Shown one piece after another: positions 1 through 34,353 of a stretch of 34,353 bases of DNA. This DNA is from Actinomycetota bacterium (GTDB lineage Bacteria > Actinomycetota > Thermoleophilia > Solirubrobacterales > 70-9): positions 1-34,353 of the forward strand of contig JAFDWC010000014.1 of the NCBI GenBank assembly GCA_018268655.1, given 5' to 3'. The position numbers were made by a program, and so were the translations under genes. The notes under the pieces were generated by a model. That model was not told the origin of the DNA, searched no databases, and worked only from the letters and a program-made list of their open reading frames with translations. Every line of letters starts with the position of its first letter. Position 1 is the stretch's first letter.

Positions 1-43
1 GACAGTTTGTGTCCGGTTTCTGTCCGGAAGGATTTGTCTCGCT

Positions 44-1162
44 TTGCGCGTCCAGCTCGTCGACCCCTCCGCTTTCACCCCGCCCTACGACCGCGCCCTG
101 GCGGGCGCCCTCGCGCTCGCCGGCGCCGAGGTCGAGCTGGTCACCACGAAGTTCCTCTACGGCGCTGTCCCTCCCGCCGACGACTTCACCGTCGACGAGC
201 GCTTCTACCGGCGCTCCGCCGAGCGTGGGCTCGAGGCTCGCGGCCGCCTCGGCTTCAAGCTGGCGGAGCATCTCCGCGACATGCAGAGCTTCCGCCGCGC
301 CCCGAGCGACGCCGACGTCGTCCACTACCAGTGGCTCACCCTCCCCGGCCTCGACGCGCGGCTGCTGCCGCCGACTCGGCCGCGGGTGATGACCGCGCAC
401 TACATCCTGCCCCCTGCGCCGAGCCGCCGCCAGGTCGCCTCCGCCCGCCGCGTCTTCGGCCGGATGGACGCCGTCGTCGCCCACTCCGAGCACGGCGCCG
501 GCCGCCTCCGCGACGAGGTCGGGCTGCCGCCGGAGCGGGTGCGGGTGATCCCCCACGGCGCCTTCGACTACCTCACCCGCCTGCCCGAGGAGAAGCCGCT
601 GCCGGCCGAGCTCGAGGGGGCCGAGGGGCCGGTGATCCTCTCCTTCGGCCTGATCCGCGCCTACAAGGGGCTGGAGGTCCTGCTCGAGGCCTTCGCCCGG
701 GTCCCGGGCGCGGAGCTCTGGGTGGTCGGCAACCCGCGGATGGAGGTCGAGCCGCTGCGCCAGCTCGCCGCCGCGGCGCCGGGCCGGGTTCGCTTCGTCA
801 CCCGCTTCGTCGAGGATGCCGAGATCCCGGCGATCTTCCGCCGCGCCGACGTCGTCGCGCTGCCGTATCTCGACGCCGAGCACTCGGGCGTCCTCTACAC
901 CGCCCTCGCCTTCGCCAAGCCGCTCGTCCTCAGCAGGGTCGGCGGCTTCCCCGAGGTCGCGGCGACCGGCGCCGCCCGCCTCGTCGAGCCCGGCGACGCC
1001 GACGCCCTCGCCGACGCCCTCGACGCCCTGGTCGCCGACGAGGCTGCCCGGGCCGAGCTCGCCGCCGCCGCCGCCCGCGCCGCCGCCGGGCCGTTCTCCT
1101 GGGAGGAGGCCGCCCGCCTCACCCTCGAGCTCTACCGCGAGCTGCTGGCCGAGCGCCGATGA
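44..1162 (+). CDS. Glycosyltransferase family 4 (GT-B fold)
   Basis: A 372-residue protein with GT4 architecture. The N-terminal acceptor half begins with a Rossmann strand and a PPYDRALAGALA segment typical of actinobacterial polysaccharide GT4 enzymes. The C-terminal donor half has FGLIRAYKGLE near residue 201 and an acidic/glycine-rich nucleotide-sugar site around residues 275-310 (EHSGVLYTALAFAKP, then GGFPEV). It probably transfers a sugar from a nucleotide donor to a lipid-linked glycan at the cytoplasmic face; the sugar cannot be told. The start is a TTG; GGAAGGA lies about 11 nt upstream, so the N-terminus is fairly but not fully secure. Its stop overlaps the next gene's ATG (ATGA), showing translational coupling. 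The locus probably continues upstream of the window. Confidence 0.88.
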   Translation: MRVQLVDPSAFTPPYDRALAGALALAGAEVELVTTKFLYGAVPPADDFTVDERFYRRSAERGLEARGRLGFKLAEHLRDMQSFRRAPSDADVVHYQWLTLPGLDARLLPPTRPRVMTAHYILPPAPSRRQVASARRVFGRMDAVVAHSEHGAGRLRDEVGLPPERVRVIPHGAFDYLTRLPEEKPLPAELEGAEGPVILSFGLIRAYKGLEVLLEAFARVPGAELWVVGNPRMEVEPLRQLAAAAPGRVRFVTRFVEDAEIPAIFRRADVVALPYLDAEHSGVLYTALAFAKPLVLSRVGGFPEVAATGAARLVEPGDADALADALDALVADEAARAELAAAAARAAAGPFSWEEAARLTLELYRELLAERR

Positions 1163-2307
1163 CGGCCGTCGCCGCGATCCTCTTCTGGCTCAGCGCCGGG
1201 CTGCTCGTCTACACCCACCTCGGCTACCCACTGGTGCTGGCGCTGCTCACCCGCACCCGGTTCAGGCAGCGCGATCTCGACCGGCCGGAGCTCACCGGCC
1301 CCAGCTCGGACCTGCCGACGGTCTCCCTGATCATCCCCGCCTACGACGAGGAGGACGTGATCGAGGCCAAAGTCGCCAACGCGCTCGCCCTCGACTACCC
1401 GCGCGAGCGCCTGCAGCTGATCGTCGCCTCCGATGGCTCCGCCGATCGCACCGCCGAGCTCGCCCGCCGGGCGGGCGCCGGCCTCGTGCTCGAGCTGGCG
1501 CCGGGCGGCAAGGTCGCGGCCCTCAACGCCGCCGCCGAGCAGGCTGCCGGCGACGTCCTCGCCTTCTCCGACGCCAACAGCATCTGGACCCGGGACGCCC
1601 TGCGCAAACTCGTCGCCCCCTTTGCCGATCGCGGCGTCGGCTACGTCTGCGGCCAGGTCCGCTTCGTCGACGCCGGCGGCGACAACCTCGAGGGCGCCTA
1701 CTGGCGCTACGAGATGGCGGTGCGGGAGATGGAGTCGGCGCTGGCCGGGGTCACCGCCGGCAACGGCGCGATCTACGCGGTTCGCCGTGACGCCTACCTG
1801 CCGCTCGCCGCCAGCGGCAGCCACGACCTCAGCTTTCCCTTCCTGCTCGCCAAGCGGCGCCTGCGCTCGCTCTACGTCGCCGGCGCCCGCGCCAGCGAGA
1901 AGATGGTGCCGACGCTCGACGGCGAGCTCGCCCGCAAGCGGCGGATGATGGTCGGCCTCTGGGACATCGTCGTCGGCGAAGGGATGGTCTCGCCGCGCGG
2001 CTACTCGCCGCTCTATGCCTTCGAGCTCTTCTCGCACCGGCTGCTCCGCTACCTCAGCCCGCTGCTCCACCTCGTCGCCTTCCTCGCCAACGCGCTCCTG
2101 CTCGGCGAGGGCTGGGTCTACGACCTCCTCTTCGCCGGCCAGGTCGCGCTCCTCGGCGCCGCCCTGCTGGCCCGGGCGGTGCCGATCGCCCCGTTCCGGA
2201 TCGCCCGCTACTACGTCGAGACCACCGCCGCGATCGCGCTCGGCTTCTGGGACCGCATCCGCCACGGCGCCACGGGCCGCTGGCAGAAGGCGGAGGGAAC
2301 CCGGTGA
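1159..2307 (+). CDS. Membrane-bound glycosyltransferase family 2
   Basis: A 382-residue protein with an N-terminal membrane helix (about residues 5-30), a cytoplasmic GT-A domain and two or three C-terminal hydrophobic segments (about 300-355). The GT-A domain starts at VSLIIPAYDEED near residue 54, has the acidic donor/metal site FSDAN near residue 136 and an acceptor-side AGNGAIYAVRRD near residue 200. The layout is that of processive or ExoA/WcaA-like polysaccharide glycosyltransferases. The ATG overlaps the stop of the upstream GT4 gene by 4 nt, so the two are co-translated. It is expected to extend or decorate an exopolysaccharide or cell-surface repeat unit at the membrane. Donor and product are unknown. 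Confidence 0.88.
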   Translation: MTAVAAILFWLSAGLLVYTHLGYPLVLALLTRTRFRQRDLDRPELTGPSSDLPTVSLIIPAYDEEDVIEAKVANALALDYPRERLQLIVASDGSADRTAELARRAGAGLVLELAPGGKVAALNAAAEQAAGDVLAFSDANSIWTRDALRKLVAPFADRGVGYVCGQVRFVDAGGDNLEGAYWRYEMAVREMESALAGVTAGNGAIYAVRRDAYLPLAASGSHDLSFPFLLAKRRLRSLYVAGARASEKMVPTLDGELARKRRMMVGLWDIVVGEGMVSPRGYSPLYAFELFSHRLLRYLSPLLHLVAFLANALLLGEGWVYDLLFAGQVALLGAALLARAVPIAPFRIARYYVETTAAIALGFWDRIRHGATGRWQKAEGTR

Positions 2308-2403
2308 CGCGTCTGGCCGGCGCATGCCGGCGTCCTCGGTCGCTCGCGTGCAGAGCACGCCACGCTCCCCGCGTCCTTGGCCTGCTCGACCAGCCGCGCC
2401 ACC

Positions 2404-2410
2404 GGAGGAG
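2404..2410 (+). promoter_or_regulatory. Ribosome binding site of the sugar transferase gene
   Basis: GGAGGAG, 6 nt before the ATG at 2417. This fixes the start of a gene whose reading frame stays open far upstream. Confidence 0.75.
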
Positions 2411-2416
2411 GCTCTG

Positions 2417-2980
2417 ATGCCGCCAGTCTTCGACCGCGCCCTCGCCGCCCTCGCACTGATCCTGCTCTCGCCCGTGCTGCTGGCGGCGGCGATCTGGATC
2501 CGCCTCGGCAGCCGCGGCCCGGTGCTCTACCGCCAGCGCCGCGTCGGCCTCGACGGCGCCGAGTTCGAGCTGCTGAAGCTGCGGACGATGGTCCCCGGCT
2601 CCGATCCGGTCGGGGTCGGCACCGTGGTCACCCGCGACGACCCCCGGGTCACCAGCGCCGGCCGCTTCCTCCGCCGCACCTCGCTCGATGAGATCCCGAA
2701 CCTGGTCAACGTCCTCCGCGGCGAGATGGCGATCGTCGGCCCGCGCCCGACGATCCCCGCCCAGGTCGTCGCCTACACCCCGCACCAGAACCGCCGCCAC
2801 GAGGTGCTGCCGGGGATCACCGGCTGGGCCCAGGTCCAGGGCCGCGCCGGCATCCCCTGGGAGGATCGGATCGAGCTCGACGTCTGGTACGTCGACCACC
2901 GGTCCGTCGCCCTCGACGCCCGCATCCTCGCCCGCACCGTCCACCTCGTCCTCACCGGCCACGGCCTCGCCCCGGACTGA
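2417..2980 (+). CDS. Undecaprenyl-phosphate sugar-1-phosphate transferase (bacterial sugar transferase family)
   Basis: A 187-residue protein of the monotopic phosphoglycosyltransferase family (PF02397; WbaP/PglC-like catalytic domain). It has a single N-terminal hydrophobic, probably re-entrant helix (residues 6-28), then GPVLYRQRRVG, KLRTMV, the catalytic Asp-Glu dyad in TSLDEIPNL, VGPRP, and GITGWAQVQGR. The family moves a sugar-1-phosphate from UDP-sugar to undecaprenyl phosphate, the first membrane step of capsule, O-antigen or glycoprotein glycan synthesis. It is the short PglC-like form without the extra N-terminal membrane bundle of WbaP/WcaJ. It follows two glycosyltransferase genes after a 109-nt gap, consistent with one surface-glycan locus. 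The sugar is unknown. Confidence 0.92.
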   Translation: MPPVFDRALAALALILLSPVLLAAAIWIRLGSRGPVLYRQRRVGLDGAEFELLKLRTMVPGSDPVGVGTVVTRDDPRVTSAGRFLRRTSLDEIPNLVNVLRGEMAIVGPRPTIPAQVVAYTPHQNRRHEVLPGITGWAQVQGRAGIPWEDRIELDVWYVDHRSVALDARILARTVHLVLTGHGLAPD

Positions 2981-3015
2981 TCGTGCCCGCGCCGGCCGCC
3001 CTCCAGCCCCGAAGG

Positions 3016-3021
3016 TAGGGT
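3016..3021 (+). promoter_or_regulatory. -10 element of the GNAT gene (leaderless)
   Basis: TAGGGT, 7 nt before the GTG at 3029. No Shine-Dalgarno is visible, so a leaderless transcript is inferred. Confidence 0.45.
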
Positions 3022-3028
3022 TGGCGCC

Positions 3029-3580
3029 GTGAGCAGCGACCGCCCCCGGGTGACCCTGCGCCGCTTCGAGCCCGGCGACGCCGGCGCCGTCCACCGCTGG
3101 TTCAACAACCCGGCCGCGACCGCCTCGCTGATGGAGCAGCGCGACGAGTTCACCCCGGAGCAGGCCGAGGCCTGGACCCGGCGGGCGATGGACGACTCGG
3201 GCGAGGACCGCAAGTACGCGATCGTGGTCGAGGGCTATGCGGAGCCGGTCGGCTTCACCGCGCTCTACGGGCTCTTCCGCCAGACCGCGCCGGAGCTCGG
3301 GGCGCTGATCGGCGACGACGTCCGCGGCAAGGGGGTCGGCCGCCGGGCCGAGGCGCTGACGATCGCCAGGGCCTTCGACGAGTTCGGCGCCCACCGCGTC
3401 TACGGGCGGATCCCCGCCCGCAACGAGATCGCCAAGAAGACCGTCGCCGGGCTCGGCTGGAAGCACGAGGGGACGATGCGCGGCCACCTCGCCCGCAAGG
3501 GCGAGCCGCCCGACGACTGCGAGGTCTGGGGCGTGCTGCCGGACGAGTTCCGGGCCGCCGCCGCGGACCTGCTCGGGTGA
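3029..3580 (+). CDS. GNAT family N-acetyltransferase (RimJ/RimL type)
   Basis: A 183-residue single-domain GNAT protein. It opens with VTLRRFEPGDAGAVHRWFNN, typical of RimJ/RimL-like acetyltransferases. The acetyl-CoA pyrophosphate loop is seen in DDVRGKGVGRRAE near residue 97, and RIPARNEIAKKTVAGLGW is the usual C-terminal motif. The substrate may be a protein N-terminus, an amino sugar or a small amine; position behind sugar transferase genes makes an amino-sugar substrate plausible but unproven. The GTG start is supported by a -10-like TAGGGT 7 nt upstream. A dispersed palindrome lies just downstream and separates it from the next gene. Confidence 0.82.
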   Translation: MSSDRPRVTLRRFEPGDAGAVHRWFNNPAATASLMEQRDEFTPEQAEAWTRRAMDDSGEDRKYAIVVEGYAEPVGFTALYGLFRQTAPELGALIGDDVRGKGVGRRAEALTIARAFDEFGAHRVYGRIPARNEIAKKTVAGLGWKHEGTMRGHLARKGEPPDDCEVWGVLPDEFRAAAADLLG

Positions 3581-3620
3581 TGCTCCCAAGGTCGCCTCGC
3601 CGCCAGCCCGCTCGCCATGA

Positions 3621-3665
3621 GTGATGGATTGAAGTGGCTATAGCGACGTCAATCCATCAACCATG
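3621..3665. repeat. Dispersed palindromic repeat, copy 1, plus adjoining CCATG
   Basis: An imperfect palindrome centred on the TA step at 3640/3641 in GCTATAGC. The outer arms TGATGGATTGA (3622-3632) and TCAATCCATCA (3649-3659) are perfectly complementary over 11 bp. It matches 25965-26009 at 39 of 45 positions, including CCATG beyond the palindrome. Taking the palindromic base at each difference gives a perfect 40-bp palindrome, so both copies look like decayed descendants of one. It does not supply the start of the next gene, which has its own ribosome site and GTG at 3708. Confidence 0.85.
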
Positions 3666-3692
3666 CGGTCAGCGTGTCTCCCGGCGGGACGA
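3663..3692 (+). pseudogene. Possible relic of the 5' end of an AbiEi/DUF559-type gene
   Basis: The ten codons after the ATG in palindrome copy 1 read M-R-S-A-C-L-P-A-G-R. The ten after the ATG in copy 2 (26007) read M-V-G-A-C-L-A-A-R-P. The shared A, C, L and A residues are encoded by synonymous codons in the two copies (GCG/GCA, TGT/TGC, CTC/CTG, GCG/GCT), which suggests past selection on protein sequence. Only this short stretch remains, and similarity then ends. The comparison is short, so the call is tentative. Confidence 0.35.
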
Positions 3693-3700
3693 GGGGGAGG
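3691..3700 (+). promoter_or_regulatory. Ribosome binding site deciding the GTG start at 3708
   Basis: GAGGGGGAGG, 7 nt before the GTG at 3708. This strong site argues against using the in-frame ATG at 3663 inside the repeat. Confidence 0.7.
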
Positions 3701-3707
3701 TTGTTCG

Positions 3708-4658
3708 GTGACCGCGGGCCCGCCCGCCGCGGCGAGGGCGGGGCTGATCGAGGACGGCGGTGCGGCCGCGGCGTCGGCCGAGTTCTTCCGCTCGCCCGCC
3801 TTCCTCGCCGCCGAGGGGGCGACCCACACGCTGCGGATCGAGACCGACGCCGGCGCCGAGCTGCTGGCGCCGCTGGTGGTGCGGCCGATCGGCGCCGACC
3901 CCGAGCGCGACGCCTCCTCGCCCTATGGCTTCCCCGGCCTCGCCGCCCCCGACGGCCTCCTCCTCGACCCCGCCGCGATCGACTTCGCCGCCACCGGCCT
4001 GGTCAGCGTCTTCTTCCGCCACCGCCTCGGCCCGCCACCGCTGGCCGGCGCCAGCCCCCGCAACGTCGTCCAGATCGCCGACCCGGCGCTGCCGCGCAAG
4101 AGCCGCCCCTCCGATCGCCGCCAGATCCGCCGCAACCGCGAGCGCGGCTACGAGCTCGAGCTGGTCCCGGGAGCCGACGCCGACGCCGCCCAGCGGGCCG
4201 GCTTCGTCGACCTCTACGAGCAGACCATGCGCCGCACCGACGCCGCCCGCCGCTACTTCTTCGACCCCTCCTACTTCGACCGCGTGCTCAGCGCCGAACG
4301 CACCTGGCTCGCCCTCGCCACCGACCCCAGGGGTGAGCTCGCCGCCGCCTCGATCGCCACCGTCAGCGACGGCTACCTCCACTACTACCTCAGCGGCAGC
4401 GCCGACGCCCGCCTCTCGGACTCGCCGATGAAGAACGTCGTCGCCCTCCTAGTCGACCACGCGGAGGAGCTCGGCCTACCGCTAAACCTCGGCGGCGGGA
4501 TCAGCCGCGGCGACGCGCTCGAGGAGTTCAAGCGCGGCTTCGCCAACCGCGAGCAGCAGTGGTTCACCTCCGAGGTCGTCTGCGATCCCGCCGCCTACGA
4601 GCGCCTCAGCGCCGGTCGCGAGGCCGGCGGCTTCTTCCCGGCCTACCGCGCCCCCTAG
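3708..4658 (+). CDS. FemAB/GNAT-like acyltransferase (acetyltransferase 6 type)
   Basis: A 316-residue protein that looks like the FemAB-like branch of the GNAT superfamily (PF13480 type). The N-terminal half begins like a substrate domain (EFFRSPAFLAAEG). The second half has SRPSDRRQIRRNRERGYELE, FVDLYEQTMRRTDAARRYFF, a core strand ELAAASIATVSDGYLHYYLSGS, and GISRGDALEEFKRGFANREQQW near the C-terminus. Relatives add amino acids or acyl groups to peptidoglycan, exopolysaccharide or lipid-linked substrates; the exact reaction is unknown. The frame is open back to 3663, but the strong ribosome site selects GTG 3708. It closes the glycan-related block, facing DUF3105 across a hairpin. Confidence 0.78.
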   Translation: MTAGPPAAARAGLIEDGGAAAASAEFFRSPAFLAAEGATHTLRIETDAGAELLAPLVVRPIGADPERDASSPYGFPGLAAPDGLLLDPAAIDFAATGLVSVFFRHRLGPPPLAGASPRNVVQIADPALPRKSRPSDRRQIRRNRERGYELELVPGADADAAQRAGFVDLYEQTMRRTDAARRYFFDPSYFDRVLSAERTWLALATDPRGELAAASIATVSDGYLHYYLSGSADARLSDSPMKNVVALLVDHAEELGLPLNLGGGISRGDALEEFKRGFANREQQWFTSEVVCDPAAYERLSAGREAGGFFPAYRAP

Positions 4659-4664
4659 GGCTCC

Positions 4665-4698
4665 GGCGCCTGATCCGTCCCGGGACGGAGGAAGCGCC
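4665..4698. terminator. Bidirectional hairpin between convergent genes
   Basis: A perfect 16-bp palindrome TCCGTCCCGGGACGGA (4674-4689) sits inside an outer GGCGC (4665-4669)/GCGCC (4694-4698) pair, between the convergent acyltransferase and DUF3105 genes. There is no long T-run, so it may act as a Rho-assisted or GC-stem terminator. Confidence 0.55.
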
Positions 4699-4705
4699 CC
4701 AGCCC

Positions 4706-5521
4706 TCAGCTTTCAGCCGGTTCCGCCGGAGTCGGGCCGGTGAATTTGAAGGCGTAGACCGGCTCGCCCCCGTACTTCCCCCAGGTCTCCTTGCCGAAGG
4801 CGCGGATCGCTTCCAGCGTCTTCGTCCCCTTGTACTGCGGGCAGACGAGCATGTTGGTCCAGGTGGTGGCGGCGACCTGGTAGGGCATTTTGTCGTTGGG
4901 GAAGAGCAGCGAGGCCCCGTACATCGTGTCGTAGAGGCCCTTCAGTTCCAGCTGCGCGGTTTCCGGCAGCTGCGAGGAGTACTGGATCTCGAGCCGGCCG
5001 TGCTCGAGCGAGTGGACGTAGTCGATTTCCGCCGGCGTTTCGGAGTAGGCGCCGTCGGCCTGCTGGAACGGCGGTTCGACGTGGGGCCCCGAGGTCGGCG
5101 GGTTGGTTTCGTAGTGCGGCGGCGGCGACCCCGGCGGGATGTGCTCGTGGCCCTCGTCGCGCAGGTGCAGTTTGAGCTGGCAGCCCGCCTGCTTGGCGGC
5201 GGCGGCGAGATCGGTGGCCTGCGCCGGCGCCGGCTTGATCCCCGCCCGTTCGTCCGGATGGACCCCGTTGGTCGAGCCGTAGGAGGTGTTGAGGTTGATG
5301 TGGGCGCCGCCTTCGTCGAGTCGATCGGAGGGGACGTTGGCGCCACCGCTGCTGCCGCCGCTGCTGACCAGCACGACCACCACGACCGCGATCGCGATCA
5401 CCACCGCCGCGCCGGCGCCGTAGGCGAGCAGCAGCCGGTTGCGGCTGCCCTTCGATTCCGCTGCTTCGGCCTCGATCCGCTGCTGCCGCAGCTGCTCCCT
5501 GTTGCGGTCCCCCTTGGCCAT
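4706..5521 (-). CDS. DUF3105 membrane-anchored protein
   Basis: A 271-residue protein with a charged N-terminal cytoplasmic tail, one membrane helix at about residues 29-51, a low-complexity Ser/Gly linker and an extracytoplasmic DUF3105 domain (PF11303). Family hallmarks are HIPPGSPPPHYETNPPTSGP, then VHSLEHGRLEIQY and LVCPQY. The His-rich positions could bind metal, but the function of the family is not known to me. It follows metF on the same strand after 53 nt and may be read from the same transcript. Its own start has TACTCT 11 nt upstream. Confidence 0.85.
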   Translation of the reverse strand: MAKGDRNREQLRQQRIEAEAAESKGSRNRLLLAYGAGAAVVIAIAVVVVVLVSSGGSSGGANVPSDRLDEGGAHINLNTSYGSTNGVHPDERAGIKPAPAQATDLAAAAKQAGCQLKLHLRDEGHEHIPPGSPPPHYETNPPTSGPHVEPPFQQADGAYSETPAEIDYVHSLEHGRLEIQYSSQLPETAQLELKGLYDTMYGASLLFPNDKMPYQVAATTWTNMLVCPQYKGTKTLEAIRAFGKETWGKYGGEPVYAFKFTGPTPAEPAES

Positions 5522-5574
5522 CCGGAGCGGGAAGAGTAGCTACGGCCGCTAAAAGACGCCGATGTGAGAAAGGC

Positions 5575-6492
5575 CTACTCGGCCTCGACCGGGGCGCCGA
5601 CGTCGCCCCGGGTCCGCTCCCAGGGGCGCGAGGCGCGCAGCGAGCCCAGCACGGCCCGCGTCGCCGGCGCCCGGTTGAGCGCGTAGAAGTGGATCCCCGG
5701 CGCGCCGGCGATCAGCAGCTCGGCGCACTGCTGCGCCGCGTAGGCGACGCCGAGCTCGAACTCGCGCTCGGGGTCGCCGCCGGCCCCCTCGAAGGCCTCC
5801 TCCAGACGCTCCGGGATGGTCGCGTCGCAGAGCCCGCAGATCCGCTTCGTCTGCGCGTAGCTGGCGACCGGGATCACCCCGGCGATGATCGGCACCTCGA
5901 TCCCCTTCGCCCGCGCCGCCCGCACGAAGTCGAAGTAGACCTGGTTGTCGAAGAAGAGCTGGGTGATCAGGAAGCTGGCGCCGGAATCGACCTTCAGCTT
6001 CAGGTAGGTGAGGTCGGAGTCGAGGTCGGTCGCCTCCGGGTGGACCTCGGGGAAGCAGGCGCCGCCGATCGCGAAGCTCCAGCCTGCCTCGATGAACTGG
6101 GCCAGCTCCGCCGCCGACCCGAGCCCGCCCTCGACCTGCTCGAAGTCGGCCTGCCCCCGCGGCGGGTCGCCGCGCAGGGCGAAGACGTTGTCGATCCCGG
6201 CCGCCTCGATCCGGTCCAGCGTCGCCGCCAGCCCCTCGGTCGTCTCGCCGACGCAGGAGAGGTGGGCCATCGTCTCCAGCCCCAGCTCCTCCTTCAGCCG
6301 CCGCGTCACCTCGACCGTGCCGTCGCGGGTCGAGCCGCCGGCGCCGTAGGTGACCGAGACGAAGTCGGGCGCGAGCGGGCTCAGCACTCGTGCCGTCTCC
6401 AGCAGCTGCCGGGTCGCCTCCTCGGTCTTCGGCGGGAAGAACTCGACCGAGAACGTCGGTCGGCGGGCAGCAAGGATCTCGTCGATTCGCAC
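5575..6492 (-). CDS. metF: 5,10-methylenetetrahydrofolate reductase
   Basis: A 305-residue FAD-dependent TIM-barrel enzyme of normal MetF length. It reduces 5,10-methylene-THF to 5-methyl-THF for methionine synthesis in the cytoplasm. Visible hallmarks are SVEFFPPKTEEA near residue 14 (containing the expected catalytic Glu), VTYGAGGSTRDGT near 48, ALRGDPP near 104, GGACFPEVHPEA near 142 and KVDSGASFLITQLFFD near 166. The start is a GTG, supported by TACCCT 6 nt upstream. It lies between a sugar porter gene (54 nt upstream) and DUF3105 (53 nt downstream) on the same strand. No SAM or cobalamin riboswitch is visible in the short leader. Confidence 0.95.
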   Translation of the reverse strand: MRIDEILAARRPTFSVEFFPPKTEEATRQLLETARVLSPLAPDFVSVTYGAGGSTRDGTVEVTRRLKEELGLETMAHLSCVGETTEGLAATLDRIEAAGIDNVFALRGDPPRGQADFEQVEGGLGSAAELAQFIEAGWSFAIGGACFPEVHPEATDLDSDLTYLKLKVDSGASFLITQLFFDNQVYFDFVRAARAKGIEVPIIAGVIPVASYAQTKRICGLCDATIPERLEEAFEGAGGDPEREFELGVAYAAQQCAELLIAGAPGIHFYALNRAPATRAVLGSLRASRPWERTRGDVGAPVEAE

Positions 6493-6498
6493 CGGAGC

Positions 6499-6504
6499 AG
6501 GGTA
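6499..6504 (-). promoter_or_regulatory. -10 element of metF (leaderless)
   Basis: TACCCT on the minus strand, 6 nt before the GTG start of metF. Confidence 0.45.
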
Positions 6505-6546
6505 CCGGGGCGCCCGCGCAGGGCCCGGCGTTCGCTGACAGGGGCT

Positions 6547-7974
6547 CTAGCCGCCGCTCGGCTCGAAGCTGCCGGACTCCGGGTCGGGGTCCGGGTCCTT
6601 GCCTTCGACCCGGGCCTGGAAGAAGGCCTGGATGTCCTCCAGGTGCTTGCCCTTCGTCTCCGGCACGTACTTCCAGCAGAACCAGAGGGTGACGATGCCG
6701 ATCGCGGCGTAGAACCAGAAGGCGCCCGGCCGCCCCAGCAGTTCGATCAGCAGCAGGAAGGTCAGCGAGACGATGAAGTTGAAGGTCCAGTTCGCCATCG
6801 TCCCGATCCCGGCCGCCTTGCTGCGCACGTTGAGCGGGTAGATCTCGGCGTTCAGCAGCCAGAAGATCGGCCCGAGGCTGATCGCGAAGGCGGCCACGTA
6901 GGCCATCAGGCTGGCGATCGCGACGACCGAGGAGAGGGTCGAGCCGCCGCCGCCGATGAAGGCGGCGCCGAGCGCGATCAGCGAGACGACCATCCCCGAG
7001 ACGCCGACCATCAGCAGCGCCCGCCGGCCCTTGATGTCAAGCAGCCGCAGTGCCACCAGGGTGGCGGCGACGTTGATGATCCCGACCCCGACCGCGGCCA
7101 GGATCGAGCCCGCCGAGGAGTTGACGCCGGTGAATTCGACGATCGTCGGGGCGTAGTAGATGACCGTGTTGATCCCGGTCACCTGCTGCAGGATCGCCAG
7201 CCCGACGCCGACCACCAGCGCCGCTTTCACCACCGGTTGCAGCAGCTCGCTCCAGGCGCCGGGCTTCTCGTCGAGGCTCTGCTCGATTTCCTCCAGCTCC
7301 TGGTCGATCGTGTCGGGGTCGTCGACCCGGATCTTCGCCAGCACCGCCCGCGCTTTGAAGTCGTCGCCGGTCATCACCAGCCAGCGCGGGCTCTGCGGCA
7401 TCCGCAGCATCCCGAAGCCGAGCGCCAGCGCCGGCACGCAGCCGAGCCCCAGCATCCAGCGCCAGCCTTCGATCCCGTTGAAGGCGAGGCCGACCAGGTA
7501 GGCGACGAGGATGCCGATCGTCACCGCCAGCTGGAAGAAGCTGACGAGGCGGCCGCGGCTCTCCGGCGGCGCCACCTCGGAGATGTAGACCGGTGCGGCA
7601 GCGCTGGCGAGGCCGATCGCGATGCCGATCACGATCCGGGCGATGACCAGCACGGTCAGGTCCTGGGCGGCGGCGCTGCCGAGGGCGCCGACGATGAAGA
7701 CGGCGGCGGCGAGCAGGATCATCAGCCGGCGGCCGTAGGTGTCGGCTGCGGGGCCGGCGATCGCGGCGCCGCCGATCGCCCCGATCGGGACCGCGGCGAC
7801 GACCAGGCCCTGCTCGAAGCTGCCGAGCGCGAAGTCGGTCTTGATGAACAGCAGGGCGCTGGCGATGATCCCGGTGTCGTAGCCGAACAGCAGTCCGCCG
7901 AGCCCGGCGATCGCCGCGGTGAGGATCACGTTCCGCCGCGCCCGCCGCGCGGACGCCTCCGATCCCTGGTTCAT
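6547..7974 (-). CDS. Sugar porter family MFS transporter
   Basis: A 475-residue, 12-helix major facilitator of the sugar porter family. Clear signatures are GLLFGYDTGIIASALLF in helix 1, GRRLMI after helix 2, PPESRGRLVS after helix 4, PQSPRWLV before the central loop, QQVTGINTVIYYAP in helix 7 and VPETKGKHLED at the C-terminus. It should move a hexose, pentose or polyol across the membrane, probably with protons; the substrate cannot be named. The frame runs on to 8190, but the upstream 72 residues are low in family character. The ATG at 7974 is chosen because TACGTT lies 10 nt upstream and the family N-terminus begins there. It may be co-transcribed with metF. Confidence 0.93.
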   Translation of the reverse strand: MNQGSEASARRARRNVILTAAIAGLGGLLFGYDTGIIASALLFIKTDFALGSFEQGLVVAAVPIGAIGGAAIAGPAADTYGRRLMILLAAAVFIVGALGSAAAQDLTVLVIARIVIGIAIGLASAAAPVYISEVAPPESRGRLVSFFQLAVTIGILVAYLVGLAFNGIEGWRWMLGLGCVPALALGFGMLRMPQSPRWLVMTGDDFKARAVLAKIRVDDPDTIDQELEEIEQSLDEKPGAWSELLQPVVKAALVVGVGLAILQQVTGINTVIYYAPTIVEFTGVNSSAGSILAAVGVGIINVAATLVALRLLDIKGRRALLMVGVSGMVVSLIALGAAFIGGGGSTLSSVVAIASLMAYVAAFAISLGPIFWLLNAEIYPLNVRSKAAGIGTMANWTFNFIVSLTFLLLIELLGRPGAFWFYAAIGIVTLWFCWKYVPETKGKHLEDIQAFFQARVEGKDPDPDPESGSFEPSGG

Positions 7975-7984
7975 CCCGCTGCAG

Positions 7985-7994
7985 AACGTACCGT
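7985..7994. promoter_or_regulatory. Overlapping divergent -10 elements
   Basis: On the minus strand, TACGTT (7990 down to 7985) is 10 nt before the sugar porter ATG. On the plus strand, TACCGT (7989-7994) would start a transcript at about 8001, just before the structured RNA candidate. Neither has a clear -35. Confidence 0.35.
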
Positions 7995-8000
7995 CGACGG

Positions 8001-8216
8001 CAGACGCGGCGAGGTCGATCGCCGAATTTGCGGAATCGTCGGCGCCGCACCCCTTGCGAAGGGGGGAGAGTCCCCGTAGGTTCGACCTGCGACCGGGAGG
8101 GACCGGCCCCCGCGAAAGCCAAGCGGGAGGCAGGTTCCGAAGGTGACGAGAAGAGCTTCTGAGCGCGAAGGCTACGTGCACGGCAGGCACCGAACGTCAC
8201 CGCCGGTCGTTTTTTC
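8001..8216 (+). ncRNA. Candidate structured RNA with T-tract end
   Basis: Two consecutive domains are each closed by a perfect 7-bp long-range pairing: AGGTCGA (8012-8018) with TCGACCT (8082-8088), and CGACCGG (8090-8096) with CCGGTCG (8203-8209). The second stem is followed at once by six T (8210-8215). Inside are CGCCGA/TCGGCG (8020-8044), CCCCTT-GCG-AAGGGG (8050-8064), a CCCGC/GCGGG hairpin (8109-8126) and GGTGACG (8142-8148) with CGTCACC (8195-8201). Competing local hairpins (8076-8090; 8093-8106) could form instead. I could not match it to SRP RNA, RNase P RNA, tmRNA or a known riboswitch. GC-rich sequence forms chance stems, so this stays a candidate. Confidence 0.35.
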
Positions 8217-8496
8217 GTGCCCGCGCCCGCGCGTCGATCTCGAGGTTGCCGTTTCCCGCCACATGGACGGCACGAGGCAACCTCTCCGGACCGGCGCCGT
8301 CCGGACCGGCACCTAGGTTTCGCCCCGCCTGGGAGAACCTGCCCTCCCCGGCCGGCGACCGGGGCGCCTCGCAGCCGGGAGCTGGGCGTCGTCAGCGAAC
8401 CCCGTGAGCCTCCTGGCGACTAGCCCGCCCGCTCCCCGCCGCATCCGGCCCTGCGAAGAACCCGCGTGTAGGTCGCGGCCATGCCAGGATTGGCGC
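8217..8496. other. Intergenic stretch without recognisable gene
   Basis: Together with the RNA candidate this makes a 522-nt stretch (7975-8496) with no supported protein gene. It holds an 11-bp direct repeat TCCGGACCGGC at 8285-8295 and 8300-8310 (15-nt period), followed by TAGGTT at 8314-8319. The pair could be an activator or repressor site upstream of the hydratase gene. Nothing else is recognised. Confidence 0.4.
8485..8490 (+). promoter_or_regulatory. -10-like element before enoyl-CoA hydratase
   Basis: CAGGAT, 6 nt before the GTG at 8497; weak match but at the same distance as in many neighbouring genes. Confidence 0.3.
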
Positions 8497-9249
8497 GTGG
8501 GGGACGTGGTCAGCTACGAGCGCGAGGGTGCCGCCGCGGTACTGACGATCGAACGGCCGCGGTGCCGCAACGCGGTGGATCTGGACACCGCACGCGGGCT
8601 CCGGGCCGGCTTCGACGCCTTCGAAAGCGACCCGAAGGCGCGTGTCCTGGTCCTCACCGGGGCCGGCGGCGAGGCCTTCTGCGCCGGCTTCGACCTCAAG
8701 TCGGACGGGCTCGAGGTCGACCACCCGGCCGGCCCGCTCGGCTTCACCCGGCTCACCCCGCGGAAGCCGGCGATCGCCGCGATCGACGGCTGGGCGGTCG
8801 CCGGCGGGCTCGAGCTGGCGCTCTGGTGCGACCTGCGGCTGGCGACTCCGGGCTCGACCTTCGGCTGCCTCGAGCGGCGCTGGGGGGTGCCGCTGGTTGA
8901 CGGCGGCACCCAGCGGCTGCCGCGCCTGATCGGTCTCGGCCGCGCCCTCGACCTGATCCTCAGCGGCCGTCCGGTCGACGCTGAGGAGGCGCTGGCGATC
9001 GGCCTCGTCACCGAGATCGTCGCGCCGGGCGCCCATCTCGAAAGGGCCCTGGAGCTGGCCGAGCGGCTCGCCGCCTTCCCGCAGCGGGCACTGCTCGCCG
9101 ACCGCCGCGCCGCGATCGAGGGCCTCGGCCTTCCGCTCGACGAGGGGATCGCGCTCGAGCACCGGCTCGGCCGCGAGACCCTGGCCGAGGCGCTCGAGGG
9201 CGCGGCCCGCTTCGCCGCCGGCGAGGGCCGCCACGGCGCCGGCGCCTGA
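8497..9249 (+). CDS. Enoyl-CoA hydratase/isomerase (crotonase) family protein
   Basis: A 250-residue crotonase-fold protein. The oxyanion-hole segments are GEAFCAGFDLKS near residue 62 and GWAVAGGLELAL near residue 98. Two glutamates, E106 in GGLELAL and E126 in FGCLERRWG, are 20 residues apart, the same spacing as the catalytic pair Glu144/Glu164 of rat enoyl-CoA hydratase. A true hydratase activity is therefore plausible in fatty-acid or aromatic-acid beta-oxidation. The frame is open to 8404, but that extension has no family character; GTG 8497 gives the normal N-terminus. Two TetR genes follow on the same strand and may regulate it or neighbouring lipid genes. Confidence 0.88.
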   Translation: MGDVVSYEREGAAAVLTIERPRCRNAVDLDTARGLRAGFDAFESDPKARVLVLTGAGGEAFCAGFDLKSDGLEVDHPAGPLGFTRLTPRKPAIAAIDGWAVAGGLELALWCDLRLATPGSTFGCLERRWGVPLVDGGTQRLPRLIGLGRALDLILSGRPVDAEEALAIGLVTEIVAPGAHLERALELAERLAAFPQRALLADRRAAIEGLGLPLDEGIALEHRLGRETLAEALEGAARFAAGEGRHGAGA

Positions 9250-9282
9250 CCGCCCGAACCGCTGAGCTGTTCCCTTTGCTCG

Positions 9283-9298
9283 TTTCGATCACACGAAA
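9283..9298. promoter_or_regulatory. Possible TetR operator
   Basis: Inverted repeat TTTCG-N6-CGAAA, 24 nt before the -10-like element of the first TetR gene. It fits an autoregulatory operator, but the arms are short. Confidence 0.3.
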
Positions 9299-9321
9299 GC
9301 CCTGAACCAGTGACGCTGGGG

Positions 9322-9327
9322 TACGCT
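9322..9327 (+). promoter_or_regulatory. -10 element of the first TetR gene (leaderless)
   Basis: TACGCT, 7 nt before the GTG at 9335. Confidence 0.45.
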
Positions 9328-9334
9328 GGCGTTC

Positions 9335-9988
9335 GTGGCAGAGAGACCCACCACGATGCGCCCGCCCCCCGGTCGCCAGCAGCTTTCGCGCGAGTTCATC
9401 GCCCGTCATCAGCGGGCGCGGATCATCGCCGCCCTCGCCGAGGAGACGGTCAGCCGCGGCTACCGTGCGGTCACCGTCGCCGACATCGTCAGCCGCGCCG
9501 GGATCGCCCGCAACACCTTCTACGAAAACTTCTCCTCGAAGGAAGACTGCTTCCTCGCCGCCCAGGATTACGCGGTCGAGGAGGCGCTGCGGCGGGTGGT
9601 CGAGGCGGCCGGAGCGGTCGAGAGCTGGCCGGCCCGGGTCGACGCCGGACTCGCCGCCTTCCTCGGCTACGTCGCCGAAGAGCCGGCGCTGGCGCGGACC
9701 TGCATCGTCGAGGCGCTATCGGCCGGCCCCGACTCGCTGGCCCGCTACGAGCAGTCGCTGCAGGCCTTCGTGCCGCTGCTGCGGATCGGCCGCAAGGTCT
9801 CGCCCCACGGCGAAGAGCTGCCGGCGACGCTCGAGGAGACGGTGATCGGCGGCATCTTCTGGGTCATCTACCAGCGGATCATCCGCGGCGAGACGGAGCG
9901 GATCGAGGAGCTGCGCCCGGATCTGGTCGAGTTCGCGCTCACCCCGTACCTCGGCGCCGAGGCCGCCAAGCAGGCCCTGGTCGAATAG
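9335..9988 (+). CDS. TetR/AcrR family transcriptional regulator
   Basis: A 217-residue regulator with the usual TetR N-terminal helix-turn-helix (about residues 24-70). VTVADIVSRAGIARNTFYENF is followed by SSKEDCFLAA. The C-terminal ligand-binding half (EEPALARTCIVEALSAGP...) is divergent and gives no clue to the ligand. The start is GTG with TACGCT 7 nt upstream. It is a paralogue of the next gene: both share an N-terminal L-S/P-R-E-F-x-x-x-x-Q-R segment and the C-terminal PDLVEFALTPY motif, so a tandem duplication is likely. It is probably a local repressor acting near the hydratase gene. Confidence 0.9.
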   Translation: MAERPTTMRPPPGRQQLSREFIARHQRARIIAALAEETVSRGYRAVTVADIVSRAGIARNTFYENFSSKEDCFLAAQDYAVEEALRRVVEAAGAVESWPARVDAGLAAFLGYVAEEPALARTCIVEALSAGPDSLARYEQSLQAFVPLLRIGRKVSPHGEELPATLEETVIGGIFWVIYQRIIRGETERIEELRPDLVEFALTPYLGAEAAKQALVE

Positions 9989-10022
9989 CGAACCCGGCTG
10001 TAGGCTCCGGGCCGCCGACCGC

Positions 10023-10028
10023 TATCTT
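10023..10028 (+). promoter_or_regulatory. -10 element of the second TetR gene
   Basis: TATCTT, 8 nt before the TTG start at 10037. Confidence 0.4.
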
Positions 10029-10036
10029 CGCTTCTC

Positions 10037-10732
10037 TTGGCCGCTGATCCCCCCAACTCAGTCGACCCCGCTCACGAGTATCCGCCGGAGCTGTCGCGGC
10101 TGCCCCCGGGCCGCCACGGGCTGCCACGCGAGTTCGTCGTCCACAACCAGCGCGAGCGCCTGATCGCCGGGCTCGCCGAGGCGGTCGCCGAAAACGGCTA
10201 CGCCTCGACCACGATCGCCCACATCACCCGCCACGCCGCGGTCTCACGGCGGACCTTCTACGAGCACTTCAACTCCAAGGACGAGTGTTTCGTCGCCGCC
10301 TACGACACGGTGATGGCGGAGCTCTCCGAACGGATCGAGAACGCCTTCCAGCAGGAGTCCGATTGGCCGCACGCGGTCCGCGCCGCGCTCGCCGCGATGC
10401 TCGAGTTCCTCGCCGCCGAGCCCAACCTGGCGCGGCTCTGCATGGTCGAGTCGCTGGTCGCCGGCCCGGTCGTGGTCGAGCGCTACGACGCGGCGATCCA
10501 GGGCCTCATCCCCTACCTCGAGGCCGGCCGCGAGGGCCGCTCCGAGGAGGTCCTCTCGCGGCTCTCGCCGACCACCGAGGAGGCGCTGGTCGGCGGCATG
10601 GTCTCGCTGATCTCCCGCCGCATCATCGCCGGCCAGGCGACCGAGCTCGAGGAGCTCCTCCCCGACCTGGTCGAGTTCGCCCTCACTCCTTATATAGGGA
10701 GCGACGAGGCGAGCAAGGTCGCCAACGCCTGA
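10037..10732 (+). CDS. TetR/AcrR family transcriptional regulator (tandem paralogue)
   Basis: A 231-residue regulator, clearly related to the preceding TetR gene. The helix-turn-helix region is TTIAHITRHAAVSRRTFYEH followed by NSKDECFVAAYD. The C-terminal half ends with the shared PDLVEFALTPY motif. A TTG start is chosen because TATCTT lies 8 nt upstream and no ATG or GTG gives a complete N-terminus. The gap to the upstream gene is 48 nt, and each gene appears to have its own promoter. Targets are unknown. The next gene downstream is the SOS-controlled imuB, with 138 nt between. Confidence 0.88.
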   Translation: MAADPPNSVDPAHEYPPELSRLPPGRHGLPREFVVHNQRERLIAGLAEAVAENGYASTTIAHITRHAAVSRRTFYEHFNSKDECFVAAYDTVMAELSERIENAFQQESDWPHAVRAALAAMLEFLAAEPNLARLCMVESLVAGPVVVERYDAAIQGLIPYLEAGREGRSEEVLSRLSPTTEEALVGGMVSLISRRIIAGQATELEELLPDLVEFALTPYIGSDEASKVANA

Positions 10733-10807
10733 CCCGCTCGCTCAGCCACCGCCCGGCGGAATTTATCGGGGTATGGCAGTGCGGCGGCGCTGGCGCGGCC
10801 TCCTGGC

Positions 10808-10831
10808 TGCGCGTGAAATTTAGGTTTCGCG
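10808..10831. other. Imperfect inverted repeat upstream of the SOS promoter
   Basis: GCGCG and CGCGC arms enclose an AT-rich core (TGAAATTTAGGTTT). It could be a weak terminator for the TetR gene or an additional protein site; no T-run follows. Confidence 0.25.
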
Positions 10832-10833
10832 CC

Positions 10834-10869
10834 TTGACTTTCGGCACCCGCGACACGAACATACGTTCG
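10834..10869 (+). promoter_or_regulatory. SOS promoter with LexA box for imuB-dnaE2
   Basis: TTGACT (10834-10839) fits a -35. The sequence CGAACATACGTTCG (10856-10869) is a perfect actinobacterial-type LexA/SOS box (CGAAC-N4-GTTCG). It covers the expected -10/start region and ends 1 nt before the ATG at 10871. LexA bound here would block transcription until DNA damage. The close spacing implies a nearly leaderless mRNA. Confidence 0.88.
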
Positions 10870-10870
10870 T

Positions 10871-11965
10871 ATGGAGATCGCCTGCGTCATCGACAGTCGC
10901 TTGGCATCTCCCGCGCGCCCGGGTCGTTCCGGGGGGCCTCGGCCCGGGCGCGCCGATCTTCATCAGGGGTACGCAGATATCGATGACCCGGTCGCTGCGG
11001 GGGAGGCGACCGAGCGGATGGTGAGGGCGCTGGAGGCGATCGGCGCGGCGGTCGAGTCAGGGCGGGCGGGGGAGGCCTTCTTCGCCGTCGACGGGCTGTG
11101 GGGGATCCACGGCGGCTCCGCCGCGGGAGTGCTGGCGGCGGCGCGGCGGGCGCTGCGCCAGCAGGAGCCCCGGGAGGTGGCCCGCCCTGACGGCGGCGAA
11201 GCACGCTGGCATCTCGCCACCGGGCCAGCCCGCTTCGCCGCCTACCTGGAGGCCGCGGGGTGGGGGAGCCCGGCTCCGGTCGAGGCGCTGCGAGCGCGGC
11301 TGCAGGCGCCACGGCCCGAGGTCGAGGCGCTGCTGGAGGGGCTCGAGCGGCTCGGGATCGAGACGCTGCCGGCGCTGGCGCGGATCTCGGCCGACCAGGT
11401 CGCCGACCGCTTCGGCCGCCTCGGCCTCGCCGCCCTGCGGCTGGCTCGGGGCGAGGACGAGCCGCTGCGGCCGCGGCAGCCCCACGAGGACCTGGCGGAG
11501 GCGATCGAGCTGCCGGAAGGGATCGCCGGGCGCCAGCTCGACCGGGCGCTGGAGCTGCTCGTCGACCGCCTGCTCGCCTCGCCCCGCCGCGCCGGCCGCA
11601 CCCTGCTGGGTCTGCGGCTGGGCGCTCTGCTCGCCGCCGGCGGCAGCTGGAGCGTCGAGCAGGGCCTCGGCCGCCCGACCGCCTCGGCCCGGGTGCTGCG
11701 GTCGCTGCTGGCGGCGCGGCTGGAGGAGCTGCCGGGGCCGGCGACGGCGCTGCGGCTGCGGGCGCTCGGCCTCGGCCCGCCCGCCAGCGACCAGCTCGAG
11801 CTCGCGGTCGGCGGCGAGGGACCGCGCCGCCGCCGGCTCGGCGCCGCCGTGCGCGAGGTCCGCGCCACCCAGGGGCCGGGCGCGCTGCTGAAGATCCTCC
11901 CGGTCGACTCCGCCTCGCGGGTCCCCGAGCGCTGGGCCCTGCTGACCCCGTTCCCGGAGTTGTGA
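10871..11965 (+). CDS. imuB: ImuB-like Y-family polymerase homologue (N-terminally shortened)
   Basis: A 364-residue protein matching the middle and C-terminal parts of ImuB, the catalytically inactive Y-family adaptor that links DnaE2 to the beta clamp. Recognisable segments are EAIGAAVES-GEAFFAVDGLWGIHGG (residues 55-85), LERLGIETLPALARISADQV (about 158-177), LARGEDEPLRPRQP, ELPEGIAGRQLDRALELLVD and the closing VDSASRVPERWALLTPFPE. The first residues (IACVIDSRLA) resemble the family start, but only about 50 residues precede EAIGAAVE where I would expect about 100. An internal deletion in the palm region is therefore likely. The SOS box fixes the start. The stop overlaps the next ATG. Confidence 0.82.
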   Translation: MEIACVIDSRLASPARPGRSGGPRPGRADLHQGYADIDDPVAAGEATERMVRALEAIGAAVESGRAGEAFFAVDGLWGIHGGSAAGVLAAARRALRQQEPREVARPDGGEARWHLATGPARFAAYLEAAGWGSPAPVEALRARLQAPRPEVEALLEGLERLGIETLPALARISADQVADRFGRLGLAALRLARGEDEPLRPRQPHEDLAEAIELPEGIAGRQLDRALELLVDRLLASPRRAGRTLLGLRLGALLAAGGSWSVEQGLGRPTASARVLRSLLAARLEELPGPATALRLRALGLGPPASDQLELAVGGEGPRRRRLGAAVREVRATQGPGALLKILPVDSASRVPERWALLTPFPEL

Positions 11966-12216
11966 TGGCGGCGGCCCGCGTCAGGCGGCTCTACGAGCCC
12001 GAGCCGGTCGCGGTCCGGGTCGGTCCCGGGCAGGTGCCGCTGGCGGTCGCCGGCGTCGCCGTCGAGGCGGCGCGCGAGCAGTGGGTGGTCGAAGACCGCT
12101 GGTGGGAGTCCGCGCCGCTGCGCCGCGTCTACCACGAGCTGGTGCTCGCCGACGGCCGCGTCGCCGTCGTCTACCGCTGCGCGGTCAGCGGTGGCTGGTA
12201 CCGCCAGCGCGCCTAA
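11965..12216 (+). CDS. DUF6504-like small protein of the imuB-dnaE2 operon
   Basis: An 83-residue protein that looks like the small DUF6504-type protein often found between imuB and dnaE2 in actinobacteria. It begins with RRLYEPEPVAVRVGPGQVPL, has the Trp-rich centre EQWVVEDRWWES, and ends with VYRCAVSGGWYRQR. Its role is unknown; conserved position suggests it assists the mutasome. Its ATG overlaps the imuB stop by 1 nt, so it is translationally coupled, and dnaE2 starts 32 nt after its stop. Confidence 0.75.
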   Translation: MAAARVRRLYEPEPVAVRVGPGQVPLAVAGVAVEAAREQWVVEDRWWESAPLRRVYHELVLADGRVAVVYRCAVSGGWYRQRA

Positions 12217-12248
12217 GTGACTAGGCCATTGACGGTGGAGCTGCCCCG

Positions 12249-15200
12249 ATGTCGACGCCTCCTTACGCGGAGCTCCACGCCCACTCCGCCTTCTCCTTCC
12301 TCGACGGCGCCTCGCTGCCCTCCGATCTCGTCGAGGCCGCCGCGAAGCTCGGCTACTCGGCGCTGGCGCTGACCGACCACGACGGCGTCTGGGGCTCGCG
12401 CGAGTTCGCCGAGAACTGCCGGGGGCTGACGCTGCGGGCGATCACCGGCGCCGAGCTGAGCGTGAACCTGGCGCCGCCGAGCACCGCCGGCGACCCCGTC
12501 GAGCCGGAGCTGATCCACCTCACGCTGCTGGTCGAGACCGCCGCCGGCTACCGCAACCTCTGCCGCCTGCTGACCGCCGCCCACGCCCACACCCGCGACA
12601 ACAACACCCGCACCGCGATGCCGCCCTGGGCGACCCTGGCGCAGCTCGAGGCCCACGCCGAGGGCCTCGTCTGCCTCTCCGGCTGCGCCCGCGACGGCGC
12701 CCTCGCCGGCTCCTGGGAGCGCGGCGACAGCGCCCGCGGCGAGCGCCTCGGCCGCCGCCTGCTCGCGGCCTTCGGGCCGGACCGCTTCCGGGTCGAGCTA
12801 CAGCGCCCCTACTGGCGACACGACCGTGCCCGCAACCGCTGGCTCTCCCTGCTCGCCTCCCGGCTCGGCGTCGCCACCGTCGCCACCGGCAACGTCCATG
12901 CCCACGCCCGCCGCCGCGCCCACCTCCAGGACGCCCTGGTCGCGGTCGGCCGCAACGAGACCCTCGAGGCGTCCGAGCCGCACCGTCGCGGTAACGCCAG
13001 CTCGTTCCTCGCCCCCCCGGCGGCGATGGCGGCCCGCTTCGCCGAGCACCCGGAGGCGGTCGCCGAGACCCTGCGCCTTGCCGAGCGCCTCGAGTTCGAT
13101 CTCACCACCGAGCTCGGCTATCGCTACCCGCAGGCGGACGGCGCCGACCGCAAGCTGGCCGAGCTCTGCCGCTCCCGGCTCGCCGACCGCTACGCCGGCG
13201 AGAAGCAGCGGGGCAAGGCCGAGAAGAGGCTCGAGCAGGAGCTGGCGACGATCAGCCGCCGCGACCTCTCCGGCTTCTTCCTCCTCCACCACGAGCTGCT
13301 CGAGCTCGCCCGCGAGGTCGCCGACGAGCTGCGGGGGCGGGAGGCGGCCCGCGCCCTGCTGCCGCCGGGCCGCGGCCGCGGCTCCAGCGTCAGCTCGATC
13401 GTCTGCTATCTGACCGGCCTCTCCCACATCGATCCGGTCCATAACAACCTCTTCGCCGGCCGCTTCCTCAACGACGGGGTCGAGGGCAGCGAAGCGGCGA
13501 TGCCGGACATCGACCTCGACTTCCCGCGTGACATCCGCGAGGTGCTGATCCCGCGCGTCCATGAGGCCTACGGCGGCGAGCGCTCGGCCCTCGTCGCCGC
13601 CTTCCCGACCTACCGCCCGCGCGGCATCGTCCGCGACCTCGGCAAGGCGCTGGGGCTGCCGCCGGCGGAGCTCGACCGGGTCGCGAAGGTGGTCGGCTTC
13701 CACGAGACCGCGGGCGAGATCGAGCGGGACCTCACCGCCGCACTCGGCCGCCGCCGGGCCCGGGAGCCGCGCTGGCGGCAGCTGCTCGCGCTCGGCCGCG
13801 AGGCGCTGCGGCTGCCCCGCGGCGCCTCCCAGCACTCGGGCGGGATGGTGATCTCGACCCAGCCGCTGGTCGAGATCTGCCCGATCGTGCCGGCGGCGAT
13901 GGCCGGGCGCCAGATCATCCAGTGGGACAAGGACTCCTGCACCGACGCCGGCCTGTTGAAGATCGACCTGCTCGGGCTGGGGATGCTCTCGGCGGTCGAG
14001 CGCTGCGTCGACGAGATCGAAGCCGCCGAGGGGGAGGCGATCGACCTCTCGCGGCTCGCGCTCGACGACGCGAAGACCTTCGAGTCGATCCGCGCCGCCG
14101 AGACCACCGGCGTCTTCCAGATCGAGAGCCGGGCGCAGATGCAGATGCTGCCCCGCACCCAGCCGCAGACGATCGACGACCTCACGATCCAGGTGGCGCT
14201 GGTCCGCCCCGGCCCGATCCAGGGCGGCGCCGTCAACCCCTACATCGAACGCCGCAAGCGCAAGCTCGCCGAACCGGACATCTACGAGATCCCCTACGAG
14301 CACCACTCACTACAGGAGCCGCTCGAGGACACCCTGGGGACGATCGTCTACCAGGAGCAGGTGCTGGAGGTGGCGATGGCCTTCGCCGACTTCAGCCCCG
14401 GCCAGGCGGAGAGCCTGCGGCGGGCGATGAGCCGCAAGCGCTCGGAGGAGGCACTCGAGCGCCACCGCCAGCTCTTCGTCGACGGCGCCTGCGGCAAGCA
14501 CGAAGACGTCACCCCCGAGCTGGCGGAGCGGATCTGGGAGAAGATCCAGGGCTTCTCCGGCTTCGGCTTCCCGAAGGCGCACTCGGCCGCCTTCGGGCTG
14601 CTCGCCTACCAGTCGGCCTGGCTCCGGGTCCACCACGGCCCCGAGTTCCTCTGCGCGCTGCTGAACGAGCAGCCGATGGGCTTCTACCCACCCGACTCGC
14701 TGGTCCACGAGGCGCAGCGGCGGCGGATCCGGGTCGCCCGCGCCGACGCCAACAGCAGCCTCGTCCTTTGCCACGTCGAATCGCCGTACCGCCGCGGCGA
14801 AGCGGCGGAGGCGCCCGGCGGCCTCGTCGTCCGGATCGGCCTCGGCTACGTCAAAGGGGTGCGGAAGGAGGAGATGGAGGCGCTGGTCGCCGAGCGCGAG
14901 CGCGGCGGGCCCTACCGCGGGATCGCCGACCTCGCCTCGCGCTCGGGGGCGGGGCTGGCGAGCCTCGAACGGCTGGCCTGGGCCGGCGCCCTCGACGAAG
15001 TCCCGCGCGGGGCGGAGGGGGAACGGCGGGGGGCGCTGTGGGCGGTCGGGGTCAGCGCCAACGGCCGCGGCTCCCGCGACGGCACCCAGCTGGCGCTGCC
15101 GCTGGAGCCGCCGGCACCGCCGCGGCTGGAGCCGCTCGGCGAGTGGGGCGAGCTGATCGCCGACTACCGCAGCACCGGGATGGTCCTCGGCCGCCACCCG

Positions 15201-15743
15201 ATGGAGCTGATGCGCCCCGAGCTCGACCCCGAGATCCTCTCCAGCTCCGACCTCGGCCGGACCGCGGACGGCGCCACCGTCGAGGTCGCCGGCATGGTCA
15301 CCGCCCGCCAGCGGCCGGAGACGGCGAAGGGGATCGTCTTCATGCTGATCGAGGACGAGCGCGGCAGCGTCAACCTGATCGTGCCGCCGCCGGTCTACGA
15401 TCGCCACCGCCTCGTCGTCCGCGCCTCGCCGCTGATCCGCGCCAGCGGCAAGCTGGAGCGGCGCGAAGGGACGATCAACGTCGTCGTCGAGGCGATCGCC
15501 GAGCTGGAGGGGGTGCCGTCGGTGGAGGGGGCGCCGGTGGGGGACGGGGCGCCGGCGACGGGCGAGGGATCCCGGCCCGGCCGCCTCGCCCCGCGCCGCG
15601 GCCCGGCCGCGCCGGACGTCGCCCGCCCCTCCCGCCGCGAACCGGGGCCCGGGGCCCCCTCCCGCCGCGAGCGCGAGCTGGTGGTCGCCGAGCTGCGCGA
15701 GGTGGCCCCCGTCGGCCACAGCTTCGGCCGCCGCGGCCGCTGA
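12249..15743 (+). CDS. dnaE2: Error-prone DNA polymerase III alpha subunit DnaE2 (ImuC)
   Basis: A 1164-residue C-family polymerase for SOS-induced translesion synthesis. The N-terminal PHP domain opens with AELHAHSAFSFLDG and ALTDHDG. Catalytic aspartates fit PDIDLDF (D422, D424) and LLKIDLLGLG (D573). The finger and helix-hairpin regions follow (GFGFPKAHSAAFGLLAYQSAW), then a C-terminal OB fold (VEVAGMVTARQRPETAKG, GSVNLIV). No epsilon-binding or long tau-binding extension is seen, as expected for DnaE2. A Pro/Arg/Gly-rich tail of about 70 residues ends the protein and its last codons are part of a local repeat. A ribosome site (GGTGGAG) precedes the ATG. It is expressed with imuB from the LexA-controlled promoter. 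Confidence 0.95.
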   Translation: MSTPPYAELHAHSAFSFLDGASLPSDLVEAAAKLGYSALALTDHDGVWGSREFAENCRGLTLRAITGAELSVNLAPPSTAGDPVEPELIHLTLLVETAAGYRNLCRLLTAAHAHTRDNNTRTAMPPWATLAQLEAHAEGLVCLSGCARDGALAGSWERGDSARGERLGRRLLAAFGPDRFRVELQRPYWRHDRARNRWLSLLASRLGVATVATGNVHAHARRRAHLQDALVAVGRNETLEASEPHRRGNASSFLAPPAAMAARFAEHPEAVAETLRLAERLEFDLTTELGYRYPQADGADRKLAELCRSRLADRYAGEKQRGKAEKRLEQELATISRRDLSGFFLLHHELLELAREVADELRGREAARALLPPGRGRGSSVSSIVCYLTGLSHIDPVHNNLFAGRFLNDGVEGSEAAMPDIDLDFPRDIREVLIPRVHEAYGGERSALVAAFPTYRPRGIVRDLGKALGLPPAELDRVAKVVGFHETAGEIERDLTAALGRRRAREPRWRQLLALGREALRLPRGASQHSGGMVISTQPLVEICPIVPAAMAGRQIIQWDKDSCTDAGLLKIDLLGLGMLSAVERCVDEIEAAEGEAIDLSRLALDDAKTFESIRAAETTGVFQIESRAQMQMLPRTQPQTIDDLTIQVALVRPGPIQGGAVNPYIERRKRKLAEPDIYEIPYEHHSLQEPLEDTLGTIVYQEQVLEVAMAFADFSPGQAESLRRAMSRKRSEEALERHRQLFVDGACGKHEDVTPELAERIWEKIQGFSGFGFPKAHSAAFGLLAYQSAWLRVHHGPEFLCALLNEQPMGFYPPDSLVHEAQRRRIRVARADANSSLVLCHVESPYRRGEAAEAPGGLVVRIGLGYVKGVRKEEMEALVAERERGGPYRGIADLASRSGAGLASLERLAWAGALDEVPRGAEGERRGALWAVGVSANGRGSRDGTQLALPLEPPAPPRLEPLGEWGELIADYRSTGMVLGRHPMELMRPELDPEILSSSDLGRTADGATVEVAGMVTARQRPETAKGIVFMLIEDERGSVNLIVPPPVYDRHRLVVRASPLIRASGKLERREGTINVVVEAIAELEGVPSVEGAPVGDGAPATGEGSRPGRLAPRRGPAAPDVARPSRREPGPGAPSRRERELVVAELREVAPVGHSFGRRGR

Positions 15744-15806
15744 GGTAGCGCTTGCTTCGGCCGCCGCCGCTGAGGCGCCTGTCCTTCGGCCGCCGCGGCC
15801 GCTGAG
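15722..15806. repeat. Three degenerate copies of a palindromic unit spanning the dnaE2 stop
   Basis: The unit CTTCGGCCGCCGCGGCCGCT plus GAG occurs at 15722-15744 and 15784-15806, with a shortened copy at 15755-15774. The full copies contain the 15-bp palindrome CGGCCGC-C-GCGGCCG. The first copy encodes the DnaE2 C-terminus and stop. It probably arose by local duplication and may now act in termination. Confidence 0.7.
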
Positions 15807-15827
15807 AGACGGCCTCCCGACGGCGCC

Positions 15828-15845
15828 CCGGAGTCCCTACTCCGG
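15828..15845. terminator. Hairpin overlapping the stop of the oxidoreductase gene
   Basis: CCGGAGT-CCCT-ACTCCGG, a perfect 7-bp stem with a 4-nt loop, includes the minus-strand TAG stop and lies between the convergent dnaE2 and oxidoreductase genes. No T-run is present. Confidence 0.45.
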
Positions 15846-16775
15846 CACCACCCGCAGCACGATCTTGCCGCCGCCGTGGTGGTCTTCGGCGAGGCGGTGG
15901 GCCTCGGCGGCCCGCTCGAGCTCGACCACCGCGTCGACGTGGACCTGCAGCCGCCCCGCCTCGACCAGCGCCACCAGCCCCGCCAGCCCGACCGGGTCGG
16001 GCTCGACCAGGAAGCCGGTGACCCGCCGCCGCTCGCTCGCCGCCGCCCGCAGCTCGTCCGGCACGCCCCCCGCGGCCAGCAGCAGCTGGCCGCCCGGCCG
16101 CAGCACCCCGAGCGAGCGCTCGCCGAGGCCGCCGGCGAGGTCGACGACCGCGTCGAGGTCGCCGAGCAGCTGCTCGAAGCGCTGCTCGCGGTAGTCGATC
16201 ACCTGGTCGGCGCCGAGCTCGCGCAGCCACTCCGCCTGCTCGGCGCGGGCGCCGGCGAAGACGTTGGCCCCGCGCGCCTTCGCGACCTGCACCGCGAGGT
16301 GGCCGACGCCGCCCGCGGCGCCGTGGATGAGGACGTCGTCCCCGGCCTGCAGGGCGAGCGCGTCGACGATGATCTGCCAGGCCGTCAGCCCCGCCAGCGG
16401 CAGCGCCGCCGCCTCGGCGAAGGTGAGTGTGTGGGGCCTGGCGACGAAGTGGCGCGAGGGCGCGGTCACGTACTCGGCGTAGGCCCCCGCTTCGCGCGGG
16501 AACCAGGGCATCCCCAGCACCTCGTCGCCGACCCGGAAACGCGTCACCCCGAGCCCGACCGCGCTGACCGTGCCGGCGACGTCCCAGCCGACCGTCAGCG
16601 GCGGCTCGAGCAGCCCCGGGACTCCCTGCCCGGCCCGGGTCTTGAAGTCGACCGGGTTGACGCCGGCGGCGTGGACCCGGACCTGGACCTCGGTCGCGAT
16701 CGGCTCCGGCGTCGGCAGCTCGGCCAGCTCCAGCACCTCTGGGCCGCCGAAGGTGTGCTGGACGATCGCCCTCAT
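15837..16775 (-). CDS. NADP-dependent quinone oxidoreductase-like MDR protein
   Basis: A 312-residue zinc-independent medium-chain dehydrogenase/reductase. The N-terminal GroES-like fold has VRVHAAGVNPVDFKTRAGQG and GWDVAGTVSAVG. The Rossmann domain has the NADPH loop GAAGGVGHLAVQVAKARGAN near residue 153 and GADQVIDYREQRF. Cysteine ligands for zinc are absent, as in quinone oxidoreductases. It probably reduces quinones or activated alkenes in the cytoplasm using NADPH. The ATG has TAAGAT 7 nt upstream, and the gene is divergent from an exporter gene with only 37 nt between starts, so the two may be regulated together. Confidence 0.88.
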   Translation of the reverse strand: MRAIVQHTFGGPEVLELAELPTPEPIATEVQVRVHAAGVNPVDFKTRAGQGVPGLLEPPLTVGWDVAGTVSAVGLGVTRFRVGDEVLGMPWFPREAGAYAEYVTAPSRHFVARPHTLTFAEAAALPLAGLTAWQIIVDALALQAGDDVLIHGAAGGVGHLAVQVAKARGANVFAGARAEQAEWLRELGADQVIDYREQRFEQLLGDLDAVVDLAGGLGERSLGVLRPGGQLLLAAGGVPDELRAAASERRRVTGFLVEPDPVGLAGLVALVEAGRLQVHVDAVVELERAAEAHRLAEDHHGGGKIVLRVVPE

Positions 16776-16782
16776 CGGGGCG

Positions 16783-16803
16783 ATCTTATGGCTCCGTTAG
16801 CGT
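16783..16803. promoter_or_regulatory. Divergent -10 elements between oxidoreductase and exporter
   Basis: TAAGAT on the minus strand (16788 down to 16783) is 7 nt before the oxidoreductase ATG. TAGCGT on the plus strand (16798-16803) is 9 nt before the exporter GTG. Confidence 0.45.
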
Positions 16804-16812
16804 CGTCCTGTC

Positions 16813-18120
16813 GTGAGCTGGATCCGCCGCATCGCCGTCGACGTCCGCCCACTGCGCGAGTCGCGCGACTTCCGCCTCCTCACCGCCGGATCGCTGATCA
16901 CCGGCCTCGGCACCCAGGCGACCCTGGTCGCCCTGCCCTACCAGGTCTTCGTGATCACCGGCTCGGCCTTCCAGACCGGGCTGATCGGCGCCGCCGAGCT
17001 GATCCCGCTCGCCGCCGGCTCGCTCTACGGCGGCGCCCTCGCCGACCGCTTCGACCGCCGCATCATGCTGCTCACCTGCCAGCTGGCCCTGGTCACGACC
17101 GCCGCCGCGCTCTCGCTCGCGGCGATCTCCGGTGAGCCCCCAATCTGGCTCCTCTACCTCCTCGCCGCGGCGATGGCCGGCGCCGCGGCGCTGGAGCAGG
17201 TGGTGCGGGCGGCGATCGTCCCCAACACGGTCTCGCCCGACCGCCTCCGCGGCGCCCTCTCGCTCACCTACGGCCTCGCCCAGCTGACCCAGGTGGTCGG
17301 GCCGGCCGTCGGCGGCCTCCTGATCGCCGCCTTCGGCCTCGCGGTCCCCTACGCGATCGATGCCGTCAGCTGCCTGGGGATGGCGGTGGCCGCGAGCTTC
17401 CTCTCGCCGCAGCCGGTCGAGGGCGGCGCCGTCCACGAGCCGGTGCTGCGCTCGATCCGCAGCGGCCTCGCCTTCGTCCGCCGCCAGCAGCCGGTGATGG
17501 CGGGGTTCGTGATCGACCTCGCGGCGATGACCTTCGGGATGCCGCGGGCGCTCTTCCCGGTTCTCTCGCTGACCGTCTACCACGCCGGCGCCAGCGGTAC
17601 CGGACTGCTCTACGCGGCGGTTGCCGCCGGCTCGACCGTCGCCGCCCTCACCACCGGCTGGCTCCTCCACGCCCGCTGGCTCGGCCGCATCGTGCTCGGC
17701 TCGGTCGCCGTCTGGGGCGTCTTCATCGCCCTCGCCGGCCTCGTCGACTCGATCTGGATCGCCGCCCTCCTCTTCGCCCTCGCCGGCGCCGCCGACAGCG
17801 TCAGTGCGGTCTGCAGGACGACGATGTCGCAGACCCTCACCCCAGACCGCATGCGCGGCCGCATGACCTCGGTCTTCGGCCTCGTCGTCACCGGCGGGCC
17901 GCGGCTCGGCGACATCGAGTCGGGCTCGGTCGCCGCGGTCTCCACCCCGGCCTTCTCGGTCGTCTCCGGCGGCCTCGCCTGCCTCGCCGCGGTCGGCCTC
18001 GTCGCCGTCTGCTTCCCCCAGCTCGCGGCCTACGACGGCGATGCGATCGGCGCCGGCGCCCTCGACCCGGACGCGATCGAGCTCGCGGTCGAGCGGGCCG
18101 AGGTCGAAGATCTGGCCTGA
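16813..18120 (+). CDS. MFS transporter, EntS/MFS_3 type exporter
   Basis: A 435-residue membrane protein of the EntS-like MFS branch (PF05977 type). It starts with RRIAVDVRPLRESRDFRLLTAG, a common N-terminus of this group. Features include ALPYQVFVITGSAFQTGLIG, GGALADRFDRRIMLL after helix 2, and ADSVSAVCRTTMSQTLTPDRMRGRMTSVFG in the second half, with about 12 predicted helices. Relatives export siderophores or drugs; the substrate here is unknown. The start is GTG with TAGCGT 9 nt upstream. It diverges from the oxidoreductase and ends at a strong hairpin facing the luciferase-family gene. Confidence 0.88.
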   Translation: MSWIRRIAVDVRPLRESRDFRLLTAGSLITGLGTQATLVALPYQVFVITGSAFQTGLIGAAELIPLAAGSLYGGALADRFDRRIMLLTCQLALVTTAAALSLAAISGEPPIWLLYLLAAAMAGAAALEQVVRAAIVPNTVSPDRLRGALSLTYGLAQLTQVVGPAVGGLLIAAFGLAVPYAIDAVSCLGMAVAASFLSPQPVEGGAVHEPVLRSIRSGLAFVRRQQPVMAGFVIDLAAMTFGMPRALFPVLSLTVYHAGASGTGLLYAAVAAGSTVAALTTGWLLHARWLGRIVLGSVAVWGVFIALAGLVDSIWIAALLFALAGAADSVSAVCRTTMSQTLTPDRMRGRMTSVFGLVVTGGPRLGDIESGSVAAVSTPAFSVVSGGLACLAAVGLVAVCFPQLAAYDGDAIGAGALDPDAIELAVERAEVEDLA

Positions 18121-18123
18121 CCC

Positions 18124-18163
18124 GTTCGCTATTTCTCCCTTATACGAGGTGGGAAAAGCGAAC
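18124..18163. terminator. Bidirectional terminator
   Basis: GTTCGCT (18124-18130) pairs with AGCGAAC (18157-18163), with further pairing of TTTCTCCC against GGTGGGAAA inside the arms. It lies 4 nt after the exporter stop and 8 nt from the stop of the convergent luciferase-family gene. Confidence 0.7.
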
Positions 18164-18170
18164 GCGCTGC

Positions 18171-18491
18171 TCAGCGGATGCCCCGCGCCAGCGCCTCCTC
18201 GTAGTTGAGCCGCATCAGGGCGATCACGTCGTCGACGTCGGCTTCGCCCTCGATCCGCCGGGCCGCGGGCCCCTCGCGGTCGGGGAAGACCGGGTGGTGG
18301 GCGATCCGGCCCTCGTCGTAGAGCTCGCGCCAGGTCTCGCGTGGGAAGAAGAAGTGAGCGGCGTGGTCGCCGTGCAGGTGCCCGAGCTCGCGGCGGCCGA
18401 GCTTGAAGGCGAACTCGCCGCGGCTGCCGGGCCCGGCGCTGACGCCGTCCCACGAGGTCACTTCGGTGGTGATTCGTTCGCTTGGAGTCAT
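18171..18491 (-). CDS. Luciferase-family domain protein, SoxR-controlled
   Basis: A 106-residue single-domain protein resembling the luciferase-family domain (PF17648/DUF5519 type). Visible segments are VTSWDGVSAGPGSRGEFAFK, LGRRELGHLHGDHAAHFFFP, a HHPVFPDREGPAARRI strand pair and VDDVIALMRLNYEEA. Despite the family name, the biochemical role of such short bacterial members is not established; HLHGDHAAH could bind a ligand or metal. Its promoter contains a SoxR box between -35 and -10 with 19-bp spacing, so redox-cycling compounds should induce it. The -10 is 7 nt before the ATG, giving a leaderless mRNA. It is divergent from soxR. Confidence 0.72.
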   Translation of the reverse strand: MTPSERITTEVTSWDGVSAGPGSRGEFAFKLGRRELGHLHGDHAAHFFFPRETWRELYDEGRIAHHPVFPDREGPAARRIEGEADVDDVIALMRLNYEEALARGIR

Positions 18492-18498
18492 GCCGGCG

Positions 18499-18529
18499 AC
18501 AGTACAAGTTCAAGTTAGCTTGAAGTCAA
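18499..18529 (-). promoter_or_regulatory. SoxR box in a MerR-type promoter with 19-bp spacer
   Basis: The 16-bp dyad TTCAAG-TTAG-CTTGAA (18509-18524) closely resembles the enterobacterial SoxR box. On the minus strand, TTGACT (18529-18524) and TACTGT (18504-18499) are separated by exactly 19 nt with the dyad in the spacer, the overlong spacing that MerR-family activators correct. The -10 is 7 nt before the ATG at 18491. Confidence 0.88.
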
Positions 18530-18555
18530 GCCCGATCTCTGATTTGCTGGCGGGC

Positions 18556-19020
18556 GTGCCCGAGCTGCTGACGATCGGCGAGGTGGCGAAGCGCAGCGGC
18601 GTCGCCGCCTCGGCCCTGCGCTTCTACGAGGAGAAGGGGCTGATCAGCTCCGAGCGCGCCGGCTCCGGCCGCCGCCGCTACCCGCGCCCGGTCCTGCGCC
18701 GGATCGCCTTCGTCGTCTTCGCCCAGCGGGTCGGGCTGACGCTCGAGGAGATCGGCGCCGAGCTGGCGAAGCTGCCGCCGCAGGGGGCGCCGAAACGTCG
18801 CGACTGGTCACGCCTCTCCGCCGCCTGGAGCATCCGCATCGACGACCGCATCGCCGAGCTCGAACGGCTCAAGGCGGGGTTGACCGAGTGCATCGGCTGC
18901 GGCTGCCTATCGCTCGACCGCTGCCGTCTCGCCAACCCCGGCGACGGCGCCGGCCGCGCCGGCCCCGGCCCGCGCTACTGGCTCGGCGACAAGCGCCCCG
19001 CCGCGCCGGGGCGCTCCTGA
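18556..19020 (+). CDS. soxR: Redox-sensitive MerR-family activator SoxR
   Basis: A 154-residue MerR-type regulator. The N-terminal winged helix reads LLTIGEVAKRSGVAASALRF then YEEKGLI, followed by the dimerisation helix and the [2Fe-2S] ligand cluster C112-x2-C115-x-C117-x5-C123 (CIGCGCLSLDRC), the SoxR arrangement. Oxidation of the cluster by redox-active compounds turns the bound protein into an activator. The frame is open back to 18403, but homology starts at the GTG at 18556 (a TTG at 18544 is an alternative). The SoxR box 32 nt upstream lies between this gene and the divergent luciferase-family gene, which appears to be its direct target and may also allow autoregulation. Confidence 0.93.
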   Translation: MPELLTIGEVAKRSGVAASALRFYEEKGLISSERAGSGRRRYPRPVLRRIAFVVFAQRVGLTLEEIGAELAKLPPQGAPKRRDWSRLSAAWSIRIDDRIAELERLKAGLTECIGCGCLSLDRCRLANPGDGAGRAGPGPRYWLGDKRPAAPGRS

Positions 19021-19033
19021 CCGGCCGGGGCCG

Positions 19034-19678
19034 CTAGGGGAGGTCGGGGCTTTCGAGCAGCCGCCGCGGCGGTGAGCCCGGGCGCAGCTTCGACGCCCCC
19101 TCGGGCCGCAGGCCGTCGAGCATGATCCCCAGGTAGCGCTTCCAGATGTCGGCGCGGAGGCCGGGGAAGGGGAGGTCGGCGTAGCCGCTGATCGCCCCCT
19201 GGAGGAAGAGCAGGTCCTGACCGCTGACGTCCTCGCGGAGGACCCCCGCCCGCTGCGCCCGGCGGACCAGCTCGGTGCTGAGCTCGAGGATCCGCCGCCG
19301 CTGCGGCTGCAGCTGCTGGGAGGCCATGCAGCTCGCCTTGGCGGAGTCGGAGACGCCGTGGTCCCGCACCGCGCGCTCGCCGAGGATCTGCAGGAAGCGC
19401 TCGATCCCGCGCCAGGGGTCGGGCTCCTCCAGGCACGAGGTAGCCAGCTCGATCGCCTCATCCATCTGGGCGCTGACGATCGCCAGGATCAGGTCCTCCT
19501 TGGTCGGGAAGCGCCGGAACAGGGTCGCCTCGCCGACCCCGGCCCGGGTCGCGATCTCGGCGGTCGAGGCCTCGAGCCCCCGCTCCGCGAAAACCTCGGC
19601 CGCTGCGGCGACGATCCGGGCCCGGTTGCGGGCGGCGTCGGCGCGCAGCGCCGGCTGGCTTCCCTCGGTCACGGCCAT
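19034..19678 (-). CDS. TetR/AcrR family transcriptional regulator
   Basis: A 214-residue TetR regulator. The helix-turn-helix region is [20 protein letters not shown] followed by [20 protein letters not shown] and TKEDLILAI. The C-terminal half resembles the SbtR-type TetR C-terminal domain ([17 protein letters not shown]...), ligand unknown. The frame stays open upstream through the neighbouring exporter gene, but the ATG at 19678 has TAGGCT 7 nt upstream and begins the family N-terminus. It lies 32 nt downstream of a DHA2-family exporter gene on the same strand and is probably its repressor, acting at the tandem operators at 21201-21237. Confidence 0.92.
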
Positions 19679-19685
19679 CGCGGCA

Positions 19686-19691
19686 AGCCTA
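19686..19691 (-). promoter_or_regulatory. -10 element of the TetR gene (leaderless)
   Basis: TAGGCT on the minus strand, 7 nt before the ATG at 19678; it would give the regulator its own promoter besides read-through from the exporter. Confidence 0.4.
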
Positions 19692-19710
19692 AGCGACCTC
19701 GCGGCCCGTG

Positions 19711-21180
19711 CTAGGCCGCCGGTACCGGCACCGTCTCGCCGCCGTCGATCAGGGCGACGTCGCGGCGCCGCAACAGCAGCGCCGTCAGCACGGTGCCGGC
19801 GGCGACCAGAGCCGCGGCGACGATGAAGGCGGTCTGGAAGCCGACGACCGTCGCTTCCTGGCCCTGCAGCGGGGTCGGCTGTCCGCCGATGCCGGAGAGG
19901 AAGGAGGCGCTGCGGCTGCTGGCGATGCTCGAGAGGACGGCGAGCCCGAGGGCGCCGCCGACCTGCTGGGAGGTGTTGAAGATCCCCGACGCCAGGCCGG
20001 CGTCGCTGGTCTCGACGTTGGTCGTCGCGACCAGGGTCAGCGAGACGAAGGTCGCCCCCATCCCGACCGACATCGGCAGCAGCCCGCCGAGCACGCCGAG
20101 GTAGGAGCCGCCGACTTCGGTCGTTGCCGCCAGCGTGGCCAGCCCGGCCGAGGCGAGCAGCATCCCGGTCAGCAGCACCGGCCGCAGCCCGACCCGGGGA
20201 ATCAGCTGCTGGGCGATCGTGGCGCCGCCGGCGATCCCGACGGTGACCGGGAGGAAGGCGAGGCCGGTGGTCAGCGGCGAGTAGCCGAGCACGTCCTGGA
20301 GGTAGAGCGAGGCGAAGAAGAACATCGCGAAGAGGCCGCCGGCGACCAGCAGGAAGACCCCGTTGGCGGTCGACAGCGAGCGCAGCCGGAACAGGCTCAG
20401 CCGCACCAGCGGCGCCGGCGAGCGCCGCTCGATCGCGATGAAGGCGGCCAGCAGGGCGACGCCGACGGCAGCGACGCCGAGCGTCTTCGCCGAGCCCCAG
20501 CCCCAGTTCGAGGCCTCGACGATGGCGTAGACGAGGACGATCAGGCCGCCGGTGACGCTGCTTGCGCCGGCCAGGTCGAAGTGCCGCAGCGCCCCCTCGT
20601 GGCGCGAGTTCGGCACCAGCCGCAGGGCGGCGAAGATGATCGCGATCCCGACCGGGACGTTGACGAAGAAGATCCACTCCCAGGAGAAGCTTTCGACCAG
20701 GAAGCCGCCGAGCAGGAGCCCGACCGCGCCGCCGCCGGCGGCGACCGCGGCCCAGACCGAGAGCGCTTTGGTCCGCTCCGCCCCCTCCCCGAAGGAGGTG
20801 GTGATGACCGAGAGCGCGGCCGGCGAGAGCAGGGCGCCGCCGAGCCCCTGGGCGGCGCGGCCGGCGATCAGCATCCCCTCCGTGGTGGCGAGCCCGTTGG
20901 CCAGCGAGGCGAGCGAGAAGAGGGCGACGCCGGCGAGGAAGAGGGTGCGCCGGCCGAGCAGGTCGGCGGCGCGGCCGCCGAGCAGGAGGAAGCCGCCGAA
21001 CAGCAGCGTGTAGGCGTTGACGACCCACTGCAGCGAGCTGTCGGAGAAGCCGAGGTCGGTCTGGATCGCCGGCAGGGCGACGTTGACGATGGTGGCGTCG
21101 AGGACGACCATGAACTGGCCGAAGCAGACGACGACCAGCGCCAGCCAGGGATTGAAGTGAGGGTGGATGCTCCGGTTCAT
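19711..21180 (-). CDS. DHA2-family MFS drug exporter (14 helices)
   Basis: A 489-residue membrane protein of the DHA2/EmrB-QacA group. Motif C-like [20 protein letters not shown] lies in helix 1, [20 protein letters not shown] follows, then GRRTLFL and [20 protein letters not shown]. About 14 hydrophobic segments are visible. It should export toxic organic compounds using the proton gradient. The ATG at 21180 is preferred over GTG 21189 because TACAGT lies 7 nt upstream, giving a leaderless mRNA. The gene precedes a TetR gene and diverges from a cupin/sigma/exporter operon; it is a paralogue of the exporter at 22899. Confidence 0.92.
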
Positions 21181-21187
21181 GGCGGGC

Positions 21188-21193
21188 ACTGTA
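21188..21193 (-). promoter_or_regulatory. -10 element of the DHA2 exporter gene
   Basis: TACAGT on the minus strand, 7 nt before the ATG at 21180. The first tandem operator lies where the -35 would be, suited to repression. Confidence 0.5.
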
Positions 21194-21200
21194 ACACAAC

Positions 21201-21237
21201 CGGAGCGAGCGCTCCGTAAAACTGGAGTTCCCGCTCC
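21201..21237. promoter_or_regulatory. Tandem TetR-type operators between divergent promoters
   Basis: The first site CGGAGCGAGCGCTCCG (21201-21216) is a 16-bp palindrome with only its central pair unmatched. The second, GGAGTTCCCGCTCC (21224-21237), is a degraded version whose GGAG arm starts 22 bp after the first, about two helical turns. The pair sits between the exporter and cupin promoters. TetR family members commonly bind such sites; assignment to the neighbouring TetR is inference. Confidence 0.7.
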
Positions 21238-21250
21238 GCAAGCGCGCTGC

Positions 21251-21256
21251 TAGCGT
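21251..21256 (+). promoter_or_regulatory. -10 element of the cupin-sigma operon
   Basis: TAGCGT, 6 nt before the ATG at 21263, leaving the second operator over the -35 region. Confidence 0.45.
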
Positions 21257-21262
21257 CGGCGC

Positions 21263-21730
21263 ATGCAGCGGACGAACATCGCCGCTCCCGACTTCCAGTT
21301 CGACCCCGAGGACCCGGACGGCTTCCGGGCCGGCCTCGCCCGCCTCGGCAAGCTGCTCGGCGGCGAGGACTCCGGCATCAGCGTCTACGAGCTGCCGCCC
21401 GGCCAGGCGATCTGCCCCTACCACTACGAGGTCGGCGAGGAGGAGTGGCTGATCGTCCTCTCGGGCCACCCGACCCTGCGCCACCCCGAGGGCTCCGACC
21501 GCCTCGACCCCTGGGACGCGGTCCGGTTCCCCAAGGGCCCCGCCGGCGCCCACGGGGTCCGCAACGAGAGCGACCAGCCCGCCCGCGTCCTGATGTTCTC
21601 GACCGTGGTGACGCCGACCGCGACCGTCTATCCCGACAGCGACAAGGTCGGGATCTGGACCGGCGATGCCGCCACCGACCTCCTCGTCCGCCGCCAGAGC
21701 GGCGTCGAGTACTACGACGGCGAGCGCTAG
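21263..21730 (+). CDS. Cupin domain protein
   Basis: A 155-residue single-domain cupin. The two cupin motifs are recognisable: [19 protein letters not shown] (residues 50-70) and [20 protein letters not shown] (near 88-107), which together could bind one metal through His/Glu. Function is not predictable from the fold; such proteins can be sugar isomerases, dioxygenases or sensors. It starts an operon: the sigma factor gene begins 2 nt after its stop. The TAGCGT -10 and tandem operators lie upstream, so it may be co-regulated with the divergent exporter. Confidence 0.82.
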
Positions 21731-21732
21731 CG

Positions 21733-22833
21733 ATGGTCCCCGATCAGGCTCTCCTCGACGCCGCCCGGCGTGGGGACGAAGCCGCCTTCGAGCGGGTGCT
21801 CGCGCCCTACCGCGGGGAGCTCCACGCCCACTGCTACCGGATGCTCGGCTCGCTCCACGACACCGAGGACGCGATGCAGGAGGCGCTGCTGCGGGTCTGG
21901 CGCAACCTCGACTCGCTCGCCGATAGCGCCGCCCTGCGTGCCTGGCTCTACCGGATCGCCACCAACGCCTGCCTCGACCTGATCGCCCGTCGCAAGAAGC
22001 GGCTGCTGCCGGTCGAGTACGCGCCGGCCGCCGACCCGACGCAGCCGCCGGGGGAGCCGGTCGCCGAGTCGGCGTGGATCGAGCCCTACCCGGACGAGGC
22101 CCTGGGCGTCGAGGACGGCCGCGCCGCCCCCGACGCCGACTACGAGCGGCGCGAGGCGCTCGAGCTCGCCTTCGTCGCCGCGATGCAGCACCTGCCGGCG
22201 CGCCAGCGCGCGGTCCTGATCCTGCGCGAGGTCCTCGGCTTCTCCGCCCAGGAGGTGGGGGAGACGCTCGAGGCCTCGGTGCCCTCGGTCAACAGCGCCC
22301 TGCAGCGGGCGCGCAGGACAATCGCCGAGAAGGTCCCCGAGCGCAGTCAGCAGCTGACCCTGCGGGAGCTCGGGGACCGCCGCCTGCGCGAGATCGTCGA
22401 CGACTACATGGAGGCGATGCGCGGCGGCGACGTCAACCGCGTCGTCTCGATGCTGACCGAGGACATGGCCTGGTCGATGCCGCCGCTGGCGAGCTGGTAC
22501 GGAGGCCCGGCCGGCGGCCTCGCCCAGATCGAGCTCTTCCTGCGCAACGGCCCGCTCTCCGGCGAGTGGGTGTGGCGCCACCGGCCCAGCAGCGCCAACG
22601 GCCAGCTCGCCGTCGCCACCTACACCTGGTTCGAGCCCGAGCGCGCCTTCATCCCCTTCTCGCTCGACGTGATCACCCTCGACGGCGACCGGATCAAGGA
22701 CGTCACCGCCTTCGTCGTCCGCGCCGCCGACGCCGCCGACGGCTACGGGCGCTGGCCCGAGTACCCTACGTCGCCGGAGCTCGTCCACTCCGTCTTCGAG
22801 CGTCGCCGCCTGCCGACTCGCCTCGAGGACTGA
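21733..22833 (+). CDS. ECF-type sigma-70 factor with C-terminal SnoaL-like domain
   Basis: A 366-residue sigma factor. Region 2 is seen in [20 protein letters not shown] and [13 protein letters not shown] with [12 protein letters not shown]; region 4 in [20 protein letters not shown] and [15 protein letters not shown]. An extra C-terminal domain of about 130 residues ([39 protein letters not shown]) looks like a SnoaL/NTF2-type fold, as in SigG/TIGR02960-like factors, where such a domain regulates sigma activity in place of a separate anti-sigma factor. No anti-sigma gene is adjacent. It is coupled to the upstream cupin gene and followed by an exporter, a plausible target. Signal unknown. Confidence 0.88.
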
Positions 22834-22898
22834 GCTGCCGGCGGAGTTTCCACCACGGCGCCGATGAGTTTCGGCGGCCCCGGCAGTCACACGCACAT

Positions 22899-24407
22899 AT
22901 GAACTCCTCCGAAGCCATTTCCCACACCGCCGGTTCCGAGCCCCGCGCCGACCAGCGCGCCTGGATCGCCCTCTACGTCCTCTGCGCGGCGATGCTGATG
23001 ATCGTCCTCGACGCGACCATCGTCAACGTCGCCCTGCCCTCGATCCAGGAAGACCTCGGCTTCAGCCAGTCGAGCCTGGCCTGGGTCGTCAACGCCTACC
23101 TGATCCCGTTCGGCGGCCTGCTGCTGCTGGCGGGCCGGCTCGGCGACCTGCTCGGCCAGCGCCGCGTCTTCCTCGTCGGGCTGACGGTCTTCACCGTCGC
23201 CTCGCTGCTCTGCGCTCTCTCCCCAGACCAGGGTGTGCTGATCGGCGCCCGCTTCGTCCAGGGGGTCGGCGGCGCCCTCTCCTCGGCGGTGATCCTGGGG
23301 ATGATCGTGACGATGTTCCCGCGCCCCGCCGACCAGGCGAAAGCGATTGGCGTCTACGGCTTCGTCGCCTCCGCCGGCGGCTCGATCGGGCTGCTGCTCG
23401 GCGGCATCCTCACCGAGGCGATCTCCTGGCACTTCATCTTTGTCGTCAACCTCCCGATCGGGATCCTGGTCGGCTGGCTGGCGCTGCGCCTGGTCGATGA
23501 TCCGAAGGGAATCGGCCTCAAGGCGGGCGCCGACTTCCCCGGCGCGGCGCTGGTCACCCTGGCGCTGATGCTCGGCGTCTTCACGATCCTCCAGATCACC
23601 GATTGGGGCTGGGGCGACCCCCGCACGATCGGCGGCCTGCTGATCGCCGCCGGGCTCCTCGCCGCCTTCATCCGTCGCCAGGCGACGATCGCCAACCCGC
23701 TGATGCCGCTGCGCCTGTTCCGCTCGCGCAATGTCGCCGGTGCCAACGCCCTGCAGGCGCTGCTGGTCGCCGGCATGTTCGGGATGTTCTTCCTCGGCGC
23801 CCTCTACCTGCAGAAGGTGCTCCACTACAGCGCCCTCGAGGTCGGCCTCGCCTTCCTGCCGACGACGGTGGTGATGGGCACGCTCTCGCTCGGCTTCGCG
23901 GAAAAGCTGATCATGCGCTTCGGCGCCCGCAACACTGTCATCCCCGGCGTCTCCCTGGTCGTCGTCGCCCTGGTCCTGTTCGCGACCCGGACCCCGGTCG
24001 GCGGCGACTACCTGACCGACCTGCTGCCGCCCTTCCTGCTGATCGCGGTCGGGATCGGCACCTCGTTCCCGGGGATCATGACCCTGGCGATGTCGGGCGC
24101 GACCCCGAGCGACGCCGGCCTCGCCTCCGGCCTCGTCAACACCAGCATGCAGGTCGGCGGCGCGGTCGGGCTGGCGGTGCTGGCGACGCTCTCGACCGAG
24201 CGCACCAACCACCTGCTCGGCGAAGGCGCCACCGAGGCCGCGGCCCTGACCTCCGGCTATCACCTCGCCTACCTGGTCGGCGCCGGCCTCGCCGCGATCG
24301 CGGTGGCGATCGCGATCTTCGTGATCCGGCCGACCCCGACCCCGGGCCAGGGCGAGGCGCCCGAAGGCGGCGGCGACCAGGCCGCGGTCGCCGACTCGGT
24401 CGCCTGA
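22899..24407 (+). CDS. DHA2-family MFS drug exporter
   Basis: A 502-residue, about 14-helix exporter of the DHA2/EmrB group. [20 protein letters not shown] in helix 1, WVVNAYLIPFGGLLLLAGRL, GQRRVFLVGL and FVQGVGGALSSAVILGMIV match the family; GWGDPRTIGGLL marks the middle. It is a paralogue of the exporter encoded at 19711-21180 on the other strand. It lies 65 nt after the sigma factor gene and may belong to that operon or be a target of the sigma factor. No clear Shine-Dalgarno or TAnnnT element is seen before the ATG. The C-terminal tail is hydrophilic and Gly-rich. Confidence 0.92.
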   Translation: MNSSEAISHTAGSEPRADQRAWIALYVLCAAMLMIVLDATIVNVALPSIQEDLGFSQSSLAWVVNAYLIPFGGLLLLAGRLGDLLGQRRVFLVGLTVFTVASLLCALSPDQGVLIGARFVQGVGGALSSAVILGMIVTMFPRPADQAKAIGVYGFVASAGGSIGLLLGGILTEAISWHFIFVVNLPIGILVGWLALRLVDDPKGIGLKAGADFPGAALVTLALMLGVFTILQITDWGWGDPRTIGGLLIAAGLLAAFIRRQATIANPLMPLRLFRSRNVAGANALQALLVAGMFGMFFLGALYLQKVLHYSALEVGLAFLPTTVVMGTLSLGFAEKLIMRFGARNTVIPGVSLVVVALVLFATRTPVGGDYLTDLLPPFLLIAVGIGTSFPGIMTLAMSGATPSDAGLASGLVNTSMQVGGAVGLAVLATLSTERTNHLLGEGATEAAALTSGYHLAYLVGAGLAAIAVAIAIFVIRPTPTPGQGEAPEGGGDQAAVADSVA

Positions 24408-24473
24408 CGGCCGTCCGTCCGCAAGCCGGCCCCCCGGGCTAATCACCCGGCCGCTCGCGGCCGATGAATCGAC

Positions 24474-25532
24474 ATGGCCCTCTCGCCGGAGACCGCCGCC
24501 GACCCGACCGAGCTCGAGCGCGAGCGCGCCCGCATGGGCCGGGTCTCCGGCATCCTCTGGACCGTCTCGGGGCTGGTCGCCCTCGTCTGCACCTTCCTGC
24601 CCGGCGCCGTCCACGCCGGCCTCGCCTGGGTCCTGGCCCTGGTCGCCGTCGTCCTCTTCTACGGGATCGGCAGCATCACCGGCCTGATCCCCTGGCAGCG
24701 CGCCTCGCTCGACCAGCTCGCCCTCGGGACGGTGGCGACGATCCCGGTGGTCGGCCTCGCGATCTACCTCAGCGGCGGCTCGATCAGCTTCGTCGAGCCG
24801 ATGCTGGTCTGCGCGCTCCTCTACGTCGCCTTCTACTTCCCGGCCCGCTGGGCCTGGCCGCTGGCCTTCGAGCTCGTCCTCGTCGCCGGGGCGCCGCTCC
24901 TCTACGACGACCACGCGATCGAAAACGCCTTCGTGCCGCGCTACCTGGCGCTCGCCGGTGCCTTCCTCGCCGCCACCTGGGTGATGATCGAGCTCAAGGC
25001 CCGCCTCGTCGGCGCCGAGGCCCGCCAGCGCGAATTCGCCCGCCGCGACCCGCTGACCGGGGTCGGCAATCGCCGCGAGTTCGACCAGACGCTGCGGACC
25101 GAGCTCGAGCGGAGCGCCGGCCGCCGCGCCGCCGACGCCGTTCCCCTCGCCCTCTTCATCGTCGACATCGACGACTTCAAGAGCGTCAACGACGACCACG
25201 GCCACCCGGTCGGCGACGCCGTCCTGCGCGAGGCGGCGACGCGGATCCGCGCGGTTCTCCGCAGCGACGACAGCCTCGCCCGGATCGGCGGCGACGAGTT
25301 CGCGGTGATCGCCCCGGGGGCCAACGAAAACGGCGCCCGCGCCCTCGCCGAGGCGATTCGCGCGGCCCTCGGCGCCGACGCCGGCGAATCCGGGATGCCG
25401 GCCCCGGCCGGTTCGGTCGGCTGGGCCGTCTTCCCGCTCGACGGCGAGGACTACGAGTCGCTGCTGCAGGTGGCGGACCGGCGGATGATGCGGCGCAAGC
25501 GCAACGCCTCGCGCCAGGAAATCCCCGGCTAG
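24474..25532 (+). CDS. Membrane-bound diguanylate cyclase (GGDEF)
   Basis: A 352-residue protein with about six membrane helices in the first 175 residues and a C-terminal GGDEF domain starting at RRDPLTGVGNRREFD. The active-site motif GGDEF is intact at residues 272-276, and the metal site VDIDDFKSVND is present. The product-inhibition I-site RSDD (263-266) lies five residues before it, as in PleD. It should make cyclic di-GMP from two GTP at the membrane under feedback control. The N-terminal membrane domain is a putative unidentified sensor. No EAL or PilZ partner is nearby in the window. Confidence 0.92.
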   Translation: MALSPETAADPTELERERARMGRVSGILWTVSGLVALVCTFLPGAVHAGLAWVLALVAVVLFYGIGSITGLIPWQRASLDQLALGTVATIPVVGLAIYLSGGSISFVEPMLVCALLYVAFYFPARWAWPLAFELVLVAGAPLLYDDHAIENAFVPRYLALAGAFLAATWVMIELKARLVGAEARQREFARRDPLTGVGNRREFDQTLRTELERSAGRRAADAVPLALFIVDIDDFKSVNDDHGHPVGDAVLREAATRIRAVLRSDDSLARIGGDEFAVIAPGANENGARALAEAIRAALGADAGESGMPAPAGSVGWAVFPLDGEDYESLLQVADRRMMRRKRNASRQEIPG

Positions 25533-25553
25533 GCCGGGAGCGCCAGCCGGTCC

Positions 25554-25904
25554 CTATTCGCTAAGCCGCGCCGACTCGAGCACGCCGAGGATCTGGGTCA
25601 CCCGGCAGACCAGCAGCCGCTCCTCGTCGACCTCGACCCAGACCCCGGCCGAGGCCGGGAAGACGACGTGGTCGCCGGGCGCGATCGGCATCTCGACCCC
25701 GGCCCCGGCCCACCAGTCGAGTCCGGGCCCGACCGCCAGCACGATGCCCTGTTCCGGCGGCGGCTCGTGCGTCCCTGGCGGCACCACCAGCCCCGAGCGC
25801 CGGACCCGATCCTGGTCGAGCTCCTTGATCACGATCTGGTCGAAGAGCGGCCGCAGCTGGTGGCGGACCGACTCGGTCGGATCGGGGATGCGAGACGAAG
25901 CCAT
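25554..25904 (-). CDS. GroES-like co-chaperonin (Cpn10 fold)
   Basis: A 116-residue protein of the Cpn10 family: RPLFDQIVIKELDQDRVRRS, then the mobile-loop-like SGLVVPPGTHEPPPEQGIVL, GPGLDWW, and APGDHVVFPASAGVWVEVDE. No groEL is adjacent, so this is probably a second, stand-alone GroES paralogue. The usual GroES roof residues are replaced by a Trp-rich insertion (DWWAGAGVE), so interaction with GroEL is uncertain. The frame is open 23 codons further upstream, but the ATG at 25904 gives the best N-terminus. It converges with the cyclase gene and diverges from the palindrome/DUF559 locus. Confidence 0.85.
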   Translation of the reverse strand: MASSRIPDPTESVRHQLRPLFDQIVIKELDQDRVRRSGLVVPPGTHEPPPEQGIVLAVGPGLDWWAGAGVEMPIAPGDHVVFPASAGVWVEVDEERLLVCRVTQILGVLESARLSE

Positions 25905-25963
25905 GGCCCCAAGTCTCGCATGCTCCGCATTTCCCGCCACCGCCCCGGGACGAGCCCGCCGTC

Positions 25964-26009
25964 GTTGATGCATTGACGTCGCTATAGCGACGCGAATCCA
26001 TCAACCATG
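25964..26009. repeat. Dispersed palindromic repeat, copy 2, plus adjoining CCATG
   Basis: A 42-bp imperfect palindrome (25964-26005) centred between 25984 and 25985 in GCTATAGC; the inner arms CGTC/GACG and outer GTTGATG/CATCAAC pair. It matches copy 1 (3621-3665) at 39 of 45 positions. Here it lies directly before an ATG (26007) from which the AbiEi/DUF559 reading frame seems to have once started. It may be an operator for the gene's winged-helix domain or the end of a mobile module. Confidence 0.85.
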
Positions 26010-26082
26010 GTCGGGGCATGCCTGGCGGCTCGCCCGCCGCCAGCATTTCGTCGTCGCTCGTCCGCAACTGCTCGAGCTTGGG

Positions 26083-26907
26083 ATGACGCCGAGCGCGATC
26101 CGCCACCGCCTCGCGACCGGCCGCCTCCATGAGGTCCACCGCGGCGTCTACGCGGTTGGCCGCCGCCAGCTCGGCCGTTTCGGCGAACTGACCGCGGCGA
26201 CGCTCGCCTGCGGGCCGTCCTCGCAGCTCAGCCACCGCAGCGGCGCAGAGCTCTGGCGCATCCGTCCGCCCTGGAGCGGACCGATTGAAGTGACGCTGCC
26301 GCTGGGCCTGCCCCACGCCCGCCCCGACTTGAAGATCCACCGGCGCGTTGTCGGTCCGCCGAGACAGGTCCACGGCATCCCCGTCGGCGACCCGCTCTCG
26401 ATCCTGATCGACCTCGCGACCACCGACCTCGACGACGAAGAGCTCGAAGCGGCCGTCAACGAGGCCGACCACCGCAAGCTCCTCGCCACCCCGGTCCTGC
26501 GGACCGCCCTCGACTCCAACCCGCGCCTCGGCGCCGGCCGTCTCCGCCGCCTGCTCGACGCCCAGACCTTCAGCCGCTCCCAAACCGCGCTCGAGCGCCG
26601 CTTCCTCCAGCTCGCCCTCGCGGCCGGCCTGCCCAAGCCGGCCGCCCAGCGCCGCCTCGGCCGCCTCGGGGTCGACTTCCTCTGGCCCGAGCTCGGCCTC
26701 GTCGTCGAGACCGACAGCCTCACCTACCACCGCACCGTCGCCGCCCAGACCACCGACCTCCAGCGCGATCAGGCCCACGCCCGCCGCGGCCTCCGCACCG
26801 TCCGCTTCAACCACGCCCAGGTCTTCCACCAGCCCGACTACGTGCGCGCGGTCCTCGCCGACGTCGCCCGCCACCTCGGCCGCGCCGAGCAGGGCGGCGC
26901 CGGGTAG
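26083..26907 (+). CDS. AbiEi-like winged-helix/DUF559 endonuclease-like protein, 5' frameshift
   Basis: A 274-residue protein from ATG 26083. The N-terminus (LATGRLHEVHRGVYAVG) is the end of an AbiEi-type winged-helix domain and the C-terminal third (RRLGRLGVDFLWPELGLVVE, then AQTTDLQRDQAHARRGLRTV and FNHAQVF) is a DUF559/Vsr-like nuclease fold with D, E and Q residues in usual positions. The family sequence continues upstream in this frame (RQHFVVARPQLLELG from about 26038) without a normal start codon. The ATG at 26007 starts MVGACLAAR in another frame. Removing 4 nt of the CGCCCGCCGCC run (26031-26041) would join them, so the original start was probably 26007 and the gene is frameshifted or misread there. 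It ends 18 nt before kup. Confidence 0.78.
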   Translation: MTPSAIRHRLATGRLHEVHRGVYAVGRRQLGRFGELTAATLACGPSSQLSHRSGAELWRIRPPWSGPIEVTLPLGLPHARPDLKIHRRVVGPPRQVHGIPVGDPLSILIDLATTDLDDEELEAAVNEADHRKLLATPVLRTALDSNPRLGAGRLRRLLDAQTFSRSQTALERRFLQLALAAGLPKPAAQRRLGRLGVDFLWPELGLVVETDSLTYHRTVAAQTTDLQRDQAHARRGLRTVRFNHAQVFHQPDYVRAVLADVARHLGRAEQGGAG

Positions 26908-26925
26908 CCCAGAATCGTCACCTGG

Positions 26926-28851
26926 ATGGCCACTTCTTCCCCCGCGTCCCCGCGCCAGGCGCGGCACCAGCTCGGCATGGCGGCGCTGGCGCTCGGCGCT
27001 CTCGGGGTCGTCTTCGGCGACATCGGCACCAGCCCGCTCTACGCGCTGCAGACCGTCTTCTCGGCCGACAACCACGCGGTGAAGCCGACCGAAGCGGATG
27101 TCTTCGGCGTCATCTCGCTCGTCTTCTGGTCGATCACCCTGATCGTCTCGATCGAGTTCGTCGTCTTCATCATGCGCGCCGACAACGACGGCGAGGGCGG
27201 GATCCTCGCCCTGATCGCCAAGGTCGAGGACGCGCCGCTGCGCTCGCTCAAGACGAAGGCGATCCTGATCGGCCTCGGCCTCTTCGGCGTCGCCCTCTTC
27301 TACGGCGACGGCATCATCACCCCGGCGATCTCGGTCCTCTCCGCGGTCGAAGGGGTCAAGGTCGCGATCCCCAGCCTCGGCTCGCTGGTGGTCCCGATCA
27401 CGATCGCGATCCTGGCCGCGCTGTTCGCGATCCAGCGCTTCGGCACCCACGTCGTCGGCGGCGTCTTCGGCCCGGTGATGGTCGTCTGGTTCAGCGTCAT
27501 CGCCGTCCTCGGCCTCGCCCATGTCATCCCCCACCCGGAGATCCTGAAGGCCATCTCGCCCCACTACGGGGTCGAGTTCTTCACCAACCACTTCGGCACC
27601 GCCTTCATCTCCCTCGGCTCGATCGTGCTGACGATCACCGGCGCCGAGGCGCTCTACGCCGACATGGGCCACTTCGGCCGCGCTCCGATCCGCCGCGCCT
27701 GGTTCCTGATCGTCTTCCCGGCGCTGATCCTCAACTACATGGGCCAGGGCAGCCTGATCCTGGAAACGCCGAGCGCGATCGACAACCCCTTCTTCCTGCT
27801 GATGCCGCACTGGGGCCGGGTGCCGATGGTGCTGCTGGCCACGGTGGCGACGGTGATCGCCTCGCAGGCGGTGATCTCCGGCGCCTTCTCGGTCACCCGC
27901 CAGGCGGTCCGACTTGGGTTCCTGCCGCGGGTGACGATCCGCCACACCTCCGCCCGGGAGATCGGCCAGGTCTACGTGCCGGCGGTCAACTGGGTCCTGC
28001 TGGCGGCGGTGGTCGCCCTGGTCGTCGGCTTCGGCTCCTCGGCCAAGCTCGCCTCCGCCTACGGGATCGCCGTCACCGGCACGATCACCGTCGACACCCT
28101 GCTCTTCCTCGTCGTCGCCCGGGCGCTGTGGAAGAAGCCGAGCTGGATGGTGGCGCTCGGCGCCGCCGTCTTCTTCACCGTCGACTTCGCCTTCCTCGGC
28201 GCCAACCTGACCAAGGCCGAGCACGGCGGCTGGTTCCCGCTCTCGGTCGGCGCGATCCTCTTCGTCGTCCTCAGCACCTGGCGCCGCGGCAGCGAACGGG
28301 TCAGCAGCGCCCGGGTCGCCGAGGAGGGCTCGGTGGCGGAGTTCGTGACCGAGCTGCGCGGCCTCGACCCGCCCGCCGCCCGCGTCCCCGGCACCGCCGT
28401 GTACCTCAACGCCCGCCGCGAGACCACCCCGCTCGCCCTCCGCAAAGGCGTCGAGTACAACCGCTCCCTGCACGAGACGGTCGTGATCATCTCGCTGGAA
28501 ACGACCAAAGCCCCCTACGTCGCCGAGGGCGACCGGCTGATCGTCGACCACCTCGGCTTCGAGGACGACGGCATCTCCCACCTCACCGCCCGCTTCGGCT
28601 TCCAGGAGCACACCGACGTCCCGCGCCTGGTCAAGCTCGCCCAGGAACGCGGAGTCGAGGGCGAGATCGACCCCGAGGGGGCGATCTACTTCCTCTCCCA
28701 GATCTCGATCGTCCCCACCGGCAACGACGAGATGCGGCGCTGGCGCAAGCACCTCTTCATCGCCCTCGCCCGCAACGCCTCGAGCCCGGTCGACTACTTC
28801 AAGCTGCCGCGCGACCGCACCGTCTCGATCGGCTCCCAGATCGAGCTCTAG
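26926..28851 (+). CDS. kup: KUP/HAK/KT family potassium transporter
   Basis: A 641-residue membrane protein of normal Kup length. Family hallmarks are LGVVFGDIGTSPLYAL at residues 23-40, ADNDGEGGILALIAKVE near 86, GLFGVALFYGDGIITPAISV near 120 and ITGAEALYADMGHFGRAPIR near 240. About 12 helices are followed by a cytoplasmic C-terminal domain (from about residue 455). It should import K+ with protons. It begins 18 nt after the DUF559 gene, so it may be partly transcribed with it. No c-di-AMP riboswitch is visible upstream. Confidence 0.95.
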   Translation: MATSSPASPRQARHQLGMAALALGALGVVFGDIGTSPLYALQTVFSADNHAVKPTEADVFGVISLVFWSITLIVSIEFVVFIMRADNDGEGGILALIAKVEDAPLRSLKTKAILIGLGLFGVALFYGDGIITPAISVLSAVEGVKVAIPSLGSLVVPITIAILAALFAIQRFGTHVVGGVFGPVMVVWFSVIAVLGLAHVIPHPEILKAISPHYGVEFFTNHFGTAFISLGSIVLTITGAEALYADMGHFGRAPIRRAWFLIVFPALILNYMGQGSLILETPSAIDNPFFLLMPHWGRVPMVLLATVATVIASQAVISGAFSVTRQAVRLGFLPRVTIRHTSAREIGQVYVPAVNWVLLAAVVALVVGFGSSAKLASAYGIAVTGTITVDTLLFLVVARALWKKPSWMVALGAAVFFTVDFAFLGANLTKAEHGGWFPLSVGAILFVVLSTWRRGSERVSSARVAEEGSVAEFVTELRGLDPPAARVPGTAVYLNARRETTPLALRKGVEYNRSLHETVVIISLETTKAPYVAEGDRLIVDHLGFEDDGISHLTARFGFQEHTDVPRLVKLAQERGVEGEIDPEGAIYFLSQISIVPTGNDEMRRWRKHLFIALARNASSPVDYFKLPRDRTVSIGSQIEL

Positions 28852-28876
28852 CCCGGCGCCGGCCCGCGCCCTCCGC

Positions 28877-29341
28877 TCAGAGCTCGCGCTCGTAGAACAG
28901 CATCCGCGGCCCGCCCGGGCCTTCGAGGTTGGTGAAGCCGGCGCTCTCGTACAGCGCCCGGGCGGCGGCGTCGGTCTCGCCGGTGTTGAGGTCGATCCCG
29001 GTCGCGCCCGCCTCCCGCGCCGCCGCCATCGTCGCCTCCAGCAGCGCCCGGCCGCGGCCCTCGCCGCGCCGCTCCGGCACCACGTAGAGCTCCTGCAAAT
29101 ACGCTTCCGGGCGGCCGGTCCAGGGCGAGGGACGCAGCCGCCAGAGCGAGATCCCGTCGGCTTCGCCGGCGAGGAAGACGAGGATCTCGCCGCCCTCCAG
29201 GAGCGGCCGCGTGAGCTCGGTCAGCACCTCGACCGTCGGCGTCTGCTCCCCGAACTCGGCGTTGAAGTCGTGCAGCAGCCGGGCCACGATCGGCGCCTCG
29301 GCAGCGCCGGCTCGGCGGATCTCGACGGGCCGCGCCACCAC
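28877..29341 (-). CDS. GNAT family N-acetyltransferase
   Basis: A 154-residue single GNAT domain. Motif A with the acetyl-CoA loop is YVVPERRGEGRGRALLEATM near residue 80; motif B is ALYESAGFTNLEG near the C-terminus, and EIRRAGAAEAPIVARLLHDF opens the protein. The substrate is unknown. The GTG start (29341, or GTG 29338) is 10 nt after the stop of the winged-helix regulator gene on the same strand, so the two form an operon. Confidence 0.85.
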   Translation of the reverse strand: MVARPVEIRRAGAAEAPIVARLLHDFNAEFGEQTPTVEVLTELTRPLLEGGEILVFLAGEADGISLWRLRPSPWTGRPEAYLQELYVVPERRGEGRGRALLEATMAAAREAGATGIDLNTGETDAAARALYESAGFTNLEGPGGPRMLFYEREL

Positions 29342-29351
29342 CGCCGCCCGC

Positions 29352-29933
29352 TCAGGCCCCGGGCATCTTGAACAGCGCCTGCGAGGAGGAGACCGGCGTC
29401 CCCTCGGCCTTCGCCTCGAGCAGGCGGCCGGCGCTCCGCGCCTTCACTTCCTCCAGCTCTTCGAAGGCCCGCTGGTGGATCGCCAGCGCTTCCGCGATCC
29501 CGTCCTCGTCGAGGAGGAGCGGCGTCCGGGTCAGCCAGAAGTCCTTGTCGGAGCCGACGATCTTGGCCTCGGCCGAGGCGACGAAGTCGTCGATCACCTT
29601 CTGCATCGATTCCCCGACCAGGTCTTCTTTGATCACCGGGTCGAGCTCTTCCCACTCGCTCTCGTCGACCAGGTTGCGGGTCGTCGCCCGGTAGAAGTGC
29701 TCGACCGCGCCCCGCACGTGCCGCTCTTTGACCAGCTCGACGCAACCGAGCTGTTCGAGGCGCTTGGTGTGGTAGCTGACGTTGTGGAGATGGTCGCCGA
29801 GGTCCCGCGCCAGTTCGGCGGGGCTCGCTGTGCGTTCGCTGAGGATGCGCAGGATCGAGGTCCGCAGCGGATGCGACATCGCCTTCATCAGGCGTTCGGA
29901 CTCGGCTCTGCGGCGGTCGCTGGTCGATGCCAT
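29352..29933 (-). CDS. ArsR-like winged-helix transcriptional regulator
   Basis: A 193-residue protein with an N-terminal winged helix (residues 10-80): KAMSHPLRTSILRILSERTA then SPAELARDLGDHLHNVSYHT and KRLEQLGCVELV, as in ArsR-type regulators. No metal-binding Cys pair is visible. The C-terminal 100 residues are helical and acidic, with no recognised ligand domain. The ATG at 29933 is preceded by GGAGGG about 5 nt upstream, preferred over the upstream ATG at 29975. It is the first gene of a two-gene operon with a GNAT enzyme, and a 22-bp near-palindrome at 30028-30049 about 95 nt upstream could be its operator. Confidence 0.85.
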   Translation of the reverse strand: MASTSDRRRAESERLMKAMSHPLRTSILRILSERTASPAELARDLGDHLHNVSYHTKRLEQLGCVELVKERHVRGAVEHFYRATTRNLVDESEWEELDPVIKEDLVGESMQKVIDDFVASAEAKIVGSDKDFWLTRTPLLLDEDGIAEALAIHQRAFEELEEVKARSAGRLLEAKAEGTPVSSSQALFKMPGA

Positions 29934-30027
29934 CTGCGCGCCCTCCAGAGCGCTGGGGAAACGAAGGTCGAGCACAGTTACTCAGTTTTCGCCTTCCGCA
30001 AACATTTACTCGCCCGCTGGAGAAGGT

Positions 30028-30049
30028 GCGTTCCCACCGGTGAGAACGC
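30028..30049. promoter_or_regulatory. 22-bp near-perfect palindrome (operator or terminator)
   Basis: GCGTTCCCACC and GGTGAGAACGC are reverse complements except for one position. It lies 20 nt past the methyltransferase stop and about 95 nt before the winged-helix gene. Lack of a T-run and an 11+11 dyad favour an ArsR-type operator over a terminator. Confidence 0.5.
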
Positions 30050-30069
30050 TCTGCTCATCTGGCCGGCGA

Positions 30070-30843
30070 CTACAGCGAGCGCGCGATGTAGACGATCTTG
30101 TGGTCGACGTCGTCGTCGGCCGGTTCGCGCAGCACGACCTCGGTCCCGACCTCGCGCTGGCCGAGCACGGCGAGGCTCTCGAAGCCCGCGGCCGCGAGCG
30201 CCGCTTCGACCTCCTCGATCTCGAAGTAGCGCTCGGCGTTGACGATCGGCTCGATTCCGTCGCCCTCGATCCGCACCCGGAAGACCGGCGCCGAGCCGTC
30301 GCGCCCGAGCGCCGTCCAGCTCCAGCTGCGGCCGTCCTTGACCACCTCGTCGGCGGCCTCCTCGTAGGCGAGCCGGAACGTCAGCCGCGAGTTGGTGTCG
30401 AAGAGGAGCAGCCCGCCGGGCGCGAGGTTGGGGCGGATCGCCCGCAGCGCCTGCTCGAGCTCACCGTCGCCGAGCAGGTAGTTGAGCGCGTCGTTCATCA
30501 CCAGCACCAGCTCGAACTCGCCGAAGCGCGGCAGCTCGCGCATGTCGGCGACCGCGAGCGTGACCGCCTCGCCGAACTGCTCGCGCGCCCGCCCCAGCAT
30601 CGCCGGCGAGAGGTCGCAGCCGTGGATCTCCCAGCCCCGCTTCAGCAGCGGCGCGAAGGCGCGCCCGGTGCCGCAGCCGACGTCGAGGACGCGGCCGTGC
30701 CGCAGCCGCCGCTGCTCGAGCTCCGGCAGCAGCTTGTGGCCGAGCCACATCTCATAGTCGTTCTGGTGGTTGAACTCGTTGTAGATCTGCGCGAACCGCT
30801 CGTAGGTCGAGAGCGCCTCGTTCCCGCCCGCCTCCGATCCCAT
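30070..30843 (-). CDS. SAM-dependent methyltransferase, class I
   Basis: A 257-residue Rossmann-fold methyltransferase. Motif I is VLDVGCGTGRAFAPLLKRGW near residue 53, followed by GCDLSPAMLGRAREQF, VADMRELP (motif II region), and LVLVMNDALNYLLGDGELEQ (post II). The N-terminal YERFAQIYNEFNHQNDYEMW is typical of small-molecule methyltransferases. The substrate cannot be told. It shares a 21-nt divergent start region with the queuosine salvage gene; -10-like GATACT lies 6 nt before the ATG. Confidence 0.87.
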   Translation of the reverse strand: MGSEAGGNEALSTYERFAQIYNEFNHQNDYEMWLGHKLLPELEQRRLRHGRVLDVGCGTGRAFAPLLKRGWEIHGCDLSPAMLGRAREQFGEAVTLAVADMRELPRFGEFELVLVMNDALNYLLGDGELEQALRAIRPNLAPGGLLLFDTNSRLTFRLAYEEAADEVVKDGRSWSWTALGRDGSAPVFRVRIEGDGIEPIVNAERYFEIEEVEAALAAAGFESLAVLGQREVGTEVVLREPADDDVDHKIVYIARSL

Positions 30844-30849
30844 TGCCCC

Positions 30850-30857
30850 AGTATCTA
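30850..30857. promoter_or_regulatory. Overlapping divergent -10 elements
   Basis: GATACT on the minus strand (30855 down to 30850) is 6 nt before the methyltransferase ATG. TATCTA on the plus strand (30852-30857) is 9 nt before the GTG at 30867. The two overlap, so the promoters should compete. Confidence 0.45.
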
Positions 30858-30866
30858 CGTAACGGT

Positions 30867-31826
30867 GTGACGTTGTCGACCTTTGAGTCCAAACCGGTCA
30901 GCGAGCGCGTGCGGGAGGCAGCCGCCTGGGTGGTCGAGCGGGCGCGCTCTGTGGCGATCGACGAGGCGCGGATCCCGGCCTACGCCGCGTCGCTGCCGGC
31001 GGCCGCGCCGGCGCCGCCCGACCCGGGGGTCGAGCTGCTCGAGGGCGACCGCGAGGCCCGCGCCGCCTTCGTCCTCTGCCTCGACGCGATCAATTTCGGC
31101 TCCGGCTGGTGGCCGACGATCCGCAAGCGCCCCGGCCGCAGCGGCTACTTCACCGTCGCCGCCGGGGTCACCGAGCGCTTCCGCGAAGAGGGCCCGTGGA
31201 CGGCGGCCGGCCTCGTCGCGATCGAGCCGGCGGCGATCGCCGCAGCTCTCGGCCAAGACCCCGGGCACCCGCTGATGGCCGACTTCGCCGCCACCCTCCG
31301 CGACCTCGGCGCCCACGTCGAGGCCGAGCACGGCGGCAGCTTCGCCGCGGTCATCGACGCCGCCGCCGGCTCCGCGCCCGCCCTCGTCGACCTGCTCGCC
31401 GGCTGGGACGCCTTCGCCGATACCTCCACCTACGACGGGCGCGAGGTGCCCTTCTTCAAGCGCGCCCAGATCGCCGCCGCCGACGTCGGCCGCGCCGGCC
31501 TCGCCCCCGAGCTCCGCGACCTCGACCGCCTCACCGCCTTCGCCGACAACCTCGTCCCCCACGTCCTCTGCCTCGACGGCCTGCTCCGCCTCGACCTGGC
31601 GCTGACCGCCCGGATCGAAGCCGGCCGGCTGCTCGAGCACGGCTCGCCGGAGGAGGTCGAGCTGCGCGCCGCCGCCGTGCAGGCGGTCGAGCTCCTCGCT
31701 GCCGCCCGCGCGGCCGGCCCCGCCCCGCTCACCCCGGCCGAGATCGACGCCGCCCTCTGGAACCGCGGCCGCGGCCACCGCTACAAGTCCGTCCCGCGCC
31801 CCCGCTGCCGTAACACCGCCTACTGA
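30867..31826 (+). CDS. Queuosine salvage protein (QNG1/DUF2419 family)
   Basis: A 319-residue protein of the DUF2419 family (PF10343), whose studied members (QNG1) release queuine from queuosine 5'-phosphate so that it can be reused in tRNA. Visible hallmarks are VLCLDAINFGSGWWP near residue 70, EVPFFKRAQIAAADV near 195, LDRLTAFADNLVPHVLCLDG near 220, EVELRAAAVQAVELL near 265 and the terminal ALWNRGRGHRYKS...CRNTAY. The family is best known in eukaryotes but occurs in scattered bacteria. No queuine transporter or tgt gene is nearby in the window. GTG 30867 is chosen over the TTG at 30843, which overlaps the divergent start. Confidence 0.82.
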   Translation: MTLSTFESKPVSERVREAAAWVVERARSVAIDEARIPAYAASLPAAAPAPPDPGVELLEGDREARAAFVLCLDAINFGSGWWPTIRKRPGRSGYFTVAAGVTERFREEGPWTAAGLVAIEPAAIAAALGQDPGHPLMADFAATLRDLGAHVEAEHGGSFAAVIDAAAGSAPALVDLLAGWDAFADTSTYDGREVPFFKRAQIAAADVGRAGLAPELRDLDRLTAFADNLVPHVLCLDGLLRLDLALTARIEAGRLLEHGSPEEVELRAAAVQAVELLAAARAAGPAPLTPAEIDAALWNRGRGHRYKSVPRPRCRNTAY

Positions 31827-31839
31827 GCGATCTCAGGCG

Positions 31840-31845
31840 TAGCAT
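31840..31845 (+). promoter_or_regulatory. -10 element of the small protein/nucleotidyltransferase pair
   Basis: TAGCAT, 8 nt before the ATG at 31854. Confidence 0.45.
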
Positions 31846-31853
31846 TTGAGCCG

Positions 31854-32069
31854 ATGGCCACCAATCCCAAACCTCTCTTCTCCGTCGGCAGCGAGGCCGA
31901 GTGGGCTCGGATCAACGAGGAAGAGGAGCGCCAGGAAGCAGAATTCGCCGCGTCGTTGTCGATGGCGGAGCGTGTCGCGTACGGACAGAAGCTCTCGCAA
32001 CAAGCAATGTCTCTATTCGCCGCGTCAGTAAGGGCTGGCCATGTCTCCAGACGAGCTCTCTGGTCCTGA
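31854..32069 (+). CDS. Small protein paired with a nucleotidyltransferase (putative antitoxin/partner)
   Basis: A 71-residue helical, charged protein (SEAEWARINEEEERQEAEFA then SLSMAERVAYGQKLSQQA). No named domain is recognised. Its last 29 nt overlap the start of the nucleotidyltransferase gene in another frame, so expression is coupled. Small partners in this position occur with MNT/AbiEii-like nucleotidyltransferases, which suggests one half of a toxin-antitoxin-like pair. Codon use has more A and T than neighbouring genes, hinting at transfer. Confidence 0.7.
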   Translation: MATNPKPLFSVGSEAEWARINEEEERQEAEFAASLSMAERVAYGQKLSQQAMSLFAASVRAGHVSRRALWS

Positions 32070-32553
32070 CCTCGACGGGGTCGTCGCTGACGCAAACGCC
32101 GTGAGGCTCCCGTATGTCGTAATCGGTGGCTTTAGCGTGATCGCCCACGGCTACCTGCGGGCAACGAAGGACAGCGATCTACTTGTCGCCGACGGACCAA
32201 ACGCCGACGCGGCGATCCTCCGTTTCTTCGAGCGGATTGGCGCTACCCGCCTCCACGACGGGAAGGTTCTCGAGGCCACAGACGTAGCCGAATCACATCA
32301 TCTCCGCGTCAACAGCCGACACGGCATCGTCGACGTCATGCGCGGCGGTCTCCCACCGCTCGACTACAAGACGGTCGCCGCCGAGGCGATCGAGATCGAA
32401 GCTGGCGCGGAGATGGCGCCATTCGCATCTCTCCGCAGTCTGGTCGGCTTCAAGCGCCTGGCCGGGCGCGGCCAGGACCGCCTCGACCTCGAGAATCTGG
32501 AACGGGTCCACGGTGGGCTGCCGATCGACCCCATCCCTGGCCTGGACAGCTGA
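32041..32553 (+). CDS. MNT/AbiEii-like nucleotidyltransferase
   Basis: A 170-residue nucleotidyltransferase-fold protein. The core VIGGFSVIAHGYLRATKDSD then LLV gives the GG-S motif and the D-x-D metal site, and GIVDVM provides the third strand Asp, so the catalytic triad appears complete. Such enzymes act as toxins or as protein/tRNA modifiers in MNT-type toxin-antitoxin and AbiE abortive-infection systems. It overlaps the upstream 71-residue gene by 29 nt. GC content and codon use are lower than in the flanking genes, consistent with a mobile module. The exact role is inference. Confidence 0.75.
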   Translation: MSPDELSGPDLDGVVADANAVRLPYVVIGGFSVIAHGYLRATKDSDLLVADGPNADAAILRFFERIGATRLHDGKVLEATDVAESHHLRVNSRHGIVDVMRGGLPPLDYKTVAAEAIEIEAGAEMAPFASLRSLVGFKRLAGRGQDRLDLENLERVHGGLPIDPIPGLDS

Positions 32554-32625
32554 GCGCGCGGCGGCCTGCGGCGGGCCCCGGCCCACCCGCGCCGCGGGTC
32601 GCCCGGCGCCGGACCGCCGCCCCCA

Positions 32626-32631
32626 TAGACT
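32626..32631 (+). promoter_or_regulatory. -10 element of the cupin gene (leaderless)
   Basis: TAGACT, 7 nt before the ATG at 32639. Confidence 0.45.
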
Positions 32632-32638
32632 CCGGCCC

Positions 32639-33022
32639 ATGTCCAAATACGCACTGAAGAACTTGATGGAGATCGACCCCGTGGGCGAGGGCGCCGGAGT
32701 CGAGCTCCGCTTCTCCCGCAAATACCTCGACTCGCGCCAGCTCGGGGTCTCGCTGGAGCGCATCGCCCCCAACGTCACCGCGACCGGCGGCCACCACCAC
32801 GACGTCCAGGAGGAGGCCTACGTGGTGATCGAGGGCTCGGGCGCGATCAAGCTCGACGACGAGCGGATCGAGCTCCAGCAGTGGGACGTGGTCCGGGTCT
32901 CCCCGGAGGTCGTCCGTGGCTTCGACGCCGGTCCCGACGGCCTGGTCCTGATCGCCGTCGGCGGCGAGAAGCCGGAGGGCGGCGACGGCCACATGATCGC
33001 CGACCGCTGGCCGGCGAGCTGA
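32639..33022 (+). CDS. Cupin domain protein
   Basis: A 127-residue single cupin. Motif 1 is TGGHHHDVQEEAYVVIEGSG (residues 43-62), with the HHH...E metal ligands, and motif 2 is LQQWDVVRVSPEVVRGFDAG. It begins SKYALKNLMEIDPVGEGAGV, common in small bacterial cupins. Mononuclear metal binding is likely; enzymatic role unknown. Start ATG is set by TAGACT 7 nt upstream; the open frame further upstream overlaps the nucleotidyltransferase gene and is ignored. It faces the secreted His-rich gene convergently. Confidence 0.85.
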   Translation: MSKYALKNLMEIDPVGEGAGVELRFSRKYLDSRQLGVSLERIAPNVTATGGHHHDVQEEAYVVIEGSGAIKLDDERIELQQWDVVRVSPEVVRGFDAGPDGLVLIAVGGEKPEGGDGHMIADRWPAS

Positions 33023-33052
33023 GCCCGAGCCCGCCGGCCTGACCCTCCCGGC

Positions 33053-33292
33053 TCAGCCGTGGTTGGGCCCGTCGTCGCGGCCCTGACCACGGCCGCCGTG
33101 GTCGTCGCCCTGGTGGTGGCCGCGCCCGTGGTGCATGCCCTTGTGCTTGCCCTGGTGGCGCTGCTCGCCGTTGCGGTGCTCCTGGTGCTGGCCCGGCGGG
33201 TCGTCGGCGCCGTGGTCGGCGAGTGCCGCCCCGGCTCCGCCCGCGGTCAGGCCCAGGGCGACCACGGCCACCCCCAGCGTGCGCTTCAGCAT
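33053..33292 (-). CDS. Secreted His-rich small protein
   Basis: A 79-residue protein with a signal peptide: MLKRTLGVAVVALGLTAGG then AGAALADHG, cleavage probably after ALA near residue 25. The mature part of about 54 residues has 11 His plus many Asp, Gly, Gln and Arg (HQGKHKGMHHGRGHHQGDDH), a composition typical of divalent-metal binding. No Cys and no known domain. AAGGAGG lies 6 nt before the ATG, making this one of few genes here with a strong ribosome site. It may buffer Zn, Ni or Cu outside the cell; function is inference. Confidence 0.72.
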   Translation of the reverse strand: MLKRTLGVAVVALGLTAGGAGAALADHGADDPPGQHQEHRNGEQRHQGKHKGMHHGRGHHQGDDHGGRGQGRDDGPNHG

Positions 33293-33298
33293 CTTCTG

Positions 33299-33305
33299 CC
33301 TCCTT
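33299..33305 (-). promoter_or_regulatory. Ribosome binding site of the His-rich gene
   Basis: AAGGAGG on the minus strand, 6 nt before the ATG at 33292; it selects this start over an upstream one at 33391. Confidence 0.7.
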
Positions 33306-33405
33306 GTCGGACGAGTTGAACGAGACGCGGCCGCACGTCGATCCCGGCCGCATTGACCCTGGGGTACGGGACCTCGGCCGCGTCGGTTCAACCCGACCCC
33401 GGAAC

Positions 33406-33411
33406 TAGGAT
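33406..33411 (+). promoter_or_regulatory. -10 element of the LapA-like gene (leaderless)
   Basis: TAGGAT, 6 nt before the GTG at 33418. Confidence 0.45.
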
Positions 33412-33417
33412 CAGGCC

Positions 33418-33696
33418 GTGGGCCCGCAGAAGGACAAGGAGATCCAGTGGCGCAAATGGATCCTCGGCGGCCTCATCGCCCTCCTCGTCATCGTCGCCCT
33501 GCAGAACTCCCAGCGGGTCACCTTCGAAGTCCTCTTCGCCAGCTTCGACGCACCGATGATCGTGATGCTGCTGGTCTTCGCCCTCCTCGGAGCCCTGATC
33601 GGCTGGGCCGCCCCGGTCCTGATCCGCCACCGCCGGACCGAGCGCGCGGTCCGCGGCGGCGCCGTCGACGCCAAGGAGATCGAGCGCAAGAAGTAG
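33418..33696 (+). CDS. LapA/DUF1049-like membrane protein
   Basis: A 92-residue protein with two membrane helices (about residues 13-30 and 46-67) separated by LQNSQRVTFEVLFASFDAPM, the typical LapA/DUF1049 (PF06305) pattern. The C-terminus is basic (RHRRTERAVRGG). In Gram-negatives LapA works with LapB in lipopolysaccharide assembly; actinobacterial homologues have an unknown role. GTG start with TAGGAT 6 nt upstream. Confidence 0.82.
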   Translation: MGPQKDKEIQWRKWILGGLIALLVIVALQNSQRVTFEVLFASFDAPMIVMLLVFALLGALIGWAAPVLIRHRRTERAVRGGAVDAKEIERKK

Positions 33697-33940
33697 GTGC
33701 CGATCTATGGACGCCGCCTTTCTCTCGGGGGCCGCTCGGGCTTCCGTCAACAAGCCTCTATTCGATGTCAGACCCCCCCTCCATGAATAGACAATTTCCT
33801 TCTACTTTGTTTTTCCGCTTGACACTTCCCATCCGCTCCTCCTAGCCTGGCGCCGGCTTCAGATCGGGGCCCGCGTCGACAGGGAGTCGGGTGAACCCAG
33901 CGTCTGCCTTTGAAAAACTGCCGCGTAGGGGTCGGATGGC
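33697..33940. promoter_or_regulatory. AT-richer intergenic region with promoter
   Basis: A 244-nt region with lower GC than its surroundings. A -35 TTGACA (33819-33824) and -10 TAGCCT (33843-33848) with an 18-nt spacer would serve the regulator at 33941 with a leader of about 90 nt. A 7-bp inverted repeat TCTATTC (33757-33763)/GAATAGA (33785-33791) lies upstream and may be a terminator or operator. Confidence 0.5.
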
Positions 33941-34353
33941 ATGCAGAAAGCGGCGAGTTCCTTGAGCGGCGAGAAGCCGCAGCCGTCCGGGCGTCGCGCG
34001 GATGGCGCTGCCGCCTCCGACGTGATCAGGCACCCGATTCGCTGGTTCCTCGTGGCACTGCTCTCAGATCGTCCGATGAGCGCCAACGAGCTCGCCGAGC
34101 AGGTGGAGATCAACCCCAGCGCGATCCGGCGCCATCTGCGGGAGATGCGGGCGGCGGAAACGATCGAGGTCGTCGAGGTCCGCCGCCGACGGGGCACCGC
34201 CGAACAGGTCTACGGCGTCTGCGCCGACTTCATCCTCAGCGAGGCGGAACGGGCCGAAGCCTCGCCCGACACGAGGCGACGGCTGGACGGCTACGTCCTC
34301 AAAGTCGCCCTCGGGGAAGCGCTTCGCTCGCTGGTCTCGAACCCGACTCCGAG
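33941..34353 (+). CDS. Winged-helix transcriptional regulator (partial, cut by window end)
   Basis: An open frame from ATG 33941 through the last base: 137 complete codons plus 2 nt. The winged helix is seen in DVIRHPIRWFLVALLSDRPM then SANELAEQVEINPSAIRRHL and REMRAAETIEVVEV, an ArsR-like arrangement. The remainder (YGVCADFILSEAERAEAS) begins a second domain that cannot be judged. It resembles the regulator at 29352-29933 in layout, but similarity is limited to the helix-turn-helix. A TTGACA/TAGCCT promoter lies upstream. Confidence 0.75.
   Translation, partial: MQKAASSLSGEKPQPSGRRADGAAASDVIRHPIRWFLVALLSDRPMSANELAEQVEINPSAIRRHLREMRAAETIEVVEVRRRRGTAEQVYGVCADFILSEAERAEASPDTRRRLDGYVLKVALGEALRSLVSNPTP

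Follow-up and report, generated by a model that had tools for sequence, protein, structure and literature searches.

The window (the whole stretch of 34,353 nucleotides analysed here) carries two nearly identical palindromes, one of which stands at the head of a gene for an AbiEi-DUF559 protein. The question raised by this locus is what connects such a gene with such a repeat. The preliminary description had offered two readings of the palindrome, namely an operator of the wing domain or a recognised part of a spreading unit, and these two readings are compatible with each other.

The palindrome noticed in the preliminary description is real. The 45-nt segments at 3621–3665 and 25965–26009 were identical at 39/45 positions, and choosing the palindromic base at each differing position gave a perfect 40-bp palindrome with 20/20 pairs. 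The 24-bp core matched twice in the window and 0 times in 100 dinucleotide shuffles; with up to 3 mismatches, it matched 9 times in the genome, while the reversed control matched 0 times. The full-length palindrome is approximately 50 bp, with the consensus CATCGTTGATGGATTGACGTCGCTATAGCGACGTCAATCCATCAACGATG. A covariance model built from 10 copies found 17 distinct genome places at a score of at least 36 bits, giving the many copies that the preliminary description had looked for. The two copies in the window are as follows:

3616–3665, no strand assigned: palindrome copy 1, with its centre at 3640/3641 and arms of 25 nt, inserted in the GNAT/GNAT6 intergenic gap (hairpin scan)
25964–26005, no strand assigned: palindrome copy 2, the head of the AbiEi-DUF559 gene (hairpin scan and homologous heads in the congeners G003, G005, G006, and G007)

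Mismatches are present in both window copies. Asymmetric mismatches are common to several copies of the palindrome (one example is a G facing a G, located five bases from the centre, which occurs in L004, L006, L007, and L009 and in mirrored form in L008), indicating that the copies descended from one another and did not originate separately. The genomes used are draft or metagenome assemblies in which many palindromes lie at contig ends; such palindromes probably break assemblies, and the copy numbers given here are therefore lower bounds. Palindromes at or near contig ends include L015/L038 (G001, contig C202) and L276, L285, and L288 (G000). A third hairpin of the window (11191–11241, score 13.4) lies within a coding frame and has an unrelated sequence, and the Rfam match there is at chance level. 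The Rfam search otherwise returned one tRNA in a flank and weak matches below the curated thresholds, and the palindromes correspond to no known RNA family. Viral contigs scanned for either palindrome pattern gave no match. The exact core scan of public genomes returned one record, the actinobacterial MAG AC_59, in which the surroundings of the site are the same sequence as contig C2 of G002.

The gene downstream of copy 2 was confirmed by Pfam as AbiEi_4 plus DUF559. The preliminary description had started it at the ATG lying 2 nt after the palindrome (26007–26009); this ATG belongs to another reading frame, one that runs into a stop, and it was ruled out as the start of the DUF559 gene. In the AbiEi/DUF559 frame (that of 26008), the last upstream stop lies at 25966, and no usual start codon comes before the ATG at 26083, a start that would cut off part of the winged helix. 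The frame and the centre of its head are placed as follows:

25984–25986, + strand: ATA at the palindrome centre, where the orthologs have an ATG start codon (ortholog comparison)
26008–26907, + strand: AbiEi_4-DUF559 gene, given as the open frame (Pfam, frame, and same-locus orthologs)

In G003, G005, G006, and G007, the ortholog of the AbiEi-DUF559 gene is flanked by the same neighbours, encoding a Cpn10-like protein and the K+ transporter Kup. All four orthologs start inside a palindrome whose centre is the ATG. The arm sequences of these heads differ from that of the window, and the arms are still complementary. An alignment of the five orthologous heads by MAFFT gave gaps, and the pairs were therefore counted ungapped with Python. 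Nine positions had changed on both sides, versus 1 to 6 with one arm slid; the value of 6, at slide +1, arises because the centre of three heads is displaced by half a base. Copy 2 is thus not one more dispersed copy, as had been assumed, but the ancestral head of a gene whose position is shared with relatives. In the window, ATA stands at the ancestral start position in the palindrome centre, and this copy of the gene, which has no normal start codon, may therefore be impaired or inactive, or it may use a rare start. The gene stays at its locus while the palindromes move. Its fixed position between Cpn10 and Kup in the four congeners differs from that of a homing endonuclease gene, which is inserted in its own target and has empty alleles. 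An adjacent gene for an AbiEii nucleotidyltransferase toxin is absent here and in the congeners, where the neighbours are likewise the Cpn10-like and Kup genes.

A palindrome centred on the start codon is common among the DUF559 genes of the genus. PF04480 was searched in 12 genus genomes, and 82 genes were read, of which 74 had a full-length frame. A palindrome with a score of at least 8 was centred on an in-frame ATG, GTG, or TTG in 49 of these 74 genes. Elsewhere in the same frames, such a palindrome occurred at 9 of 1150 in-frame start-like codons. At the threshold used, one third of the full-length heads were non-palindromic. The start-centred palindrome was present in 8/12 DUF559 genes of G006 versus 13 of about 1000 other genes (Fisher P = 3 × 10−12). 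Beyond the genus, no start-centred palindromes were seen in DUF559 genes, and some of these genes had palindromes near the start but off-centre (L257, L263, and L271). Three DUF559 genes had their own palindrome repeated 6 to 16 nt past the stop. At L289/L290 (G000, C310:3250–3288 and 4220–4258), a DUF559 gene lies between two copies of its own palindrome in opposite orientation, one at the start and one just past the stop.

The dispersed copies avoid coding sequence. All 17 copies (17/17) in the window's own genome were intergenic or at a gene edge according to a simple gene caller based on codon usage. The 1.14 Mb of G006, the most deeply sampled relative, contained 162 palindromes with a score of at least 13, versus 5 in a locally shuffled control, and 145 of the 162 were intergenic, the intergenic share of the sequence being 10%. 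Convergent gaps were enriched among the palindrome-bearing gaps of G006 (35/97 versus 84/509 of all gaps), and divergent gaps were depleted (11/97 versus 142/509).

A joined protein query was used to follow the flanking genes of several sites through the genus, and the sequence was read at four junctions: nuoH/nuoI, hutF/hutI, GNAT/GNAT6 (the site of window copy 1), and PAP2/ychF. The same junctions in congeners were tight, often overlapping, and palindrome-free, each being empty in 4 to 10 congeners (GNAT/GNAT6 in G003, G005, G006, G007, and G010), whereas the window's own genome had 120 to 300 bases including the palindrome at each of them. The four sites are empty in relatives, and the palindrome therefore inserts; the absence from orthologous sites that the preliminary description had looked for was found at all four. 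A short repeat of the GTGA/TGAG type occurs at both ends of the inserts and is a candidate target duplication. The insert in the window is delimited as follows:

3581–3711, + strand: probable insert surrounding copy 1 and carrying GGTGA at each end, placed against the empty sites of congeners; its boundaries are approximate

At its right end, this unit provides GGGGGAGG ahead of the GTG start at 3708. Several copies contribute, with their right end, a ribosome-binding site (GGGGAGG...) ahead of the next start codon. Three loci of the same genome (L108, L112, and L114) have in common a block of approximately 110 nt after the palindrome. At the end of the block, a GGAGGTT-type ribosome-binding site precedes ATGAGC/GTGAGC, and the insert thus supplies the ribosome-binding site of the next gene. 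A different insert of approximately 220 bp, with the inverted repeat ends AGATGACCGATTCC / GGAATCGGTCATCT, was seen at the GNAT/GNAT6 junction in G008 (L137:1610–1847) and G011 (L135). This junction is an insertion hot spot common to these two genomes and that of the window.

These positions bear on what the palindromes might do without being mobilised by the protein. They could be operators, through dispersed copies of which each AbiEi-like protein controls other genes besides its own, the task of the nuclease domain being unrelated. AbiEi proteins do autorepress at inverted repeats, the heads are centred on start codons, and some copies lie upstream of genes. The preference for convergent gaps and the avoidance of divergent ones argue against such control, as do the species-specific insertions within the nuoH/nuoI and hutF/hutI operons and the many palindromes situated inside repeated units of approximately 600 bp; we consider this explanation unlikely.

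The copies do not have the pattern of intrinsic terminators: some lie inside nuoH/nuoI and hutF/hutI, and the copies read have no T run after the arm. Simple terminators were ruled out for the operon copies by their positions. A broader function as mRNA hairpins, which would terminate or stabilise 3′-ends and block translation at the DUF559 start codon, would agree with the many copies just past stop codons, the start codon in the loop, and the arm complementarity that is kept while the sequence changes. However, copies stand mid-way in conserved operons, some carry their own ribosome-binding site, and asymmetric mismatches are inherited among copies. Such a function would also leave the match to the DUF559 heads unexplained and has no counterpart among known RNA families. 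We regard it as very unlikely.

The preliminary description had also looked for dispersed palindromes next to DUF559 genes. The dispersed copies seldom adjoin these genes (1/17), but the genes bear a start-codon palindrome that the dispersed copies resemble. Seven of the nine heads of G006 had dispersed relatives (14, 1, 8, 3, 9, 7, and 2 per head, the head itself removed), compared with 0/108 shuffled heads (12 per head). The family GCTGTTCC...GGAACAGC, a pattern in which only the outer arms are fixed and the inner bases vary by genome, had 104 copies in G005, 77 in G008, 57 in G006, 17 in G011, 15 in the window's own genome, and 11 in G003, and none in G001, G002, and G004. With the heads left out of the counts, the GCTGTTCC copies were nearest to the DUF559 head of their own genome in 13/14 cases in the window's genome and in 16/16 cases in G011. 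The match to the own head was weaker and partial in G005 and G006. No such head was found among the DUF559 loci read in G003 or among the seven read in G008, one of which is truncated. By sequence comparison, dispersed palindromes are thus similar to the DUF559 heads in their own genome.

Palindromes of G006 and G005 also occur inside the repeated units of approximately 600 bp, which are non-coding and contain up to four different palindromes each. One example, of the 600–700 bp size, is L061:1560–2260 in G006, with four palindromes (P1–P4) and conserved spacers, and many other places are similar. In six congeners, between 80 and 176 pieces matching such units were counted per genome. At the ends of the unit, P1 and P4 have the common apex CCTGGCAGGCTGTG in opposite orientation, and no known DUF559 head corresponds to them.

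The palindromes may also be viewed as non-autonomous elements whose movement depends on an unrelated transposase or on replication slippage, with the DUF559 heads as frequent landing places or sources. The dispersal in congeners of larger units with four different palindromes would fit this, as would P1 and P4, which are without a known head, and the window locus, which stays put while palindromes move. Against it, two thirds of the DUF559 heads are start-codon-centred palindromes of many different sequences, and dispersed copies track their own head in two genomes. Chance landing would produce neither pattern, and we consider independent movement improbable as a whole.

The protein itself was modelled with AlphaFold (mean pLDDT 91), and two parts were distinguished:

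26008–26574, + strand: AbiEi antitoxin-like part, residues 1–189 of the frame from 26008
26575–26883, + strand: Vsr/I-Bth0305I-like nuclease part, residues 190–292

Residues 1–189 aligned with the AbiEi antitoxin 6y8q over 177 residues (Z 12.7, 3.9 Å), and PADLOC gave an AbiEi match with an E value of 5 × 10−20. Residues 190–292 aligned with NGO0050 (3hrl; Z 13.7, 1.6 Å), the homing endonuclease I-Bth0305I (3r3p; Z 13.1, 2.5 Å), and Vsr (1cw0; Z 12.1, 2.2 Å). The catalytic-type residues E196, D223, E234, D236, H241, R253, and R266 were invariant in the alignment of 25 relatives, and the modelled fold together with these residues would place the domain with the EDxHD/Vsr-type nucleases. In the model, the window protein thus has a complete AbiEi antitoxin fold fused with a predicted Vsr/I-Bth0305I-like nuclease. 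Searches of NCBIfam and PHROGs returned nothing. A Vsr-like DUF559 protein of Caulobacter is described in the available part of the literature; among the publications naming DUF559, none concerns palindromes by title or abstract.

The closest known arrangement is that of REP elements with RAYT genes. The palindromes resemble REPtrons (REP plus RAYT/TnpA-REP) in being short, genome-specific, and present in many intergenic copies, with a partner gene that has matching palindromes beside it (PMC8266576, PMC3116915). The DUF559 gene takes the place of RAYT here, with a weaker match in G005 and G006 and no head found in G008 and G003. The partner differs, being an AbiEi-Vsr-type fusion and not an HUH Y1 transposase, and the palindromes are about 40–50 bp, whereas REPs are 20–40 bp, and have the partner's start codon at their centre. 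A search for the Y1 (HUH)/RAYT transposase PF01797 gave 0/12 genus genomes, and the positive control matched 5/14 known genomes. RAYT was ruled out as the partner enzyme by this absence.

Other known systems have parts of the arrangement. CGTC-tagged REPs, including some Rickettsia palindromic elements, are dispersed palindromes apparently without a dedicated transposase and likewise have no RAYT partner (PMC3733652), but they are known from other phyla, and a candidate partner gene is present here. The type IV toxin-antitoxin protein AbiEi has the same whole fold and an inverted-repeat pair spanning about 49 bp close to its start (PMC7319586); in contrast, the gene described here has no toxin partner beside it, its product carries a fused nuclease domain, and copies of the repeat are dispersed. 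The EDxHD homing endonuclease I-Bth0305I and Vsr are alike in the fold of the C-terminal domain and in the pattern of acidic and histidine residues, but the window gene lies outside any intron or intein and is immobile at its locus.

We propose that the AbiEi-DUF559 genes of the genus form a gene-plus-palindrome system, REPtron-like with a different enzyme, in which the nuclease half drives or has driven the copying; we judge the case for and against this to be evenly balanced. The proposal starts from the heads, most AbiEi-DUF559 genes beginning mid-way in their own palindrome of 30–50 bp. The site bound by AbiEi near its own start consists of two 23-bp inverted repeats with 3 bp between them (PMC7319586), and because this site is close in size and layout to the palindromes, the AbiEi-like half likely binds the head palindrome, as a pair of half-sites, and would repress its own gene. 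Copies of the palindrome have spread, singly or within the larger non-coding units, to intergenic sites of their own genome, as the insertions indicate, and the nuclease half would reach these copies through the same specificity. The Vsr/homing-endonuclease-like half would then cut at the palindrome or at target sites and move the palindrome, which would be copied in the repair of the break, now or formerly.

A bolder proposal, which we put forward tentatively and hold at somewhat less than an even chance, is that AbiEi-DUF559 proteins are a new class of palindrome-mobilising endonuclease. The antitoxin half would recognise the start-codon palindrome and the nuclease half would copy it into intergenic sites, making the protein an analogue of RAYT with a separate enzyme origin.

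Partnerships of a gene and a repeat are known for RAYT transposases. A further large class of palindromes in bacteria is not known to have an enzyme of its own (PMC3733652). Here, a common family of proteins of unknown function is tied by sequence to genome-specific palindromes, which suggests an enzyme-repeat partnership undescribed so far. If the enzyme binds and cuts the palindromes, this would give AbiEi-DUF559 proteins a function and would add a second, independent route by which palindromes spread in bacteria.
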